Positions 1 to 64,000 of a DNA stretch of 64,000 nt are shown piece by piece. Where the stretch lies: contig NZ_SEWG01000007.1 in assembly GCF_004168255.1 (NCBI RefSeq), forward strand, positions 124,001-188,000, given 5' to 3'. This stretch comes from Mucilaginibacter terrigena. Lineage in GTDB: Bacteria > Bacteroidota > Bacteroidia > Sphingobacteriales > Sphingobacteriaceae. Below the pieces are notes generated by a model. It worked only from the letters and a program-made list of their open reading frames with translations. It was not told the origin of the DNA and did no database searches. Within the stretch, counting starts at the first letter, position 1. Each line of letters begins with the position of its first letter. The position numbers were made by a program, and so were the translations under genes.

Positions 1-706
1 TGTTCCACATGGTTACCCAGCTAAAGCTGCCCATTGCAATGGTACCGCAAAGCACTATAAAAAACACAAGTTTTTTATTCTTAAGCAGCTTTTTTACGGT
101 AGCTAAACGGTTAGCTTTTGCTTCCTCATCGGTAGTTTCTTCTTCTTCCGGCAGTAAGCCTTGTTTGTTTAACAGTAAACGCTCAAGTGTTGCAATAACC
201 TTGTTTAATACCAGGATAACAATGAAAGCGATAAGGATAACACCTATAAGGCTCCATACAACCAGGCTGCTTGGGCCGCTTGGTTCGGTAGGGACTGGAG
301 GTTTTTTACTGGTATCGTCCTGCATTTTTTTCCACTCGGTACGTACGTAAGTTATTACGTTACCTACATCGGCATCGCTAAGCTCTTCAAACGAGGTCAT
401 GGTAACCTGGTTAAATTCGTTGAAGATCTTAACCGCTTTCGGGTTTTTAGCAGCAACTAACGCCTGGCTGTTTTGTATCCATTTGGTTAGGTATGCATCA
501 TCTGTTTCAGATGTTAACTGCGGGCCTAAGGCCGGGCCGGTTAAACGCGTCTCTATTTTATGGCACGCGGTACACTTGGCCTTAAATATAGCTTCACCTT
601 TTGCTGCATCTGCCTGCGCCTGGGCTGTTAGCCCATAAACAACCAAACCGGCAACCAGTAAAACCGACCTTGAAAACTGTTTAAAAATCAATGAGATATT
701 TCTCAT
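1..706 (-). CDS. actA: Cytochrome c, probable ActA-type subunit of alternative complex III (3' end off window)
   Basis: The reading frame begins at ATG 706 and stays open to the left edge, so only the first 235 codons are seen. A signal peptide ending near AQAQ is followed by one c-type haem motif, CTACH, at about residues 46-50, then a typical class I cytochrome c domain, a membrane segment (about residues 145-165) and, after an acidic linker, a second membrane segment near the edge. In Bacteroidota this order (monohaem domain, membrane segment, then a multihaem part) is what ActA of the quinol:cytochrome c oxidoreductase looks like; the multihaem part would lie outside the window. It would act in the inner membrane and periplasm in respiration. 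Another membrane-bound cytochrome c is possible, since the diagnostic haem cluster is not visible. Confidence 0.62.
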   Translation of the reverse strand, partial: MRNISLIFKQFSRSVLLVAGLVVYGLTAQAQADAAKGEAIFKAKCTACHKIETRLTGPALGPQLTSETDDAYLTKWIQNSQALVAAKNPKAVKIFNEFNQVTMTSFEELSDADVGNVITYVRTEWKKMQDDTSKKPPVPTEPSGPSSLVVWSLIGVILIAFIVILVLNKVIATLERLLLNKQGLLPEEEETTDEEAKANRLATVKKLLKNKKLVFFIVLCGTIAMGSFSWVTMWN

Positions 707-1145
707 AAAAGGTATTTATGCTAAATAATTTTATATTAAAGTGTTAAACGGACGTAGAGCTGTATGTTTTTGCCACTTTTTCAGGCACAAAAGTATAACT
801 TATTACAGTATCGCTGACAATATAATGACAGCAATATCTAATTTATAATCGTTCTAAATTATTGATAAAAGCCCTTTAAATACCCCTGAAGGCATTTTTT
901 GTATATTATTGATACTTAAGCACAAAAGATATTATTTGTAATACTTTTAAATGCGGGTTATTGTTTTAGCATCCGGGCAAATATCAAACGCCGAAATTAG
1001 GAGTTAGCTTAAAAGTACAATAAACTTTTTAAACGGCTGATAACAGGCCCCTATAATTTAGCCACCTGTTACAAAATTACCACCGCGGATATTAACATTT
1101 GTACCATAACTTAGCTATTGACCATTATTAAAACCCCCGGCTTTT
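707..1145. other. Intergenic region between divergent genes, no gene seen
   Basis: About 440 AT-rich bases separate the divergent cytochrome and DoxX genes. Both promoters should lie here, but I see no clean TAnnTTTG element, no convincing small reading frame and no repeat. Confidence 0.5.
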
Positions 1146-1541
1146 ATGAATATCACAAACAACACCTTTTTACTGCGCCTGGTAGTTGCCGTAATCCTTT
1201 TAATGCATAGCATCCCCGGGATGTTTGATAACGGCATTAACAACTTTGGAAAATTATACCTTAACGAAGCTGGCTTTGCCCCTATTGGCCTGCCCCTGGC
1301 ATGGGCAATAAAACTATCGCATATTGTATGTGCATTTTGTTTTTTGTTTAACCGGTACGTAAAGCCTGCGGCCATTTTAACCATCATCATATTAATTGCC
1401 GGGATAGTTATGGTTCATTTGAAGGAAGGATGGTATGTTGTAGGCGGCGGCCGTAACGGCATCGAATTTAATGTGCTGCTGATAGCAGTACTGGTAACCG
1501 TGATGTTCCCTGATGGATTTAAAAAGGCAACAGTAGTATAA
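1146..1541 (+). CDS. DoxX family membrane protein
   Basis: A 131-residue hydrophobic protein with four predicted membrane segments (roughly residues 8-25, 50-68, 72-93 and 108-125). The size, the four-helix layout and the short conserved pieces (LRLVVAVILLMHS near the start, a GRNGIEFN-like loop before the last helix) fit the DoxX/DoxD-like family. Members are inner-membrane proteins whose roles vary and are often unknown, so no substrate is proposed. It stands alone, divergent from the cytochrome gene and followed by a weak hairpin before the convergent deoxyhypusine-synthase-like gene. Confidence 0.75.
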   Translation: MNITNNTFLLRLVVAVILLMHSIPGMFDNGINNFGKLYLNEAGFAPIGLPLAWAIKLSHIVCAFCFLFNRYVKPAAILTIIILIAGIVMVHLKEGWYVVGGGRNGIEFNVLLIAVLVTVMFPDGFKKATVV

Positions 1542-1561
1542 ACACGGTTATTGTATCGCAT

Positions 1562-1602
1562 AAAAAAGCCCATTTCGAAATTTATTCAAAAGGGGCATTT
1601 TG
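1562..1602. terminator. Possible bidirectional terminator
   Basis: A GCCCATTT / AAAGGGGC hairpin with one mismatch, preceded by A residues and followed by T residues, lies between the convergent DoxX and deoxyhypusine-synthase-like genes. The stem is imperfect and the loop is long. Confidence 0.45.
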
Positions 1603-1617
1603 GTCTCTATAAGTTAA

Positions 1618-2598
1618 TTATTGCTTTAGTATCCAGGCAAATATCAACGGCACAACTATAGTTGCATCGCTCTCAACAATAAACTTAGGGGTGTTGATAT
1701 CCAGTTTGCCCCAGGTAATTTTTTCGTTTGGCACCGCGCCCGAGTACGAACCGTATGACGTAGTAGAATCGCTCACCTGGCAAAAGTAGCTCCAGAAAGG
1801 GATATCCTGCATTTCCATATCCTGGTAAAGCATAGGTACTACGCATATCGGGAAATCGCCGGCTATACCACCGCCTATCTGGAAAAATCCCACGCCTTTA
1901 CCTCCCGAATTTTTAGGATACCAGTCGGCCAGCCATGCCATGTATTCGATACCGCTTTTCATGGTGGTGGCCTTTACCTCGCCCTTTATAACGTACGATG
2001 CAAAGATGTTACCCATGGTAGAGTCTTCCCAGCCCGGTACAACAATTGGCAGGTTGCGTTCGGCAGCTGCCAGCATCCACGAGTTTTTTGGGTCTATTTC
2101 GTAATATTGCTCCAGTTCGCCGCTCAGCAGTATTTTGTACATGAATTCATGCGGGAAGTAACGCTCACCTGCGGTATCAGCATCTTTCCAGATCTTGTAA
2201 ATATGCTTCTGCAACCTGCGGAAGGCTTCTTCTTCGGGGATACAGGTATCCGTTACGCGGTTGTAATGGTTCTCTAACAGGTCCCACTCGTCCTGCGGAC
2301 TAAGATCACGATAGTTAGGTACGCGTTTGTAATGCGAGTGCGCTACCAGGTTCATGATATCTTCCTCCAGGTTGGCGCCTGTACACGATATAATATCAAT
2401 TTTACCCTCGCGGATCATTTCGGCAAGCGAGATGCCTAATTCGGCGGTACTCATGGCACCTGCAATGGTCACCATCATTTTGCCGCCTTCGGTTAAATGC
2501 GTTTCGTAACCTTTGGCTGCGTCCATTAATGCCGCTGCATTAAAATGCAGGTAATTTTTCTCGATGAACTGAGATATAGGGCCTCTTGCTGTGCTCAT
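1618..2598 (-). CDS. Deoxyhypusine synthase family protein
   Basis: A 326-residue protein matching the deoxyhypusine synthase family, which uses NAD and spermidine to move an aminobutyl group. The lysine that carries the enzyme intermediate in the eukaryotic enzyme lies in a WGK context; here Lys298 in ITWGKLD is in that place. Gly-rich cofactor segments (VTIAGAMST near residue 45, QIGGGIAGDFP near 245) are also present. Bacteria lack eIF5A, the eukaryotic substrate, and bacterial homologues are thought to work in polyamine metabolism such as homospermidine synthesis, so the annotation should stop at the family. It starts at ATG 2598, about 20 bases downstream of a TAGTTTTG promoter box, and appears monocistronic. 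Confidence 0.85.
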   Translation of the reverse strand: MSTARGPISQFIEKNYLHFNAAALMDAAKGYETHLTEGGKMMVTIAGAMSTAELGISLAEMIREGKIDIISCTGANLEEDIMNLVAHSHYKRVPNYRDLSPQDEWDLLENHYNRVTDTCIPEEEAFRRLQKHIYKIWKDADTAGERYFPHEFMYKILLSGELEQYYEIDPKNSWMLAAAERNLPIVVPGWEDSTMGNIFASYVIKGEVKATTMKSGIEYMAWLADWYPKNSGGKGVGFFQIGGGIAGDFPICVVPMLYQDMEMQDIPFWSYFCQVSDSTTSYGSYSGAVPNEKITWGKLDINTPKFIVESDATIVVPLIFAWILKQ

Positions 2599-2621
2599 AT
2601 TGTTTGCTCTTTATTATTCTG

Positions 2622-2629
2622 CAAAACTA
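2622..2629 (-). promoter_or_regulatory. TAnnTTTG promoter box for the deoxyhypusine-synthase-like gene
   Basis: Read on the minus strand this is TAGTTTTG, matching the Bacteroidota -7 consensus, 23 bases upstream of ATG 2598. No good -33 element is seen. Confidence 0.55.
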
Positions 2630-2689
2630 AGTATTTTGCGCACATCAGAATTTTAAATTACAAATTCGGTAAAACAAGCGCTTTAAATT

Positions 2690-2697
2690 TACCTTTG
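2690..2697 (+). promoter_or_regulatory. TAnnTTTG promoter box for the outer-membrane barrel gene
   Basis: TACCTTTG matches the Bacteroidota -7 consensus and lies 92 bases upstream of ATG 2790, which leaves a leader that contains an inverted repeat. Confidence 0.5.
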
Positions 2698-2702
2698 TTA
2701 CA

Positions 2703-2774
2703 AAGCGGAAAGCCAAAAGCAGAAAGCCAAAAGCAAAAATATCCTGGAAAGCTTTCAGCTTTAGTCTTTAAGCT
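2703..2774. repeat. Leader inverted repeat with tandem 13-mers
   Basis: The left arm (2703-2734) holds two exact direct copies of GAAAGCCAAAAGC (2708-2720 and 2722-2734). The right arm (2748-2774) is an imperfect reverse complement of it. The structure would form a hairpin in the leader of the barrel gene, 15 bases before its start codon. Its design resembles the TATCAAG-type repeats near metH, but with a different unit. Confidence 0.6.
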
Positions 2775-2789
2775 CAAGAAGCTTATTAC

Positions 2790-3926
2790 ATGAAAAAATT
2801 TATCACTATCATACTACTTTCCGTGCTTATCCAGCCGGTTTTTGGGCAGGTAAAGCTATTGCCAAAATTCATCCGCAAAATGTATTTTGAAAAAGATACC
2901 ACCAAAAAAGCCAGCTTTGTGGTGCTGCCGGTAATAAGTTCGGCCCCCGAAACAGGACTGGAGGCGGGTGGCTCGGCACTTTATTCTTTTTATACCGATA
3001 CGGCTGGCAACGATACCCGTGTATCAAACATATTTGCTTACGCCACCCTCACCACCAAAGGCCAGAGCCGTTTAAACCTGAGCACCAGCTACTGGGCACC
3101 ACATAACAATTATCATTTTACCGGGCAGGCTGGCTATATTAATTTCCCGTTTGATTTTTATGGAATAGGTAACAATACCCGCAAGGCCGATGCCGACCGC
3201 CTGGGCCAAAAACGTGTACGGGTAACTTTTACCGGCGAAAAAAAGATAAGCAGCAACATTTACATAGGCCTTGTTGGCGGCGGCTATGATTACCGCTTTA
3301 ACGACCAGGAAAGCACCGGCATCTTCGCTACCGACCCAGGCATTGAGGGTAAACATGGGGGTACTATCCTGTATGTAGGCCCAACTTTTATATTCGATAG
3401 CCGTAACAATAATACCTATACTACCAAAGGCAGCACCTTAACCAGTTATTTTAATATCATGAATGGTGTAGGGGGCAACAGCGGTTACAGTGGCGGTTTC
3501 CTGAATGTAGAGTTTACCCAGTTTTTTGCGCTAAGCAAAAAGTTTGTTTTGGGGTTTGATATCCAAAGCCAGAACATGACGGGCAGCCAATCGCCGTTTT
3601 ACCTGTTGCCCGCCCTGGGCAGCGACGAGATGATGCGCGGCTATTACAACGGCCGTTTCCGCGACCGCAACCTGATAGCCGGACAAACCGAACTACGCTA
3701 CCGTATGAGCGAACGTTTTGGTATTGTAGGCTTTATAGGCACCGGCGAAGTATTTAACAAAGAGTTTAGCGCCAGCCAGCTAAAGCCAAATTATGGCGGC
3801 GGACTGCGTTACTTCTTCGACGTGCAAAAAGGCCTCAGCATCCGCGTAGACTATGGCGTTGGTGAAAAACGCCCCGGCGAAAGCAGGCAAAGCGGTGTAT
3901 ATGTGGGATTAGGGGAAGCGTTTTAG
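2790..3926 (+). CDS. BamA/TamA (Omp85, surface antigen D15) family outer-membrane protein
   Basis: A 378-residue exported protein: signal peptide cleaved after VFGQ (about residue 20), then alternating aromatic and hydrophobic beta-strand patterns to a C-terminal phenylalanine (GLGEAF), the usual signature of an outer-membrane barrel. Pieces such as PETGLEAGGSALYSF at the front, the GGNSGYSGG-like strand turns and the MMRGYYNGRFRDRN loop match bacterial surface antigen (D15) barrels, where an R-G-F/Y loop plugs the barrel. No POTRA repeats are present, so it is a barrel-only member, and a role in assembly of other proteins cannot be claimed. It starts at ATG 2790 after a leader with an inverted repeat. 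Confidence 0.8.
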   Translation: MKKFITIILLSVLIQPVFGQVKLLPKFIRKMYFEKDTTKKASFVVLPVISSAPETGLEAGGSALYSFYTDTAGNDTRVSNIFAYATLTTKGQSRLNLSTSYWAPHNNYHFTGQAGYINFPFDFYGIGNNTRKADADRLGQKRVRVTFTGEKKISSNIYIGLVGGGYDYRFNDQESTGIFATDPGIEGKHGGTILYVGPTFIFDSRNNNTYTTKGSTLTSYFNIMNGVGGNSGYSGGFLNVEFTQFFALSKKFVLGFDIQSQNMTGSQSPFYLLPALGSDEMMRGYYNGRFRDRNLIAGQTELRYRMSERFGIVGFIGTGEVFNKEFSASQLKPNYGGGLRYFFDVQKGLSIRVDYGVGEKRPGESRQSGVYVGLGEAF

Positions 3927-3939
3927 TTTAGCAGCATAT

Positions 3940-4035
3940 AGTTCATAGATCATGGTTCATGGTAGCTGCTGCTATGATTTATAAACCAATCGTTTTATGT
4001 TCCCACTATGATCTATGAACCATCAACCATGAACT
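3940..4035. repeat. Inverted repeat between convergent genes, ATGAACC/ATGATCT units
   Basis: Left arm 3940-3965 and right arm 4006-4035 are reverse-complementary blocks made of short units such as ATGAACC and ATGATCT in slightly shuffled order. It fills the gap between the convergent barrel and methyltransferase genes and nearly touches the latter's stop codon. It could serve as a bidirectional transcription stop, although there is no run of T. Confidence 0.65.
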
Positions 4036-4038
4036 CCC

Positions 4039-4824
4039 TTACACTCGTATCTTAAAGTCTTCCTTCGCCTGCCCTGGCTTAAAGAAAACCAGGCCTATCC
4101 AGTAAAGGTCAACCGTGGCGGTTACATCGGGATGGGCTTTTATTTGCGCCCAGGCTTGTTTCATGCCCTCGCTCCAGTAAATATCATCAAATATCAGCAT
4201 GGTGTTTTCGTGCACTTTGGGCAGGCACCATTCAAAATACTTAAGGGTGGCATCGCGCTGGTGGTTGCCGTCGATATATACAAAGTCAAGCTTATCCAGC
4301 CCGGCAATTACATTGGGCAGGGTATCGTCAAAGTTGCCGGTAATAACATTAATATCCTTAACCCCTGCCCTGTCAAATACATCTTTAGCAACACCCGCGG
4401 TTTGGGGGCAGCCTTCCAGGGTAAAAATTTTGGCATCGGGTGCGGCGGCATGCAGGTACAGGGTGGTTATGCCCAGGCAGGCACCTAATTCTACAATGTT
4501 TTTGGGCCTGGTGAATGCCGCAAGCCGATAAAGCAATTTGGCCAGCTTAGGCGGTTTTAAGGCATTCAGCGTAATGGCGCTTATTTTTTTCTGTTTATTG
4601 TTGTTTACATGCGAGCCTGCGCCCAGGTCGGTAATGGTGATGTGGCGGTCATCTATCAATAGCTGGTCGCGCTGCTGTTCAATACTATCATATATCGGAT
4701 AGGGCTTTTTATCATAGATAACCTCATCTACCAAACGGTACACAAACGGCGAGTGCAAACCATGACGGTTTTTTGACTTAAGCCTGTGCAACAGAAAATC
4801 CTTTGCGAACGTTAAATTGAACAT
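4039..4824 (-). CDS. Class I SAM-dependent methyltransferase
   Basis: A 261-residue soluble protein. The SAM-binding motif is IVELGACLGITTLYLH near residues 115-130, followed by an acidic residue after the second strand (FTLEGCPQ) and the motif LDFVYIDGNHQRDATLKYF (about 180-200), which is the arrangement of the O-methyltransferase/Methyltransf_24 group. An N-terminal region of about 90 residues with HGLHSPFVYRL is typical of a Bacteroidota subfamily. The acceptor is unknown. It begins at ATG 4824 and is divergent from the SirB1-type gene, with 44 bases between the starts. Nothing in the neighbourhood points to a substrate. Confidence 0.8.
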   Translation of the reverse strand: MFNLTFAKDFLLHRLKSKNRHGLHSPFVYRLVDEVIYDKKPYPIYDSIEQQRDQLLIDDRHITITDLGAGSHVNNNKQKKISAITLNALKPPKLAKLLYRLAAFTRPKNIVELGACLGITTLYLHAAAPDAKIFTLEGCPQTAGVAKDVFDRAGVKDINVITGNFDDTLPNVIAGLDKLDFVYIDGNHQRDATLKYFEWCLPKVHENTMLIFDDIYWSEGMKQAWAQIKAHPDVTATVDLYWIGLVFFKPGQAKEDFKIRV

Positions 4825-4868
4825 AGCTGTAAAAATATTAAAACGTTTAGTATTTTAGCATTAGAGAA

Positions 4869-5738
4869 ATGATTAATCCTACAGAAGTTAATTCACTCAT
4901 TCGTTTACTGGACGACCCCGATACCGAAATATACGGGCACGTTCATCAAAAGCTGCTCTCGTACGGCCCCGAGGCCATCCAATACCTCGAAGATGCTTTT
5001 GAACAAGCCTTTGACCCCGTACAGCAGGAACGCATTGCAAACCTGGTGCACGAGATCCAGTTTGGCATCGTAAAAAACGACCTGAAGCTTTGGCATCAGA
5101 GCGGTGGCTTCGACCTGCTGCAAGGCATCCTGATCATTAACCGCTACCAATACCCCGACCTGGATGAGCAAAAGGTTATTAACCAGATAGAATCTATTAA
5201 ACGCGACATCTGGATACAGATGATGAACGAGGCCAGCCCGGTTGAACAGGTTAAGCTGATGAACCACGTATTTTACAGCATCCATGGGTTCAGCGGCAAT
5301 ACCACCAACCACCGCGACCCGCAAAACAGCTACATAAGCCAGGTGCTGGAAACCAAAAAAGGCAACCAGATCTCGCTGGCCATTATTTATTCCATCATAG
5401 CCCAAAAGCTGGATATCCCGGTTTACGGGGTTAACCTGCCGCAGCATTTTATACTGGCCTATTTAGATGAAAACCCCGAGACCGAGTTTGAGGGCGGCAT
5501 CCTGTTTTACATAAACGCTTTTAACAAAGGCTTCATTTTTGGGCGGCGCGATGTGGATATGTTTTTAAAGCAGCTGAACCTGCAGTTTGATAAGCAGTTT
5601 TACGAGCCTTGCTCAAACGCCGAAATTATTAAGCGTGTACTGCGCAACCTCATCAGCGCCTATGAGCACTTGGGCTCGGCAGAAAAGGTTGACGAACTGA
5701 ACGAATTACTGGTGATATTGAACCCTCCAAACTCCTAA
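4869..5738 (+). CDS. SirB1 family protein, transglutaminase-like with TPR-like tail
   Basis: A 289-residue cytosolic protein. The central part (about residues 90-215) resembles the Transglut_core2/SirB1 domain: DLLQGILIINRYQYPDLD, a NSYISQVLETKKGNQISLAIIY segment in two halves, and VYGVNLPQHFIL. The usual transglutaminase cysteine position is occupied by non-cysteine residues, as commonly in this family, so enzymatic activity is doubtful. The C-terminal 60 residues form helices like TPR repeats. In other bacteria such proteins sit near translation release factor genes; here the neighbours give no clue. The stop lies only 14 bases from the convergent phosphatase stop. Confidence 0.78.
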   Translation: MINPTEVNSLIRLLDDPDTEIYGHVHQKLLSYGPEAIQYLEDAFEQAFDPVQQERIANLVHEIQFGIVKNDLKLWHQSGGFDLLQGILIINRYQYPDLDEQKVINQIESIKRDIWIQMMNEASPVEQVKLMNHVFYSIHGFSGNTTNHRDPQNSYISQVLETKKGNQISLAIIYSIIAQKLDIPVYGVNLPQHFILAYLDENPETEFEGGILFYINAFNKGFIFGRRDVDMFLKQLNLQFDKQFYEPCSNAEIIKRVLRNLISAYEHLGSAEKVDELNELLVILNPPNS

Positions 5739-5752
5739 AAAGGTGTCTTTTT

Positions 5753-6991
5753 TTACGAGATCCTTAACGTTAGCAAGGTGATATCATCAATGGGTTTACC
5801 TTTTACAACGTGGTTTATATGGCCCATCAGGGCTTCGTTAAACTCATCCGGGTTTAGCTCACCATTCAGCGCCACAAATTCCAGCAGTTTATCCTCGTCC
5901 CAATTCTTCAAATTTTGCGAGTCGTAATCCATCAGGCCATCGGTATAATTAAATATCAGGCTGCCCGGCTCAATATCTATTTCGCCCTCGTTTAAAAAAG
6001 GTAATTCGTCAAATGCGCCTATCATGGTTGTGCCCAGCTTAAGCGGTACCGCCTCCCCTTCGGAGTATAGTATGGTTGGGTTGTGGCCGGCATTTATGTA
6101 ATTAAGCTTCCGGGTCTTCTCGTTATACTTGGCCAAAAACAGCGTAATAAAGCGCTCGCCTTTGGTATTATTTATTACAATTTTATTCAGCCGCTCCACA
6201 ACCGAGGTAAGGTCCTCTTCAATCGCTGCCAAACCGTGCAGGCTGGCCTGGAAATTTGCCATCAGCAAAGCCGCCGATATTCCCTTGCCCGATACATCGG
6301 CAATACACCATAAAAATTCATTTTCGTTGAGGCGAAAAAAGTCGAAATAATCGCCGCCTATATCCTGGTGCGGCAGGTATTTGGCGCCAACCTCTACCCC
6401 TTCTTCTTTATGTTCCCTTAGGGGGATAAGCATGTTCTGCACTTCAACAGCCAGCTCCATTTCGCGCTGAAAGCGCTCGGCCTGCAAACGCTCGCGGAAA
6501 AGCTTCTTATTCTCTAACGCCACCACAATTACGTTGATCAGGGTCTGGATAAAGTTCAGGTCGTTGTTAAGCATATCGCCCGAGGTGTTGAAATCGCCAA
6601 TAAGCGCGAATGCCAGGGCTTTATTTTTGTGGTATATGGGGATAAAATAATTATATCGGCACAGCACATTATCGGCATGGCCCGTTAGCTCGGCCGGCGA
6701 TCTTATTTTGTTTAAATGCGCCCAGGTTTGGTTTAGTGTAACAGCGGTTTCTATATCCCCGCCATATTTGGAGATGCAGCTATACGCGCCGTCCTTCTCT
6801 ATCAAAAAGCGAAACTTGCCAACCTGTAAGTAATTTTTAAGGATAACCTCCAGCATTTGTATCAATGTTGGGGTTGGGGTGTTTTTGTTAATAGCCCTGG
6901 TAACTTCCAATAACGAGTTTAACTCCGACTGCCTTTTAAGCAGCAGCCTTATCAATTCGTCTTCGCCAGAACTATCGTTGTTATTTTGCAT
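5753..6991 (-). CDS. GAF-domain PP2C-type (SpoIIE/RsbU-like) serine phosphatase
   Basis: A 412-residue cytosolic signalling protein. After an N-terminal helix, a GAF-like sensor domain spans about residues 15-165, a coiled linker (ALENKKLFRERLQAERF) follows, and a SpoIIE phosphatase domain fills about 190-410. Metal-binding acidic motifs are visible: GGDYFDFF near 212 and WCIADVSGKG near 230, then YINAGHNP near 298 and FNYTDGLMD near 348. Such enzymes usually dephosphorylate anti-sigma-factor antagonists. No partner anti-sigma gene lies nearby. It begins at ATG 6991 and is separated by about 90 bases from the next minus-strand gene upstream. Confidence 0.87.
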   Translation of the reverse strand: MQNNNDSSGEDELIRLLLKRQSELNSLLEVTRAINKNTPTPTLIQMLEVILKNYLQVGKFRFLIEKDGAYSCISKYGGDIETAVTLNQTWAHLNKIRSPAELTGHADNVLCRYNYFIPIYHKNKALAFALIGDFNTSGDMLNNDLNFIQTLINVIVVALENKKLFRERLQAERFQREMELAVEVQNMLIPLREHKEEGVEVGAKYLPHQDIGGDYFDFFRLNENEFLWCIADVSGKGISAALLMANFQASLHGLAAIEEDLTSVVERLNKIVINNTKGERFITLFLAKYNEKTRKLNYINAGHNPTILYSEGEAVPLKLGTTMIGAFDELPFLNEGEIDIEPGSLIFNYTDGLMDYDSQNLKNWDEDKLLEFVALNGELNPDEFNEALMGHINHVVKGKPIDDITLLTLRIS

Positions 6992-7081
6992 TGAGTTTTA
7001 GGTAGCCTAAAATAGCTAAATATTCTTTTTTTAGTGTAGCACAGTTCCTTTTTTTTGAGCAGATATAAAAATAGGGCACAT

Positions 7082-8212
7082 TTACCTTACAATGCGGCCT
7101 TTCCAGGCATATTTACGGGTGTTGCCAATAAGGCCAACGTACACAAAATAAACAATATGTATAGGGATAAGAATTACAAGCAGGCCAACCAGGTTCGATC
7201 GCTTAAAAAACGCGGTTATGGGTAACAAAAAACCAACTTCAATCACATATTTTAACAGGAACTGAACTAAAAAAAGCTTTAAATAAAAGATATTATAGAA
7301 GCCCAGCCCGGCATTTACCAGCAGCGAAAGGTTAAACAGCCAGATGCAAACCGCCAGCGCCACCACTTTTTTATCTTTATACCGGGTTGATTTTGATGCC
7401 CAGCGCCTGCGCTGCTGCAAAAACTCCTGCAGGGTATGCTTGGCATGAGTAAATACTATCGCTTCGCGGCTTTTAAAAAACCCGATTTTTTCAGGATAAA
7501 CCTCCGCTACCTTTTGCAGCAGCAGTTCGTCATCGCCCGATGCCAGGTCGTCTATCCCTTTAAACCCGCCCACTTCATAAAAAACATCCTTGCGGTAAGC
7601 AAAATTGGCCCCGTTACAGGTTGATGCCCGGCCGTTGCCTATAAATGCCGCGCCGATACCTATCAGGTACGAAAACTCCAGCGTTTGCAGGCGCTCAAAT
7701 AACGATACCTCTTCAAAATAGGTTACCGGCGATGATATCATTACCGCTTGCTGTGTTTCGTAATACCCCACAATCGACGAAAGCCACTGGCTGCCCATAC
7801 GGCAATCGGCATCGGTACAAACCATTAACTCCCCGGTTGATAATGCAATAGCTTCGGCAATGGCCTTTTTCTTATAGGAGTTTAGCGGCTTATCTTCGTT
7901 TAGCTGTAAAAGCTTTACGCCATGCGTGGCATAGCTGCGTATAATGGCGGCGGTATCATCGGTAGAGTGGTCGTCTACAATAATAATTTCGGTTAGGTGT
8001 TTAGGGTAATCCTGCCCAATAATATCATCAATGGTATAACGGATGCGCGCTGCCTCGTTACGGGCGGCTATAAGTACGGTTACTTTTGTGTTTAAAGGCG
8101 CGTTGCCAGTTGCGGGGCGCTTTAATGCCGCCCAGCCCTTTATTAAGTAGGCAACAACCAGCAGGTACAGGCCTGTTAGCAATAAGGAGATGATACTATG
8201 CAGTGCGGTCAA
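7082..8212 (-). CDS. Family 2 glycosyltransferase with membrane segments
   Basis: A 376-residue membrane glycosyltransferase. It has an N-terminal membrane helix, then the GT-A signatures VDDHSTDDT (about residue 78), TDADC (about 133), a GDDELLL acidic motif near 227 and QQRRRWASK near 267 (the QxxRW motif of processive enzymes), followed by three membrane helices. The sugar and acceptor are unknown. The start is a TTG at 8212 because no ATG occurs in the first 130 codons; it overlaps the end of the upstream gene by 17 bases, so the two are translated from one message. Together they suggest glycolipid synthesis. Confidence 0.85.
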   Translation of the reverse strand: MTALHSIISLLLTGLYLLVVAYLIKGWAALKRPATGNAPLNTKVTVLIAARNEAARIRYTIDDIIGQDYPKHLTEIIIVDDHSTDDTAAIIRSYATHGVKLLQLNEDKPLNSYKKKAIAEAIALSTGELMVCTDADCRMGSQWLSSIVGYYETQQAVMISSPVTYFEEVSLFERLQTLEFSYLIGIGAAFIGNGRASTCNGANFAYRKDVFYEVGGFKGIDDLASGDDELLLQKVAEVYPEKIGFFKSREAIVFTHAKHTLQEFLQQRRRWASKSTRYKDKKVVALAVCIWLFNLSLLVNAGLGFYNIFYLKLFLVQFLLKYVIEVGFLLPITAFFKRSNLVGLLVILIPIHIVYFVYVGLIGNTRKYAWKGRIVR

Positions 8213-9170
8213 AAAATTTCAGTTTAAAAACAAATACCGAACCTATAATGGCAGGGATAATAAGGTTTATCAGCCATATGGATGATACCGCTGCAATAAT
8301 AGCTATTTGCTGGTTGGTTACATATAAAAATAAATGCATGGCGGTAAAGCTGCGTACGCCGATGTCAAGCAGGTCTAACGATGGCATGGCCGATTGAATG
8401 AACAGGAAAACAAATACAGTCATCATCATGCTGTAAAACGGGATGCCGGGCAGCAGCAGGTGTATCACTAAATAATATTGCAGCGAGAATACAAAAAAGC
8501 GTGCCAGGCTGTATCCAAAAACTACCCAAAGCTCGTTGGTATTATACCTGCCCATTATATCGAAAAAGCGGTTGTATTTCCTGAGGAATTTGATGCGGTT
8601 AAGCCAGGTAACCAGCCAGCTTATATTGAAATAAAAAAGCAGGAACAGCCCTAAAAAAACAAGGGATAATGCCACTATACCTAAATACAACCACATGTTT
8701 ACAGGTAAGAAATGATAAATGAACCATAACGAAGCAAGGATACCCACCAGGTTAGTTATCACGTTTTGCGCAAATGCACCCACCGCCATGGCAAAAACCC
8801 CGTGTATGCGTTTACGGTTTGGCAGGAACATTACACGGCCGCCATACTCGCCTATTCTATTTGGGGTAAAGATAGCCCAGGTTAGCCCGCAAAAAACGGC
8901 TTCTACAGCCACCCATACCGATATAGCGGTTAATTTTTTTGCCAGGTACTGCCATTTCAGGCTTTCTAAAAACCAATTTAAAACCATCAGCAACACCACA
9001 GCCGATAAGGTATAAATAACCCGGCCGGTGCTTATAACCGCTGTTAATGATTCAAATTGTTTAAGGCTCTCATTTTTGCCCGAAAACTTGTTGTATATAA
9101 ATAAAAAAGCTAAAACAAGTATGGTTGCTTTAATAAGGTGCGAGAATATTTTTTTGGCGGAGGCTGTCAA
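8196..9170 (-). CDS. Lysylphosphatidylglycerol synthase TM region / UPF0104 family membrane protein
   Basis: A 324-residue protein with about eight membrane helices. The motif TPNRIGEYGGRVMFL around residues 100-115 is characteristic of the LPG_synthase_TM (AglD/UPF0104) family, whose members appear as flippases or modifiers of lipid-linked molecules. The usual soluble lysyl-transfer domain of MprF is absent. The start is inferred as TTG 9170, because the first in-frame ATG would delete two helices. It precedes and overlaps the glycosyltransferase gene, which favours a joint role with a lipid-linked sugar; that role is inference. Confidence 0.75.
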   Translation of the reverse strand: MTASAKKIFSHLIKATILVLAFLFIYNKFSGKNESLKQFESLTAVISTGRVIYTLSAVVLLMVLNWFLESLKWQYLAKKLTAISVWVAVEAVFCGLTWAIFTPNRIGEYGGRVMFLPNRKRIHGVFAMAVGAFAQNVITNLVGILASLWFIYHFLPVNMWLYLGIVALSLVFLGLFLLFYFNISWLVTWLNRIKFLRKYNRFFDIMGRYNTNELWVVFGYSLARFFVFSLQYYLVIHLLLPGIPFYSMMMTVFVFLFIQSAMPSLDLLDIGVRSFTAMHLFLYVTNQQIAIIAAVSSIWLINLIIPAIIGSVFVFKLKFFDRTA

Positions 9171-9458
9171 TCTTAAAATTTGTACAATGTTACAAAAAGC
9201 AAGTTAAAAGCCGGGAAGCAATAAGGCTGTATGCGATAGATATTTTATCCATGCTTGTAAAATGTGATAGCAGTATTGGTAAGTTATGCAAATTACAATA
9301 TTCAGATGGTTTTGTTTAACATGGGAATTTTTAGATGCAATAAGCGTTATGTATTGCATGTGGCTTAGATCTAAAAAGTATTTTATCTGTTACAATATTC
9401 AATTGATCGCGGCAAATCCATACCGAATAGCGATATTTCTAAACTAAAACTGATAACG

Positions 9459-10679
9459 ATGATCTTACAAAAGAATGCCTTTTTGCTGGCCTTAAGTTTT
9501 TGTGCTGCAATTACGGCTTGTAACGCGGCAACACCCGTACAGCGCGATACCACGCTGCCCCCTGTAGAAACACAAACCCCCAACAGCACTTATAAACCGG
9601 CTTTTAAAGGCCAAACCCGCATAGGCGGTGTAAAAACCAAAACACCGGTTGTGGTAAGCATTATCAACAGCCAGTTAAAAAATCCCTGGGGCATTCATGT
9701 ACTGCCTGACGGCCGTTTCCTGGTGACCGAAAAAGCCGGCACCATGCGCATTTTAAAGGCAACCGGCGAATTTGACAAACAGATAGCCGGTTTACCTGCC
9801 ATCTTATTTCGCGGCCAGGGTGGTTTGCTTGATGTTATCATCGACCCTGCATTTGCTGCAAACCGAATGATCTATTGGGGATATGCCGAACAAGCGGAGG
9901 GCGGATCCTTACTGGCAATAGCCAAAGGCAGGTTATCGGCAGATGAAAGCAAACTGGAGAACGTAACTGTAATATACCGGGCCAGGCCTGCTTATAAAGG
10001 CACTTTACAATATGGTTGCCGCATTGTATTTGATAAACAGGGTAACCTTTTTGTAAGTACCGGCGAACGCAGCGGCAACGATATCCGCATGAAGGCGCAG
10101 GACCTGAGCGCGGGCATTGGCAAGATAATTCATATCACCAAAACAGGCAAAGCCGTGGCGGGAGGCCCTTTTGCCGGGAAAGCCAATGCGCTGCCCGAGG
10201 TTTATGCATACGGCATCCGCAACCCGGATGGTTTGGCCTGGAACCCGGCAACAGGCGAACTCTGGGAAGCCGAGTTTGGCCCGCGCGGGGGCGACGAGAT
10301 CAACATTATTAAACCCGGCAATAATTATGGCTGGCCGGTGGTTACCTATGGCATAGAATACAGCGGCGAAAAGGTAGGCGACGGTATACAGCAAAAAGAA
10401 GGTGTTACCCAACCCATTTATTATTGGGACCCAACCATATCGCCGGGTGGTATCACTTTTTATACAGGCAATATAGCCGAGTGGAAGAATAACCTTTTTG
10501 TTGGCGGCTTAAGCGGCGCGCATATTGCCAGGCTGATAATCAGGAACAATAAAGTGGTAGGCGAAGAGCGTTTGCTGCGCGATAAAAACGAACGCTGGCG
10601 AGCCCTTGTAACCGGTAAAGACGGCGCTTTATACGGCCTGACCGATAGTGGGAAATTGTATAGAATAGCGAAGAAATAA
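9459..10679 (+). CDS. PQQ-dependent sugar dehydrogenase, lipoprotein
   Basis: A 406-residue exported protein. The N-terminal signal ends in ITAC, a lipobox that would put the lipid on Cys21 and anchor it in a membrane. The remainder is a six-bladed beta-propeller of the soluble aldose sugar dehydrogenase type: NPWGIHVLPDGRFLVTEK near 70, RGQGGLLDV near 115, YGIRNPDGLAWN near 250, LWEAEFGPRGGDEIN and PGNNYGWP near 270-290. The family oxidises sugars with pyrroloquinoline quinone in the periplasm. PQQ synthesis genes are not in the window. It has its own strong terminator and lies alone after a 290-base spacer. Confidence 0.88.
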   Translation: MILQKNAFLLALSFCAAITACNAATPVQRDTTLPPVETQTPNSTYKPAFKGQTRIGGVKTKTPVVVSIINSQLKNPWGIHVLPDGRFLVTEKAGTMRILKATGEFDKQIAGLPAILFRGQGGLLDVIIDPAFAANRMIYWGYAEQAEGGSLLAIAKGRLSADESKLENVTVIYRARPAYKGTLQYGCRIVFDKQGNLFVSTGERSGNDIRMKAQDLSAGIGKIIHITKTGKAVAGGPFAGKANALPEVYAYGIRNPDGLAWNPATGELWEAEFGPRGGDEINIIKPGNNYGWPVVTYGIEYSGEKVGDGIQQKEGVTQPIYYWDPTISPGGITFYTGNIAEWKNNLFVGGLSGAHIARLIIRNNKVVGEERLLRDKNERWRALVTGKDGALYGLTDSGKLYRIAKK

Positions 10680-10690
10680 TTTAGATACCC

Positions 10691-10717
10691 AAGGCTGATG
10701 TTTCATCAGCCTTTTTT
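10691..10717 (+). terminator. Rho-independent terminator after the sugar dehydrogenase
   Basis: Perfect 10-bp stem AAGGCTGATG / CATCAGCCTT with a three-base loop and a run of six T, starting 12 bases after the stop codon. Confidence 0.9.
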
Positions 10718-10740
10718 GTTGCACATGGTTTTCAAAGCAA

Positions 10741-10855
10741 TCGCCCGGCTCCGGCCGGGTGATGACTATTTGTAGGCCTCTGGCCGCCTGGTTGATAATT
10801 TTAAGACTGCGGCGGGACGCCGTGTAATATTGATCGCTCGGCCGGAGCCGGGCGA
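10741..10855. repeat. GC-rich inverted repeat with 19-bp arms
   Basis: TCGCCCGGCTCCGGCCGGG at 10741-10759 is matched by its reverse complement at 10837-10855 with a single mismatch. The interior holds smaller GC-rich palindromic pieces. Short reading frames in this stretch are by-products of the symmetry. Confidence 0.75.
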
Positions 10856-10864
10856 CTGCAATAG

Positions 10865-11080
10865 AGCCCATCATATATCAAAGGAGTTATCGGGCAGCTT
10901 AAATTCCCTCCTTGGGAAAGGGGTGCGATGGCCTGTGTTGTGGCAGGGAGGGGTTTATAAGCTAAGTATATCGCATAAACCCCTCCCTACAGCCTCCCGT
11001 AGGGAAGGAATCGCTCAGTCCAACGACTTTAATTTAATCCTGTCTATTCATGGGCTATACCCTTGGGAGGGAATCATATG
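10865..11080. repeat. Composite palindrome with CCCTCC motifs
   Basis: AGGGAGGGGTTTAT at 10945-10958 is the perfect reverse complement of 10975-10988. Outer pieces also pair (AGCCCAT at 10866-10872 with ATGGGCT near 11050) and CTCC-rich boxes recur at both ends. With the preceding element it fills the 550-base gap between the sugar dehydrogenase and the helicase; I see no gene here. Confidence 0.65.
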
Positions 11081-11230
11081 ATTATTTAAACATGAAATGG
11101 TGGCAGTATTGTGTCACCATTTAAACCTTTTGATACCTGATTATGAGGCATTTACAAAAAAGCATGCTGCATGCGCAAACGTGAACGTGAACATTTTGGG
11201 CGCGTATTGGCCCCAGGTTTGCATGTATGG

Positions 11231-14131
11231 TTACCCCAATATCTCCTTAATATCCTCTGCCGTAAGCGACTTAATGAAACTGTCTTCGGTGGTGATAAGG
11301 GCGCGGGCAACGCTTAGTTTGCGCTGCTGCAGTGCCAGGATCTTTTCTTCAACCGTATCTTTGGTGATGAATTTATAAATGAAAACGTTTTTGGTTTGGC
11401 CGATGCGATGCGTACGGTCTATGGCCTGCTGCTCTACCGCCGGGTTCCACCATGGGTCAAGTATAAAAACGTAGTCGGCTTCGGTAAGGTTAAGGCCAAC
11501 ACCCCCCGCTTTTATCGAAATGAGGAACACCCTTGTCCTGGCATCCTCCTGGAACTGCTTAACCACATCGCCCCGGTTTTGGGTACTGCCATCCAGGTAA
11601 ACGTAAGGGATATCCTCTTTATCAAAATGGTTGCGGTATATGCTAAGCTGTTTTACAAACTGCGAAAAAATAAGCACCTTATGCCCGCCATCCAAAACAT
11701 TGGTAAGCGTGTGGGTAACATTCTCGAACTTGCCGCTGTCGCCTTCGTATTCCGCATCTATCATGGCCGGGTGGTTGGCTATTTGCCGCAGTTTTATCAG
11801 TCCCTGTAACACCTGGATTTGGGTTTTGGCGTAGGTGCCGTCCTCAATACTGCGCAGCAACTCGTTTCGGTATTCCGATTTTACCTTGTCGTACACCTCG
11901 GCCTGCTCTTCGCTCATCTTGCAATAAAAAAGGTTCTCGGTTTTGGGCGGCAACTCGGTTGCTACCTGCTCCTTGGTACGGCGCAGTACAAATGGTTTGA
12001 TGATAGCCTGTAGCTTGCGGGCTTTCTCTTCATCCTTTTTCTTTTCTATCGGCGTTACAAACTCGTTCTGGAAAAACTGCTGCGCGCCCAATAAGCCGGG
12101 GTTGATGAACGACATTTGGGTCCACAGATCATTAACCGAGTTTTCTACCGGTGTACCGCTCAGGATCAATTTAAACCTGGATTTTAGCTGCCTTACCGAT
12201 TGGAACGATTTTGACGACGGGTTTTTGATGTTCTGGCTTTCGTCCAATATCACATAATCAAAAAAGTAGGCCTTAAACATTTCAATATCTATCCGGCTGA
12301 TGCCATAGGTAGTTATCACCACATCGTAATTGGCAAACACTTCTGCCGATTTGTAGCGGAACGCCCCCGTATGCACCATTAGCCTCAACTGCGGGGCGAA
12401 CTTTTTGGCCTCGTTTAGCCAGTTATATATCAGCGAGGTGGGCATAATTACCAGCGAGGTAGCCTTGCTACCGGCCTCTTCGGTATCTTCCTTGTGCTTT
12501 TGCAGCAAGGCAAGGGTTTGTATGGTTTTACCCAGGCCCATATCATCGGCCAGGCAGCCGCCAAAGTGGTACTCCTTTAAAAAGTGAAACCAGTTGTAAC
12601 CCGCCTTTTGGTAAGGGCGCAGGTGGCCTACAAAATTAAGCGGCATGGGCACATCTTCGGTTTCTTCAAAATCGGTAAGCTTTTGCAGTTTACGGTTCAT
12701 GGCCACCTCGGCCATTTCGCCGCCCGACAGGTCGTTCACTAAACCAATGTGGTGCCTGCGCAGTTTCAGGTGGTCGCCGCCCTCGGCAAAATGCAACAGG
12801 TTACCATATTGCGAAAACCAGCTTTCGGGGATAACCGCTATCTCGCCGGATGGCAGCACAAATTCTTTTTTATGGTTAAGGATATGGTTTTTTAACTGGA
12901 TAAAAGGGATCCGGTATGGCCCAAAGTAAACTACGGCGTTAATATCAAACCAGTCGTTATTTTCGCTTATCTCCAGGTCTATTTTAGTATTGCCAAATAC
13001 ATAGCGCTTTTGTCCGTCGGGCTGTTCCAATTCAAAGCCTTTTTCTATCAGTTCGTCGTGGTGCTGGTTAAGCCATTCAAAAACGGGGAAGGAACGGTCG
13101 CCACCCTCATCGTGCGCGGCAACCTCCAGGTTCTGGAACAGCGACGATACGGTTTTTAACCCCATCGCTTCCAACTGCTGCAGTTTCCCTTTTTCCCATG
13201 CAACCGAGCGCTTAATACGATGAAAGAGATAGTCGTTGCCGGTGCGTTCCATCCGCACCGATACATGCCTGCCATCCCCGTAAGGGAAAATATAACCCGC
13301 GTATTTAAAATATAATTGCAGCTGCGAGGTGCCGCCTTCAACATATATTGGTTTTACAAAAGCTGTTGCGTCATACTTTTCGGTGTTGATGGTAAAGCCC
13401 TCGGCGTAAACGTTATGCTTCTCTATCAGCGGGGCAACAAATTTTTCGAAGTACGATTGTTCCGATGATTTTGGGATGGATATAAATCGTTTGTTCAAAA
13501 AGGGCTGCAGCTTTTTTCCTTCTATCTCCTTATCAAAATAGTAAAGGGTATCGTCAAGCAGCATCCAGGCGGGGTGGTTGCAGATCACCTCGGCATCTTT
13601 AAACATAAACTCGATGCGCATGCCCTGGTATTTGATAGTAGGGAAATATCTGATTTCTTCTTCGCTGCGGCGGAAGTGGAATAGCACCGAAGCCGGCTCA
13701 TCAGCAATATGCAGCTTGCGCCCGGCCGGATAGCCCTCCTTGCTCATCAGGTAGATCTGCTTTTTACCGCTGCCTATTAAAGCCAGGGCCTCTACCAGTT
13801 TTTTTTCAATTTTTGGCCGGATGGTATCAAAAAGCTGGTCGTTAAACACCTTGGCAAAAAACTCGAACGGCCGGATAGGTTTCTTGTAGAATTTTTTGAT
13901 AATGTTCCCCTGTTCGATATCTTCTAAAACTTTAATAAGCTTGCGGTCGGTATCGTCAATACAATGTGCAAACTCTTCGGCCGTGTTACTGAATAAGCGC
14001 TGATGGGTAAAAGAAAACTCACCGTTGGGGTTTAGCTGCACAATGTGCGGCTCTATAACGTACGACAGGTAATCGTGCCGGGCAATGGCATAAATAATTT
14101 GGCAAGGCTTACTGCTGTCTACGCGTAACAT
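11231..14131 (-). CDS. SNF2-family DEAD/DEAH-box helicase
   Basis: A 966-residue protein. The first 450 residues are an N-terminal region without recognisable enzymatic motifs, as common in bacterial SNF2 proteins. The ATPase follows: DDMGLGKTIQTLALL near residue 530 (Walker A), DESQNIKN near 625 (motif II, DESQ instead of DEAH), LSGTPVENS near 655, and in the second lobe SIKAGGVGLNLTEADYV and QAIDRTHRIGQTKNV near 890-920 (motifs V and VI). These proteins move along DNA to remodel protein-DNA complexes. No restriction or defence partners lie next to it, so a general transcription or repair role is the cautious reading. ATG 14131 is the start. Confidence 0.9.
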   Translation of the reverse strand: MLRVDSSKPCQIIYAIARHDYLSYVIEPHIVQLNPNGEFSFTHQRLFSNTAEEFAHCIDDTDRKLIKVLEDIEQGNIIKKFYKKPIRPFEFFAKVFNDQLFDTIRPKIEKKLVEALALIGSGKKQIYLMSKEGYPAGRKLHIADEPASVLFHFRRSEEEIRYFPTIKYQGMRIEFMFKDAEVICNHPAWMLLDDTLYYFDKEIEGKKLQPFLNKRFISIPKSSEQSYFEKFVAPLIEKHNVYAEGFTINTEKYDATAFVKPIYVEGGTSQLQLYFKYAGYIFPYGDGRHVSVRMERTGNDYLFHRIKRSVAWEKGKLQQLEAMGLKTVSSLFQNLEVAAHDEGGDRSFPVFEWLNQHHDELIEKGFELEQPDGQKRYVFGNTKIDLEISENNDWFDINAVVYFGPYRIPFIQLKNHILNHKKEFVLPSGEIAVIPESWFSQYGNLLHFAEGGDHLKLRRHHIGLVNDLSGGEMAEVAMNRKLQKLTDFEETEDVPMPLNFVGHLRPYQKAGYNWFHFLKEYHFGGCLADDMGLGKTIQTLALLQKHKEDTEEAGSKATSLVIMPTSLIYNWLNEAKKFAPQLRLMVHTGAFRYKSAEVFANYDVVITTYGISRIDIEMFKAYFFDYVILDESQNIKNPSSKSFQSVRQLKSRFKLILSGTPVENSVNDLWTQMSFINPGLLGAQQFFQNEFVTPIEKKKDEEKARKLQAIIKPFVLRRTKEQVATELPPKTENLFYCKMSEEQAEVYDKVKSEYRNELLRSIEDGTYAKTQIQVLQGLIKLRQIANHPAMIDAEYEGDSGKFENVTHTLTNVLDGGHKVLIFSQFVKQLSIYRNHFDKEDIPYVYLDGSTQNRGDVVKQFQEDARTRVFLISIKAGGVGLNLTEADYVFILDPWWNPAVEQQAIDRTHRIGQTKNVFIYKFITKDTVEEKILALQQRKLSVARALITTEDSFIKSLTAEDIKEILG

Positions 14132-14346
14132 TAAATTCTTAGGTAAAAAATTAATGAAAGCTACATCAGCAAAAAATTCAAACGTAAACAGAATTTATAG
14201 CAACTGGAAGGGTTTTTAATAATAATTATCAACACCCCATTATAAACTAATTAGCGCAGGCGCAATTACCCATAAAAATAGTTTGAGCGCCAGGGATTGC
14301 TATAGCCGGTTAGCCTGCAACCTTTTACCATTTCATCTATCGGGGG
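14132..14346. other. Intergenic, nothing recognised
   Basis: AT-rich 215-base spacer between two minus-strand genes; it should carry the helicase promoter downstream of the TPR gene. No hairpin or clean promoter box seen. Confidence 0.4.
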
Positions 14347-15750
14347 CTACTTTGTATACCGGTTTATAATATCGATGATCACCTTGTTCTCCTGCAACTG
14401 CGGCAGGTAATCAAACAGGATATAATGTTTCTCCGGGTCGGATGCCAGGGCCATTTCCAGGTAGTTCAGGGCTTCGTTGTATTCGCCTTTTGCAAACAGG
14501 TAAGCTACCATACGATAGTACAGCTCGGCAGCATCCGGGTTATTTTTAATGGCCTGCGATATCACCTCGATGGCATCTTTAAGCCTTTTTTGCTCATATA
14601 ATATGGATGAATAATCCAGCCAGGCATCCACATCAAGCGGGTTAAGTTCTACCACCTTTTCGTATGCGTTCTCGGCTTCGGTCATGTGGCCCAGCTTGTA
14701 CTCGGCATCGGCAATGGCAAACCAATAATCGGCGTTGGCAATATCAAGGTCAAGGGCTTTTTTGTAAAAGTGCAAGGCTTCAAAATAGCGCTCTTCAAAA
14801 TCTAAGGTTACCCCAATACCAAACCAGGCATCGGCCAGCTTAGGGTCCATCTTAACCGATTTTTTATAGAACGACCGCGCCTCGTCCATCTGCTCCAGCT
14901 TTTCGTAACACTCGCCTATGGCACAATAAGTATCGGCATTAGGCTGCTCGTATTCAAACGTCTGGCGATATACCTCAATCGCTTCGGCATACTTCTCAAG
15001 GTTAACCAGGGCGTTACCTTTGTTAAAGTAGGCCGATGCAAAGCTGTCTTTGATCAGGATGGCGTAATCGTAAGCATCGATAGCTTTTTCGAACAGGCTA
15101 AGTTTGGTATAGGCGTTACCCAGGTTATACCAGGCGGCGTAGCTGTAAGGCTCGTTATCAATATACTGCTGGTAAAACTGAACGCTCTCCTCCTGGTTAT
15201 CCAAAACATCGTAGCAAAAGGCCAGTTCGTACAGGGCGTCCTGGTTTTCCATATTTTGTTTTAAGCAAAGCTTAAGGTAGGTAATGGCGGTATCGTAATC
15301 GCCCATGTTTTGGTAAACGTAGGCAATGTGCAGTAGTATCTCGTCTGTTTCTTCGGCCAGGTCAAGCGCCTTTTCGTAATTCTCTAAGGCCTCGGCGTTG
15401 CGTTCCATACTCTCGTACAGGTTACCACGAATGATGTAAATATCGGCATCGCTGGCTTCCAGCATGGCGGCCTTATCAAGGGCGGCGAATGCCTCGCTCG
15501 CACGATTGGTGACAACCAATAACTGGGCTTGTTTTATCAGGAACACAGCGGCAAACGGGTGCTGGTTACGGGCATACTCTGATACCTGCAGGGCTTTTGC
15601 CGGGTCGTTCTTTTCTATGTAGTAGTCTATAATGTTCTCGAACGCCTGCGCGTCAAAAAAGTACTGATCATGATTGCGGATCATCTCTTCGTACCGTTCT
15701 ACCGAAAACTTTGGATCTTCGGTAAAACCAAATTCAAATTCTTCTTCCAT
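14347..15750 (-). CDS. Tetratricopeptide repeat protein
   Basis: A 467-residue acidic protein made almost entirely of about twelve TPR units; clear examples are AAWYNLGNAYTKLSLFEKAI, SAYFNKGNALVNLEKYAEAI and ADAWFGIGVTLDFEERYFEA. There is no signal peptide or membrane segment, so it should be cytosolic. TPR arrays bind other proteins; the partner is unknown. It lies upstream of the SNF2 helicase in the same direction with a 215-base gap, so co-transcription is uncertain. It is divergent from the aldehyde dehydrogenase. Confidence 0.88.
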   Translation of the reverse strand: MEEEFEFGFTEDPKFSVERYEEMIRNHDQYFFDAQAFENIIDYYIEKNDPAKALQVSEYARNQHPFAAVFLIKQAQLLVVTNRASEAFAALDKAAMLEASDADIYIIRGNLYESMERNAEALENYEKALDLAEETDEILLHIAYVYQNMGDYDTAITYLKLCLKQNMENQDALYELAFCYDVLDNQEESVQFYQQYIDNEPYSYAAWYNLGNAYTKLSLFEKAIDAYDYAILIKDSFASAYFNKGNALVNLEKYAEAIEVYRQTFEYEQPNADTYCAIGECYEKLEQMDEARSFYKKSVKMDPKLADAWFGIGVTLDFEERYFEALHFYKKALDLDIANADYWFAIADAEYKLGHMTEAENAYEKVVELNPLDVDAWLDYSSILYEQKRLKDAIEVISQAIKNNPDAAELYYRMVAYLFAKGEYNEALNYLEMALASDPEKHYILFDYLPQLQENKVIIDIINRYTK

Positions 15751-15938
15751 TCAAGTTTATTTGCAGAACACCATATTTACCCGGCGGATGTTTATCCGCA
15801 AGGCTTAAACATGAGTTCAAATTACAATAATAAGCATCCTCAATGCAATTAAGTTTTCAACATACAAACATTATTAAACAAGCGTTAATACAAATGGCTG
15901 ATAATAAATGTAAAGCATTTTAGCCGGCAGGCGATGAG

Positions 15939-15972
15939 TTGAAGATAATTGCCCTAAAGATTTTTACCTTTG
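15939..15972 (+). promoter_or_regulatory. Promoter of the aldehyde dehydrogenase gene
   Basis: TACCTTTG at 15965-15972 fits the Bacteroidota -7 box, with TTG at 15939-15941 in the -33 region, 23 bases away. The box covers an in-frame TTG, showing that this TTG is not the start codon. Confidence 0.6.
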
Positions 15973-15987
15973 ACAAAAGTACCAATT

Positions 15988-17529
15988 ATGAGCTTAGCAA
16001 TAAAAGATATTCTTGATCATTTACATATAAACGACATTAACGATGCGTTTAGTACTGGCAATCAATGGGGTAGCAGCGCCAATGCTGTTACAAAAGATAT
16101 TGTATCGCCAACCGATGGTAAAAAAATAGCATCGGTAAAATATGCTACCGCGGATGAGTATAATGCGGTTATTGAAACGGCTAAAAAAGCCTTTAAAACC
16201 TGGCGACAAGTGCCGGCCCCAAAACGCGGCGAAATAGTGCGCCAGATAGGCGAATTGCTGCGCGAAAATAAAAAACAGCTGGGTACGCTGGTATCCTACG
16301 AAATGGGCAAAAGCCTGCAGGAAGGTTACGGCGAGGTGCAGGAGATGATAGACATATGCGATTTTGCCGTTGGACTTAGCCGCCAGCTATATGGCCTCAC
16401 CATGCACAGCGAACGCCCCGAGCACCGAATGTACGAGCAGTACCACCCGCTGGGGATAATTGGCATAATATCGGCATTTAACTTCCCGGTTGCGGTATGG
16501 AGCTGGAACGCTGCGCTGGCCTGGGTTTGCGGCGATGTTTGCATCTGGAAACCATCCGAAAAAACACCTTTAACGGCCATTGCCTGCCAGCATATAGCGC
16601 AGGAAGTTTTTAAACGTAATAATATTGAAGAAGGCGTAAGCTGCCTGGTAATTGGCGACCGCCAGATTGGCGAACTGATGAGCAACGATACGCGTGTGCC
16701 GCTGGTATCGGCAACAGGGTCTACCCGTATGGGCAAGGCGGTTAGCGCCGCGGTTGGCGCAAGGCTTGGCAAAAGCCTGTTAGAGCTTGGCGGCAACAAT
16801 GCCATTATCATCACCGAAAATGCCGACCTGGATATGTCGCTCATAGGCGCGGTATTTGGCGCGGTGGGCACAGCAGGGCAGCGTTGTACCAGCACCCGCA
16901 GACTGATCATCCATGAGAGTGTTTACGAGGCGTTTAAACAAAAATTGGTTAGCGCCTATGGCCAGATAAAAATTGGCGACCCGCTGGATGAGAACAACCA
17001 CATGGGCCCGCTTATTGACCAGGACGCGGTAGCTTTGTATCTCGATTCTATCGAGAAATGCAAGGCCGAAGGTGGCAGGTTTGTTGTTGAAGGCGGTAAG
17101 CTGGAAGGCGGGGCCTATTCATCGGGCTGTTATGTGAAGCCCTGTATTGCAGAGGTAGAGAATCACTTTAAAATAGTACAGCACGAAACTTTTGCCCCTA
17201 TCCTTTATTTAATAAAATACTCGGACCTTGATGAAGCTATCGAACTGCAGAACGGTGTGCCGCAGGGCCTGTCATCGGCTATTATGACCAATAACCTGCG
17301 CGAAGCAGAAACTTTCCTTTCATACGCGGGTTCTGATTGCGGCATTGCCAACGTTAACATCGGTACTTCGGGTGCCGAAATAGGCGGCGCCTTTGGGGGC
17401 GAAAAAGAAACCGGCGGCGGCCGTGAGAGCGGAAGCGACGCATGGAAAGTATATATGAGGCGCCAAACCAATACTATAAACTATTCTAAAACGTTGCCTT
17501 TAGCGCAGGGTATTAAATTCGACTTGTAA
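15988..17529 (+). CDS. ALDH7-type aldehyde dehydrogenase (aminoadipate-semialdehyde/piperideine-6-carboxylate type)
   Basis: A 513-residue NAD(P)-dependent dehydrogenase. Numbering from ATG 15988: Cys300 in GQRCTSTRRL is the catalytic nucleophile, the general-base glutamate lies in LELGGNNAIII near residue 267, and the cofactor loop SATGSTRMGK is near 245. The ISAFNFPVAVWSWN segment and the C-terminal FGGEKETGGGRESGSDAW are typical of the ALDH7 (antiquitin) group, which oxidises the semialdehyde in lysine breakdown. That substrate is inferred from the family only; no lysine pathway genes are nearby. ATG 15988 is preferred over TTG 15970 because the latter falls in the promoter box. Confidence 0.88.
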   Translation: MSLAIKDILDHLHINDINDAFSTGNQWGSSANAVTKDIVSPTDGKKIASVKYATADEYNAVIETAKKAFKTWRQVPAPKRGEIVRQIGELLRENKKQLGTLVSYEMGKSLQEGYGEVQEMIDICDFAVGLSRQLYGLTMHSERPEHRMYEQYHPLGIIGIISAFNFPVAVWSWNAALAWVCGDVCIWKPSEKTPLTAIACQHIAQEVFKRNNIEEGVSCLVIGDRQIGELMSNDTRVPLVSATGSTRMGKAVSAAVGARLGKSLLELGGNNAIIITENADLDMSLIGAVFGAVGTAGQRCTSTRRLIIHESVYEAFKQKLVSAYGQIKIGDPLDENNHMGPLIDQDAVALYLDSIEKCKAEGGRFVVEGGKLEGGAYSSGCYVKPCIAEVENHFKIVQHETFAPILYLIKYSDLDEAIELQNGVPQGLSSAIMTNNLREAETFLSYAGSDCGIANVNIGTSGAEIGGAFGGEKETGGGRESGSDAWKVYMRRQTNTINYSKTLPLAQGIKFDL

Positions 17530-17534
17530 GCAAT

Positions 17535-17624
17535 AAGCCCCACCCAAACCCTCCCCGAAAGGGAGGGCTTTTAAAAAAATCAGATTAAAGTCTCCCCTAC
17601 CGGGGGAGATTTAGAGGGGGCTTT
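17535..17624. repeat. CCCTCC/GGGAGG intergenic repeat, may act as terminator
   Basis: Two GC-rich hairpins, CCCTCCCC GAAA GGGAGGG followed by CTTTT, and TCTCCCC / GGGGGAGA, framed by an outer AAGCCCC / GGGGCTT pairing. It lies just after the dehydrogenase stop. Related sequences recur at 28910, 29777 and 44505. Confidence 0.7.
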
Positions 17625-17656
17625 AATGAATAAATTATAAAAACGATTATTAAAAT

Positions 17657-19300
17657 ATGTATAAAATTTGCAAAATAATTACGGGCGTTTTGTTAAGCGG
17701 CACCCTACTGGTAAACTTTAACACAACAGCACAGGTAGCCCCCAAACCATCGGCCGAGCCGCCAAAAAACTGGCACCTGTTAGACCTTAAAACAGACGGC
17801 TACTTTGGCATTAGTTTAAACCAGGCTTACTTATTTGTAAAAGGGAAAAAAAGCAAAACGGTTGTGGTTGCCACTATCGATAGCGGCATTGATACCGCAC
17901 AGGCCGATCTTAAACCCGTGCTATGGGTAAACACTAAAGAGATCCCCGGTAACGGTATCGACGATGATAAGAATGGTTATATTGATGATATACACGGCTG
18001 GAACTTTTTGGGCGGGCCCGGCGGCAAATGCGATTTTACCGAAACCACCGAAGAGATACGGGAATATAACAGGCTAAAAGCTAAGTACATCGACCGTGCA
18101 TCGGCACCGTCAGGCAGCGAAAAGGAGTTTGCCTACTGGGAAAAAGTGAAGCTTACACACGATGCTACGGTAAATAAAGCTAAAACCGAAACAGGGCAGC
18201 TGCAGCCGGTAATGAACGCTTTAATGGCTACCAGCGGTTATTTAAAAAAAGCGCTTAACTTAAAATCGGGTGCATCCTTTAAAAAAGCCGATCTGTTAAA
18301 AATAGCTACAGCCACCGATACAGTAAGCAGAAGTAAGGCGGTTTGGCTTTCGGTTTTTGAGCAGGAGGGCGACAATAAAAACAATGCGGAGATCATTAGT
18401 GAGCTAAGTGAATACCTTGCAAAATTAAATAACGACCTTAACCCCGACCTTGACGCCCGTAAACGTATTGTAGGCGATGACCCGGATGTAAACGATGGCA
18501 AACCCTATGGCAGCAATCTGCTAAAATTTCCGGATGCAGAGCATGGCACAGGCGTAGCAGGCCTTATAGGCGCTGTGCGCGGTAACAAATATGGCATTGA
18601 CGGCGTTGCCGACAATGTAAGGATAATGGCCCTTAAAGCCGTGCCCAATGGCGACGAGTACGATAAAGACGTGGCAAACGCCATACATTACGCGGTTGAT
18701 AACGGCGCGAAGATCATTAACATGAGCTTTGGTAAAAAATTATCGCCGCATAAGGCCTGGGTTGACGAAGCCTTTAAATACGCTGCTTCAAAAAATGTGC
18801 TGCTGGTGCAGGCATCCGGTAACGACAATGAGGACGTGGATGCCAAACCGGAGTTCCCTAATGATATGTTTGAGGATGGTTCTGGGGTTGATGCGGATAA
18901 TGTGATCAACGTTGGTGCATCGGGCGACAGGCTGGGCGTTAACCTTGCCGGCGATTTCAGCAACTACGGTAAAAAAAATGTGGATGTATTTGCACCCGGC
19001 GTTAAGGTAACATCTGTAAATATGGATGCCGAATTTAACACTGCCGATGGTACCAGCTTTGCCTCGCCAATTACCACAGGTATAGCCGCGCTGGTTTTAG
19101 AGTATTATCCAAACCTGAGCGCTAAGCAGCTTAAACAGGTATTAATGGAATCGGCAACACCGCTAAATGGTACCCTGGTTTTAAAACCCGGCAGCCAGAC
19201 CGAAAAGGTTGATTTTACAACCCTATCTAAAACAGGTGGTATTGTAAATGCATACCGTGCATTGGTAGCGGCATCAAAACTAAAAGGCGAAGGGATATAA
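17657..19300 (+). CDS. S8 (subtilisin-like) serine peptidase, exported
   Basis: A 547-residue protein with a signal peptide ending near TTAQ. The catalytic triad is complete: Asp75 in ATIDSGIDT, His296 in EHGTGVAG and Ser467 in GTSFASPI. The interval between Asp and His is about 220 residues, far longer than the roughly 30 of subtilisin; the inserted region is charged and helix-rich. Such inserts occur in a Bacteroidota subgroup with the same LLDLKTDGYFGIS-type front. It is probably periplasmic or secreted and degrades or processes proteins. No prodomain inhibitor is obvious and no sorting domain of the type IX system is present. It ends with a strong terminator. Confidence 0.9.
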   Translation: MYKICKIITGVLLSGTLLVNFNTTAQVAPKPSAEPPKNWHLLDLKTDGYFGISLNQAYLFVKGKKSKTVVVATIDSGIDTAQADLKPVLWVNTKEIPGNGIDDDKNGYIDDIHGWNFLGGPGGKCDFTETTEEIREYNRLKAKYIDRASAPSGSEKEFAYWEKVKLTHDATVNKAKTETGQLQPVMNALMATSGYLKKALNLKSGASFKKADLLKIATATDTVSRSKAVWLSVFEQEGDNKNNAEIISELSEYLAKLNNDLNPDLDARKRIVGDDPDVNDGKPYGSNLLKFPDAEHGTGVAGLIGAVRGNKYGIDGVADNVRIMALKAVPNGDEYDKDVANAIHYAVDNGAKIINMSFGKKLSPHKAWVDEAFKYAASKNVLLVQASGNDNEDVDAKPEFPNDMFEDGSGVDADNVINVGASGDRLGVNLAGDFSNYGKKNVDVFAPGVKVTSVNMDAEFNTADGTSFASPITTGIAALVLEYYPNLSAKQLKQVLMESATPLNGTLVLKPGSQTEKVDFTTLSKTGGIVNAYRALVAASKLKGEGI

Positions 19301-19318
19301 TTAATTCTGTTTTATATT

Positions 19319-19357
19319 ATAAAAGCCGGGCTGTTCAGTCCGGCTTTTATATTTTTA
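19319..19357 (+). terminator. Rho-independent terminator after the S8 peptidase
   Basis: An 11-bp perfect stem ATAAAAGCCGG / CCGGCTTTTAT with a 10-base loop and a T-rich tail. Confidence 0.88.
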
Positions 19358-19421
19358 GCCTGATACTGGGTTACTAATAACAATTCAAATTGCTATTTTA
19401 ATGCTTTATTTCTAAACCTGT

Positions 19422-21800
19422 ATGAACCGCTTTTTTACACGGCTGATTTTTGCTTCCGCGCTATTGCTTTGCGGGCATATTTGTATTGGTCAAAATATTG
19501 GCCGGCTTGTAAATTATCAATTGCAGCATTATCCGCACGAAAAGATCTACATTCATTACGATAAAAGCAGTTATGTGAGCGGCGATACCGTTTGGTTTAA
19601 AGCTTATCTTTTTACAGGTTCGCAGCGGTCTCGTGCCGGTAAAAACTTTTATATGGAGCTGCTTGACGAGAATGGCAAATTATTAAACCGCTTAACCGCA
19701 CCCATATTTGAATCTACCGCGTCGGGCAATATGGTATTGCCAACCGATACAGCCATACACGCCATTTATTGCCGGGCCTATACCGAGGCTATGCTAAAAA
19801 GTGATAGCAGCTTTGTTTATATGAAACAACTATCGGTAGTAAACCTGATTAAACTGCCGCCGGTTAATGCCCCGGCCCCGGTTATACATTTTTTGCCAGA
19901 GGGCGGCGATTGGATAAACGGATTGCCCTGCTTAATGGCTTTTAAGGTTACAGATGCAAACGGGATGCCCGTTACGGCCGGCGGGGTTATCAGGAATAAT
20001 GGCAACGTTGTTGCAGAGTTTTCTACCGTGCACGATGGGATGGGCACTTTCGTGATGATCCCGCAACCCAACCAGGCGTACACTGCCATTTGGAAGACGG
20101 CAGACGGAACGGAACATACTACCCCATTACCGCCTGCAAAGCCAGGCGGTATATCCCTGCACATTGCCGATGTTGCAGAGGGAAAGAAATATTTGATCTT
20201 CCGCACCGGAAACGCGGCAGGTGCTGATAAACAGTTAACACTTGTGGCGCATTGCAGCGGCAATATAGCGTACATGGTGAAAATAGACCTGTCGGGTGCC
20301 GAAATGGCTAATGGCGTTATACCGGTTAAGGATATTCCGTCAGGTATTTTAAATATCACTGTTTTCGATAAAAATTCGGCCCCTGTAGCCGAGCGGATAA
20401 CTTTTGTAAACAACCACGATTATAGCTTTAAAGCAGATACTGTATTTACAAGTATTAACAAGCAAAACCGCAGGCTAAACCAGATTACATTATCAGTTAA
20501 AGATAGTATCCGGTCTAATTATTCCGTATCTGTTACCGATGCCGATGTTGATACCCCATTGGCAAACAGGGATAACATCATCACACATTTGCTGTTAACC
20601 GGCGATCTGCGGGGCAAAATAGTTAACCCATATTATTACTTTACCGATACTACTCCTAAGGCGGCCCAGGAGTTAGACCTTGTGATGCTTACCCACGGAT
20701 GGAGAAAATACAACTGGGGAACCGATACCACTCAAAAACTTACCGACACCATACCGGATCACCGTTTTTTAAGCATCAGCGGTAAAGTAAGCGGTATTAA
20801 GGCAAATGGATTTAAAACCGGCACTTACGCAACCATATTTGTTGAAACGCCGGACAAAAGCACAGTGATGTTACCTTTGCAGGTAAGCGAGAATGCCGGC
20901 TTTTTCAGGGATGGCCTTATTTATTACGGCGATGCTAAACTGTATTTTAAGTTTCAGGACAAAAATCTTGCGTCGGATAAAGTAAAGTTATCGGTTGATA
21001 ATGGCCTGGTGAAAAAGTACATCTACCCTTTTATAAAACCCGCACCGGATACGGCGCTTGCTGCAGGCACCCAACCCGTACAGTTATCGCAGCGTGTGCA
21101 GGAGTATATGCTGCAGCTTAAAAATACCCGGCAGCTTAAAGAAGTAAGCATAAGCGGCAAGGCTGTAACTAAGAATGAAAAGGTGGATAAAGTTTATACC
21201 TCCGGCGTATTTAAAGATGGCATTTCGACCAATATTTTGGTTGGCGACGACCCGAAGGCTACAAACTATGTTTCATTATTCCAATACCTGCAGGGCAAAG
21301 TACCCGGAATGACAATTAGTAACCCGCTGGGTAATGAACCATCCGTACTTTGGCGTAATGATGGTGTTGCTTTCTTCCTGAACAATTTTGCCTCCAGCGC
21401 TGGTGATATACGCAATACTCCTATGATGGACATTGACTACATTAAAATATACGATCCATCGATGGGTGGTGCATTTGGCGCGTTTGGCGGTGTGATATCG
21501 GTTTACACCAAACGTGGCAAAGGCTTTGTTTATAACGATAAAAACAATAAAACGCTGCCCTTAGCCGGGTATACACCTGTAACGGATTTTTTTAGTCCCG
21601 ATTATGCAACGGCTGTAACCGTTACAGGCAAACCAGACCTGCGTACCACCTTATACTGGGAACCTAATATTATATTGGATAAAGAAAAACAAGAGCACCT
21701 GATCAAATTTTACAATAATGATATCAGCCGCCGGTTTAAAATTGTGATAGAAGGGATGAACTTTGACGGTAAGCTGGTGCACCTGGAAAAAATACTGTAA
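19422..21800 (+). CDS. Exported macroglobulin-like protein with TonB plug domain, no barrel
   Basis: A 792-residue exported protein with a signal peptide ending at about residue 23. The first 120 residues (HEKIYIHYDKSSYVSGDTVW, then a FKAYLF beta segment) resemble the MG2-type macroglobulin domain. Mid-protein beta domains follow, and at about residues 600-700 there is a TonB receptor plug: LFQYLQGKVPGM, MMDIDYIKIYDP, AFGGVISVYTKRG. The last 60 residues, starting DLRTTLYWEPN, form a short beta domain. No 22-strand barrel follows, so it cannot be a transporter on its own. A paralogue with the same C-terminal layout lies at the right edge of the window. Function is unknown; periplasmic or outer-membrane location is inferred. 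Confidence 0.75.
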   Translation: MNRFFTRLIFASALLLCGHICIGQNIGRLVNYQLQHYPHEKIYIHYDKSSYVSGDTVWFKAYLFTGSQRSRAGKNFYMELLDENGKLLNRLTAPIFESTASGNMVLPTDTAIHAIYCRAYTEAMLKSDSSFVYMKQLSVVNLIKLPPVNAPAPVIHFLPEGGDWINGLPCLMAFKVTDANGMPVTAGGVIRNNGNVVAEFSTVHDGMGTFVMIPQPNQAYTAIWKTADGTEHTTPLPPAKPGGISLHIADVAEGKKYLIFRTGNAAGADKQLTLVAHCSGNIAYMVKIDLSGAEMANGVIPVKDIPSGILNITVFDKNSAPVAERITFVNNHDYSFKADTVFTSINKQNRRLNQITLSVKDSIRSNYSVSVTDADVDTPLANRDNIITHLLLTGDLRGKIVNPYYYFTDTTPKAAQELDLVMLTHGWRKYNWGTDTTQKLTDTIPDHRFLSISGKVSGIKANGFKTGTYATIFVETPDKSTVMLPLQVSENAGFFRDGLIYYGDAKLYFKFQDKNLASDKVKLSVDNGLVKKYIYPFIKPAPDTALAAGTQPVQLSQRVQEYMLQLKNTRQLKEVSISGKAVTKNEKVDKVYTSGVFKDGISTNILVGDDPKATNYVSLFQYLQGKVPGMTISNPLGNEPSVLWRNDGVAFFLNNFASSAGDIRNTPMMDIDYIKIYDPSMGGAFGAFGGVISVYTKRGKGFVYNDKNNKTLPLAGYTPVTDFFSPDYATAVTVTGKPDLRTTLYWEPNIILDKEKQEHLIKFYNNDISRRFKIVIEGMNFDGKLVHLEKIL

Positions 21801-21840
21801 AACAAAGCCGCTGCCATGTTAATTAAACAAGGCGGCGGTT

Positions 21841-21869
21841 AGATGCTTCGCTATCGCTCAGCATGACAA
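21841..21869. repeat. Short GCTTCGCTATCGCTCAGC-type intergenic repeat
   Basis: The sequence AGATGCTTCGCTATCGCTCA and its continuation into GCATGAC is a phrase I recognise as common between genes in this bacterial group. It lies between the convergent plug-protein and metF genes, 10 bases from the metF stop. Only one copy is in this window, so repeat status rests on prior knowledge. Confidence 0.4.
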
Positions 21870-21879
21870 TTTTTAAAGA

Positions 21880-22836
21880 CTAAAATATCGCCTCTGCGAT
21901 CCTCTTTGTTGGACCCGGATTACCCATGGTGTAAAAATGCAGTACCGGTGCGCCGAATTTTACCAGCTCTTTACACTGCTCTATCATCCACTCGATACCG
22001 ATATCCTTTACATTCTTTTCGTCTTTGCAATCATGGATGGCATCGCTTAATGTTTCGGGGATATCGATATGGAATGTCTTAGAAAGATTAACCAGTTGCT
22101 TTGATGTTGTGATCGGTTTCAGGCCCGGTATTATCGGCACGTTAATCCCCTCGGCACGGCAGTTATTCACAAAATCGAAATACTTCTGGTTATCAAAAAA
22201 CATCTGGGTTACGATGAAGCCCGCGCCCATATCAACCTTTTGTTTAAGGTATTTAAAGTCGGTTTTTAGATTAGGGGCTTCGAAGTGTTTTTCAGGATAC
22301 CCGGCAACGCCAATACAGAAATCCGTTTTTAGGATACCTTCGTAATGCTCGTGCAGGTAAACGCCGTTGTTCATGTTCACTACCTGCTGCAGCAGATCGG
22401 TAGCATAGCAATGGCCGTTGGGCGTAGGTACGAATGAAGCATCACCTCGGCGGGCGTCACCACGTAACACCAATACGTTATCGATACCAAGAAATTGCAG
22501 GTCTATCAGGCCGTTCTCGGTTTCGTCCTTGGTAAAACCACCACAAAGCAAATGCGGAACGGTATCTACCTTGTATTTATTCATGATAGCCGCGCAAATG
22601 GCGATAGTGCCCGGCCGTTTGCGGTAAGCAAGTTTCTCCAGCAAGCCGGTTTCATGCTCCTTATAAATATAATCCTCGCGCAACGATGTTACATCAATAA
22701 ACGGCGGCTTAAACTCCATTAGCGGGTCTATCGCATCATAGATCCCCTGGATGCTCTGGCCTTTTAAAGGCGGTATCAATTCGAAGGAAAAAAGCGTTTT
22801 GCCGTTGGCGTTTGCTATATGTTCGGTTATCTTCAT
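21880..22836 (-). CDS. metF: Methylenetetrahydrofolate reductase
   Basis: A 318-residue cytosolic flavoprotein of the usual bacterial length. It reduces 5,10-methylene-THF to 5-methyl-THF, the methyl donor for MetH. Signatures: FSFELIPPLKG at the front, DVTSLREDY near 50, LGIDNVLVLRGDARRGD near 115-130 (the family RGD-type flavin segment), CIGVAGYPEKH near 172 and GAGFIVTQMFFDN near 200. It lies downstream of metH on the same strand, separated by the repeat-framed four-helix-bundle pseudogene, and therefore is probably expressed from the metH leader with its SAM-I riboswitch. ATG 22836 is the start. Confidence 0.95.
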   Translation of the reverse strand: MKITEHIANANGKTLFSFELIPPLKGQSIQGIYDAIDPLMEFKPPFIDVTSLREDYIYKEHETGLLEKLAYRKRPGTIAICAAIMNKYKVDTVPHLLCGGFTKDETENGLIDLQFLGIDNVLVLRGDARRGDASFVPTPNGHCYATDLLQQVVNMNNGVYLHEHYEGILKTDFCIGVAGYPEKHFEAPNLKTDFKYLKQKVDMGAGFIVTQMFFDNQKYFDFVNNCRAEGINVPIIPGLKPITTSKQLVNLSKTFHIDIPETLSDAIHDCKDEKNVKDIGIEWMIEQCKELVKFGAPVLHFYTMGNPGPTKRIAEAIF

Positions 22837-22839
22837 AAT

Positions 22840-23266
22840 AGTATCAAGTAGTTAGTATCAAGTATCAAGACCTGATTATTTATTCAGGCTTTTTTGCAAG
22901 CCATGTATCATCTTCTGTATATCTGTAAGTAATTGAGTAATGTCTTCAAGTTGTTTAGCATCAATATAACCGAACTCTTTTGCTATTATACATTGCGTTT
23001 CGAGTTCAAAGCTGAACCCAAGGAAATATTCAAGAATTGGTGTAATTCTTTATTTGATTTGCGTCCGCAACCTTCTGCAATGTTTGAAGGAATGGAAACT
23101 GCAGCCCGTGTCATTTGAGATATCAATCCGTAACGCTCATCACCCGGGAAATTTCTGGTTATAGAAAAGATAGATTTGCTTACTTCTATCCCTGCTCTCC
23201 ATACTTTTAATTCTTTAAAATTGTGCATGCTGCGGTCTTGATACTTGATACTAATTACTTGATACT
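22840..23266. repeat. Inverted-repeat element framing a four-helix-bundle gene
   Basis: Arms of 32 bp at 22840-22871 and 23235-23266 are reverse complements with one mismatch. Each arm is built from the heptamer TATCAAG (two tandem copies plus a partial one). The element is 427 bp, fills the metH-metF gap almost completely and contains the frameshifted four-helix-bundle gene. A second pair of the same arms without the gene lies at 26993-27106. This is the pattern of a small mobile or formerly mobile unit, but no target duplication is apparent. Confidence 0.8.
22876..23228 (-). pseudogene. Four-helix-bundle protein (23S rRNA intervening-sequence protein family), frameshifted
   Basis: From ATG 23228 the product begins MHNFKELKVWRAGIEVSKS and continues through SNIAEGCGRKSNKELHQFL, the hallmark of the S23/IVP four-helix-bundle family. 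After ISLGSAL the frame runs into NSKRNV and a stop at 22986. The family sequence continues in another frame as FELETQCIIAKEFGYID and ends at 22876. One T missing in the GCTTTGAA stretch (about 23008-23010) explains the break; restoring it gives 117 residues, the normal length. The gene sits inside 32-bp inverted repeats. It is either a recent pseudogene or a sequencing error. The family is related to Avd proteins of diversity-generating retroelements; its cellular role is unknown. Confidence 0.85.
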
Positions 23267-23269
23267 TTT

Positions 23270-26200
23270 TTAATAATTCAAATTCGGCCCCAGCCATCTT
23301 TCAATCGTATCAATCGATAAGTTTTTACGTACTGCGTAATCCTCTACCTGGTCTTTACTTATTTTATTTAATCCAAAATACCTTGCCTGCGGGTGTGCGA
23401 AATAAAACCCGCTAACCGATGCTGCCGGTGTCATGGCCATGCTTTCGGTAAGGTGCATATGGGCATTGTCTTCGGCTTTAAGCAAATCGAATAACGTTGG
23501 TTTCTCGGTGTGATCCGGGCAGGCCGGGTAACCGGGCGCCGGGCGAATGCCCTGATACTCCTCTTTGATCAGATCGTCGGTATCCAGGTGCTCATCTTTT
23601 GAGTAGCCCCAGTATTCCTTGCGTACCAGCTCGTGCATTTTTTCGGCGAAGGCCTCGGCAAAGCGGTCGGCAATTGCCTTGGCCATAATGCTGTTGTAAT
23701 CATCATGGTCTGCCTCAAAACCTGCCACCAGTTCGTCGCAGCCGATACCCGATGTTACGGCAAAGCCGCCAAAGTAATCGGCCACGCCGCTATCTTTTGG
23801 TGCGATGAAGTCCGACAGCGCATAATACGGCTCACCTTTAACCTTTTCGTTCTGCTGGCGAAGCGTGTGGATCCGCGCAAGCAAATGCTGGCGGGTATCA
23901 TCGGTATATAATTCGATATCGTCGCCTACGCTGTTGGCCGGCCAAAAACCGATAACGCCATTAGCACGCAATAACTTTTCGTCTACTATCTTTTTCATTA
24001 ATGCCTGCGCATCGTCAAAAAGCTTTTTAGCTTCGTCGCCCACAAATTTATCGGCGAAGATCTTTGGATAGCTGCCGCGCAGTTCCCAGGTATGGAAAAA
24101 TGGTGTCCAGTCGATATACGGCACCAGTTCTTCCAGCGGGAATGCTTCAAAAACCTTTGTGCCCGTAAATGTTGGCGCAGGCGCAACAGTATCTAAATTT
24201 ATCTGGAATTTTTGTTCGCGGGCCTGCTCAATACTTACAAAACGCTTATCGCTTTTTTTGTTAGCATGTGCCTCGCGGGCTTTGGTGTATTCGTCTTTTA
24301 TGCCTTGTATGTAACCGTCGCGGGTATCGCGGTTCATCAGGCTGCTGCAAACGGTTACGCTACGCGATGCATCCAAAACATGTATGGCACCTCCAGAATA
24401 ATGAGGCGCAACTTTTACCGCCGCGTGGATGCGCGAGGTTGTTGCCCCGCCAATAATTAGCGGAATGGTAAAACCTTCGCGTTCCATCTCTTTGGCAAAA
24501 TGCACCATTTCGTCAAGCGAGGGAGTAATTAAACCGCTTAGGCCTATAATATCAACTTCGTGCTTTTTAGCTTCTTCAATTATTTTTTGGGCGGGCACCA
24601 TCACTCCAAGGTCTATCACCTCGAAGTTGTTACACGCCAGTACCACGCCAACTATGTTTTTACCAATGTCGTGCACATCACCTTTTACGGTGGCCATTAA
24701 AACCTTGCCTGCATTGGCGCGGCTTCCGCTGCTGTCTTCACCCGCATCAATTACACGCTGTTTTTCCAGTTCGATAAATGGCAACAGATAAGCCACCGCC
24801 TTTTTCATTACACGGGCCGATTTTACCACCTGCGGCAAAAACATTTTACCGGCGCCAAACAGGTCGCCTACTACGTTCATGCCGTCCATCAGCGGGCCTT
24901 CAATTACTTCTAAAGGTTTGGCAAATTTTTGGCGGGCTTCTTCCACATCATCATCCAGGTATTCAATAATACCTTTAACCAATGCGTGTGATAAACGTTC
25001 TTCCACCGGCCCATTACGCCATGCCTCGTCCCGTACTATCTCTTTCCCTTTACTTTTGATGGTATCGGCAAACTCAACCAGGCGCTCGGTGGCGTCGTCT
25101 CGACGGTTCAGCAAAACATCTTCAACCAGTTCCAGCAGGTTTTTGGGGATCTCCTGGTAAACCTCCAGCATCCCGGCGTTTACAATGCCCATGTCCAGCC
25201 CGGCTTTAATAGCATGGTACAGGAAAGCCGAGTGCATGGCCTCGCGCACCACGTTATTACCACGGAACGAGAACGATATATTACTTACCCCGCCGCTTAC
25301 TTTAGCGTAGGGCAGGTTTTGTTTTATCCAGCGGGTAGCCTCAATAAAGTCTACCGCGTAGTTGTTGTGTTCTTCCAACCCCGTGGCTACGGTCAAAATA
25401 TTCGGATCGAAGATGATATCCTGCGGCGGAAAACCCACTTCATCAACCAATATTCTATAACAGCGGCCACAGATCTCTTTACGGCGTTCCAGTGAATCGG
25501 CCTGGCCGGTTTCGTCAAATGCCATTACTACGGCGGCAGCACCGTAGCTTAATATCTTACGGGCGTATTCTTTAAATTTTTCTTCACCCTCTTTCAGCGA
25601 GATAGAGTTTACGATGCCTTTCCCCTGCAAACATTTCAAACCTGCTTCAATAACCGTCCATTTAGACGAGTCTATCATGATGGGCAGCTTGGCAATATCC
25701 GGCTCGCTGGCAACCAGGTTCAGGAATTTCACCATCACCGCTTCCGAGTCGATCATACCCTCATCCATGTTAATGTCGATAACCTGCGCGCCACCTTCTA
25801 CCTGCTGCAAGGCAACGGTAAGGGCAGCCTCGTAATCTTCGGCAAGGATGAGTTTAGAGAATTTTGGCGACCCGGTAATGTTGGTACGCTCGCCTATGTT
25901 TACAAAGTTTGTTTCGGGGGTAAGGGTTACGGCTTCCAGTCCGCTTAAGCGTAAATAAGGCTCAATTTCTGGCAGTTGCCTTGGGGGATATTTTGCGGCC
26001 TTATCGGCAATGCATTTGATATGTTCGGGGGTAGTGCCGCAACAACCACCAACAATATTTACCAGCCCGGCTTTTATAAAATCATCAACCTGGTGGGCTG
26101 TTTCGTGCGGGGTTTCGTCGTAAGCGCCAAATTCATTCGGTAAACCGGCGTTTGGATAGGCGGAGATAAATACACCCGCCTTGTCAGAAAGCTCCTCTAA

Positions 26201-26986
26201 GTGCGGCCTCATTTCCTTTGCGCCCAAAGCACAGTTTAAACCTACGGATAGCAGGTTGGCGTGACTGATAGAGTTCCAGAAAGCTTCAACCGTTTGCCCC
26301 GATAGTGTACGGCCAGATGCATCGGTAATGGTGCCCGAAATCATAATGCCGCCTGTATCGCGGAACGCAGGATAATCTTTACCATCAGCCTTGCATTCCT
26401 CCTTGTAGCGTTGAATAGCAAACAATGCCGCTTTAGCGTTCAGGGTATCAAATATGGTTTCGACCAATAGCAGGTCCGAGCCTCCATCAACCAACCCTCG
26501 TACCTGCTCGTAATAGGCATCGGCCAGGTCATCAAAGGTAACGGCGCGATAACCGGGGTCGTTTACATCGGGCGATAATGAGGCGGTACGGTTTGTAGGA
26601 CCAACAGCGCCAGCTACAAACCGGGGTTTTGATGAGTTGCGTTTGGTATATTCGTCGGCTACTTCGCGGGCAATACGGGCACCTTCATAGCTTAGTTCGT
26701 AATCAAGTTCTTCGAGGTGATAATCGGCCAGGGATATGCGTTGCGTGCTGAAGGTATTGGTCTCGATGATATCCGCCCCTGCATCCAGGTACTCGGCATG
26801 GATAGCTTTGATCACATCCGGTCGGGTAATGTTCAGCAGGTCGTTATTGCCTTTAAGATCAGATGCATGGTCACGGAAACGCTCCCCACGGAAATCCTCC
26901 TCGGTGAGCTCATACCGTTGGATCATGGTACCCATAGCCCCGTCAATAACCAATATGCGCTTTTGTAGTTCTTTTCTAATATCCAT
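23270..26986 (-). CDS. metH: Cobalamin-dependent methionine synthase
   Basis: A full-length 1238-residue enzyme that moves a methyl group from methyl-THF to homocysteine through cobalamin. All four modules are visible: homocysteine-binding (about 1-340) with zinc cysteines in VGLNCALG near 255 and [10 protein letters not shown] near 315; pterin-binding (about 360-620) with [17 protein letters not shown]; cobalamin-binding with [14 protein letters not shown], whose His near 771 is the lower ligand, and [11 protein letters not shown]; and the reactivation domain with [15 protein letters not shown] near 1165, which binds SAM. The start ATG 26986 lies seven bases from an inverted repeat, which itself follows a SAM-I riboswitch. 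metF is downstream. Confidence 0.97.
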
Positions 26987-26992
26987 TGTTCG

Positions 26993-27106
26993 GTATCAAG
27001 TAGCGAGTATCAAGTATCAAGTATCAAGTACCGAAACCCCGATACGTGAGCATAATATCCGGCACAAGAAAAAAGTCTTGATACTTGATACTAATTACAT
27101 GATACT
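26993..27106. repeat. TATCAAG inverted repeat in the metH leader
   Basis: The arm near metH (26993-27030) has three tandem TATCAAG heptamers plus a partial one; the distal arm (27075-27106) equals the arm at 23235-23266 except for one base. Between them lie about 45 unique bases instead of a gene. It would form a long hairpin between the riboswitch and the metH start codon, ending about seven bases before the ATG. Confidence 0.8.
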
Positions 27107-27149
27107 AAAAAAACTTATTTCGAAAAGTCGGGTGTTAAATTGACTTTCA

Positions 27150-27257
27150 CTTATCTGTCCCCGGTTATTCTTTTAACCGGAGTAGAATGTAGCACCTTGT
27201 TAAGTAACAGGTTGCTAAGACATCGCAGGGTCTAATCCCTCCGTCTTTCTCCATAAG
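27150..27257 (-). promoter_or_regulatory. SAM-I (S-box) riboswitch upstream of metH
   Basis: Read on the minus strand: CTTATGGAGAAAGACGGAGG, then GGATTAGACCCTGCGATGTC, TTAGCAACC, a hairpin, AAGGTGCTACATTC and, after a CCGG-GGTTAAAAG-type hairpin, ACAGATAAG. This order matches the SAM-I aptamer: the closing stem CTTAT/ATAAG, the GGAGGGA box, the GCAACC box and the GGTGCTA box. The family binds S-adenosylmethionine and lowers expression of methionine genes, in accord with metH and metF downstream. No classical terminator hairpin with a T run is seen right after it; a TATCAAG hairpin takes the place of the expression platform. Confidence 0.88.
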
Positions 27258-27312
27258 CGTTACAAATATGAATAATAATGTTGTAAAGTGCAAGCGTATA
27301 AATTACACCAAG

Positions 27313-27446
27313 TTTGGCTGAAGCCAAAATGACCTGCCTGGCTATCCGTCGGTTAAAACCGACGGCAATGATTCAATTTTAAGTCGAGTTCATTGCCGTC
27401 CATTTATGGGACGAATAACAAAAATGACAATCTCGGCTTTAGCCGA
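27313..27446. repeat. Array of five short palindromes
   Basis: Consecutive hairpins: TTTGGCTGAAGCCAAA (27313-27328), CCGTCGGTTAAAACCGACGG (27346-27365), CGGCAATGA with TCATTGCCG (27363-27398), CGTCC with GGACG (27397-27413) and TCGGCTTTAGCCGA (27433-27446). The outer two are alike in sequence (GGCT..AGCC) with AATGAC next to each. It lies between the BI-1 terminator and the metH riboswitch. It looks like a REP-type palindromic unit. Confidence 0.7.
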
Positions 27447-27460
27447 AATCTAAGCAAATA

Positions 27461-27493
27461 AAAAAAGCCGCCTGTAGATAACAAGCGGCTTTC
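27461..27493 (-). terminator. Terminator for the Bax inhibitor-1 gene
   Basis: Stem AAAGCCGC / GCGGCTTT (27464-27471 with 27485-27492); on the minus strand it is followed by a T run. It ends transcription of the gene whose stop is at 27513. Confidence 0.85.
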
Positions 27494-27512
27494 AGTTTCT
27501 TAGGATATTGGA

Positions 27513-28250
27513 TTATCTCCTGTTGCCGCCAAATATGCGCAGCAGTAATAAAAACAGGTTAATAAAATCAAGATAAAGGGTTAACGCACCCATAATGGCA
27601 GTTTTTTTACCGGCAGCATCGCCATATTCAATACCTGCGCCAATGCGTTTTAGCTTTTGCACATCATAAGCGGTTAGGCCTACAAATACCGCAACAAATA
27701 AATAACTTATCAGCAGGTCGAAACTGCTGCTGCGGAAAACTAACAGGTTTAAGAATGTAGCAACTAAACCCCCTACCAGCAACATGATCAGGATAGAACC
27801 AAATTTGGTAAGATCCTGTTGCGTGGTGTAACCACCAACTGCCATAACACCGAATACAATTGACGATGTTGCAAACGCGCTTGCTATCAATTCCGGCGGG
27901 TAATTGTAAAATATAGAGCTTAGACTGATACCCATTAGTGCTGAAAATACCATAAACATTAAGCCAACGCCTATCAGACTTAATCTATTTAGTCCTGGTC
28001 TGAAAAGGAATACGATAATTAGCGGGGAAATCATAACTACCGTTCCCCAGATATTATTGGCTCCTGTTTCCGGATTACGAATAAGAGATGAAAGGTCTTT
28101 ATTATACGCAAAATAGTATGCACATGCGGCTGATAGAGCCAACGCTGCAAACATCCAAACAAATACATTCGCAATAAACCTGCGGGATGCCTCAGCATTT
28201 TCAATATGGCTTACGCTCTCATAAACGTAATCAGTAGTTTTAGTTTCCAT
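27513..28250 (-). CDS. Bax inhibitor-1/YccA family membrane protein
   Basis: A 245-residue protein with seven membrane helices after a soluble N-terminal 25 residues. Family features are FIANVFVWMFAALALSA at the first helix, GVMAVGGYTTQQDLTKFG around residue 135, GLTAYDVQKLKRIG near 190 and ALTLYLDFINLFLLLLRIFG at the C terminus (the family's di-acidic sensor region lies in the helices before it). Bacterial members behave as pH-sensitive calcium leak channels or interact with the FtsH protease. It is a single gene with its own terminator. Confidence 0.92.
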   Translation of the reverse strand: METKTTDYVYESVSHIENAEASRRFIANVFVWMFAALALSAACAYYFAYNKDLSSLIRNPETGANNIWGTVVMISPLIIVFLFRPGLNRLSLIGVGLMFMVFSALMGISLSSIFYNYPPELIASAFATSSIVFGVMAVGGYTTQQDLTKFGSILIMLLVGGLVATFLNLLVFRSSSFDLLISYLFVAVFVGLTAYDVQKLKRIGAGIEYGDAAGKKTAIMGALTLYLDFINLFLLLLRIFGGNRR

Positions 28251-28341
28251 TTATTTTTTAGAAATTATTTGTACGAATATAGTAAAAACGTTGTAATGGT
28301 TATAAAAGTTGTAAGGGTTGTAAAGCTTACAATAGGATGAA

Positions 28342-28908
28342 TTAGTTTAACCGTTTCTGCAATTGTTCTTCTACTTTTTTAAATACCTGCAAGGGTTTTA
28401 GCGAGCGCCAGTTCAAATCATCGAGCTGGCCGCCAAAGTTGATGTAGTAATCGATATTGGCGTTCTTAAACTCGCGGATAACATGCTCCTGGAAATTTAC
28501 ACCGGCTATCCAGCCATCCTCTACTTCTTGGAACCACTCCTCGTAGTAGCTATCGTCCGAAAAATGGAAGTTAAGCACATTCTCGCCAATAAGGATAAAT
28601 TGGGTGATGCCCTGGTCAACCATCAGGTCTAACAGTTCGCGCTTCATCAGCATAATATCGTTATTAATTGCATCGTTCCACTCGCCAATAAATTCGATGA
28701 TGCTGTACCCTCGGTCGTAATCTACATACAGCACTTTCAGGTACAGGGTGTTGGAGCCAAAAGAATCCCACTGTGGGTGCAGCAAATAATTATAGATCTG
28801 CTTATCAAATTCAAACTCGTTATACTGGGTAGCATAAAAGGGCGAAAATTCATCCTCTGATGCTACATAATCATCCCGCCAGCGGTAATATGGTTCTATT
28901 TCGTGCAT
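28342..28908 (-). CDS. Conserved-looking protein of unknown function
   Basis: A 188-residue acidic, tryptophan- and tyrosine-rich protein without a signal peptide or membrane segment. I do not recognise a named domain. Notable pieces are YYRWRDDY at the front, VDYDRGYSIIEFIGEWNDAIN in two parts mid-protein, and FILIGENVLNFHFSDD followed by YYEEWFQEVEDGW, suggesting an alternating alpha/beta fold. It starts at ATG 28908, directly after a GC-rich repeat that separates it from murQ upstream, and may be cotranscribed with it. The codon use matches the surroundings, so it is probably a real chromosomal gene. Confidence 0.75.
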   Translation of the reverse strand: MHEIEPYYRWRDDYVASEDEFSPFYATQYNEFEFDKQIYNYLLHPQWDSFGSNTLYLKVLYVDYDRGYSIIEFIGEWNDAINNDIMLMKRELLDLMVDQGITQFILIGENVLNFHFSDDSYYEEWFQEVEDGWIAGVNFQEHVIREFKNANIDYYINFGGQLDDLNWRSLKPLQVFKKVEEQLQKRLN

Positions 28909-28909
28909 T

Positions 28910-28946
28910 AAGCCCCCTCCAAACCTCCCCCAACAGGGGAGGCTTA
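28910..28946. repeat. CCCTCC/GGGGAGG intergenic repeat
   Basis: AAGCCCCCTCC and CCTCCCC CAACA GGGGAGGCTT form a hairpin of the same family as 17535-17624. It lies between murQ and the unknown gene downstream and begins two bases after the latter's start codon side. Confidence 0.65.
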
Positions 28947-28956
28947 AAATTCTTTT

Positions 28957-29763
28957 TTATTTCTTTAAACTTTCAACTGCTTTTCTAACGCTGCCATACT
29001 CTTTCAATAGGGCGGCTGCTTCACTTTCGGGGAGGCCGGTTTCGGCCATTACCATGTTGGTACCGCGCTGTATCAGCTTATCATTTGATAACTGCATATC
29101 CACCATTTTATTACCCTTTACCCTGCCCAGTTGTATCATTACACTTGTGCTCAGCATATTTAAAACCAGCTTTTGCGCGGTACCGGCTTTCATGCGGGTA
29201 CTGCCTGTAACAAACTCGGGGCCGGTAACTACTTCTACCGGGTATTGCGCTGTTGCGGCTACCGGGCTGCCTGCGTTACAAACAATGCACCCCGTGGCAA
29301 TGCCATGTTCATTAGCGGTTTTTAACCCGCCTATCACATAGGGCGTAGTGCCCGATGCAGCTATGCCCACCACTACATCCTTTTCGTTGATATCAAACTC
29401 TTGCAGGTCTTTCCATGCCTGTGTGGTATTATCTTCGGCAAATTCAACAGCTTTGCGTATGGCGGTATCGCCGCCCGCGATGATACCCACCACCCAATCG
29501 AACGGAACACCAAAAGTTGGAGGGCATTCCGAAGCATCAACCACGCCCAACCTGCCGCTGGTGCCCGCGCCTATGTAAAATAAGCGGCCGCCTTTTCGCA
29601 TACGTTCGGTAGTGATCTTTGCCAGCGCTTCTATCTGCGGCAGGGCTTTCTCCACCGCTAATGGCACGGTTTTATCTTCGTTATTGATATTTTGAAGGAG
29701 CTCTATCAACGGCATGCTTTCCAGGCCGTTGTATTTAGAGTCTGTTTCGGTGCTTCTTTCCAT
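28957..29763 (-). CDS. murQ: N-acetylmuramic acid 6-phosphate etherase
   Basis: A 268-residue SIS-domain enzyme that removes lactate from MurNAc 6-phosphate to give GlcNAc 6-phosphate, a step in cell-wall recycling. The diagnostic segments are present: RLFYIGAGTSGRLGVVDASE in two halves (residues about 61-80) with the catalytic glutamate just before CPPTFG, GIIAGGD near 93, GIAASGTTPYVIGGL near 135 and GSTRMKAGTAQK near 190. The length is slightly below the usual 300. A NagZ-like hydrolase gene lies 1.8 kb away, consistent with a recycling function. Confidence 0.93.
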   Translation of the reverse strand: MERSTETDSKYNGLESMPLIELLQNINNEDKTVPLAVEKALPQIEALAKITTERMRKGGRLFYIGAGTSGRLGVVDASECPPTFGVPFDWVVGIIAGGDTAIRKAVEFAEDNTTQAWKDLQEFDINEKDVVVGIAASGTTPYVIGGLKTANEHGIATGCIVCNAGSPVAATAQYPVEVVTGPEFVTGSTRMKAGTAQKLVLNMLSTSVMIQLGRVKGNKMVDMQLSNDKLIQRGTNMVMAETGLPESEAAALLKEYGSVRKAVESLKK

Positions 29764-29776
29764 TTTAAATATAAAT

Positions 29777-29863
29777 TTAGCCTCTCCCCGGCCCTCTCCG
29801 AAGGAGAGGGTGCTAAATATATTTTAAAGTCCTCTCCTTCGGAGAGGATTTAGGAGAGGCTAA
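29777..29863. repeat. CTCTCC/GGAGAG intergenic repeat
   Basis: TTAGCCTCTCC at the left end pairs with GGAGAGGCTAA at the right; two inner hairpins, CCTCTCC GAA GGAGAGG-like and CCTCTCC TTC GGAGAGG, lie between. It precedes murQ in the divergent spacer with the S41 peptidase. Confidence 0.75.
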
Positions 29864-29938
29864 TATTTTAACAAAATTGAATAAAAAACATCAAAGCAAC
29901 GACGGTGATATAAATTATAAGCAATAGATGCTAATTAT

Positions 29939-29946
29939 TAGATTTG
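29939..29946 (+). promoter_or_regulatory. TAnnTTTG promoter box for the S41 peptidase
   Basis: TAGATTTG, 16 bases upstream of ATG 29963. No clear -33 element. Confidence 0.5.
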
Positions 29947-29962
29947 CGTGGCTAACATATAG

Positions 29963-31546
29963 ATGAAAAGAACTGCGGGAATAATTTTCAGGACATTAAT
30001 ATTAATTTTGATAGGCATAGCTATCGGCATATTTATCACCGATGGCGATATGGGCGGGCGCAGGCTTGGCCTTAACTTCTCCGGCCCTGATAAGATATCG
30101 CGTGTTTTATATCTGGTGAACAGTAAATACGTCGATTCGGTTAATACCGATAGCGTTGAGGGCGTTACGGTAAATGATATGCTGCAAAATTTGGACCCGC
30201 ACTCGGTTTACCTGCCGGCACAACAGGCCCGTACTATTAACGAACGGCTGGAAGGGGGTTTTAACGGCATCGGCTTAGAGTACCAACTACTGCGCGATAC
30301 GCTTATAATAACCCAGGTTAATGCCGATGGCCCCGCTGCAAAGGCAGGCGTAGTTACCGGCGACAGGGTTATTAATGTGGATGGGAAACCATTTTCGGGC
30401 ACCAAACTAAATGTAACACGCATCAGCAAAACCTTCAGGGGCGAAAAGGATACCCGCATTGTACTGGGCATATCAAGAAGCGGCAGGCCCATTAAAGATT
30501 TTGCCATAAAACGCGGCAGGGTTATACTAAGCAGCCTGGATGCCGCTTACACTGTTAGCGGTGCGGGATATATCAAAATAAGCAAGTTTGCATCAACCAC
30601 AGATAATGATTTTAAGGAGGCCCTAAAAAAATTGAAAGCTGATGGTATGCAAAAGCTGGTGCTTGACCTTCGCGGAAATGGTGGCGGCTATTTAAATACG
30701 GCAACAGCCCTGGCCGATGAGTTTTTACCAAAAGGCAAACTGATAGTGTACACCCAGGGCAGCCACGAACCACGAACCGATTATTTTGCGACAGACTCGG
30801 GAAATTACGAGAAGGGTAACCTTACCGTAATTATAGATGAATATTCGGCATCGGCGAGTGAGATACTTGCAGGCGCGCTGCAGGACCTGGACAGGGCCAC
30901 TATTGTAGGCCGCCGGTCGTTTGGCAAGGGCTTGGTACAACAGCAGTTTCCGTTTGGGGATGGCACGGCTATCAATTTAACCGTGGCAAGGTATTATACC
31001 CCCTCGGGGCGTTCGATACAAAAATCATATAAGAATGGGGTAGCCAGCTATCGTAACGAGTTAGCCAACCGCGTACGTAAAGGCGAATTATTAAATGCAG
31101 GGAGTAATTTAAGTGATAGCGCATTTGTGGGCGGAGCAGCTTATCATACCACTAAAGGCCGTAAAGTTTTTAGCCGGGGCGGCATCATGCCCGACATTTT
31201 TGTACCTGCCGATACCACCCAAAACACACAATTGATAGAGGACCTTGCCGATAACCAGCTTTTTACCGCGTATGTAATTGACCGGTTGCAGCCTATGATG
31301 AACAAATATGCTACCGCCGATAACTTTATCGACCAATACAATATCAGCGACGAAGGCCTGAATAATTTTATAGCCTACACCTCAAAAACGGTAAAGGAGA
31401 TAAATTATGCCGACCTACAGTTGTCAAAAGAGGTTATTAAAACATTGATAAAGGCCAATGCAGCCCGTTTTAAATGGGGCAATAACGCTTATTACCGCGT
31501 TTTAAACACCAATGACGCCACGTTTAAGACAGCACTGCAACAATAA
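29963..31546 (+). CDS. S41 family (C-terminal processing) peptidase
   Basis: A 527-residue protein with an N-terminal membrane anchor or signal (residues about 5-27). A PDZ domain follows (INERLEGGFNGIGLEYQ, then GDRVINVDGKPF, about residues 90-170). The peptidase core contains LDLRGNGGGYLNTA, and the dyad of this family: Ser297 in EYSASASE and Lys322 in RSFGKGLVQQ, with the usual spacing of 25. A helical C-terminal region of about 130 residues completes it. These enzymes trim proteins in the periplasm. The stop codon abuts that of the convergent GH3 gene. Confidence 0.93.
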   Translation: MKRTAGIIFRTLILILIGIAIGIFITDGDMGGRRLGLNFSGPDKISRVLYLVNSKYVDSVNTDSVEGVTVNDMLQNLDPHSVYLPAQQARTINERLEGGFNGIGLEYQLLRDTLIITQVNADGPAAKAGVVTGDRVINVDGKPFSGTKLNVTRISKTFRGEKDTRIVLGISRSGRPIKDFAIKRGRVILSSLDAAYTVSGAGYIKISKFASTTDNDFKEALKKLKADGMQKLVLDLRGNGGGYLNTATALADEFLPKGKLIVYTQGSHEPRTDYFATDSGNYEKGNLTVIIDEYSASASEILAGALQDLDRATIVGRRSFGKGLVQQQFPFGDGTAINLTVARYYTPSGRSIQKSYKNGVASYRNELANRVRKGELLNAGSNLSDSAFVGGAAYHTTKGRKVFSRGGIMPDIFVPADTTQNTQLIEDLADNQLFTAYVIDRLQPMMNKYATADNFIDQYNISDEGLNNFIAYTSKTVKEINYADLQLSKEVIKTLIKANAARFKWGNNAYYRVLNTNDATFKTALQQ

Positions 31547-33268
31547 TTAAAAACTCATTCCCGTACCCGTAGGGAAAAACGTGTTAACGCTAACCGGCAG
31601 CTTGCCCCTGGGCTTCATCAAACCTGTTATTACTTTTACTGCCGAGCGCTGCATGGCATCATCCTTTTGATAGCCTTCTATAAGGCCCGCGCTTTTTTCA
31701 ATACCGGGCAAGCCTGCTATGGTGTAGGGGTTAGCAAATACGCTGGTTACTACATTTGGCCTTGCGGCCAGGGCGGCTATCAGGTATTTAACATCGCTGC
31801 TGTAATCAAGCTTACTTGCGGGGCGGGTACGGGTATCATGGATGCTCACAAAAACCTGGTCGAAACCTTTTAAGGTTTGCAGCATGCGGTTCATATCCGT
31901 AAGCGATGTGTTTTTACCTACTAAAAATATCATGCTGTTGGCATACCATTTAGATAGCTCCAGTTGAAAAACCGTTGGCCTGTCAACCCCGATACTGATT
32001 ATAGCGGTTTTTTTGAACGGGTCCTGCCGCAGGGTGCGGCTATCTCCTTTCAGCACGGTTATCGCGGCATCGCTTAGCTGCTGGAACAATTCGGCCGCGG
32101 CCGGGCGGTTAATATCCTTTATGATGTTCACAGAGTTAGCAGGCTTATAGTTGCTTAAACCGGCCCAGTATTTAGCGGCAAGCAGCTTTTTCACCTTCGC
32201 CTCAAATTCCTCTTTGGTTATTTTTTTCTTACGGATGGCTTTATTGATCAGCTTAGCGCCGTTTACCGAATTAACGGATAGTTCTATCAGATCGTTCCCG
32301 GCCAGGAACGCCCTTACATCGGCCTCGCCGTTCGGAAAATCTTTTACCACGCCCTGCATTTCCATCGCATCGGAAGCCACTATGCCTTTAAAGCCAAGCG
32401 AATCCTTAAGTTCGCCGGTTACTATAGGCCTTGATAATGTTGATGGCAGGTTTTTGGTGGTGTCCAAGGCTGGGATGTTCATATGGGCTATCATCACACC
32501 GCTTATGCCTGCGGCAATTGCCTCGCGGAAAGGATACTCCTCCAAAGAATCTAAACGCGCACGGGTGAAGGGCAGCAGCGGCAAAGCAAAGTGCGAATCA
32601 ACATTGGTATCGCCGTGGCCGGGGAAGTGCTTGGCAAAAACAATTAGGCCGGCATCCTGCATCCCGGTAAAATAGGCAATGCCTTTGCGGGCCACATTGT
32701 ACTTATTATCCCCAAACGACCGGTAGTTGATAACCGGGTTATTGGGATTGTTATTTACATCCATATCGGGCGCAAAATTAATGTGCATGCCCAGCCGCTT
32801 AAAGTCGTAAGCTACCATTTGCCCCATTTTGTAAATAAGGGTGTTATCCTGTACGGCGCCTAAAGTCATTTGGTAGGGGTATGATGTCGACGAATCTAAC
32901 CGCATGCCCAAGCCCCACTCGCCATCCATGGCAATAAGTAAGGGCACTTTTGATAGCTTTTGATAAACATTAATAAGGTTGGCATGCCTTACCGGCCCTC
33001 CCTGAAAAAACACCAGGCCGCCTATATGCTCGTCCTGTATCACCTTGGCAACAGAATCTTCATAGGCCTTGCCCTTATTGGTATGTGCCCTTACGTAAAA
33101 CAACTGCCCTATACGTTCCTTCCGGCTCATCTTTTTATAAACAGAATCAACCCAGTTGTTTTGTTCGCTTAACGATTTAATAAAGCTTGTTTTTTGCGCG
33201 AAACTGCTTTGTACAAAAAAGCTAACAATAAAAAGCAGGAAAAAGGAGCGGTAGATTTTTTGTTTCAT
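31547..33268 (-). CDS. Glycoside hydrolase family 3 protein, NagZ-like, exported
   Basis: A 573-residue exported enzyme; from ATG 33268 the signal peptide ends at SSFAQ. The catalytic domain carries KHFPGHGDTNVDSH (around residue 208), the motif that distinguishes NagZ-type beta-N-acetylglucosaminidases, and SDAMEMQGV, holding the nucleophile Asp (about 300). A C-terminal GH3 domain of about 180 residues is present; the beta-lactamase-like domain that some Bacteroidota homologues carry is absent. It probably acts on peptidoglycan fragments in the periplasm. A TTG three codons upstream falls in the promoter box TACATTTG and is rejected as start. Confidence 0.9.
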   Translation of the reverse strand: MKQKIYRSFFLLFIVSFFVQSSFAQKTSFIKSLSEQNNWVDSVYKKMSRKERIGQLFYVRAHTNKGKAYEDSVAKVIQDEHIGGLVFFQGGPVRHANLINVYQKLSKVPLLIAMDGEWGLGMRLDSSTSYPYQMTLGAVQDNTLIYKMGQMVAYDFKRLGMHINFAPDMDVNNNPNNPVINYRSFGDNKYNVARKGIAYFTGMQDAGLIVFAKHFPGHGDTNVDSHFALPLLPFTRARLDSLEEYPFREAIAAGISGVMIAHMNIPALDTTKNLPSTLSRPIVTGELKDSLGFKGIVASDAMEMQGVVKDFPNGEADVRAFLAGNDLIELSVNSVNGAKLINKAIRKKKITKEEFEAKVKKLLAAKYWAGLSNYKPANSVNIIKDINRPAAAELFQQLSDAAITVLKGDSRTLRQDPFKKTAIISIGVDRPTVFQLELSKWYANSMIFLVGKNTSLTDMNRMLQTLKGFDQVFVSIHDTRTRPASKLDYSSDVKYLIAALAARPNVVTSVFANPYTIAGLPGIEKSAGLIEGYQKDDAMQRSAVKVITGLMKPRGKLPVSVNTFFPTGTGMSF

Positions 33269-33274
33269 TATATC

Positions 33275-33282
33275 CAAATGTA
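33275..33282 (-). promoter_or_regulatory. TAnnTTTG promoter box for the GH3 gene
   Basis: TACATTTG on the minus strand, six bases upstream of ATG 33268, so the mRNA would have almost no leader. Confidence 0.5.
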
Positions 33283-33448
33283 GCTTAAATCTAAATTTTA
33301 GCTAATTGTTTTACCCACAAAAGATAATATTAAAAAATCGCGAATAAACCTTGCTGCAAATTTCCACTCTATTAAGATATAAAATTAACCGGCATACAAT
33401 ATTATGGGGAAACTTGTAATATCGGTTGCCATAAAATAAAACAAACCG

Positions 33449-34138
33449 ATGAAAAAAATTCTGTTTATGGCCATATGCCTGCTTACCGTGGCAGGTACAG
33501 TAAGTGCACAGCGTTACGACCGCCGTTACCCGCCGCGCAGGGTAGTAAGGCGCCCTCCCCCGGTGCAGGAAAGGTACCAAAGGCGGGGCGATGATTTTTA
33601 CCGGCCTAAGGTTGGGATAGCAGGTGGTGTAAACTTTTCAAACACTGTTGATGCCTATAACTCTGACTTTAGCACCAGCACCATCGCGGGCTTGCACTTA
33701 GGGCTTACGTTTGATATCCCTGTTGCCTACCCCTTATCCTTTGCGCCCGAAATTTTGTTTTCGCAAAAAGGTTACCGTGCACAAACAGCCGATGGCGAGT
33801 TTAAGCAGCGTACCAATTATGTCGATATCCCTTTGCTGGCCAAATTCAGGCTGGTGCCGGGTTTCAACTTTGTAGTAGGTCCGCAATTAAGTTTTCTTAC
33901 ATCAACTAAAAACATTTACGATAATGGTTTTAATACGGTGTATGAAAGCGATTATAATGATCGCGGCGACAAAAGCTATTTATCGGGTGTTATTGGCGTA
34001 GGTATCGATCTTAACCGCAATGTTGAGCTGCGCGGAAGGTACACTATCGACCTTGATAAAAACCGATCGAACAGCGGCGCGATACCCGATTACCGCAACC
34101 AGGTATTTCAACTGGGCTTAGGCTTTAAGTTCCAGTAA
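33449..34138 (+). CDS. Outer-membrane beta-barrel (PorT-like) protein
   Basis: A 229-residue exported protein with a signal peptide ending at VSAQ. A short arginine- and proline-rich linker (RRYPPRRVVRRPPPVQERY) follows, then an eight-strand barrel pattern: KVGIAGGVNFSNT, IAGLHLGLTFDIP, FAPEILFSQKGYR, NYVDIPLLAKFRL, FNFVVGPQLSFL and a final VFQLGLGFKFQ. This fits the outer membrane protein beta-barrel (PorT-like) family of Bacteroidota. The ligand or role is unknown. It has its own terminator and does not appear to be in an operon. Confidence 0.85.
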   Translation: MKKILFMAICLLTVAGTVSAQRYDRRYPPRRVVRRPPPVQERYQRRGDDFYRPKVGIAGGVNFSNTVDAYNSDFSTSTIAGLHLGLTFDIPVAYPLSFAPEILFSQKGYRAQTADGEFKQRTNYVDIPLLAKFRLVPGFNFVVGPQLSFLTSTKNIYDNGFNTVYESDYNDRGDKSYLSGVIGVGIDLNRNVELRGRYTIDLDKNRSNSGAIPDYRNQVFQLGLGFKFQ

Positions 34139-34157
34139 AAGAATTTGCTATTAATTA

Positions 34158-34192
34158 AAAACGCCACCTGTTGATTAACGGGTGGCGTTTTT
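34158..34192 (+). terminator. Terminator after the PorT-like gene
   Basis: Perfect 10-bp stem AAACGCCACC / GGTGGCGTTT with a 12-base loop and flanking A and T runs. It may work in both directions, since the convergent glycosyltransferase ends at 34194. Confidence 0.9.
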
Positions 34193-34193
34193 G

Positions 34194-35147
34194 CTATTTA
34201 AAAATCTGCTTAAACCAGCGTTTAGCTTTATACTTTGGCTTATTGTATTTTTTCCAGCGGGCAGCGATATTAAAATCATCATTTAAAGTGTAAACATCGG
34301 CTTGCTTTTGAGGCAAAACATATAAAGGATGCGTGATCTCGCCGAGTTCCTGCACGGGCAGGTTTGCATTTTTATTATTGATGTCATGGGTGTGGGTAGA
34401 GCTTTCGCCAAAGCCTATGTTGGTAATAAGGTTTACATTGGGTATAACCGCAAGGCCGTTGTTGAAGAAGTTTAAAAAACCTAACTGGTAATCCCAGGTA
34501 TCAATAAGCCCGGCCTTTAACTGCTTAAAAATACTTACCCAGGTCTCAACAATAAATTTATCCTCAAAAATATTAGCAAGCTGCGGCCCGGCATCGCTCA
34601 GTTGATAGTTGCTTAGTTCTTTATCATAATCTTTCCAAACCCTTCGCCAGCCCGCCCAGCCCCATACATGCGACAGGTTGGAGAAGTAATAACTGTCTTC
34701 TCCCCATTTTTTGCCATGCTGCAGATTGCACCCGCAAATGTGCCTGATGCGTTCATCGTGCCGGTATTTTTCCAGCATGGTATCACAAAACCTAAAAAAA
34801 TCGCTCGCCGGCAGGCAGTCGTCTTCCAGGATAATGCCTTCTTCCTCCTGCTCAAAAAACCAGGTAATGGCCGATGATACCGCCTCTTTGCAACCCATGT
34901 TGCTTTCCCTGAAAAGTGTTTTCACTTCGCATGGCCAATCAATTTGTGTTGTAATATTTCGCGCCTGTTCGCATAACGGCTGTTCTCCCGGTTTATTGGC
35001 CCGCGGGCCATCGGCAGCAATGTACAACCGGGTGGGGCGGGTTTGCCTTATTTGGGCAAAAACCCTTTCAGTAGTATCGGGCCGGTTAAAAATAATGAAT
35101 AAAACTGCCGATGATGTTTGGTAAGAAGCGGTAGCCGGGTTATTCAT
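34194..35147 (-). CDS. Glycosyltransferase, nucleotide-diphospho-sugar type
   Basis: A 317-residue soluble protein starting at ATG 35147 (a TTG two codons earlier is less likely). The start is SAVLFIIFNRPDTTERVFAQ, then LYIAADGPR, and the metal-binding acidic motif EEGIILEDDCLPASDFF near residue 120. WGWAGWRRVW near 180 and the ending with IPNVNLITNIGFG are typical of a group of GT-A-fold transferases annotated as family 2 or HlpA-like sugar-nucleotide transferases. It is the last gene of the minus-strand glycan cluster; sugar and acceptor are unknown. Confidence 0.8.
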   Translation of the reverse strand: MNNPATASYQTSSAVLFIIFNRPDTTERVFAQIRQTRPTRLYIAADGPRANKPGEQPLCEQARNITTQIDWPCEVKTLFRESNMGCKEAVSSAITWFFEQEEEGIILEDDCLPASDFFRFCDTMLEKYRHDERIRHICGCNLQHGKKWGEDSYYFSNLSHVWGWAGWRRVWKDYDKELSNYQLSDAGPQLANIFEDKFIVETWVSIFKQLKAGLIDTWDYQLGFLNFFNNGLAVIPNVNLITNIGFGESSTHTHDINNKNANLPVQELGEITHPLYVLPQKQADVYTLNDDFNIAARWKKYNKPKYKAKRWFKQIFK

Positions 35148-35193
35148 ATGCAAATATTGTGGTTTTAAGTTGATGCTGGATTGTTATCCGGCT

Positions 35194-36057
35194 TTATTTT
35201 TTTGCCGACCGCTGTTTTCTTGACTCCCAAAAGCGGCAGAAAAGATATCCCCCACCTTTATAATGCTCGGTCATTAAATACTTGGCGTCGCCCTGGTAAT
35301 GCAGGGTTGCAAACCTGATGAGCCGGCCCGTTTGCAATTGCTTGCAATAAGGAAGGTTATTTTGCCAATAGATCTTTTTCCGGCCGTTCTCCATTTCATA
35401 GCCGTCGGAGTTGTTGATGGATACATCAACGGCCAGTTCGTTATTGATAAGATCCACCTTCAGGGTCTCATTCGGATGATCGCGGAAGTAAAGGTGAAAA
35501 AGGCTCATATCGCATATACCGCCCATCAGTTCGGGATCATTAACAAAAGGCTCGTAGATGTGCTCCAGTTCTTTTGTAGCTTCCTCGTCAGTATAGGCAT
35601 GCATCAGGTACCTGCAAAAGCTGCTTATTGCATTAAGGTTTTTAAAGTAAGTAAAGGCGGGCATACCCATATCAGGGCAGGTATTTGCGATAGAACAACC
35701 TTTAAAAAGGGATACCATTTCGGTTACGTTTTGAAACAGCAATACATCCGAATCGAGGTATATAAAGCTTTCGATATTGTTTTCGCGGCAAAAGGCCTCG
35801 ATATAAAACCAGCGCAAAAAGCAGTTTAGCTCATACACCTCGCCATTGGTGGTGCGGTGTACATATACATCAGAAAAAGCGGTTACAGCGCTTTGGTATT
35901 TGCTTGCCAAAACATGGGTAACAAAAGCATACCGGTTATTCCGTTTATCGCCCAGCAAATAAACAATAGAATCCGGGTTAAAATATTTGGCCTGTTTAAG
36001 GCTGTATTTTAAATACTTAGAGTTACCGTTATGAAAAAATATGATAGGTATTGCCAT
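35194..36057 (-). CDS. Putative glycosyltransferase, GT-A fold
   Basis: A 287-residue protein from ATG 36057; a TTG eleven codons upstream is possible but would overlap the divergent gene's leader. It begins AIPIIFFHNGNSKYLKYSL and has a DxD-type motif in FIYLDSDVLLFQNV near residue 100, which suggests a metal-dependent, sugar-nucleotide-binding transferase resembling the GT8-like class. No membrane segment. Late residues such as LIRFATLHYQGDAKYLM match a common ending of this Bacteroidota family. It sits in the glycan cluster, so a role in lipopolysaccharide or capsule is the natural inference. Confidence 0.72.
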   Translation of the reverse strand: MAIPIIFFHNGNSKYLKYSLKQAKYFNPDSIVYLLGDKRNNRYAFVTHVLASKYQSAVTAFSDVYVHRTTNGEVYELNCFLRWFYIEAFCRENNIESFIYLDSDVLLFQNVTEMVSLFKGCSIANTCPDMGMPAFTYFKNLNAISSFCRYLMHAYTDEEATKELEHIYEPFVNDPELMGGICDMSLFHLYFRDHPNETLKVDLINNELAVDVSINNSDGYEMENGRKKIYWQNNLPYCKQLQTGRLIRFATLHYQGDAKYLMTEHYKGGGYLFCRFWESRKQRSAKK

Positions 36058-36130
36058 ACTGTTAACGCGTTCCGCTGTTTCAATTTGCAAAGATGTTTAT
36101 TTAAAAGTGCAAAAAAGTGCATATTTAAAA

Positions 36131-36946
36131 ATGCAAAGCAAGATAACCGGCGGCGACACTACCTATTTATTTACAGCGCGGATACTTAACAAGTATGATA
36201 TAAAGTATTACCGCTGCAACCAAACCGGTTTTATACAAACCGAAGAGCCATACTGGCTGGAAGAGGCTTACTCATCGGCCATAACCAAGCTGGATGTGGG
36301 CCTGCCTTATCGTAATATTTATTTAACCGATAAGATCAGCAGGATATTACTACCCAACTTTAATTATAAAGGCATTTTTTTAGACTACGCCGGTGGTTAC
36401 GGCTTGTTTACACGATTGATGCGCGATAAGGGTTTTAATTTTTACCATACCGACCAATACTGCCAAAACCTGTTTGCGGAGTATTTTGATCTGAAGGACC
36501 TGCCCGCCAATACCCATTTTGAAGCGGTAACGGCTTTCGAAGTATTTGAGCATTTGCCCGACCCGGTGCCACAGATAAAACAAATGCTTGAGTTTTCGGA
36601 CAATCTGATTTTCAGCACTGAGTTACAGCCCGCCACCATAAACAGCGTGGACGACTGGCCATATTTCGCGACCGAAACGGGGCAGCACATCGCCTTTTAT
36701 AACGAAGCATCCTTAAAAGCCATAGCCGACCAACTGGGTTACCACTTTTACACCGATGGTAGCTTTGTACATTTATTTACCAAAACAAAATTTAACATCA
36801 ACCCGCTTGTACTGCCAAAAGAGGGCTACCTGCTGCGCAAAGCACGGCGGCTGATACAAAAAGCTGAAAGAAAGATGGGCATGCCCGACGGACTGCTTCT
36901 GCGCGACTGGCAATACATCCGGGATAAGCTTAACGCTAAAAGTTAG
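36131..36946 (+). CDS. Class I SAM-dependent methyltransferase in glycan cluster
   Basis: A 271-residue protein from ATG 36131. An N-terminal zinc-ribbon-like strip (YYRCNQTGFIQTEEPYWLEEAY) precedes the SAM-binding motif FLDYAGGYGLFTRLMRDKGF, with FYHTDQYC next and the catalytic-site strand FEAVTAFEVFEHLPDP near residue 140. This is the Methyltransf_23 type often found in glycan clusters, where members methylate sugars. An earlier start at 36041 would overlap the divergent gene and is not needed. It is the only plus-strand gene in this part of the cluster besides the frameshifted glycosyltransferase. Confidence 0.8.
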   Translation: MQSKITGGDTTYLFTARILNKYDIKYYRCNQTGFIQTEEPYWLEEAYSSAITKLDVGLPYRNIYLTDKISRILLPNFNYKGIFLDYAGGYGLFTRLMRDKGFNFYHTDQYCQNLFAEYFDLKDLPANTHFEAVTAFEVFEHLPDPVPQIKQMLEFSDNLIFSTELQPATINSVDDWPYFATETGQHIAFYNEASLKAIADQLGYHFYTDGSFVHLFTKTKFNINPLVLPKEGYLLRKARRLIQKAERKMGMPDGLLLRDWQYIRDKLNAKS

Positions 36947-36956
36947 ATACGCCCGG

Positions 36957-38780
36957 TCAATCCGCCTGGAAGGTTTGCATATCGATAAGCTTGCGGTATA
37001 ACCCGTTATGGCTGATCAGTTCCGGGTGCGAGCCCTGTTCAATTACCCTTCCGCTCTCCAGCACCACAATGATATCCGCATTTTGGATTGTACTTAAACG
37101 GTGGGCTATAATTAAGGATGTACGGTTTTTCATCAGGTTGTTTAGTGCATCCTGCACCAGTTTTTCCGATTCGGTATCCAGTGCTGATGTGGCCTCGTCA
37201 AGCAGCATAATGGGCGGGTTATTTAACACCGCGCGTGCTATACATATGCGCTGCCTTTGTCCGCCGGATAGTTTTGCCCCGCGGTCGCCTACGTTGGTAT
37301 CATAGCCATTTTCTGTTTCCAGGATAAAATTATGGGCATTGGCAATACGTGCCGCGGCCTCCACATCGGCAGGTTTGGCATCGGGTTTACCAAAACAGAT
37401 GTTGTTGTAAATAGAATCGTTAAACAAAACAGACTCCTGGTTTACCACACCCATCAGGCTCCTTAACGACCTGGCAGTTATGCCTTTAATATCGTGCCCA
37501 TCAACTGTAATGCGTCCTTGCAGCGGATCCATAAAACGGGGGATAAGGTCCATCATGGTTGATTTACCACCACCCGAAGGCCCAACCAATGCCACGGTCT
37601 TCCCTTTAGGGATTTCCAGCTTAACATGCGACAGTACCGGTTTCTCCTGGTAAGCAAATGACACATCTTCAAAACGGATAGCATCATCAAAGCCAGCAAT
37701 ATCAATGGCGTTCGGCGCGTCGGTCACCAATGGTTTTTCATCTATCAGGCTCAATACCCTTTCGCCCGCGGCAATGCCCGAGTGGATGCTGCTGAACGAA
37801 TCGGAAATGGCTTTGGCCGGGCGCATAACCTGCGAGAACAGCGCGATGAAAGTAACGAACTCCGGCGGCGACAATGCCGAGGTTTTATTTAACACCAGGT
37901 GCCCTCCGTATAAAACAATACAGGCAACCATAGTCACCCCAAAAAACTCTGATACGGGCGATGCAAGCTGCTGCCTGCGGGCCATTGATTTGGTGATGCG
38001 CGAGTAATTCTGATTTTCCCTGTCGAACCGTTTTTTAATAAACTCGGTGGCGTTAAATGCTTTGATAATCTTGATGCCCGATAGTGCTTCGTCGAGGTAG
38101 CTGATCATGTTGCCATACGTTTGCTGCGAGGCTATCGCCTGCTGCTTTAACCGTTTTACAATACGCGATATCACAAACGCCGAAACCGGGATAACCAGGA
38201 ATGAATACAAAGTAAGGCTGGGCGAGATGAGGAACAGCAGTACCAAAAAAGCTATCAATGTTAAAGGTTCTTTAAACACTACCTGCAAGGTCCCTGTAAC
38301 CGAGAACTGTACCACCTGCACATCTGATGCTACCTTTGATATGATGTCGCCTTTACGCTCGTTACTAAAAAAACCCATATGCAGGCTCATCACGTTATCA
38401 AATAAAGTACGTCGCAGGTTTAAAAGGGTATGCACACGCAGGTTTTCCATAGTACGCTGCGACAGGTAACGAAAAAGGTTGCCCAGCAACGCCGATACTA
38501 CAATGGTACCGCACACAAATTGGAGCGCGCCCCAGGTACCGTAAGTATTTGTAGCGTATTGCACATAATATTTAAAAGTGGCCATCAGGTCGAGCAAGGC
38601 CGGTTTTTTGCCAAGTTCCACATAAGCGCCGTCTTTATTAAAAAGCGTTTGCAGCAGCGGGGCCAGCAAAGCGAGGTTAAGCGTGCTGAATATGATAGAG
38701 AATATGGTTGTTATGATATAAGGTATCGCGAATTTCTCAATAGGCCTTGCAAACGATAAAAGCCGGAGGTAAGTTTTCAT
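36957..38780 (-). CDS. ABC exporter, MsbA-like
   Basis: A 607-residue half-transporter. The N-terminal 330 residues hold six membrane helices of the type I exporter fold. The ATPase shows GPSGGGKST (about 398, Walker A), the Q-loop in VNQESVLF, LSGGQRQRICIARA (signature), PIMLLDEATSALD (Walker B) and the switch histidine in IAHRLSTI. The size and context (glycosyltransferases on both sides) favour an MsbA-type exporter of lipid A-core or another glycolipid, but export of drugs or peptides cannot be excluded from sequence. A TAATTTTG promoter box lies 17 bases upstream of ATG 38780. Confidence 0.88.
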   Translation of the reverse strand: MKTYLRLLSFARPIEKFAIPYIITTIFSIIFSTLNLALLAPLLQTLFNKDGAYVELGKKPALLDLMATFKYYVQYATNTYGTWGALQFVCGTIVVSALLGNLFRYLSQRTMENLRVHTLLNLRRTLFDNVMSLHMGFFSNERKGDIISKVASDVQVVQFSVTGTLQVVFKEPLTLIAFLVLLFLISPSLTLYSFLVIPVSAFVISRIVKRLKQQAIASQQTYGNMISYLDEALSGIKIIKAFNATEFIKKRFDRENQNYSRITKSMARRQQLASPVSEFFGVTMVACIVLYGGHLVLNKTSALSPPEFVTFIALFSQVMRPAKAISDSFSSIHSGIAAGERVLSLIDEKPLVTDAPNAIDIAGFDDAIRFEDVSFAYQEKPVLSHVKLEIPKGKTVALVGPSGGGKSTMMDLIPRFMDPLQGRITVDGHDIKGITARSLRSLMGVVNQESVLFNDSIYNNICFGKPDAKPADVEAAARIANAHNFILETENGYDTNVGDRGAKLSGGQRQRICIARAVLNNPPIMLLDEATSALDTESEKLVQDALNNLMKNRTSLIIAHRLSTIQNADIIVVLESGRVIEQGSHPELISHNGLYRKLIDMQTFQAD

Positions 38781-38796
38781 TTAAAAAATTAAGATA

Positions 38797-38804
38797 CAAA
38801 ATTA
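38797..38804 (-). promoter_or_regulatory. TAnnTTTG promoter box for the ABC exporter
   Basis: TAATTTTG on the minus strand, 16 bases upstream of ATG 38780. Confidence 0.5.
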
Positions 38805-38825
38805 TATAAAATTGCCCATGTAAAC

Positions 38826-39926
38826 CTAAAGGCTTTTTAATAACGTACTGTAAACCTGTATGGCATTATCAATACACTTATCAAAGGTATAAGTCTGCAG
38901 GTTTTGCTGCCCTTTGCTGATAAGGTTTTGGCGGGCAGCATCATCATATAGCACCTTTTCTATAGCGGCAGATATGGATGCTTCATCCGCAGGGTCGAAG
39001 TACAGGGCGGCATCGCCGGCCACTTCCGGGAAGCAGGTTGTATTACTGCAAACCACCGGGCAGTTATTGGCAAACGCTTCCAAAAGCGGGAAACCGAACC
39101 CCTCCTGTAACGAGGGGAAGGCAAACAGCCGGGCCTGGCAGTACATTTGTTTCAGTTCGCTATCGGTTGCGCTTACCTGGTGGCATTGGCTGCTGATATT
39201 TAAATCGGCAAAGAGCTCCTTTTCGGCATTTGTAAAAGCCCCGCCGCCTGCGCAAACCAGGTGCAGTTCTTTGTCGTGGTTTAATAGCTTACTTATCGCC
39301 TTAACAAAAAATATAAAGTTTTTATAATGCCAGCGCTCGCCTACAAATAGGATATACTTATCCGGTAGGGTTAAGCCGGCATCAGCTGAAGCCGTGTTAG
39401 GGATGTAGCCATGATGCACCACCGTTATTTTATGTTCAGCATGCGGATAGTATTTAATAAGATCCTGCTTGGTATGTTGCGATATGGCTATAATGGCATC
39501 CGCGCTTGCTATAAGCTGCTTCTTTTGGGCAATTACCTCCGCTGCATCGCCGAATAACTGCGGCAGGGATTCGTGGATCATATCGTGAACGGTAACAACA
39601 AACGGCCTTTTAATATACTTTAAAAAGTATGGGTCGTAATAAGTGGGATGAAAGATATCAAAGTTGTTCTGCCGCAAATTCCATTCGCAAAAACGGCGGT
39701 TCCATCGTATTATGCGGTTGCGGTGCCCATGGAATAAAAATTTGCCAGCGGCATTGTTAAATGGCAGGTGCAGGTCTTTTATATACTCGTTTTCGGAATA
39801 TAGGCCGCATATTTTACTGCTGATGCCCGGCCTGGTATTTAAGCCCGCGTTTAAACCGGCAAAGTACCTGGAGATACCCCCATAGCGCTGCAACGAAAAC
39901 TTTTGATGATCAAACAGTATCTTCAT
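38826..39926 (-). CDS. Family 4 (GT-B) glycosyltransferase
   Basis: A 366-residue GT-B enzyme. The N-terminal domain opens with FDHQKFSLQRYGGISRYFAG; the C-terminal domain has YILFVGERWHYKNF near residue 195 and the E-x7-E region FPSLQEGFGFPLLEAFANNCPVV near 278-300, read in two pieces, that defines family 4. Retaining transfer of a hexose or heptose is usual. It lies six bases downstream of the next glycosyltransferase gene (ending at 39933), so both are cotranscribed. Confidence 0.9.
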   Translation of the reverse strand: MKILFDHQKFSLQRYGGISRYFAGLNAGLNTRPGISSKICGLYSENEYIKDLHLPFNNAAGKFLFHGHRNRIIRWNRRFCEWNLRQNNFDIFHPTYYDPYFLKYIKRPFVVTVHDMIHESLPQLFGDAAEVIAQKKQLIASADAIIAISQHTKQDLIKYYPHAEHKITVVHHGYIPNTASADAGLTLPDKYILFVGERWHYKNFIFFVKAISKLLNHDKELHLVCAGGGAFTNAEKELFADLNISSQCHQVSATDSELKQMYCQARLFAFPSLQEGFGFPLLEAFANNCPVVCSNTTCFPEVAGDAALYFDPADEASISAAIEKVLYDDAARQNLISKGQQNLQTYTFDKCIDNAIQVYSTLLKSL

Positions 39927-39932
39927 TTACGG

Positions 39933-40673
39933 TTAATAAAAGTTGCTTCCCGGCTTGCTTTGTTCTTTGCGGCGCTTATATAAAAAGCGCAGGTACATTA
40001 ACCAGCCCATGCTTTGCTTTATCAGTTGTGGCTTTTCCCGCTTAAACAGGTCATCGCTGGTTGTAGCCGAAAAGCCTGTTAAATTATACCAAACTACTTT
40101 TATGGAGTAATATTGTTTTTTGATAGAGCTATCGCCCCAGCATTGAATGTTAAGCGCATAATCTGCATAAACCTTATACCTGCTGCTGTAGCTGTACGTT
40201 CTAAAAACCTTTGCCGGGTAAAATAATGTTTGATGGTTAAGGCAGTACTTCGCCAGTCGGTATGCCGAAAACGCGCCCTCCAGCATGTCACCGTCAGATT
40301 CCACATCGCCATAATAAAGAGTATCTTCATCTTTAAGCAAGGTGGCCATTTGGCTAAAGCCGGGCAGCAGCCTATCGTCGGCGCCCATAAAGTATAGCCA
40401 TTTGCCGGTGGCTTTTTTTGTGCCCTTGTTCATGGCGTCGTAAATGCCGTTATCCGGCTCGCTTACCAGGCAGGATATGTACTTTTCAAACTCTTTTAAA
40501 ATAGCGGGTGTGCCATCGGTACTGCCGCCGTCAATAACAATAAGTTCCAGGTTTTTTTCCTGCTGATCGATAACAGAAAGCAGGCAATCTTTTAGCACAT
40601 CTGCCGAATTAAACACAGGTATAATAATGCTGATAAGTGGTGCCGTAACCCGGTTCTGTTTGTTATTCTCCAT
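39933..40673 (-). CDS. Family 2 glycosyltransferase
   Basis: A 246-residue soluble enzyme from ATG 40673; an upstream TTG at 40709 would leave only nine bases to the divergent gene and is less likely. The GT-A fold is recognised from PLISIIIPVFNSADVLKDCL, LIVIDGGSTDGT (about 52) and WLYFMGADDRLLPGF (acidic motif near 98). DNGIYDAMNKGTKKA in the middle is typical of the WcaA/colanic-acid type of family 2. It is followed within six bases by the family 4 gene. Confidence 0.9.
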   Translation of the reverse strand: MENNKQNRVTAPLISIIIPVFNSADVLKDCLLSVIDQQEKNLELIVIDGGSTDGTPAILKEFEKYISCLVSEPDNGIYDAMNKGTKKATGKWLYFMGADDRLLPGFSQMATLLKDEDTLYYGDVESDGDMLEGAFSAYRLAKYCLNHQTLFYPAKVFRTYSYSSRYKVYADYALNIQCWGDSSIKKQYYSIKVVWYNLTGFSATTSDDLFKREKPQLIKQSMGWLMYLRFLYKRRKEQSKPGSNFY

Positions 40674-40696
40674 TAGTAGTGTTTGTAAAATTAAAG

Positions 40697-40704
40697 TATT
40701 TTTG
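40697..40704 (+). promoter_or_regulatory. TAnnTTTG promoter box for the plus-strand glycosyltransferase
   Basis: TATTTTTG, 14 bases upstream of ATG 40719. Confidence 0.45.
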
Positions 40705-40718
40705 CCCAAACACCAACC

Positions 40719-41615
40719 ATGGCTGTAAGCATAGATGTTATTATACCGTCATTCAGATTAAACCCGGCCACCTTGCTGCCGATACTTAACCTGTACAGAC
40801 CTGTTAATACCATTAAATTTTATCTCGTTGCAGATAACCCATCGATAAAACCTGATGCTGCTATTTTAAACCTGATAGATAACATAACCGTTTTTCTGTT
40901 AATAAACGAAACTAATAAAGGGGCATCAGAAACGCGGAACCGGGGCATTGAAGCCGGCCAGGGCGACTGGATCTTGTTCCTGGACGATGATATTGATGTG
41001 CCTGCTGATCTCCTATCCGTTTACTACAATGCCATAACCGCGCGCCCCGATGAAACAGGTTTTATTGGCGTGGTAAACATGCCACCCGAACCAACTCTGT
41101 TTGCCAAAGCGGTAAGCGCCAATGGCTCGATGGGGATATTTACCGTAGCACAGCAAAAACCTGACTTTGCCTGGGGCGCTACCGCCAACATTATGGTGAA
41201 CCGCGAAGCTGTTGGCAATGTACGTTTTGCTGATGCTTATCCCAAAACAGGTGGCGGCGAAGAGGTGGAGTTTTTTTTAAGGGTGAGAGAAAAAAATAAT
41301 TTCCGGAATTATAATAGCCTGCCGGCCGCAGCGGTTATACACCCATGGTGGGGCAATGGCAAAACCGACTTTTTACGCTTTTACCGTTATGGCAAAGGCA
41401 ACAGCTACCTGGCGCAACGCAACCCAGCTTACCGCTGGTACGACTTTTTGAACACACCCGAAACGTTATTAATTACCGTTATTACACTGGTATGTACAAT
41501 GCATCAGCGCCTGCACCTGGCAGTTTTCTTTTTCTTTATTACCACTATTATAATTGAATATATAGTGAACATTGTACGGGTGCACCGCAGCACAAAAAAA
41601 TATCGCCGCTGTTAG
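40719..41615 (+). CDS. Family 2 glycosyltransferase, frame 0 part of a gene with a -1 shift
   Basis: The frame from ATG 40719 gives 298 residues: SIDVIIPSF at the start, NKGASETRNRGIEAGQG near 66, FLDDDIDVP near 88 (metal-binding DxD), WGATANIMVNREA near 151, the acidic GGGEEVEFFLR near 182, and a membrane helix near 262-285. It ends in a run KKYRRC just past an A7 tract. The -1 frame continues with sequence typical of the C-terminus of this family, so this stop seems to cut the full protein short. A complete fusion would have 370 residues. The frame break is either programmed, a mutation, or a read error. Confidence 0.82.
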   Translation: MAVSIDVIIPSFRLNPATLLPILNLYRPVNTIKFYLVADNPSIKPDAAILNLIDNITVFLLINETNKGASETRNRGIEAGQGDWILFLDDDIDVPADLLSVYYNAITARPDETGFIGVVNMPPEPTLFAKAVSANGSMGIFTVAQQKPDFAWGATANIMVNREAVGNVRFADAYPKTGGGEEVEFFLRVREKNNFRNYNSLPAAAVIHPWWGNGKTDFLRFYRYGKGNSYLAQRNPAYRWYDFLNTPETLLITVITLVCTMHQRLHLAVFFFFITTIIIEYIVNIVRVHRSTKKYRRC

Positions 41616-41619
41616 CGGC
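41594..41619 (+). other. Slippery A AAA AAA heptamer with stem-loop, candidate -1 frameshift site
   Basis: The A7 run 41594-41600 is in the right register for tandem -1 slippage (frame 0 codons ACA AAA AAA). Four bases later GCCGCT / AGCGGC (41605-41610, 41614-41619) forms a perfect 6-bp stem with a three-base loop. The frame 0 stop TAG lies at 41613-41615, within the hairpin. Confidence 0.55.
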
Positions 41620-41830
41620 ATATGTAATGCTGCTGCGCAATGTTTATGAAAGCGGCATATTGCTTGGTAATCTATCGCGCGGGCGTTTGCAGGGGATTGG
41701 CGAGCGTTTTAATTATGAGGGGGGTACCAGGCAGCAGCACTTTCGCCTTAATCGCTTTAAAATAATAAAGCTGCTGCTTTATGCCATTAGCTTATATATT
41801 ATATACCGATTTGCTTACACTTCGGCATAG
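41600..41830 (+). CDS. C-terminal part of the glycosyltransferase in the -1 frame
   Basis: From base 41600 the -1 frame reads ISPLLAAYVMLLRNVYESG, then ILLGNLSRGRLQGIGERFNY and a final membrane helix, 76 residues to a stop at 41830. The YESG..GNLSRGRL..GI..RF pattern is what follows the membrane helix in related glycosyltransferases of this phylum, which argues that it belongs to the preceding gene rather than being a separate 67-residue protein from ATG 41627. Its last 16 bases overlap the end of the convergent gene. Confidence 0.6.
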   Translation: MSPLLAAYVMLLRNVYESGILLGNLSRGRLQGIGERFNYEGGTRQQHFRLNRFKIIKLLLYAISLYIIYRFAYTSA

Positions 41831-42612
41831 CCGCTATCGCAATACGTAAGTTTTTCATCAACGGTGCGGCGGTATATTACCTCGTTTGAGCGATAACTGG
41901 ACCGCGAGTTTTGCTTGTGGAACAGGTGGTACATAATAGCCACCATTTTCACACGTTTTTTATACACTCCTGAGTTGATAAGGCGGGCAGCAAACTCATA
42001 ATCCTCCCAGCCCCACCCTTCAAAATTATTGTAATAGCCATTTACCTTAATATAATCCTCGCGCCAAAATGCCAGGTTACACCCTTTTACATTAAATGGA
42101 TCGAGCGGCTTGGTATCATAAAACTTTGCAAGCGGTGGTATACGGTACGAATTAAACCGTGTGTATAGTCCTCCTGATAAAGGGTTAAGATCAACATCTT
42201 TATTCTTTATCAGTTCGTTAGTTTTTACTTCGCTGATCATAGCACGGCTACCCTGCACAAAAAAGCCCTTTTGGGCCTGCTTAATATGGTCGGCAATAAA
42301 GCGCCGGTCTAAAACAATATCACCGTCAATCTCTATAATGTAATCGGTCTCGGCCATTTTAACAGCCATATTCAACACCTCGCTTTTACGGAAACCATTA
42401 TCCTCGTGCCAGGCGTGCTTAACCGGGATGTCAAATTTTTCGCGGTAGCTGTCTATCAGTTGCCGGGTATCCTCCCCCGATCCGTCATCAGCTATTAAGA
42501 TCTCATCTGGCATTTGCGTTTGCTGCAATACGCTTAAAAATACCAGTTCGAGCGCACCGGGCCAGTTGTAAGTTGATATTAAAAGGGCTATAGTGAAATT
42601 ACGTTCTGCCAT
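41815..42612 (-). CDS. Family 2 glycosyltransferase with galactosyltransferase-type C-terminal domain
   Basis: A 265-residue soluble enzyme. The N-terminal GT-A domain shows IALLISTYNWPGALE, ILIADDGSGEDT (about 40) and IIEIDGDIVLD near 93. The C-terminal part NGYYNNFEGWGWEDYEFAAR near 196-215 matches the Glyco_transf_7C domain found in galactosyl- and chondroitin-type transferases. A sugar such as galactose or GalNAc is possible but unproven. It lies 13 bases downstream of the next glycosyltransferase gene, with which it should be cotranscribed. Confidence 0.88.
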   Translation of the reverse strand: MAERNFTIALLISTYNWPGALELVFLSVLQQTQMPDEILIADDGSGEDTRQLIDSYREKFDIPVKHAWHEDNGFRKSEVLNMAVKMAETDYIIEIDGDIVLDRRFIADHIKQAQKGFFVQGSRAMISEVKTNELIKNKDVDLNPLSGGLYTRFNSYRIPPLAKFYDTKPLDPFNVKGCNLAFWREDYIKVNGYYNNFEGWGWEDYEFAARLINSGVYKKRVKMVAIMYHLFHKQNSRSSYRSNEVIYRRTVDEKLTYCDSGYAEV

Positions 42613-42625
42613 GTAAGTGCTTATA

Positions 42626-43507
42626 CTATTTTACAATTTTATAATTCCTGTATTCGCTAACCCGCCAGCCGGTAAGGTCTTCAATTTTTTGCAGCAGCTT
42701 TCTTCTAAAGTTCATTTTTTTTCGCAGTTCTTCGGCATCTACCTCTATTTTCCAGTTGGTGGCGGCTATGCGCTTTTTCATTACCGCCGGGTGTTCGCCT
42801 GTAAAAGGCAATAAACGGTCGGCATTTTTATAATCAAACTCAAAAGTTTCGGGCAGGTTTTGTTCCAACCATGCATCATCATGATAAAACCGGTTAAAGT
42901 TGCGCACTTTGTTTTTTAAGCCTGCGGGTGGTTTCACCCATCCATAATGATAAATATAGGCATCTATCAGTTTTACCCCTATTTTATGGTTATCTGCCCA
43001 CCTAAACCCCTGCGCGTCGCGGTACGAGCGAATGTTTTTATTGTTCCTTAAGATCCTGATCTCGCGGCGGTACCACCTGCGCGAGTGCCCGTAAAAATCA
43101 TATGACCCATAAAAATGCAGGTATTTAAAAAGCAGCCCCTCTACCTTGTTATCGGCAAGGTTGTCTTCCATCTCCTTTTTTATTACCGGCAGGTATTTTT
43201 CGTGTACCACTTCATCGCCCTGTATGTAAAAAGCCCAGTCGCTATCATCCGAGATGGCATTAAACGCTTTATCTGTTTCGTCGGCAAAAACCTTGCCCCC
43301 ATCGCGTATATCGGTATCCCAAACGGTGCGGATCATCCTTATTTTTGGCGAACCGATATCGTTTATCAGCTTTTCGGTTTCATCTTCGCTATCGCCAAGC
43401 GCCACAATAAACTCATCGCATATTGGCAGTATAGATGTTATAGCCTCTACAATGGGGTAGTCGTTTTTGAATGCATTACGGATAAACGTGAAGCCCGAAA
43501 CTTTCAT
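42626..43507 (-). CDS. Glycosyltransferase, family 2-like
   Basis: A 293-residue soluble protein starting VSGFTFIRNAFKNDYPIVEA, with FIVALGDSEDETEKLI (about 33-48) and WAFYIQGDEVVHEKY near 92 taking the places of the nucleotide- and metal-binding motifs of GT-A enzymes. The region RRWYRREIRILRN and the ending RMAATNWKIE-like basic helix are usual for a Bacteroidota family annotated as glycosyltransferase family 2. It is the first gene of the minus-strand pair 43507-41815, divergent from meaB. Confidence 0.8.
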   Translation of the reverse strand: MKVSGFTFIRNAFKNDYPIVEAITSILPICDEFIVALGDSEDETEKLINDIGSPKIRMIRTVWDTDIRDGGKVFADETDKAFNAISDDSDWAFYIQGDEVVHEKYLPVIKKEMEDNLADNKVEGLLFKYLHFYGSYDFYGHSRRWYRREIRILRNNKNIRSYRDAQGFRWADNHKIGVKLIDAYIYHYGWVKPPAGLKNKVRNFNRFYHDDAWLEQNLPETFEFDYKNADRLLPFTGEHPAVMKKRIAATNWKIEVDAEELRKKMNFRRKLLQKIEDLTGWRVSEYRNYKIVK

Positions 43508-43589
43508 ATTGGTACAACTAAATATTGCTGCAAATATAATTATCTAAGCCTGCTCATTTAATATTATTATGCCATGATTAATTATCACG

Positions 43590-43597
43590 TATTTTTG
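43590..43597 (+). promoter_or_regulatory. TAnnTTTG promoter box for meaB
   Basis: TATTTTTG, 20 bases upstream of ATG 43618. Confidence 0.5.
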
Positions 43598-43617
43598 TTT
43601 CTTTATAGCCGCAGAAA

Positions 43618-44523
43618 ATGGCCGTTACCACGCAACATATTAAACCCCATTGCACCGATTTCAGATCGGTTGCGCGTGCGCTAACCGTTGTTGAAAATAA
43701 CCTTGCCGGCGCTGCTCAACTTTTAAAAGGCCTTACCTTTAATACACAAACACCTGTTATAGGTATAACAGGCCCGCCGGGCGCGGGCAAAAGCACGCTG
43801 GTAAATGCCATCATTAATAACCTGGTACAGGGAGGTAAAAAAGTAGCTGTGCTGGCTATAGACCCAACCTCGCCATTTAATTTCGGGGCGTTGCTGGGCG
43901 ACAGGATCCGCATGGCATCGCACTTTAACCATCCGGATGTTTTTATCAGGTCGCTGGCGACGCGGGGGTCGCTGGGCGGGCTATCTGCAAAAACTATTGA
44001 AATGACAGATGTGCTTAAGGCATCGGGCTTTGACAATATCATTGTAGAAACGGTTGGCGTGGGGCAGTCGGAAGTAGAGATTGCAGGCCTTGCCGATATT
44101 ACTTTTGTAATGTTGGTACCCGAGGCAGGCGACGAGATCCAGAACATTAAATCGGGCCTGATGGAAATTGCCGACGCCTTTATTATTAACAAGGCCGACA
44201 GGGACGGCGCGGAACTATTTATCAACAACCTTAAAAAAATATTACAGCAAAGTAAAGATGGCAAGCTGCCCATATTTAAAACCGTCGCTTCCAAAAACGA
44301 GGGGATAGATGCTGTAACAAGCTTTATATTGTCCAACCCCAAAACAAACAACACCCGCCGCGAACTGCTGCTCACCCAAAAAGTTTACAACATCATCCAG
44401 CAAAATAAAATGGCAGGGATTGATAAGCAAAAACTACAGCAGGATATTGCCAAGGCCTTAAAGGAGGATACATTTAATATATATCAATTCGCAGAAACAT
44501 ACGCAGCCCCCCCCGCCCCCTGA
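43618..44523 (+). CDS. meaB: MeaB/ArgK-type GTPase chaperone of methylmalonyl-CoA mutase
   Basis: A 301-residue G3E-family GTPase. GITGPPGAGKSTLVNAI near residue 48 is the P-loop; DPTSPFNFGALLGDRIRM, IRSLATRGSLGGLS, VETVGVGQSEVEIAGLAD and INKADRDG (the N-K-x-D base motif) follow in family order. It protects and reloads the B12-dependent mutase. The mutase genes are not in the window, though metH shows the cell uses cobalamin. The protein is a little shorter than most, and its last residues APPAP and the stop codon are supplied by a C-rich repeat arm, suggesting that a repeat inserted at or eroded the original end. Confidence 0.92.
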   Translation: MAVTTQHIKPHCTDFRSVARALTVVENNLAGAAQLLKGLTFNTQTPVIGITGPPGAGKSTLVNAIINNLVQGGKKVAVLAIDPTSPFNFGALLGDRIRMASHFNHPDVFIRSLATRGSLGGLSAKTIEMTDVLKASGFDNIIVETVGVGQSEVEIAGLADITFVMLVPEAGDEIQNIKSGLMEIADAFIINKADRDGAELFINNLKKILQQSKDGKLPIFKTVASKNEGIDAVTSFILSNPKTNNTRRELLLTQKVYNIIQQNKMAGIDKQKLQQDIAKALKEDTFNIYQFAETYAAPPAP

Positions 44524-44621
44524 AGGGGGAGCTTTTGAAAAGCAAAAGGCGAAACGTATCGGACGTTTCGCCTTTTTAACTAATATAAAATTCTACTCCT
44601 CCTTCAGGGCGGGGGGGGGCT
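44505..44621. repeat. Inverted repeat with C9/G10 tracts flanking a terminator
   Basis: The left arm 44505-44531 (AGCCCC..., GCCCCCTGAAGGGGGAG) and the right arm 44596-44621 are imperfect reverse complements. The left arm forms the 3' end of meaB, including its stop; the right arm ends six bases before the stop of the convergent peptidase. Long C and G runs could vary in length. Confidence 0.75.
44544..44577. terminator. Bidirectional terminator between meaB and the M24 peptidase
   Basis: Stem AAAAGGCGAAACG / CGTTTCGCCTTTT, seven-base loop, A run before and T run after; it suits both convergent genes. Confidence 0.9.
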
Positions 44622-44627
44622 TCGCTT

Positions 44628-45914
44628 CTAATTCATCAATTCTTCAATCTCCTCTGCCTCAATAGGGATATGGGCCATCAAATCGCGGTTGCCATCTTTA
44701 GTGATCAGGATATTGTTTTCTAAACGGATGCCCAATCCTTCTTCGGGGATATAAATGCCCGGCTCGCAGGTTAAGATGTTACCAACTTCAAACGGTTTGT
44801 AGCGGCTTGCGTAATCGTGCACATCCAAACCCAAATGGTGCGATGTGCCGTGCATAAAATACTTTTTATATAACGGGGCTTTGGGGTCCTGCTTATCAAC
44901 CTCGTGTTTTTTTAATAATCCCAGGTCAATCAGTTCACCGGTCATTATATTTCCTACCTCGTCGTGGTAATCGTTCCATACGGTGCCGGCCACTATCATT
45001 TTAGTAGCGGCGCGCAGTACACGCAGTACGGCATCGTATACATCGCGCTGGCGTTTGGTAAAGCGCCCGTTCACCGGGATAGAGCGGCTCATATCGGCAT
45101 TGTAGTTGGCGTATTCGGCAGCCCAGTCAAACAGTATTACGTCGCCATCCTTACAAACCTGGTTGTTATCAATATAATGCAAAACAATAGCATTTTTTCC
45201 TGACGCTATTATAGGGCTATAGGCATGGCCGGTTGCGCGCTGGCGCAAAAATTCGTGCGTTATTTCGGCTTCAATCTCATACTCGGTTACGCCGGGCTGT
45301 ACAAATTTTAGTACGCGCGTAAATGCATCCCTGGTAATATCACATGCTTTTTGGGTAAGCGCTATCTCAATTTCTGATTTTACCACACGCAGGTCGCGCA
45401 GTACCGGTGCCGACCGTTCGTAATGGTGCAGCGGATACTTTTGGCGAAGGGTTTCCAGTAACCTCAGGTCGCGATAGGGCACAGTATGCACGTAACGGTC
45501 GTTTTCGTTGGTATTGATATATATATTATCGGCATAATTTATTATGCTGTGTAAAATGCCGTCGTATTCGTGCAGCCAGTAAATTTGCTGAATGCCCGAT
45601 GCCGCGCGTGCCTCTTCTTTGGTATACTTGTGTCCTTCCCAAACAGCTATATGTTCGTTGGTTTGTCTTAAAAAAAGTACTTCTTTGTATTGCTGATTAG
45701 GACAATCGGGGTACAATAGCAGGATACTTTGCTCCTGATCTATACCTGTGAGGTAGTAAAAATCGGGATTTTGCTTAAAAATGAACGATTGATCACCATT
45801 TCTCGGAAATTCATCATTTGAGTGAAATATAGCAATTGAGTTGGATTTTATTCTCGAAACGAAATTTTTTCTATTAATTGTAAATAACTGTTCGCTAACA
45901 GGTAGATATTTCAT
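44628..45914 (-). CDS. Aminopeptidase P family (M24B) metallopeptidase
   Basis: A 428-residue cytosolic peptidase with an N-terminal creatinase-like domain (about 1-165) and a pita-bread catalytic domain. Metal ligands are visible: Asp in FDWAAEYANYNADMSR (two acidic positions near 250-260), His in HGTSHHLGLDVHD near 354, Glu in LTCEPGIYIPEEGLGIRLEN near 385-405 (read in two parts). PIIASGKNAIVLHY near 230 supplies the substrate histidine. Cleavage of the bond before proline at the N terminus is expected. It is divergent from the OmpA gene. Confidence 0.93.
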   Translation of the reverse strand: MKYLPVSEQLFTINRKNFVSRIKSNSIAIFHSNDEFPRNGDQSFIFKQNPDFYYLTGIDQEQSILLLYPDCPNQQYKEVLFLRQTNEHIAVWEGHKYTKEEARAASGIQQIYWLHEYDGILHSIINYADNIYINTNENDRYVHTVPYRDLRLLETLRQKYPLHHYERSAPVLRDLRVVKSEIEIALTQKACDITRDAFTRVLKFVQPGVTEYEIEAEITHEFLRQRATGHAYSPIIASGKNAIVLHYIDNNQVCKDGDVILFDWAAEYANYNADMSRSIPVNGRFTKRQRDVYDAVLRVLRAATKMIVAGTVWNDYHDEVGNIMTGELIDLGLLKKHEVDKQDPKAPLYKKYFMHGTSHHLGLDVHDYASRYKPFEVGNILTCEPGIYIPEEGLGIRLENNILITKDGNRDLMAHIPIEAEEIEELMN

Positions 45915-45992
45915 AAATTATAAAATATTAAATTATACAAAAACAAATTATTTATGTTGTTTGTAGTAGATATTATGAATTTTGGAACAAGA

Positions 45993-46027
45993 TTTGGTAT
46001 TTGTTTCAAACATAATTACTAATTTTG
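45993..46027 (+). promoter_or_regulatory. Promoter of the OmpA gene
   Basis: TAATTTTG at 46020-46027 is a full Bacteroidota -7 match; TTTG at 45993-45996 (23 bases away) or TTG at 46001-46003 (16 bases) may be the -33 element. A TTG in the box is in frame with the gene but cannot be the start. Confidence 0.65.
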
Positions 46028-46063
46028 AAAAAAATCACAATTAAATCGTTTAATCTTAAAACT

Positions 46064-47434
46064 ATGAATTATTCTACATTAAAGAAATCAGTAGCATTAT
46101 CATGTGCTTCTTTGCTGGTTGCTGGGATGGTTAGCGCACAGACAGACTCTGCCGCAACTACTACCACTACCACCACAGACACTATGATGTCTTCTACAGC
46201 AACCACTGCCAAGGTATTTGGCGGGAGAGGTCAGTACAAAACCTGGAGTATAGGTTTAAATGTTGGCGCAACATCACAGGTTCTTGCAACCGGTGGCAGC
46301 AACGACTTCAGGAACAAAGTAATTGAATTAGGTTACGGCCTGTCTATAAGGGATCAACTGGGCCACAACTTTGGCTTACAGTTAGATGTACGCGGTGGTA
46401 AAGTTTCCGGTAATAACAGCAGCCTTGGTAACAATGGCAACTATTCAACTAAATTCTGGCAAGCTACTTTAAGTGGTGTTGTTAACGTTGCAACTATCGA
46501 CTTTATCCGTCGTAAAAACTCTGTTAACTTCTTCTTAACCGCTGGTGCTGGTTTAGCTATGTACAACCCAACTGGTGTAACTGCACAAGGCGTACCTTTT
46601 GATTACAAAAACGGCGCTGCAGGCGGTAACGCAGGTACCGGTAGCTACGTTAGAGAATATGTAGTGCCAATTGGTGCTGGTGTTAAATTCCGTTTAAGCG
46701 ACGCGGTTGCCTTAAACTTCGGTTACACCGAGAACTTTATTGATGGTGATAACTTTGATGGTGTTAAATCTCCGTCAAACTCTAAAGATCACTACTCATA
46801 CGGATACGGTGGTTTAGAATTCACTTTGGGTTCAAAATCAAAACCAAGCTTAGAGTGGGTTAACCCTGTAGCTATGATGTATGACGAATTATATGATGCA
46901 GCTTTACGCCAGGAAGTTGAAGCTCTTAAAGGCCGTGTAACTAACGTTGAAAACGCAGTTACTGATCTTAAGAAAGATTCTGATGGTGATGGTGTATCTG
47001 ATCAATTCGACAAATGCCCTAACACTCCTGCCGGTAGCGTAGTTGACGGTTCTGGTTGCGTTATCGTATTCCCGGCTGCCGCTGCTGCTGCTGATACTAT
47101 GACTGGTACTGCTTACTCAAACATCCAGTTTGAATTTGACAGCTCGGTGTTAAGGACTTCATCTTACCCAGTGTTAGATGCTACTTCAGCTGACTTACGT
47201 TCATCTGGTAAAACTGTTGAGATCGATGGTTACGCTTCATCTGAAGGTACTGCTGCTCACAACTTGTCTTTATCACGTGACCGTGCAAACTCTGTAAAAA
47301 CTTACTTAGTTAACTCAGGTGTTTCTGCATCAAAATTGAAGATCAAAGCTTACGGTGAAACTAACCCGATAGCTGATAATTCAACTGAAGAAGGACGCGT
47401 TGCTAACCGTCGCGTTGCTTTCAAACAAAGATAA
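46064..47434 (+). CDS. OmpA family outer-membrane protein
   Basis: A 456-residue protein from ATG 46064 with a signal peptide ending GMVSAQ. A threonine-rich stretch precedes a barrel of about 250 residues (GLNVGATSQ, FLTAGAGLAMYN, FGYTENFIDG). Next come a short coiled coil, a thrombospondin type 3-like calcium repeat (DSDGDGVSDQFDKCPNTPAG) and the peptidoglycan-binding OmpA domain (about 345-456: FEFDSSVLRTSSYPVLD, DGYASSEGTAAHNLSLSRDR split, ...NRRVAFKQR). Codons lean to GGT, GCT, AAC and TTA forms unlike the neighbours, a sign of very high expression, in keeping with its strong promoter and terminator. Confidence 0.93.
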   Translation: MNYSTLKKSVALSCASLLVAGMVSAQTDSAATTTTTTTDTMMSSTATTAKVFGGRGQYKTWSIGLNVGATSQVLATGGSNDFRNKVIELGYGLSIRDQLGHNFGLQLDVRGGKVSGNNSSLGNNGNYSTKFWQATLSGVVNVATIDFIRRKNSVNFFLTAGAGLAMYNPTGVTAQGVPFDYKNGAAGGNAGTGSYVREYVVPIGAGVKFRLSDAVALNFGYTENFIDGDNFDGVKSPSNSKDHYSYGYGGLEFTLGSKSKPSLEWVNPVAMMYDELYDAALRQEVEALKGRVTNVENAVTDLKKDSDGDGVSDQFDKCPNTPAGSVVDGSGCVIVFPAAAAAADTMTGTAYSNIQFEFDSSVLRTSSYPVLDATSADLRSSGKTVEIDGYASSEGTAAHNLSLSRDRANSVKTYLVNSGVSASKLKIKAYGETNPIADNSTEEGRVANRRVAFKQR

Positions 47435-47456
47435 TATCCAAATAAATATTATTAAG

Positions 47457-47493
47457 AAGCCCTCCGAATAACTCGGAGGGCTTTCTTTTTTTT
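47457..47493 (+). terminator. Strong terminator after OmpA
   Basis: Perfect 11-bp stem AAGCCCTCCGA / TCGGAGGGCTT, five-base loop, followed by a long T run. Confidence 0.92.
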
Positions 47494-47495
47494 AC

Positions 47496-47503
47496 TAAAT
47501 TTG
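47496..47503 (+). promoter_or_regulatory. TAnnTTTG promoter box just upstream of the small membrane gene
   Basis: TAAATTTG ends four bases before ATG 47508, so transcription would start at or next to the start codon (leaderless). Confidence 0.5.
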
Positions 47504-47507
47504 TGTT

Positions 47508-47651
47508 ATGTACTTTTTTAGAAAAAAAGACCCCAACAGGCCTACCAGCTTTAATCTTAAAGTAATGCATATAATTAATGCCATTGCCATAAGCATGTTT
47601 TTGGCCGGCATAATCTGGAAGCTTGTGCAGTGGTTCATCCTAAAAAAGTAA
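47508..47651 (+). CDS. Small membrane protein, DUF6728-like
   Basis: ATG 47508 opens a 47-residue frame: MYFFRKKDPNRPTSFNLKVM, then a single membrane helix (about residues 23-44) and a basic end. The FRKKDP.RP..FN.K.MH pattern is one I know from a small conserved Bacteroidota family (DUF6728). It fits between the OmpA terminator and ridA, overlaps no other real gene, and the stop is 20 bases from the ridA start. Function unknown; the N-terminal arginines and lysines suggest a cytosolic N terminus. Confidence 0.75.
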   Translation: MYFFRKKDPNRPTSFNLKVMHIINAIAISMFLAGIIWKLVQWFILKK

Positions 47652-47671
47652 TATCTAAACACAACGCCACC

Positions 47672-48052
47672 ATGAAAACCATCATCAATACCAGCAACGC
47701 CCCCGCGCCAATAGGCCCTTACAGCCAGGCTGTTGCAGCCAACGGTTTATTATTTGTTTCGGGCCAGGTACCCATTAACCCAAAAACCGGCGAGATCGTT
47801 ACCACCGGGATAGCCGATGAAGCAAAAATGGTGATGGAAAACCTTAAAGCCATATTGGATGAGGCTGGGATAGGTTTTGACAGCATTATTAAAACAAACA
47901 TCTTTTTAACCGATATGCAAACCTTTTCGCAGGTGAACGATGTTTATGGCTCTTATTTTACCGCCGATTTCCCCGCGCGCGAAACGGTGCAGGTTTCGGC
48001 GCTTCCAAAAGGTGTTAATGTAGAGATCTCTGTAATTGCCTTAAAACCCTGA
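47672..48052 (+). CDS. ridA: RidA family reactive-intermediate deaminase
   Basis: A 126-residue protein from ATG 47672 (an upstream in-frame GTG at 47630 lies inside the small membrane gene and is rejected). Family marks: APAPIGPYSQAV at the front, LLFVSGQVPINPKTGE, GFDSIIKTNIFLTDMQ, and FPARETVQVSALPKGVNVEI near the end with the arginine that holds the substrate carboxylate and the usual E near the C terminus. The family hydrolyses enamine/imine intermediates from amino acid enzymes. recG follows after 13 bases, so the two are probably cotranscribed. Confidence 0.93.
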   Translation: MKTIINTSNAPAPIGPYSQAVAANGLLFVSGQVPINPKTGEIVTTGIADEAKMVMENLKAILDEAGIGFDSIIKTNIFLTDMQTFSQVNDVYGSYFTADFPARETVQVSALPKGVNVEISVIALKP

Positions 48053-48065
48053 TCAGGTATAAAAA

Positions 48066-50171
48066 TTGAATAATCAGCAGTTTCAAACACCCATTGAATA
48101 TTTAAAAGGTGTAGGCCTGTCCCGTGCGGATGTGCTTAAAAAGGAATTGCAGATATACAATTTTGAAGACCTTTTAAAGCATTTCCCTTATAAATATATT
48201 GACCGTACCCGGTTTTATAAAGTACGGGAGATACAGCCCGATATGCCCTATGTGCAGGTGCTGGCCCGTTTAACCCAAAAAGAAATTATTGGCGAAAAGC
48301 GCACCAAACGTTTGATTGCCCAGGCACACGATGATACCGGCACTATTGAACTGGTATGGTTCCAGGGGATAAAATGGGTGGAGAAGATGCTGGTACCCGG
48401 CAAGGTTTACGTATTGTTTGGCAAGCCCGGCTTTTTCAATAATAAAGCCCAGATGGCGCACCCCGAAATGGAACTATACATCCCCGGCGCGCAGCAAAAA
48501 GGAAACTTAACCCTGCAGCCTGCTTACAACTCAACCGAAAAATTAAAGCAGTTTACCTTAGATAGCAAAGGCCTGCAAAAACTGATTGCCGGCCTGTTGG
48601 AACAAACCGCAAAAGATATCCACGAAAATTTACCGGATTATATCCGCAACCGTTATAAACTTGCGGGCAGGCAGGAAAGTTACCGCAACATCCATTTCCC
48701 TAACGATGCCAACCAGCTAAACGAAGCCCGTTACCGTTTAAAATTTGAAGAGCTGTTTTTTTTGCAGCTAAAACTGCTGCGTAACAAACTGCTGCGCACC
48801 CAAAAGTTCAAAGGCAATATCTTTGAATCGGTAGGCGATTACTTTAATGAGTTTTATCACCACAAACTGCCGTTTGCTTTAACCAATTCGCAAAAGCGGG
48901 TTTTAAAAGAGATAAGGCTGGATACCCAGCGTGGTGTACAAATGAACCGCCTGCTGCAGGGTGATGTGGGCAGCGGTAAAACAGTAGTTGCTTTAATGAG
49001 TATGCTGATAGCTATTGATAATGGTTTCCAAACCTGTATCATGGCCCCTACCGAAATTTTGGCCAACCAGCATTACCAAACCATAAAAAGTTTGGTTGGC
49101 GAGGGCTTTATAGAGGTAGCGCTATTAACCGGGTCGGTGCCTAACAAGGCGCGCAAAGTTATCCACCAAAAGTTAGAAGACGGCACGCTGAATATATTAA
49201 TAGGTACCCACGCGCTTATTGAAGATAAGGTGCAATACAAAAATCTTGGCCTGGTGGTGATAGACGAGCAGCACCGCTTTGGCGTAGAGCAGCGCGCAAA
49301 GCTTTGGCGAAAAAATATCATCCCTCCGCATATACTGGTGATGACGGCCACACCAATTCCCCGCACCCTGGCCATGACCATGTATGGCGACCTGGATATT
49401 TCTGTAATAGACGAATTGCCTGCCGGGCGCAAGCCTATCCAAACCGTGCATTTTTACGAAGCCCAGCGCCTGCGCATGTTTGGCTTTATGAAAGATGAGA
49501 TTGCCAAAGGCAGGCAGATATACGTGGTGTACCCCCTGATAAAAGAAAGCGAAAAGCTGGACCTGAAGAACCTGATGGATGGCACCGAAATTATGTCGCG
49601 CGAGTTCCCCTTACCCAAATACCGTATCAGCATTGTACATGGCAAACTAAAGCCCGCCGAAAAGGAATTTGAGATGCAGCGCTTTGTTAAAGGCGAAACA
49701 CAAATAATGGTTGCAACAACCGTGATAGAGGTTGGGGTTAATATCCCAAATGCATCTGTTATGATCGTAGAGAATGCCGAGCGGTTTGGCCTTTCGCAAT
49801 TGCATCAGCTGCGTGGGCGTGTTGGCCGTGGCGCCGAGCAATCTTTTTGCATACTGATGAGTAACGAGAAGCTTAGCCACGATGGCCGCATCAGGCTAAA
49901 CACCATGGTAAAAACTAATAACGGTTTCGAGATAGCCGAGATAGATATGCAGCTGCGCGGCCCCGGTAATATCGAGGGCACGCAACAAAGCGGCGTGCTC
50001 GACCTGAAAGTTGCCGACCTTACCACCGACCAGGAGATACTACAGCAAGCCCGCAACCTGGTTATCGAGATATTTGAGAAAGACCCCCAGTTGGCCGCCC
50101 CCGAAAACCAGATCCTTAACCTCGCGTTCCAGGCAAAAAACGCCGGCCTAAGCTGGGATAAAATATCCTGA
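48066..50171 (+). CDS. recG: ATP-dependent DNA helicase RecG
   Basis: A 701-residue enzyme that remodels stalled replication forks and branched DNA. It has an N-terminal wedge/OB domain (about 1-180) with LLKHFPYKYIDRT, then the helicase: LLQGDVGSGKTVVAL near 297 (Walker A), VVIDEQHRFGVEQRAKL near 397 (DEQH), VMTATPIPRTLAMT near 428, and in lobe 2 VATTVIEVGVNIPNA and LSQLHQLRGRVGRG near 575. The start is TTG 48066: it is the first codon that gives the family N terminus, and no ATG occurs before residue 60. Probably coexpressed with ridA. Confidence 0.95.
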   Translation: MNNQQFQTPIEYLKGVGLSRADVLKKELQIYNFEDLLKHFPYKYIDRTRFYKVREIQPDMPYVQVLARLTQKEIIGEKRTKRLIAQAHDDTGTIELVWFQGIKWVEKMLVPGKVYVLFGKPGFFNNKAQMAHPEMELYIPGAQQKGNLTLQPAYNSTEKLKQFTLDSKGLQKLIAGLLEQTAKDIHENLPDYIRNRYKLAGRQESYRNIHFPNDANQLNEARYRLKFEELFFLQLKLLRNKLLRTQKFKGNIFESVGDYFNEFYHHKLPFALTNSQKRVLKEIRLDTQRGVQMNRLLQGDVGSGKTVVALMSMLIAIDNGFQTCIMAPTEILANQHYQTIKSLVGEGFIEVALLTGSVPNKARKVIHQKLEDGTLNILIGTHALIEDKVQYKNLGLVVIDEQHRFGVEQRAKLWRKNIIPPHILVMTATPIPRTLAMTMYGDLDISVIDELPAGRKPIQTVHFYEAQRLRMFGFMKDEIAKGRQIYVVYPLIKESEKLDLKNLMDGTEIMSREFPLPKYRISIVHGKLKPAEKEFEMQRFVKGETQIMVATTVIEVGVNIPNASVMIVENAERFGLSQLHQLRGRVGRGAEQSFCILMSNEKLSHDGRIRLNTMVKTNNGFEIAEIDMQLRGPGNIEGTQQSGVLDLKVADLTTDQEILQQARNLVIEIFEKDPQLAAPENQILNLAFQAKNAGLSWDKIS

Positions 50172-50175
50172 TGAG

Positions 50176-50207
50176 TTGATAAAAATGCGCGGCAAATATT
50201 ACATTTG
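50176..50207 (+). promoter_or_regulatory. Promoter of the M28 peptidase gene
   Basis: TACATTTG at 50200-50207 with TTG at 50176-50178, 21 bases apart, matches both Bacteroidota elements; ATG 50225 follows. Confidence 0.65.
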
Positions 50208-50224
50208 CTTAAACGCTGCTTATC

Positions 50225-51613
50225 ATGAAAAAAATCCTGTTACTTTCTATCGCATTACTATCCATTACACTTTGCTCGCAAGCGCAAGATTCCGTTCAGA
50301 TCCGTAAATTTTACGACGAAGCTTTGGTTAACGGCCAGTGTTACGAAAACCTGCGCTACCTGTGTAAAAAAATCGGACAGCGTTTAAGCGGCTCGGCAGG
50401 TGCGGCAAAATCGGTCGATTGGAGTAAAAAGCTAATGGAAAGCTACGGCTTTGATAAAGTTTACCTGCAGGAGGTAATGGTGCCGCATTGGTTACGCGGC
50501 GCAAAAGAACAAGCCTACATTATTGATGGTAAAAAAAGAATAGCTGTGCCTTTAGTGGCGCTGGGCATGTCGGTAGCTACACCCGCCGCAGGCATAACCG
50601 CTAATATTGTTGAGGTACGGAGTATAAAAGAATTAGATGCCCTGGGCGAAAGCGTTATTAAAGGTAAAATAGTTTTCTTTAACGGCCCTTTCGATCAGCG
50701 TTTTATCGAAACGGGAGCTGGTTACGGCGCGGCAGGTATCCAGCGCTTCGCGGGCCCGGCTGCAGCGGCTAAATATGGTGCAGTTGGCGCAATAGTACGG
50801 TCAATATCATCGGCGCTTGACGATTACCCGCATACCGGCGGCACCGTTTATGTTGATGGTGTAAAGAAGATCCCCGCAGCGGCCATATCAACCCTTGCCG
50901 CCAATAAGCTTAGCAATATGCTTAGGCTGCGCAAATTGCCGCTTATTAAATTTTATTTTAAGCAAAACTGCCAAACCCTGCCCGATGCAAAATCATACAA
51001 TGTTATTGGCGAAATAACCGGGAGCGAGAATCCTAATAAATTCATTACCGTTGGCGGCCACCTCGATTCGTGGGATCTGGCCGAGGGCGCACATGACGAT
51101 GGTACGGGCGTAATGCAATCTGCCGAGGTATTAAGGATCTTTAAAGCGACAGGTTATCGCCCAAAAAACTCAGTAAGGGCAGTATTTTTCATGAACGAAG
51201 AGAACGGCCATAAAGGTGGTATTAAGTACGCCGAATTGGCTGCCGCGAATAAGGAAGAGCACATTGCTGCAATTGAAACAGATGAAGGCGGCTTTACCCC
51301 GCGCGGTTTTAGTTTCCAGGGTGTATCTGCAGATTTTTTAAAAGATATAAACAAAAAATGGAAAGGCCTGCTGGAGCCTTATGAGGCCGACCGGCTGGTA
51401 GCAGGCGGCGGCGGTACCGATATTGGCCCGCTAAAAGAAACCATCCCATCAATAGTGCTGATAGGTTTCCGGCCCGATTCGCAGCGTTATTTTGATATTC
51501 ATCACTCAACCAATGATGTTTTTGAGAACGTGAACAAACGCGAGCTGGAATTAGGCGCCGCTGCTATAACGGCTTTGGTTTACCTGATAGATCAGCATGG
51601 GTTAAATTTTTAA
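50225..51613 (+). CDS. M28 family metallopeptidase with PA domain, exported
   Basis: A 462-residue exported protein with a signal peptide ending CSQAQ. A protease-associated (PA) domain spans about residues 110-240 (KIVFFNGPFDQRF, YGAAGIQRF). The catalytic domain has zinc ligands in VGGHLDSWDLAEGAHDDGTG (His and Asp, about 279-297, in two pieces), the catalytic glutamate in FMNEENGHKGG near 325, an Asp in ETDEGG near 352 and a His in FDIHHSTNDV near 425. It should cleave N-terminal amino acids or dipeptides outside the cytoplasm. It carries its own promoter. Confidence 0.93.
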   Translation: MKKILLLSIALLSITLCSQAQDSVQIRKFYDEALVNGQCYENLRYLCKKIGQRLSGSAGAAKSVDWSKKLMESYGFDKVYLQEVMVPHWLRGAKEQAYIIDGKKRIAVPLVALGMSVATPAAGITANIVEVRSIKELDALGESVIKGKIVFFNGPFDQRFIETGAGYGAAGIQRFAGPAAAAKYGAVGAIVRSISSALDDYPHTGGTVYVDGVKKIPAAAISTLAANKLSNMLRLRKLPLIKFYFKQNCQTLPDAKSYNVIGEITGSENPNKFITVGGHLDSWDLAEGAHDDGTGVMQSAEVLRIFKATGYRPKNSVRAVFFMNEENGHKGGIKYAELAAANKEEHIAAIETDEGGFTPRGFSFQGVSADFLKDINKKWKGLLEPYEADRLVAGGGGTDIGPLKETIPSIVLIGFRPDSQRYFDIHHSTNDVFENVNKRELELGAAAITALVYLIDQHGLNF

Positions 51614-51690
51614 CAGTTCTGTGTCAATTGCATTTTGAGCAGGGCTGCTACTATTGTAAATTGCGGCCTCCAACTAATACATCCCCATAA

Positions 51691-52998
51691 GTGCCAGACG
51701 AGGAAAACATCGCCCCCCGTACAGATTCATTCGCAGCCCTTAAATACAAGGACTTCCGCTCGTATGTAGGCATGCGTTTTTGCTTTACGTTTGCATATCA
51801 AATGCAAACAGTTGTGCTGGGTTTTTATATTTATGAGCTTACACACAGTAAAATAGCGCTGGCTTTTATAGGTTTGAGCGAGGCCATCCCGGCGGTGGGC
51901 ATAGCGTTGTATGGTGGTTATATTGCCGATAAGTACGAAAAGCGAAAAATGCTGCTGCTGATATTCTCCGGCGTGTTTTTATCATCGTTTATTATGTTTA
52001 TAGCCACCATGAACAGCGTGGTTGGCTACATGCATATACACGGGTTGCTAATTGTGCTGTACAGCATGATTTTTTGCAATGGGGTTGCCAGGGCATTTTA
52101 CGGGCCGGCAACATTTACCATTTATGCCCAAAGTGTCCCTAAAGAAATTTACCCCAATGCCAGTACCTGGAGCAGTTCCAGCTGGCAGGTAGCATCTATA
52201 CTTGGGCCCTTAACAGGCGGTTTTATTTATGGCTTTGCCGGCCATATTATGCCGGGCCTAAGCGGTATAACTGCTACTTTTGGTTTGGTGCTTATATTAA
52301 TGCTGATATCGTTATACCTGGTTTTCAGGCTGCGCGCATATCCTCCTGTATTTATCCCCAAAGAGAATATATGGATAAGCCTTAAAGAAGGCCTCAACTT
52401 TGTATTCACAAACAAAATAATGTTCTATGCCATGAGCCTTGATCTTTTCTCGGTGTTTTTTGGTGGTGTGGTAGCTTTATTGCCTGTATTTGCCCTTGAT
52501 ATTTTAAAGGTAGGTGCCGAAGGGTTGGGGATAATGCGTATGGCATCGTCATTAGGTGCCGCGCTAACTATGCTTGCCATGATCCGTTTTTCGCCCATGA
52601 ACAAGCCCTGGCGCAATTTGCTGGTAGCGGTGCTGGGCTTTGGCATTTCTATAATAGGTTTTGGCCTTTCGCACATATTTTACCTGTCGCTGCTGTTTTT
52701 ATTTTTGCAGGGCGCGTTCGATAGCGTTAGCGTTATTATCAGGGGTACCTTAATGCAGTTACTTACACCCGACCATATGCGCGGCCGGGTATCGGCAGTT
52801 AATTCCATGTTCATCGGCTCGTCAAACGAAATAGGCGATTTTGAATCGGGTGTGGCGGCCAAACTTTTAGGCACCATTCCCGCTGTAATATTTGGCGGTA
52901 GCATGACCCTGGCTATCGTATCTATTACCTGGCTTAAAACTAAAAAGTTCATCCCATTATCCTTAAAACAGATCCAGGAACCCGAAGCTATTAAGTAG
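51691..52998 (+). CDS. MFS transporter, EntS-like type
   Basis: A 435-residue protein with about twelve membrane helices. The ADKYEKRKML loop between helices 2 and 3 is the MFS signature, and AFYGPATFTIYAQSVPKEIYPNA with WSSSSWQVASILGP matches the enterobactin-exporter-like MFS_3 group. Its late RGRVSAVNSMFIGSSNEIGDFESG is a family box of that group. The exported compound is unknown; siderophore genes are not nearby. The start is GTG 51691. It is 77 bases downstream of the M28 gene, with no terminator seen between them. Confidence 0.88.
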   Translation: MPDEENIAPRTDSFAALKYKDFRSYVGMRFCFTFAYQMQTVVLGFYIYELTHSKIALAFIGLSEAIPAVGIALYGGYIADKYEKRKMLLLIFSGVFLSSFIMFIATMNSVVGYMHIHGLLIVLYSMIFCNGVARAFYGPATFTIYAQSVPKEIYPNASTWSSSSWQVASILGPLTGGFIYGFAGHIMPGLSGITATFGLVLILMLISLYLVFRLRAYPPVFIPKENIWISLKEGLNFVFTNKIMFYAMSLDLFSVFFGGVVALLPVFALDILKVGAEGLGIMRMASSLGAALTMLAMIRFSPMNKPWRNLLVAVLGFGISIIGFGLSHIFYLSLLFLFLQGAFDSVSVIIRGTLMQLLTPDHMRGRVSAVNSMFIGSSNEIGDFESGVAAKLLGTIPAVIFGGSMTLAIVSITWLKTKKFIPLSLKQIQEPEAIK

Positions 52999-53127
52999 CA
53001 CCTCGCCGGGGTGTAAAACCACTTTCTTTTAAGCTATAATTCAGCGCTATTAATTGCAAAAAAGTATTCACCTTTAGTAAATTTAACAGTTGAGTTATTC
53101 TTCTGATTAATTTAAATTAATTAAGCA

Positions 53128-54909
53128 TTGGGTTCTAAATATTTAAATATCCTGTTAGGTAAATCAATAACCGTTTTATTATTATGGTTATTGGTTACTG
53201 CCCCTTTGTTTACCTACGCGTTACAACCCCGGCCCTTATACCAGCCCAATCTTTTTACAACCCTGGCCGATACTGCAGATAACCACCGTGTGGAGGCCGC
53301 AAGGGCAATATACCGTAATAACTGCCGTAAAATGAGCGAGGCCGATGCCATGCGGTGCATCGATGAATTAAAACAACTGGCGCTTAACTTAAACGACCTG
53401 CCGCTTATTTGTGCTGTATATGATATGCGCGCCGATTATTATTCGGTAAACCGCGGGTATAATAACTTAAGTACCGGATACTATGACGAGGCAATAGCAT
53501 TTGCACAAAAAAACAACATGCAGCTGCAAACAGGTATTTACCAGCACCGTAAGGCCATTTATTATTTTGTTTATAAAAAAAATGCGGCAGCGTGCAGATA
53601 TTTCCTGTTATCCGAAAAAAATTTAAACGAGGTTGGGTTTAACAATGTGCCCAATATCAGCATCCTTTTTTCAGAAACGGCCAATTTTTATTATTCCCTG
53701 GGCGATTTTGATAACGCCCGCGAAAATTTACGGCTTGCGTTAAAATACCAGGGTGCATCAGCGCGGGGCCGTATCAATATTACAAATACTATTGGGCTTA
53801 CCTATCGTAACAATGGCCAGTATGGTACTGCCTTGAGCTATTTTAACAAGGCCCTGAAGATGGCCAATGTTACAAAAGACAGCGTATGGATAGCTATTGC
53901 CACGGGCAATATAGGATCGGTTTATTTTTTGCAGCATAATTATGGCAAAGCGCTGCCGCTTATAGAGGCTGATTACCGGCAATCGCTAAAATACGATGAA
54001 CGGCTTAACTCGGCCATTGCATTGTTACGCCTTATTCGTATAAATATTGATCAGGGGAAATTTAAGCAGGCAGGCTTGCAGTTAGATACAGCAGACAAGT
54101 TGCTGCTTAATACCGGCGAGGATGTTTTAACGCAAAGGGTGCAGTACTACGAACTTGCAGCCATACTAAACGAGCGGCTTGGTAAGGATAAGGAAGCAGA
54201 CCTATATCGCGACAGATCAGAAAACCTGCGGGATAGTGTTGCCAAAAGGGATAATATTGCAGCCATTGAGCGCGTACGTTTGCAATGGGTAACAGAAAAA
54301 AGCCGCGAAGAATTTAATAATCTTAAAAAAAGCGCGCAGATAAGCGCCTATAAACAAAATACCATAATTGTAGTGTTATTACTATTGGTAATAATAACCT
54401 TCCTGATACACAACCGCCAAAGGTTAAAGGCAAAAAAGGACAGAGAATTAATGGAGTTGGAAAAGCGGCGGGTGGACGATGAGTTGAAAAGTGCAACACA
54501 GGCATTACGCGGGTATACCGAAAACCTGATGCAAAAAAACATATTGATAGATGAGATCAAAGCCGAGCTTGAGAACGTACAGATAAAATATAGCTCTGCT
54601 GATGTTGCCGGTACACTTGATAAAATGATGCAGGCCCATATCATGACCGATGATAACTGGGCGCAGTTTAAAAAACTGTTTACGCGGGTACATAGCACTT
54701 TCTTTTATAACCTGCGCCACAAATACGGCAACTTATCCGGAACGGATATACGGTTACTTGCGCTTATTAAACTAAAACTTAATAACCGGGAAATGGCAGG
54801 AATGCTTGGTATCACTGTTGATGGTGTAAAAAAAGCTAAACAACGCCTGCGTAAAAAAATGAACATTTTAGAAGATGAGGAACTGGAAAACGCAGTAAAC
54901 ATGCTTTAA
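53128..54909 (+). CDS. TPR-containing membrane regulator with LuxR-type HTH
   Basis: A 593-residue protein. An N-terminal signal-like helix (residues 12-30) puts the first 400 residues outside the cytoplasm; these are TPR units (ISILFSETANFYYSLGDFDN, INITNTIGLTYRNNGQYGTA, AIATGNIGSVYFLQHNYGKA). A membrane helix IIVVLLLLVIITFLIHN at about 411-427 is followed by a coiled coil, then a C-terminal HTH: LSGTDIRLLALIKLKLNNRE and MAGMLGITVDGVKKAKQRLR. This TPR-TM-HTH design is common in Bacteroidota and suggests a one-component signal system. The TTG 53128 is the start, since a stop codon lies two codons upstream and no ATG is near. Confidence 0.83.
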   Translation: MGSKYLNILLGKSITVLLLWLLVTAPLFTYALQPRPLYQPNLFTTLADTADNHRVEAARAIYRNNCRKMSEADAMRCIDELKQLALNLNDLPLICAVYDMRADYYSVNRGYNNLSTGYYDEAIAFAQKNNMQLQTGIYQHRKAIYYFVYKKNAAACRYFLLSEKNLNEVGFNNVPNISILFSETANFYYSLGDFDNARENLRLALKYQGASARGRINITNTIGLTYRNNGQYGTALSYFNKALKMANVTKDSVWIAIATGNIGSVYFLQHNYGKALPLIEADYRQSLKYDERLNSAIALLRLIRINIDQGKFKQAGLQLDTADKLLLNTGEDVLTQRVQYYELAAILNERLGKDKEADLYRDRSENLRDSVAKRDNIAAIERVRLQWVTEKSREEFNNLKKSAQISAYKQNTIIVVLLLLVIITFLIHNRQRLKAKKDRELMELEKRRVDDELKSATQALRGYTENLMQKNILIDEIKAELENVQIKYSSADVAGTLDKMMQAHIMTDDNWAQFKKLFTRVHSTFFYNLRHKYGNLSGTDIRLLALIKLKLNNREMAGMLGITVDGVKKAKQRLRKKMNILEDEELENAVNML

Positions 54910-55058
54910 ATGCATTAAAGGTGCATTTGTCTTGATTTTGTCCACCCTAAAAATTATTGAAAGCATGTGTTTTAACTGATATTTGAAAAAGCAACTATAG
55001 ATTAAATTACTAAGGTGTAAACATTTATAATTAATATCTAACTAAAAAGTTAATCTTT

Positions 55059-55424
55059 ATGCAAAAGTTGTACATTTATATCGTAGAGGATAACCCTTTA
55101 ATAGCTTACGCTTTAAAGAAAATGCTTCTGAATATAGGCCACAACATTTGCGGAATAGCCGAATGCTACGATGAGGCTGTAAAGGACCTTAGGGTTATGA
55201 ATGTTGACCTGGTGATAACCGATATAATGCTAAAAGGCAACCAAAACGGTATCGACCTGGCACATTATATTAATCATCATTTACATATCCCGTTCATATT
55301 TCAGTCATCGATAACATGTAGGGATATGATAAATATGGCCAATAAAACCAGGCCAAATGCTTTTTTGCCAAAGCCGGTAAACAAATCGGATATGATAAAG
55401 GCGCTTGCTATGTTAGCCGCATAG
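55059..55424 (+). CDS. Stand-alone response regulator receiver protein
   Basis: A 121-residue CheY-like protein. IVEDNPLIAYAL carries the acidic pair, Asp at about residue 51 in DLVITDIMLKG is the expected phosphorylation site, the switch Ser/Thr lies in FQSSITC, and Lys is in FLPKPVNKSDM. It has no output domain. Such lone receivers pass phosphate or bind partners. No histidine kinase gene is adjacent. It lies 149 bases after the TPR/HTH regulator in the same direction, whose tail resembles the effectors of such systems, but a link is conjecture. Confidence 0.9.
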   Translation: MQKLYIYIVEDNPLIAYALKKMLLNIGHNICGIAECYDEAVKDLRVMNVDLVITDIMLKGNQNGIDLAHYINHHLHIPFIFQSSITCRDMINMANKTRPNAFLPKPVNKSDMIKALAMLAA

Positions 55425-55467
55425 TATTAATAAACTAATTGATTGTTAAAGTTTACAATACCCCTGA

Positions 55468-55671
55468 ATGGAAACAAGACAAAAAAAAACCTGCCCGCAC
55501 TGCGGAAAAGGTAAACTAACCAACCGGGCACGAAGGCCCGCGCTGGTTAAAGCTACATTATTCTGGCTCCCTCTAAAACGATACTCCTGCAATATCTGCA
55601 ATAAAAAATCATACGTATACGGCTCTGTTTACGAAACCGCGGAGGCAGAAAATGCTGGCCCTGACGAATAA
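55468..55671 (+). CDS. Small zinc-ribbon protein of unknown function
   Basis: A 67-residue protein with two CxxC knuckles, CPHC at about residues 9-12 and CNIC at 41-44, the form of a zinc ribbon. Between them lies a basic, hydrophobic stretch (RARRPALVKATLFWLPLKRY). The acidic tail AETAEAENAGPDE-like is probably disordered. It follows the receiver gene by 43 bases on the same strand, so both may form one message. Similar small proteins occur in this phylum; no role is known to me. Confidence 0.7.
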   Translation: METRQKKTCPHCGKGKLTNRARRPALVKATLFWLPLKRYSCNICNKKSYVYGSVYETAEAENAGPDE

Positions 55672-55680
55672 AATTTGCAC

Positions 55681-57006
55681 TTATATGCCCGTTAATATAA
55701 CCGGTGCGCTGTTAGGGTAAGCATGGTATAGCACATAGGCCCCGCCATCGGCACTTATTACCTTAACCACCTGCGACTTTTTGCCCTGCGTTGCCTTTAC
55801 AGTTTTCCAGGTTACAGGCACGTTGGTTTTTAATGTTAGTGGTAAATTATACATCCCCTTATCAAGCGTGTGCGAAAGGTTAACGGTAATTAACCCTTTG
55901 CCTTGTTTAGTTTGCACTTTTGCCGCCTGCCTTTCGCGCATGTAGCGGGTAACGTTACCAAAGGTTGCTACCCATAGGTTTTGCTCGCGGGCTTTTATAT
56001 AGCTAAAGTAATCGTCAAGTTCCTGTCGCGGTAATGCTTCCCAGCCAATCCCCTCTACACCATGAATGGTTAGCACCAGCCAGGTGTTATTCTTATTAAC
56101 CGTGGTATCAACCCAGGCCTTCATCATGGGCAGGGGCGTTTTAGTAGTAGCGCCCCGCTGAAACTGTATATACTCTTTATCGGTATTACCGGGGTTGCTG
56201 CTGTTACTGCGTGTTATCTCTTTTAGCCATGGCTCGGGCATGCGGTTACGTAACGCCGGATAAACCTTGTAAGCGTACTGCATCACCCGTTCGTTTTCGG
56301 TTCCAAACGGCCCCTCGCCCGAAAATGTGTATTTAGCACCCAGGTGAGCCAGGATATCCAGCCGGCTTTTCTCCATTTCGTACTTCATATTAACCTCATC
56401 CAATATGGCCAGGCGTGGGTGGGTTATCATGTGGCTGGCAAACTCGTGTCCCTGCGCGGCAAACGTCCGGATCTGGCCCCAGGTAGTACCGTGCGCATCC
56501 ATATACTCCGGGTTATGTTGTACGCCCGGTTTAAACTGGCCGTTACGCACTTTACTGTACAACTCATCTATCAGCTTTATCGCCTTATCCGTTTTACCGG
56601 CATCCACCGCCGAGCCTGCATTGTAGTAATAATCCATAGGCCCAACCAATCCCAAATAGGATGCTGCCGAAGCCCGTTCAAACAGGTTATCCTTGTTAGT
56701 AGGGATAGTAGCCGTTTCTTTAATGATCTCTTTTACAGGCCGGCCAATAAACTTACCCTGGTACTGCGAGCCGGGGATCTGCCCGGTGATAATAAAAAAA
56801 GTAGCCGGAAATTTATACCTGTTCAGCATTGGTAAAGCCACCTTAAACTGGTTAATAGATCCATCGTCCCAGGTGATGGATACCGCGCCCTTTTTATCGT
56901 CCTGCCAGCGGGTAATTTCGGTTTTCGCGGGCTGGGCGTTACATAGGTTAGCTATAAAGCACCCTGTTATAAACAGCAACAATAAATTTCTCATGGCTAA
57001 ATGCAT
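55681..57006 (-). CDS. Exported polysaccharide deacetylase family protein
   Basis: A 441-residue exported protein. The NodB-type domain begins at about residue 40 with VSITWDDGSINQF (catalytic Asp pair) and holds the metal-binding HEFASHMITHPRL (His-x4-His near 211), with a long insertion of about 110 residues between these. A C-terminal beta domain of about 100 residues (ITVNLSHTLDKGMYNLPLTL) follows and is perhaps carbohydrate-binding. It would remove acetyl or other N-groups from a glycan in the periplasm or outside. Two ATGs, 57006 and 56994, both give a signal peptide ending LCNAQ. The stop faces the zinc-ribbon gene at 10 bases. Confidence 0.83.
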   Translation of the reverse strand: MHLAMRNLLLLFITGCFIANLCNAQPAKTEITRWQDDKKGAVSITWDDGSINQFKVALPMLNRYKFPATFFIITGQIPGSQYQGKFIGRPVKEIIKETATIPTNKDNLFERASAASYLGLVGPMDYYYNAGSAVDAGKTDKAIKLIDELYSKVRNGQFKPGVQHNPEYMDAHGTTWGQIRTFAAQGHEFASHMITHPRLAILDEVNMKYEMEKSRLDILAHLGAKYTFSGEGPFGTENERVMQYAYKVYPALRNRMPEPWLKEITRSNSSNPGNTDKEYIQFQRGATTKTPLPMMKAWVDTTVNKNNTWLVLTIHGVEGIGWEALPRQELDDYFSYIKAREQNLWVATFGNVTRYMRERQAAKVQTKQGKGLITVNLSHTLDKGMYNLPLTLKTNVPVTWKTVKATQGKKSQVVKVISADGGAYVLYHAYPNSAPVILTGI

Positions 57007-57115
57007 ATTGTTTTAGCTAATATAAAAAGTTACGGGCAGTTATTCGTCTTATAAATAAACGGTCACAACATTGTTAACATTTGCATCACTACAAAATATC
57101 ACAATAAATTTATAA

Positions 57116-57135
57116 ATGAATGAATATTCATTTAT
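57116..57135 (+). promoter_or_regulatory. Palindromic operator of the TetR-type regulator
   Basis: ATGAATGAATATTCATTTAT is a 20-bp dyad with one mismatch (perfect core AATGAATATTCATT). It overlaps the first bases of the promoter box at 57133 and lies 24 bases upstream of the regulator gene, the usual location for autoregulation. Confidence 0.7.
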
Positions 57136-57140
57136 ATTTG
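57133..57140 (+). promoter_or_regulatory. TAnnTTTG promoter box of the TetR operon
   Basis: TATATTTG, 18 bases upstream of ATG 57159 and overlapping the operator dyad by three bases. Confidence 0.6.
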
Positions 57141-57158
57141 TAGCGAAATACATTTAAC

Positions 57159-57749
57159 ATGCGTATTAGAAACACCGATAAAGTACAGCTGGTAAAGCAA
57201 AAAGCCATCGAGTTGATAGTGAGGGATGGCCTGGAAGGCTTTAGCATGAACAAACTGGCTAAGGCTTGCAGCATTTCTGTGGCCACGCTTTACATCTATT
57301 ACAAAGATCGCGATGATCTGATCCTGAAAATAGCTATTGACGAAGGCAAGATAATGGGCGATGCCATGATCAAAGATTTTGACCCGGCCATGCCTTTTGA
57401 ACAGGGTTTGCGCAAGCAATGGGAAAACCGCTATGGTTATATAAAAGCTAACCCCATCATCACGCTGTTTTTTGAGCAGCTGCGTAGTTCATCGTACCAG
57501 CAAAGCTTCCTGTCGTCCTTCCTTACCGATTTTAAGGTGGTGATGGGCAAGTTTATGGATAATGTAATAGCCCGCGGCGAAATTGACAAAATGCCGTTTG
57601 AAACGTACTGGTCGGTAGCATTTGCGCCTTTGTATAACCTTATCCGTTTTGAGAGCGAGGGGCAAAGCTTAAGCGGCAAGCCATTTAAAATGACCGACGA
57701 AATACTTTGGAAAACTTTTGACCTGGTTGTAAAAGGCCTTAAAAAGTAA
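57159..57749 (+). CDS. TetR/AcrR family transcriptional repressor
   Basis: A 196-residue regulator. The N-terminal HTH (about residues 10-55) reads KAIELIVRDGLEGFSMNKLA, then KACSISVATLYIYYKDRDDL, which is the typical TetR DNA-binding domain. The C-terminal helices (60-196) would bind a ligand, unknown here. It heads a tight operon: stop and next start are four bases apart, and the same again before the MFS gene. The 20-bp dyad on its promoter points to self-repression that is lifted by a compound which the MFS pump removes. Confidence 0.92.
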   Translation: MRIRNTDKVQLVKQKAIELIVRDGLEGFSMNKLAKACSISVATLYIYYKDRDDLILKIAIDEGKIMGDAMIKDFDPAMPFEQGLRKQWENRYGYIKANPIITLFFEQLRSSSYQQSFLSSFLTDFKVVMGKFMDNVIARGEIDKMPFETYWSVAFAPLYNLIRFESEGQSLSGKPFKMTDEILWKTFDLVVKGLKK

Positions 57750-57753
57750 GCTT

Positions 57754-57987
57754 ATGAATACGATAGAAAACTTTGACCACATCCTGTTATTTAAAACCAA
57801 CATTAACTGCGAGGGCGACAAACAGTTGCTGCACACCCTGCTGGATACCAATGCCGATATCAAATGCTGGAGCGTAGATATGGAAGATACCGATTGTGTG
57901 TTAAGAATAGTATCGTACACATTAAGCCATCCGCAAATAATTGAATTACTAAACAACCACGGCTATTACTGCTGTGAACTAACCTGA
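57754..57987 (+). CDS. Small HMA-fold-like protein lacking CxxC
   Basis: A 77-residue soluble protein whose pattern ILLFKTNINCEGDKQLLHTL and then WSVDMEDTDCVLRIVSY, IIELLNNHGYYCCEL follows that of heavy-metal-associated (copper-chaperone-like) domains in Bacteroidota, where the first strand reads FKTNINC..C. Here only the first cysteine of the CxxC is kept, so classical metal binding is unlikely. Other cysteines are near residues 38, 48 and 74-75. It lies between the repressor and the pump with four-base spacers on both sides, so it shares their job. The domain match is by eye and needs a profile search. Confidence 0.6.
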   Translation: MNTIENFDHILLFKTNINCEGDKQLLHTLLDTNADIKCWSVDMEDTDCVLRIVSYTLSHPQIIELLNNHGYYCCELT

Positions 57988-57991
57988 CACA

Positions 57992-59263
57992 ATGAAAGAT
58001 CAAGAACCTGTAGCATTTACCGGCTACCAAAAATTTGTAATATTTATATTGGCCATTACCCAGTTTACCGTGATATTGGATTTTATGGTGATGTCGCCGC
58101 TTGGCGATATGCTCATGAAATCGCTTAACCTAAAACCACAGGCTTTCGGTTTCGCTGTATCTGCCTATGCGTTTAGCGCGGGTATCTCGGGCTTATTAAC
58201 CGCGGGTTTCGCTGATAAGTTCGACCGTAAAAAGCTATTGTTATTTTTTTACATGGGCTTTATTGCCGGTACCATATTTTGCGGCCTGGCGCATACCTAC
58301 GCCGTACTGGTAGCAGCACGCATTATCACCGGCCTGTTTGGCGGGGTTATCGGCTCCATCTCTATGGCCATCATTACCGATCTGTTTGCCTTGCAGCAGC
58401 GAGGCCGCGTAATGGGCTTTGTGCAAATGGGCTTTGGCGGCAGCCAGGTTTTGGGCATACCCATTGGCCTGTACCTTGCCAATGCCTGGGGCTGGGAGGC
58501 GCCGTTCTGGATGGTAGCCTCGTTAAGCATTGTTATAGCTATACTGATAGCCGTAAGGTTAAAACCAGTGGCAGACCACCTTAAAGTGCAAAAAGACAAA
58601 TCGGTTTACAAGCACTTTTTACATACGGTTGCCAAGGCCGATTACCGTGTTGGCTTTGCATCTACCGCCCTGTTGTCTATCGGTGGGTTTATGATGATGC
58701 CCTTTGGTACAGCCTTCGCGGTTAACAACCTGGGGCTAACCAACGCGCAGCTGCCCGAGCTGTTCATGGTATCGGGGATAAGTACACTTGTGATAATGCC
58801 TGTTGTTGGCAAGCTGAGCGATAAGATAGATAAGTTTAAAATTTTTATCGCGGCATCCGTATGGACTATGATCATGTGCGTGGTGTACACCAACCTGGGC
58901 GTAACCCCTTTGCTGCTGGTTATGGTTTTTAACATTTTAATGATGATGGGCGTGATGAGCCGCATGATACCATCATCGGCACTTACCAGCGCCATCCCTG
59001 AACAGGCTGACCGTGGCGCTTTCATGAGCATCAACGCATCGTTACAGCAAATAGCGGGTGGTGTGGCCGCCGCTGTTGGGGGCTTGATAGTTACCCAGCA
59101 AAGCAAGGGCAGCCCGCTACAGCATTACGATACTGTGGGTTATGTGGTGGTTGGCATATCTATACTTAGTATCCTGCTGATGTCGAGGGTAGATAAATTG
59201 GTTAAAAGGAGAATGGAGAGCAGCAAGGCCGCAATAGTACCCGAAGAAGCTTTGGCGCATTAG
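57992..59263 (+). CDS. MFS transporter controlled by the adjacent TetR protein
   Basis: A 423-residue protein with twelve predicted membrane helices. Motif A between helices 2 and 3 is GFADKFDRKKLL, and helix 5 has the drug-antiporter-like GGSQVLGIPIGLYLANAWGW. It resembles the arabinose-efflux/DHA1 class. As the last gene of the TetR operon it is most likely an efflux pump for the regulator's inducer; the compound is not known. ATG 57992 is four bases past the preceding stop. Confidence 0.9.
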   Translation: MKDQEPVAFTGYQKFVIFILAITQFTVILDFMVMSPLGDMLMKSLNLKPQAFGFAVSAYAFSAGISGLLTAGFADKFDRKKLLLFFYMGFIAGTIFCGLAHTYAVLVAARIITGLFGGVIGSISMAIITDLFALQQRGRVMGFVQMGFGGSQVLGIPIGLYLANAWGWEAPFWMVASLSIVIAILIAVRLKPVADHLKVQKDKSVYKHFLHTVAKADYRVGFASTALLSIGGFMMMPFGTAFAVNNLGLTNAQLPELFMVSGISTLVIMPVVGKLSDKIDKFKIFIAASVWTMIMCVVYTNLGVTPLLLVMVFNILMMMGVMSRMIPSSALTSAIPEQADRGAFMSINASLQQIAGGVAAAVGGLIVTQQSKGSPLQHYDTVGYVVVGISILSILLMSRVDKLVKRRMESSKAAIVPEEALAH

Positions 59264-60041
59264 GCATTTACACTTTTTAAAACAGTGAAATTTCCTTAGT
59301 ATTAACCACTCCTACTATAAACAAAGAGGCCTTTTATGTATGTTATTAAGGATAGAATAGTGGTATAATATAAAAGTTGACATGGTGGACTACCAATCAT
59401 TGTTTCAAAAAGAATAAATATTTTCCTATTTGTCTGGTCATGCCCAAAAAGAAACTTATGATTATTGTAACTGATAAAAAGGAGTGTATTAGTCCTATAA
59501 CTATGGCGACAATCAATACAAATAGACTTCTATATGTTATGAAAAATACATAAATCGAGAGTTTATTTAGTAATAGCTTTTGCCGTTGTTTGGTAAACGA
59601 CAATTCAGCTTTTTTGAATTTTCTTTTTTTTGCCACCCTCGTAAGTGTTTATATTTCCTTTTTTATTGATATAACCAAACATACAACACAACAATCTGAT
59701 AAAAACGACAACACATTTTGGAGTCTTGTACTATATATAAATTAGACATTTTTATTTCATTTAAAACTTTACACATCCCACCGCACCCACAAAATAAATC
59801 ACATATATTTTGATTATTAGTTATATATAAGCATAATTCATTGTATCAGAATTCAAAACAACTGATTTATAACCTATTTATATCGCCGAAACATCGCCGA
59901 AGTATCACCGATTTAATGGCAAACATAAGCGACTCCACTCTCCATCAAAGCTCAGTGTATTTGAATTTTTTTACGAATATAAATTGCAGTTCAATTACGC
60001 GCTATTCGCTATATTAGCTCATTATCCTTATCCATATCATA
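59264..60041. other. AT-rich stretch with at most one small gene
   Basis: Nearly 780 bases clearly richer in A and T than the flanks. Apart from the small frame at 59397-59636, I see a run of near-direct repeats ATCGCCGAAAC, ATCGCCGAAGT, ATCACCGATTT at 59881-59915, and no terminator or promoter that can be named. Its base make-up suggests foreign or eroded DNA. Confidence 0.5.
59397..59636 (-). CDS. Possible small membrane protein
   Basis: A 79-residue frame from GTG 59636: a strongly basic N terminus (AKKRKFKKAELSFTKQRQK), then two hydrophobic helices (about 28-48 and 50-70). It resembles no family I know. The start codon is weak, the region is AT-rich, and hydrophobic frames arise easily in such DNA, so it may not be a gene. 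Arguments for it are the sensible basic-then-hydrophobic layout and the lack of any other feature in this gap. Confidence 0.35.
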   Translation of the reverse strand: MAKKRKFKKAELSFTKQRQKLLLNKLSIYVFFITYRSLFVLIVAIVIGLIHSFLSVTIIISFFLGMTRQIGKYLFFLKQ

Positions 60042-62111
60042 ATGAAAAAAGGCCTTCTTATCACCCTAATTACTACTGCCGCTATGGCTGCAAACGCTCA
60101 GCAAAACTTCGATCCGCCCAAAACAAAAGCCATACCTGTTATTGATACCCTGCACGACGTACAGCTAACAGATAACTACCGCTGGCTGGAAGATAAAAAG
60201 AACGAGGATGTGATAGCCTGGACAAAAAAACAGCACGATTACGGTGTTGAATACCTAAGCAAAACGCAAAAAGTACACCCCGACCTAAAGGAGAAGATAG
60301 CTGCCTACCTGAACATGGATTACGAAGGCCCACTGAATACCGTGGGTAAACGAGTTTTCCAGACCGTTAAAAAGAAAGGCGATAAACAATACAAGATCTA
60401 CACCATTATCGATGGAAAAAAAATCCTGATTTGGGATCCGGTTCAACTGGATGCCGAAGGCAAGATCTCCACCAGTGGCACCAGTTACACTTACGATGGT
60501 GAGCGCGCTGCCATCAGCGCGCAGCGCAGCGGTGCCGAGGTAAACACGGTTTACTTTATTGATACCCGCACGGGCAAGCAAATCCACGAGCCTATTACCA
60601 ATACCAGCGGGTTCGACTGGGCGCAGGACCAGAAACACGCTTACGTTACCCTGCGCAGCCAGGAAGATGTTGATAAGCAGCGCCCCCTTAAAACCTATTA
60701 CCTTAAAGTTGGCGACCCGATTGATAAGGCCACCTTTGTAGGCACCACCAAAGATGCGCAGGATAGCTACTTTATATACGATAACCGTTACAGCGATGTA
60801 ACCTTTAGCGGCGAGGGCGACTTTTACTCCAACAGTGTGCGCATGCGCCCAACCGGCAGCCTTAAAGAAGGCAAGCTCATCTATAACAGCAAAAAATTCC
60901 AGGCATACCCCGAAGCCATAGGCAACCGCCTGTATATCAAAACCAACGATAATGCACCCAACAGCAAACTGATGGTAGCAGACAAACTGCACCCCGACTA
61001 CAAGAACTGGAAGGTGCTGATCCCCGAAAGCAGCACGGTAATGGAAAACTACGCCGTTACCAAAAACAGTATCATCATCCAGGATAAAAAGGATATCCAA
61101 AGCCGCCTTACCATTTACACCCTAAACGGTAAAAAAATGCGCCCCGTACCACTGCCCGAGCAAGGCAGCATTGGAGGCATGAGCTACGACCGCGAGGAGG
61201 ATAAGCTGTACATATCGCTGGTAACGTTTACCTCTACCCCAAAAACATACGTTTGCTCGCCAAAGGATTACAAGTGGAAGCTGTTTTACCAGCGCATATT
61301 GCCTGTTGATATGAGCCAGATAACCGGCGAGATAAAATTTTATACCAGTAAGGATGGCAGCCGCGTGCCCGTATTTGTAGTGCACCGCAAGGACATGAAA
61401 ATGAACGGCAAAAACCCGGTGCTGCTAACCGCGTATGGTGGTTTCCAGTCGGGCATTAAGCCGGGGTATTATGGCTTTTACGCACCGTTCATCCAAGCAG
61501 GCGGTATAGTGGTGCAGCCGGGCATCCGCGGCGGCGATGAATTTGGCGAGAAATGGCACCTGGACGGGATGCTGGCCAAAAAGCAAAACAGCTTTGATGA
61601 TTTTTACGCATGCGCGGAATGGCTCATCAAAGAAAAATATACTACCGAAAGCAAGATAGTAGCCCTGGGCGGCAGCAACGGCGGCCTGCTGATGGGCGCG
61701 GCGGCAACCCAGCGGCCCGACCTGTTTAAAGCCATTGTATGCGAAGTGCCGCTGCTGGATATGCTCCGCTACCACAAATTTTTGATAGCCCGTTACTGGA
61801 TCCCCGAATACGGCGCAGCCGAAGACCCGGAACAGTTTAGGTGGCTGCTTCGCTACTCGCCTTACCAGAACATAAGGGCAGGTGTAAACGTACCACCTAT
61901 GCTGGTAACCGCTGGCGCCAACGATACTCGTGTTGACCCTATGAACGCCAAAAAATTTGTGGCAGCATTGCAGAACAACCCCGGCCAAACCAGCCCTATC
62001 ATCTTGCATATGGATTTTGACAGCGGCCACGGCAGCGGCCAAAGCACCCAGCAAGCCATAGATAACTGGACGTTTATTTTTGAGTATGTGATGAACCAGT
62101 TGGGGATGTAG
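60042..62111 (+). CDS. Prolyl oligopeptidase family (S9A) serine peptidase, exported
   Basis: A 689-residue exported enzyme with a signal peptide ending AANAQ. The N-terminal half (about 30-420) is a beta-propeller gate starting DNYRWLEDKKNEDV; the C-terminal hydrolase domain holds the triad Ser545 (LGGSNGGLLMGA), Asp628 (GANDTRVDP) and His663 (DSGHGSG). VQPGIRGGDEFGEKWH is another family block. It should cut short peptides after proline in the periplasm. It is a single gene; the AT-rich spacer precedes it and a short repeat follows. Confidence 0.95.
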   Translation: MKKGLLITLITTAAMAANAQQNFDPPKTKAIPVIDTLHDVQLTDNYRWLEDKKNEDVIAWTKKQHDYGVEYLSKTQKVHPDLKEKIAAYLNMDYEGPLNTVGKRVFQTVKKKGDKQYKIYTIIDGKKILIWDPVQLDAEGKISTSGTSYTYDGERAAISAQRSGAEVNTVYFIDTRTGKQIHEPITNTSGFDWAQDQKHAYVTLRSQEDVDKQRPLKTYYLKVGDPIDKATFVGTTKDAQDSYFIYDNRYSDVTFSGEGDFYSNSVRMRPTGSLKEGKLIYNSKKFQAYPEAIGNRLYIKTNDNAPNSKLMVADKLHPDYKNWKVLIPESSTVMENYAVTKNSIIIQDKKDIQSRLTIYTLNGKKMRPVPLPEQGSIGGMSYDREEDKLYISLVTFTSTPKTYVCSPKDYKWKLFYQRILPVDMSQITGEIKFYTSKDGSRVPVFVVHRKDMKMNGKNPVLLTAYGGFQSGIKPGYYGFYAPFIQAGGIVVQPGIRGGDEFGEKWHLDGMLAKKQNSFDDFYACAEWLIKEKYTTESKIVALGGSNGGLLMGAAATQRPDLFKAIVCEVPLLDMLRYHKFLIARYWIPEYGAAEDPEQFRWLLRYSPYQNIRAGVNVPPMLVTAGANDTRVDPMNAKKFVAALQNNPGQTSPIILHMDFDSGHGSGQSTQQAIDNWTFIFEYVMNQLGM

Positions 62112-62130
62112 ACCCGGTTATATAACCATC

Positions 62131-62188
62131 ATGTCATTGCGAGGCTCACGCGGAGGGTGGGTGTCGGCGATCCGCGGCAATCACATGA
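62131..62188. repeat. TGTCATTGCGAGG-type palindromic intergenic repeat
   Basis: ATGTCATTGCGAGGC at the left and CGGCAATCACATGA at the right are partly complementary (ATTGC/GCAAT, CGCGGA/TCCGCG). The phrase TGTCATTGCGAGG is one I know from intergenic repeats in many bacteria. Only one copy is in this window. Confidence 0.45.
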
Positions 62189-62237
62189 GAATACAAGCGG
62201 CTGTTGGCAATATCATCAAAAATGGTAAAAGTATATT

Positions 62238-62709
62238 ATGAAAAAACTTAACCTATTATTGAGTATTCTATGTTACGTGTTAATTAGTTGCGACGGAACT
62301 TTGGGCGGATTTGACTCAAGGACTTTTCGTACTTCAAAAAAAAAACATGGAATTTGCACTCAAACAGATTTATAAAGATCATCCGGAATATTTAATACCT
62401 GAAAAATGGGAACAGTTTAATGATTGGTCACGAAGAGGCTATGACTTCTTAGACAGCAGGATTTTTTATTTTAAAGATGCACCGGAGGAAATGTATTATA
62501 TCTCCTTTATTAAAGATCCGGAAGACCCCGCCGCAGCTAAATCTGTCATCTTAGCAGTCAGAGCTGTTCAAAGAGACAGCAGTACTAGCTGGTTATTACA
62601 AAAAGATTTTAATGAAAAGCAGCAAGAAGAAATAGAAGCAAGGTTTGACAAAGAGATTGTTTCCAAATTAGAGAAGTATACGCTAACAAAAGCAAAAAGA
62701 TCAGATTAA
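62238..62709 (+). pseudogene. Lipoprotein gene with a frame break at an A10 tract
   Basis: ATG 62238 starts a lipoprotein signal: MKKLNLLLSILCYVLISC, with the lipobox Cys at residue 18. This frame passes TSKKK in a run of ten A (62336-62345) and stops 14 codons on. The +1 frame after the run reads MEFALKQIYKDHPEYLIPEK, and on to SD and a stop at 62709. With nine A the two frames join into a 156-residue lipoprotein. The body has no domain I recognise. A true frameshift, RNA-level slippage in the A10 run, phase variation or a read error would all give this picture. Confidence 0.6.
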
Positions 62710-62778
62710 GTAAATTAATTCAGCCAAAATTGCCGTAATTGCTGATATAGTCACCAACACCTTTTAGGCAGTTAAAAA

Positions 62779-63060
62779 CTATTCCACACTTACTGTAAGG
62801 CCTTCCTGCTGCAGGATCTTGCGGTAAACTTCCATCTCGGTAAAAGAGCCTTCCAGTACCGCGCATTTGCCTTCGTTATGAACTTTCCAGGCAATTTTTT
62901 CGGCCTGCCCCTCAGTGTAGTCCAGGTACTTCATCATGCAGTGGATAACGTGCTCAAAGGTATTGTGGTCGTCGTTCCATAGAATAAGGCGGTGCATCTC
63001 TTTAAGCCCGGCCATTAATTCTTCAAAGGTGAGTGTTTGTTCCTGTACTTCGGTTGGCAT
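62779..63060 (-). CDS. clpS: ClpS adaptor of the Clp protease
   Basis: A 93-residue protein from ATG 63060. The family core LILWNDDHNTFEHVIHCMMK (about residues 26-45) includes the N-D pair and the helix that bind N-degron peptides, followed by GQAEKIAWKVHNEGKCAVLEG. ClpS hands substrates with destabilising N-terminal residues to ClpA or ClpC. A TTG four codons upstream lies in a TAAATTTG promoter box and is rejected as start. It forms a single gene between the lipoprotein and the plug protein. Confidence 0.95.
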   Translation of the reverse strand: MPTEVQEQTLTFEELMAGLKEMHRLILWNDDHNTFEHVIHCMMKYLDYTEGQAEKIAWKVHNEGKCAVLEGSFTEMEVYRKILQQEGLTVSVE

Positions 63061-63069
63061 ATGTACCGG

Positions 63070-63077
63070 CAAATTTA
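63070..63077 (-). promoter_or_regulatory. TAnnTTTG promoter box for clpS
   Basis: TAAATTTG on the minus strand, nine bases upstream of ATG 63060; the mRNA leader would be only about five bases. Confidence 0.55.
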
Positions 63078-63125
63078 CTCAAAATCAGCAATAAATGCGC
63101 TAAAATGATGCCGAGGCAAATTATA

Positions 63126-64000
63126 CTATTCCACCTTATACCTAATTACCTGCCTGCCAATATTGCCTTCGCTGTCTATCCCCTCAATTACCACGCGATA
63201 ATTGCCTTTGCTTGCATTAAAATAATCTAATGATGCCTTGCCGCCGCCGGTAACGATGTTGGGTTTCCAAAAAATGGTGGTGCGCAGGTCGGCGAGGGTT
63301 TGCCTGTTCTTCACATCATACTTTGGCGAATAAAATGTGCGTGCGCGGAAGATCCCTTTAGGAGCATAAGGCTTTATGCCGTTTCCAAATGTTTTTGGGT
63401 AGTATGTTGGCTCATCGCCCCGTTTGGTAGTTATAACTATTACGCCGTTGCTGCCCTGGCTGCCATATATAGCGTAGTTGCCAATATTGCGCAGCACCTC
63501 TATCGATTGTACATCGTTAACATTAAGGGTATTGATAAAGTTTGGGCTTGCATAAGCCCCGTCGATCACTACCAGCATACGCCCCCCGCCCCTGGCGGTG
63601 TAAGGTATGCCATTACGAAAAACCACCCCAAGCAAACGCCCCTGCAGGCAATCGGCCAGTTGCGGGCAGCCCATACTAAAAAAATCTTTAGCTAAAAATA
63701 CCTGGTCGGCCCTGCCCGGGCCGTTTAGGTTTGACGAATGCTTAAGCGCGTTGGCTTTCTCGCGGATAAGCACTTCGCGCAGGTTGATCACATGATTACC
63801 TAACCCGTATTTCATTTGTTCGTAATAAAGCGCACGGCTGCTTTGCGCGTAGGTAATAATGCCCGCGTCTGATTTAAAATCGGCAAGGGCTTTGTAATTA
63901 CTTGTTAGTGGCGCGGGTATGCTATCCATCGTTATTACCACATCGCGCTTATTTTTGGCGGTGCGTGCCTGGATCAGGAACTTAATACTATCGGCAAATA
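63126..64000 (-). CDS. Plug-domain protein without barrel, C-terminal part (5' end off window)
   Basis: The frame is open to the right edge, so only the last 290 or so codons are present. It contains a TonB receptor plug (CLQGRLLGVVFRNGIPYTAR, then VNDVQSIEVLRNIGNYAIYG, SNGVIVITTKRG) and ends in a short beta domain that begins LRTTIFWKPNIVTGGG and finishes VVIEGIDSEGNIGRQVI. The same plug plus short tail, with LRTT.....PN and VIEG motifs at matching places, ends the protein at 19422-21800, so the two are paralogues. No barrel follows. By analogy the missing N-terminal part should be macroglobulin-like. Confidence 0.75.
   Translation of the reverse strand, partial: FADSIKFLIQARTAKNKRDVVITMDSIPAPLTSNYKALADFKSDAGIITYAQSSRALYYEQMKYGLGNHVINLREVLIREKANALKHSSNLNGPGRADQVFLAKDFFSMGCPQLADCLQGRLLGVVFRNGIPYTARGGGRMLVVIDGAYASPNFINTLNVNDVQSIEVLRNIGNYAIYGSQGSNGVIVITTKRGDEPTYYPKTFGNGIKPYAPKGIFRARTFYSPKYDVKNRQTLADLRTTIFWKPNIVTGGGKASLDYFNASKGNYRVVIEGIDSEGNIGRQVIRYKVE

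Follow-up and report, generated by a model that had tools for sequence, protein, structure and literature searches.

Results

The element between metH and metF

In the metH-metF gap of the window (the whole stretch of DNA analysed, 64 kb in length) lies a unit of 427 bp, which occupies the gap save for 3 nt on either side (Table 1). It consists of a gene of the S23/IVP family and two arms, of which the left one ends 3 nt off the start codon of metF and the right one 3 nt off the stop codon of metH. A 427-bp unit at this place, bounded by two nearly perfect reverse-complementary arms of 32 bp with one mismatch, had been described in the original prediction; this was borne out, the arms being in fact 33 bp long, and stretched to 36 nt they are 94% complementary. 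With up to two mismatches allowed, TATCAAGTATCAAG had 7 matches in the window, compared with 0.42 expected, and none of 100 shuffles matched this count. It is very unlikely that the arms are due to chance or artefact. For an RNA comprising positions 22837-23269, a folding energy of -117.5 kcal/mol (z -6.0) was predicted, with the arms as a single long stem.

Table 1. Position of genes, arms, hairpins and other repeats in the window.
Feature	Position	Strand	Remarks
Whole element	22840-23266	-	427 bp, co-directional with metH and metF
Left arm	22840-22872	+	TATCAAG-type 7-bp array (AGTATCA AGTAGTT AGTATCA AGTATCA AGACC); sequence AGTATCAAGTAGTTAGTATCAAGTATCAAGACC
Four-helix-bundle gene (S23 / 23S rRNA IVP, PF05635, TIGR02436)	22876-23228	-	frameshift near 22995-23013
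Right arm	23234-23266	-	reverse complement of left arm, one mismatch
metF	21880-22836	-	co-directional downstream neighbour
metH	23270-26986	-	co-directional upstream neighbour
Gene-less TATCAAG-armed hairpin	26993-27106		adjoins metH start codon
Second gene-less hairpin	3929-4026		GTTCATA / GATCATG type 7-bp units
Hairpin of CCCCCTGAAGGGGG type	44508-44619		apparently of the CCCCTGAAGGGG...CCCCTTTAGGGG family
Lone tandem array	2702-2739		7/14-bp units (AAAGCAG type), partner arm not detected
Lone tandem array	28286-28325		9/18-bp units (AAAGGTTGT), partner arm not detected
Long imperfect palindrome	10737-10859		of another kind
Long imperfect palindrome	29754-29886		of another kind

The gene and its protein family

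The larger piece of the gene matched profile PF05635 with 91.4 bits (cut-off 33.8), and the match of the gene to TIGR02436 was 81.7 bits (cut-off 24). The match to the profile falls into two reading frames, covering model positions 1-74 and 64-112 (gene pieces C7:146995-147216 and 146900-147013 on contig 7), and the window copy is therefore frameshifted and decayed. Thus the S23/IVP gene expected between the arms is there, but it is not intact. Its start codon (ATG, 23228-23226) and the stop codon in the second frame (22878-22876) were both read by eye.

When a profile built from seven relatives was used, the solved relative XCC0516 (2gsc) was found with E 1.7e-32; this protein from Xanthomonas campestris is described as a homopentamer, and the function of S23/IVP proteins is given as not known, in the part of the article available (PMC4990558). 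Similarity to Avd was obtained for one intact family protein with E 3e-6, which is under the curated cut-off; homology of 4DWL and 2GSC is stated in the accessible text of PMC10053308. The family was present in 232 of 296 sampled Bacteroidota genomes, often in several copies (up to at least 15 per genome). No family match was obtained in 50,697 phage records, using one query and E 1e-3.

The dN/dS ratios of 41 pairs of family genes ranged from 0.021 to 0.248, with a median of 0.076, but are only rough, since silent sites are near saturation in many pairs. By these ratios, family genes that have stayed intact are under purifying selection, and their protein is thus of importance. Decay was also seen, as the frameshift in the window copy and as stop codons in several other copies.

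Arms around other family genes

The source genome (4.28 Mb, 17 contigs) contains 14 S23/IVP-family genes, which gave 15 profile matches because the broken gene was counted twice. All 14 are flanked by an inverted pair, the best pair being 12-44 nt long. The 13 genes other than the window copy have inverted arms of units different from TATCAAG, among them GGTCATT, AAAGGTA, AGTCTGA, GTTCATA and ATTAGTGA; one unit is common to L009 and L012, and the units of L006 and L010 are similar.

For a test of the arms, the upstream flank of each gene was scored against its downstream flank, with flanks of other loci in the same set as control, and a locus passed when its own pair exceeded the 95th percentile of mismatched locus pairs of that set. 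A first mismatched control had included very high-scoring pairs (maximum 114); per-set medians and 95th percentiles formed the final control. In six sets, with 7 places occurring in two of them, 161 of 228 scored loci were above control: 13 of 13 in the source genome (L014 was not caught by the profile and remained unscored), 44 of 69 in other genomes of the genus, 45 of the 77 scored among 80 named loci, mostly of Bacteroidota (51 of 80 with other flank lengths), 7 of 12 on plasmids, 27 of 28 in six further genomes, and 25 of 29 in the class of the genome behind L222. The remaining 67 loci failed. In the original prediction, the unit was taken for a small non-autonomous element or for part of a system of repeats linked with the protein family, an idea to be given up if arms occurred nowhere else near such genes. 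The counts support this proposal, since most family genes examined have arms, though mostly with other units.

The flanks have a period of 7 bp. Over 222 distinct loci the mean identity at lag 7 was 0.400, compared with 0.284 for shuffled flanks; at lag 14 it was 0.367, and the remaining lags were within about 0.015 of shuffled values. Lag 7 was best in 165 loci and lag 8 in 21. As controls, neighbouring genes had lag 7 as best in 16 of 222 cases, Y1-transposase loci in 0 of 16, and genes of the window in 6 of 39, a set which includes neighbours of hairpins. The inward-reading strand of the flanks is poor in C (13.8% versus 23.9%). By record title, some of the loci come from cyanobacterial plasmids, from one MAG each of Gracilibacteria, a Methanophagales archaeon and Ignavibacteriae, and from proteobacterial MAGs; single MAG contigs among them may be misbinned.

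Some of the arms, mostly those of the GGTGCGG type, pair only weakly, and 7 of 32 gene-bearing elements from metH-metF gaps score under the 95th percentile of shuffles. The arrays of L260, on a Pseudanabaena plasmid, are in direct orientation, and L261 has hardly any arrays.

Several of the loci have other features near the family gene. In two cyanobacterial plasmids (L260 and L265) it lies within a CRISPR locus, between cas6 and cas4, with heptamer arrays flanking it, and can therefore pass for a component of the system; it may be an insertion. In L265, cas1d of type I-D comes next. Of 20 loci scanned from the set L302-L330, 7 contain tRNA genes; these follow immediately after the family gene with its 3' arm in L319, L322, L324, L325 and L327, and lie further off in L308 and L310. 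At one place in a Gracilibacteria MAG (L285, identical with L233) a match to 6S RNA is located just before the family gene on the opposite strand.

Gene-less hairpins with the same arms

Hairpins with the arms of the window element, but without a gene, occur in the same genome. A second copy of the arms without a gene had been reported about 4 kb off; this copy was confirmed, but its arms are less perfect, with 5.4 tandem units on one side and a complementarity of 73-80% depending on the pairing. A search of the genome for the arm, suggested at the same time, yielded five further places (L331, L332, L333, L016 and L020), and at none of these was a family gene found between the arms. By two search patterns, the TATCAAG unit thus has at least six hairpins without a gene, besides the one decayed copy that bears it. 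Since the gene-less copies share their ends with the gene-bearing one, a MITE-like criterion is met.

Turnover of sites and units

Among 149 genomes of the genus, 144 yielded MetF; 100 metH-metF gaps were retrieved, of which 98 were readable. Seven gaps which had been chosen for carrying the gene were excluded from the frequencies of occupancy, leaving 91; L022, L030 and L105 had also entered via the gene but were kept because of their rank within the MetF list. The gene was present in 25 of the 91 gaps. A hairpin of about 110 nt, GTCATTGCGAGG...CCTCGCAATGAC, occupied 38, and a second hairpin family of about 90 nt, CCCCTGAAGGGG...CCCCTTTAGGGG, occupied 23 (L072, L074 and L083 are examples of gaps with these two families in relatives of the genus); four gaps had other contents and one was empty. 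Differing occupants adjoin even MetF proteins which are 98-99% identical to that of the window. The comparison of this gap between relatives, named in the original prediction as one of two possible refutations, showed gaps with the gene, gaps with other contents and a single empty one, and not the same gene without arms in all relatives; like the search for arms near other family genes, it did not refute the prediction.

At orthologues of ten family-gene sites of the source genome in five close relatives, the gene was present in 9 of 40 retrieved gaps, twice only in part. These 40 gaps are part of a longer list of matches, and orthology is one-sided in four of them (L341, L366, L372, L373), where the upstream flank was unaligned. 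In the L001 gap, a native gap sequence of just under 60 nt is common to G076, G043 and G046, and nearly all of it is lost in G000 and G027, which have the gene, and in G087, which has a gene-less hairpin. The element replaces the native gap here and does not split it; simple insertion is no explanation.

When a strict detector was used, 12 of 30 gaps orthologous to the six gene-less TATCAAG sites in five relatives proved to contain a heptamer hairpin, and in 9 of these 12 the unit was other than TATCAAG. The 12 gaps contain all 13 hairpins which were detected in 94 kb of loci; three were detected in the 64-kb window. The detector misses plain arms (in L369 nothing was detected, with arms visible). 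By eye more than 12 sites have heptamer hairpins, but the count was restricted to 12, and one foreign unit recurs, also by eye, across several sites of one relative. The different units at standing sites fit a refilling of hairpin sites by the active unit of each lineage.

Some arrangements within single loci were noted. In L080 (G010) the gene tail with the 3' arm is repeated three times in tandem, and in L396 (G087) an entire gene-less hairpin is duplicated in tandem. In L055 (G007) an old TATCAAG-type arm is situated outside a newer arm of the GTTGTGAG type, as if an element had landed in an element.

Inheritance of gene and arms

For comparison of arms with proteins, the 92 of 156 loci with a clear arm pair (score of at least 14) were used, and 64 were excluded. 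Between loci at different sites, arm similarity was 0.7 or higher in all 8 pairs with protein identity above 80%, in 60% of 72 pairs at 70-80% identity, in 31% of 62 pairs at 60-70%, and in 5% of 398 pairs at 50-60%. Same-site pairs gave 69% of 36, 65% of 34, 32% of 22 and 4% of 28. Without separation of sites, similar arms were found in 18 of 979 pairs at 40-50% identity, in 3 of 1963 at 30-40%, and in none of 584 below 30%. The arm sequence follows the lineage of the protein. Since it does so even at different sites, gene and arms travel together; they form one unit of inheritance, found at different sites and coming and going between species. Recognition of the arms by the protein is not proven by this, because linkage alone would yield the same result.

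In the source genome, L009 and L012, whose proteins are 87% identical, resemble each other over the 150 nt before the gene (score 117), and outside the arm the resemblance is lost (score 11); behind the gene there is little likeness by strict scoring (score 7).

These results bear on a local origin of the arms, which could have arisen and drifted in place around any gap by slippage of 7-bp units and by template switching in hairpins, which would keep the two arms alike, with an unrelated small gene that merely prefers such gaps. The number of units does vary, each locus has two like arms, different units occur at orthologous gaps, and tandem duplications exist (the hairpin of L396, the gene end of L080), all of which speaks for a local process. 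It would hardly place the same complex arm at seven sites of one genome, where relatives often use other units, nor would it give related proteins at different sites a unit sequence in common, or make the likeness of L009 and L012 break off at the 5' arm. We consider a purely local origin unlikely.

Orientation and mode of movement

The gene mostly reads with its neighbours: in 225 loci it was co-directional with both in 189, against both in 6, and mixed in 30. The strands of neighbours were assigned by a rough ORF rule, and many of these loci are related. In the 98 readable metH-metF gaps, all 32 genes present read with metF; on plasmids, 2 of 12 loci (L261 and L263) read against both neighbours.

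A classical insertion sequence was rejected, since there is no transposase between the arms and the 427-bp unit encodes a gene of the S23 family. By eye, no target-site duplication was noticed in filled and other gaps, where the elements reach nearly to the stop and start codons.

Movement could be provided in trans if a chromosomal Y1 transposase (HUH, RAYT-type) carried REPIN-like hairpins in the form of single-stranded DNA, with the S23/IVP gene as passenger or helper. The ends common to gene-less and gene-bearing hairpins would agree with this, and all 12 multi-copy genomes searched have Y1_Tnp; but it was also found in 5 of 14 control genomes, and as Y1 genes are common, their presence says little. 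None of the 16 retrieved Y1 loci had flanks of heptamer period, and several have palindromes of different sequence. Y1 was therefore rejected as the mover, and the trans explanation as a whole appears decidedly unlikely.

Alternatively, the host may keep the stem and the protein as a regulatory device which processes or tunes the operon mRNA. The low dN/dS ratios would be understandable then, as would the position directly between housekeeping cistrons and the presence of the gene or one of the two hairpin types in 86 of 91 metH-metF gaps; a retained device should not, however, shift in presence between close relatives as the gene does at the orthologous gaps (9 of 40), nor be exchanged for wholly different hairpins in the same metH-metF gap, and we find this quite improbable. 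RNA-mediated movement by a reverse transcriptase, comparable to that of Avd and diversity-generating retroelements and with the sense transcript as mobile form, is highly improbable in spite of the orientation bias and the Avd similarity, since such a bias is expected too for a gene without its own promoter, and since RVT_1 was not found in six of the 12 multi-copy genomes, two single-contig ones among them, which disfavours reverse transcriptase as a required mover; in the source genome the sole RVT_1 match lies on contig 5, and the window belongs to contig 7.

Discussion

Nature of the element

The unit in the window is, in our opinion, probably a decayed mobile hairpin element, which consists of two convergent 7-bp arrays around one S23/IVP (Avd-like) gene. 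Most likely it is of a transcribed, stem-forming kind, like the intervening sequences (IVS) of 23S rRNA, but placed between cistrons; the mover has not been shown. The same arrangement around many relatives in bacteria and in an archaeal genome points to a family of mobile elements which has been overlooked.

In an operon transcript the arms would be expected to pair into a long stem, which RNase III could perhaps cleave, in the way it cleaves the IVS of 23S rRNA with their genes of this protein family; both the stem and its processing are inferred. A stem cut between two cistrons would leave both reading frames usable, and insertion would thus be tolerated. The protein may bind the unit array or the stem and could help the element and its gene-less derivatives to spread, and existing hairpin sites would be refilled by whichever unit is active; these steps, and a tie of the protein family to nucleic-acid structure in general, are inferences. 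Against the mobile hairpin element counts that no transposase, excision or target-site duplication has been shown. Against a needed protein counts that the S23 protein of Coxiella was inferred by the authors not to be made and to be expendable, according to the available part of PMC4990558.

A wider reading is possible, but in our estimation falls somewhat short of being probable: S23/IVP proteins would define a class of bacterial and archaeal mobile hairpin elements with lineage-specific 7-bp arms, which would be the common source of the heptamer repeats of cyanobacteria, Xanthomonas and Bacteroidota, of the 23S rRNA IVS, and of multi-copy four-helix-bundle genes, the protein recognising a fast-changing repeat and refilling hairpin sites. 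The tie between heptamers and S23 proteins gives the protein a testable substrate and the repeats a candidate maker; if it is true, the rRNA IVS are a special case of a wider element.

Comparison with known systems

REPIN/RAYT systems have a gene flanked by its own repeats, and gene-less paired repeats in intergenic regions. The present elements are alike in both respects, but their gene belongs to PF05635 and is not a Y1 (HUH) transposase, and their arms are tandem heptamers which change from locus to locus, whereas the Y1 genes examined are without flanks of heptamer period. With Avd of diversity-generating retroelements the protein is distantly homologous; the difference is that no reverse transcriptase lies beside the element, and 6 of 12 tested genomes have none.

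Heptamer repeats have been published as GGGAATC arrays in Xanthomonas (70 and 75 convergent pairs) and as GGGGA(C/T)T repeats in Nostoc, of which few are paired (PMC4692102), and as TAACTGA arrays in Beggiatoaceae, cyanobacteria and Bacteroidetes (PMC4679880). According to the accessible portions of these articles, they too are 7-bp units and largely intergenic, and they are described without a partner of the S23 family; S23 or four-helix terms are absent from the main text of both. The arrays reported here differ in that they bracket an S23-family gene, on cyanobacterial plasmids as well. A link between heptamer repeats and the S23/IVP family was not found in the open-access literature, and a published link is not excluded.

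The IVS of Coxiella burnetii is the closest in anatomy. As given in the available text of PMC4990558, it has 428 nt, lies in helix 45 of 23S rRNA, has a terminal stem of 28 bp and is cut by RNase III; its S23 ORF is in the sense of the transcript and is preceded by GACAGAT heptamers in tandem (three, or only two in some strains), which the authors do not link to other repeats in that part of the article. The protein family is common to it and the window element, the sizes are 428 nt and 427 bp, terminal inverted repeats form a stem (predicted, of 33 bp, for the window), the ORF is sense to the host transcript, and in Coxiella heptamers are present just before it. The window element differs by its position between the protein cistrons metH and metF, by arms which are themselves heptamer arrays with a lineage-specific unit, and by the many copies per genome, gene-less copies included. 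An rRNA location was ruled out by this position and by Rfam scans, in which no rRNA was found in 100 family loci of about 3 kb. The defining 23S rRNA location is thus unmet and the element is not filed as a 23S rRNA IVS; as far as anatomy goes, it works like one.
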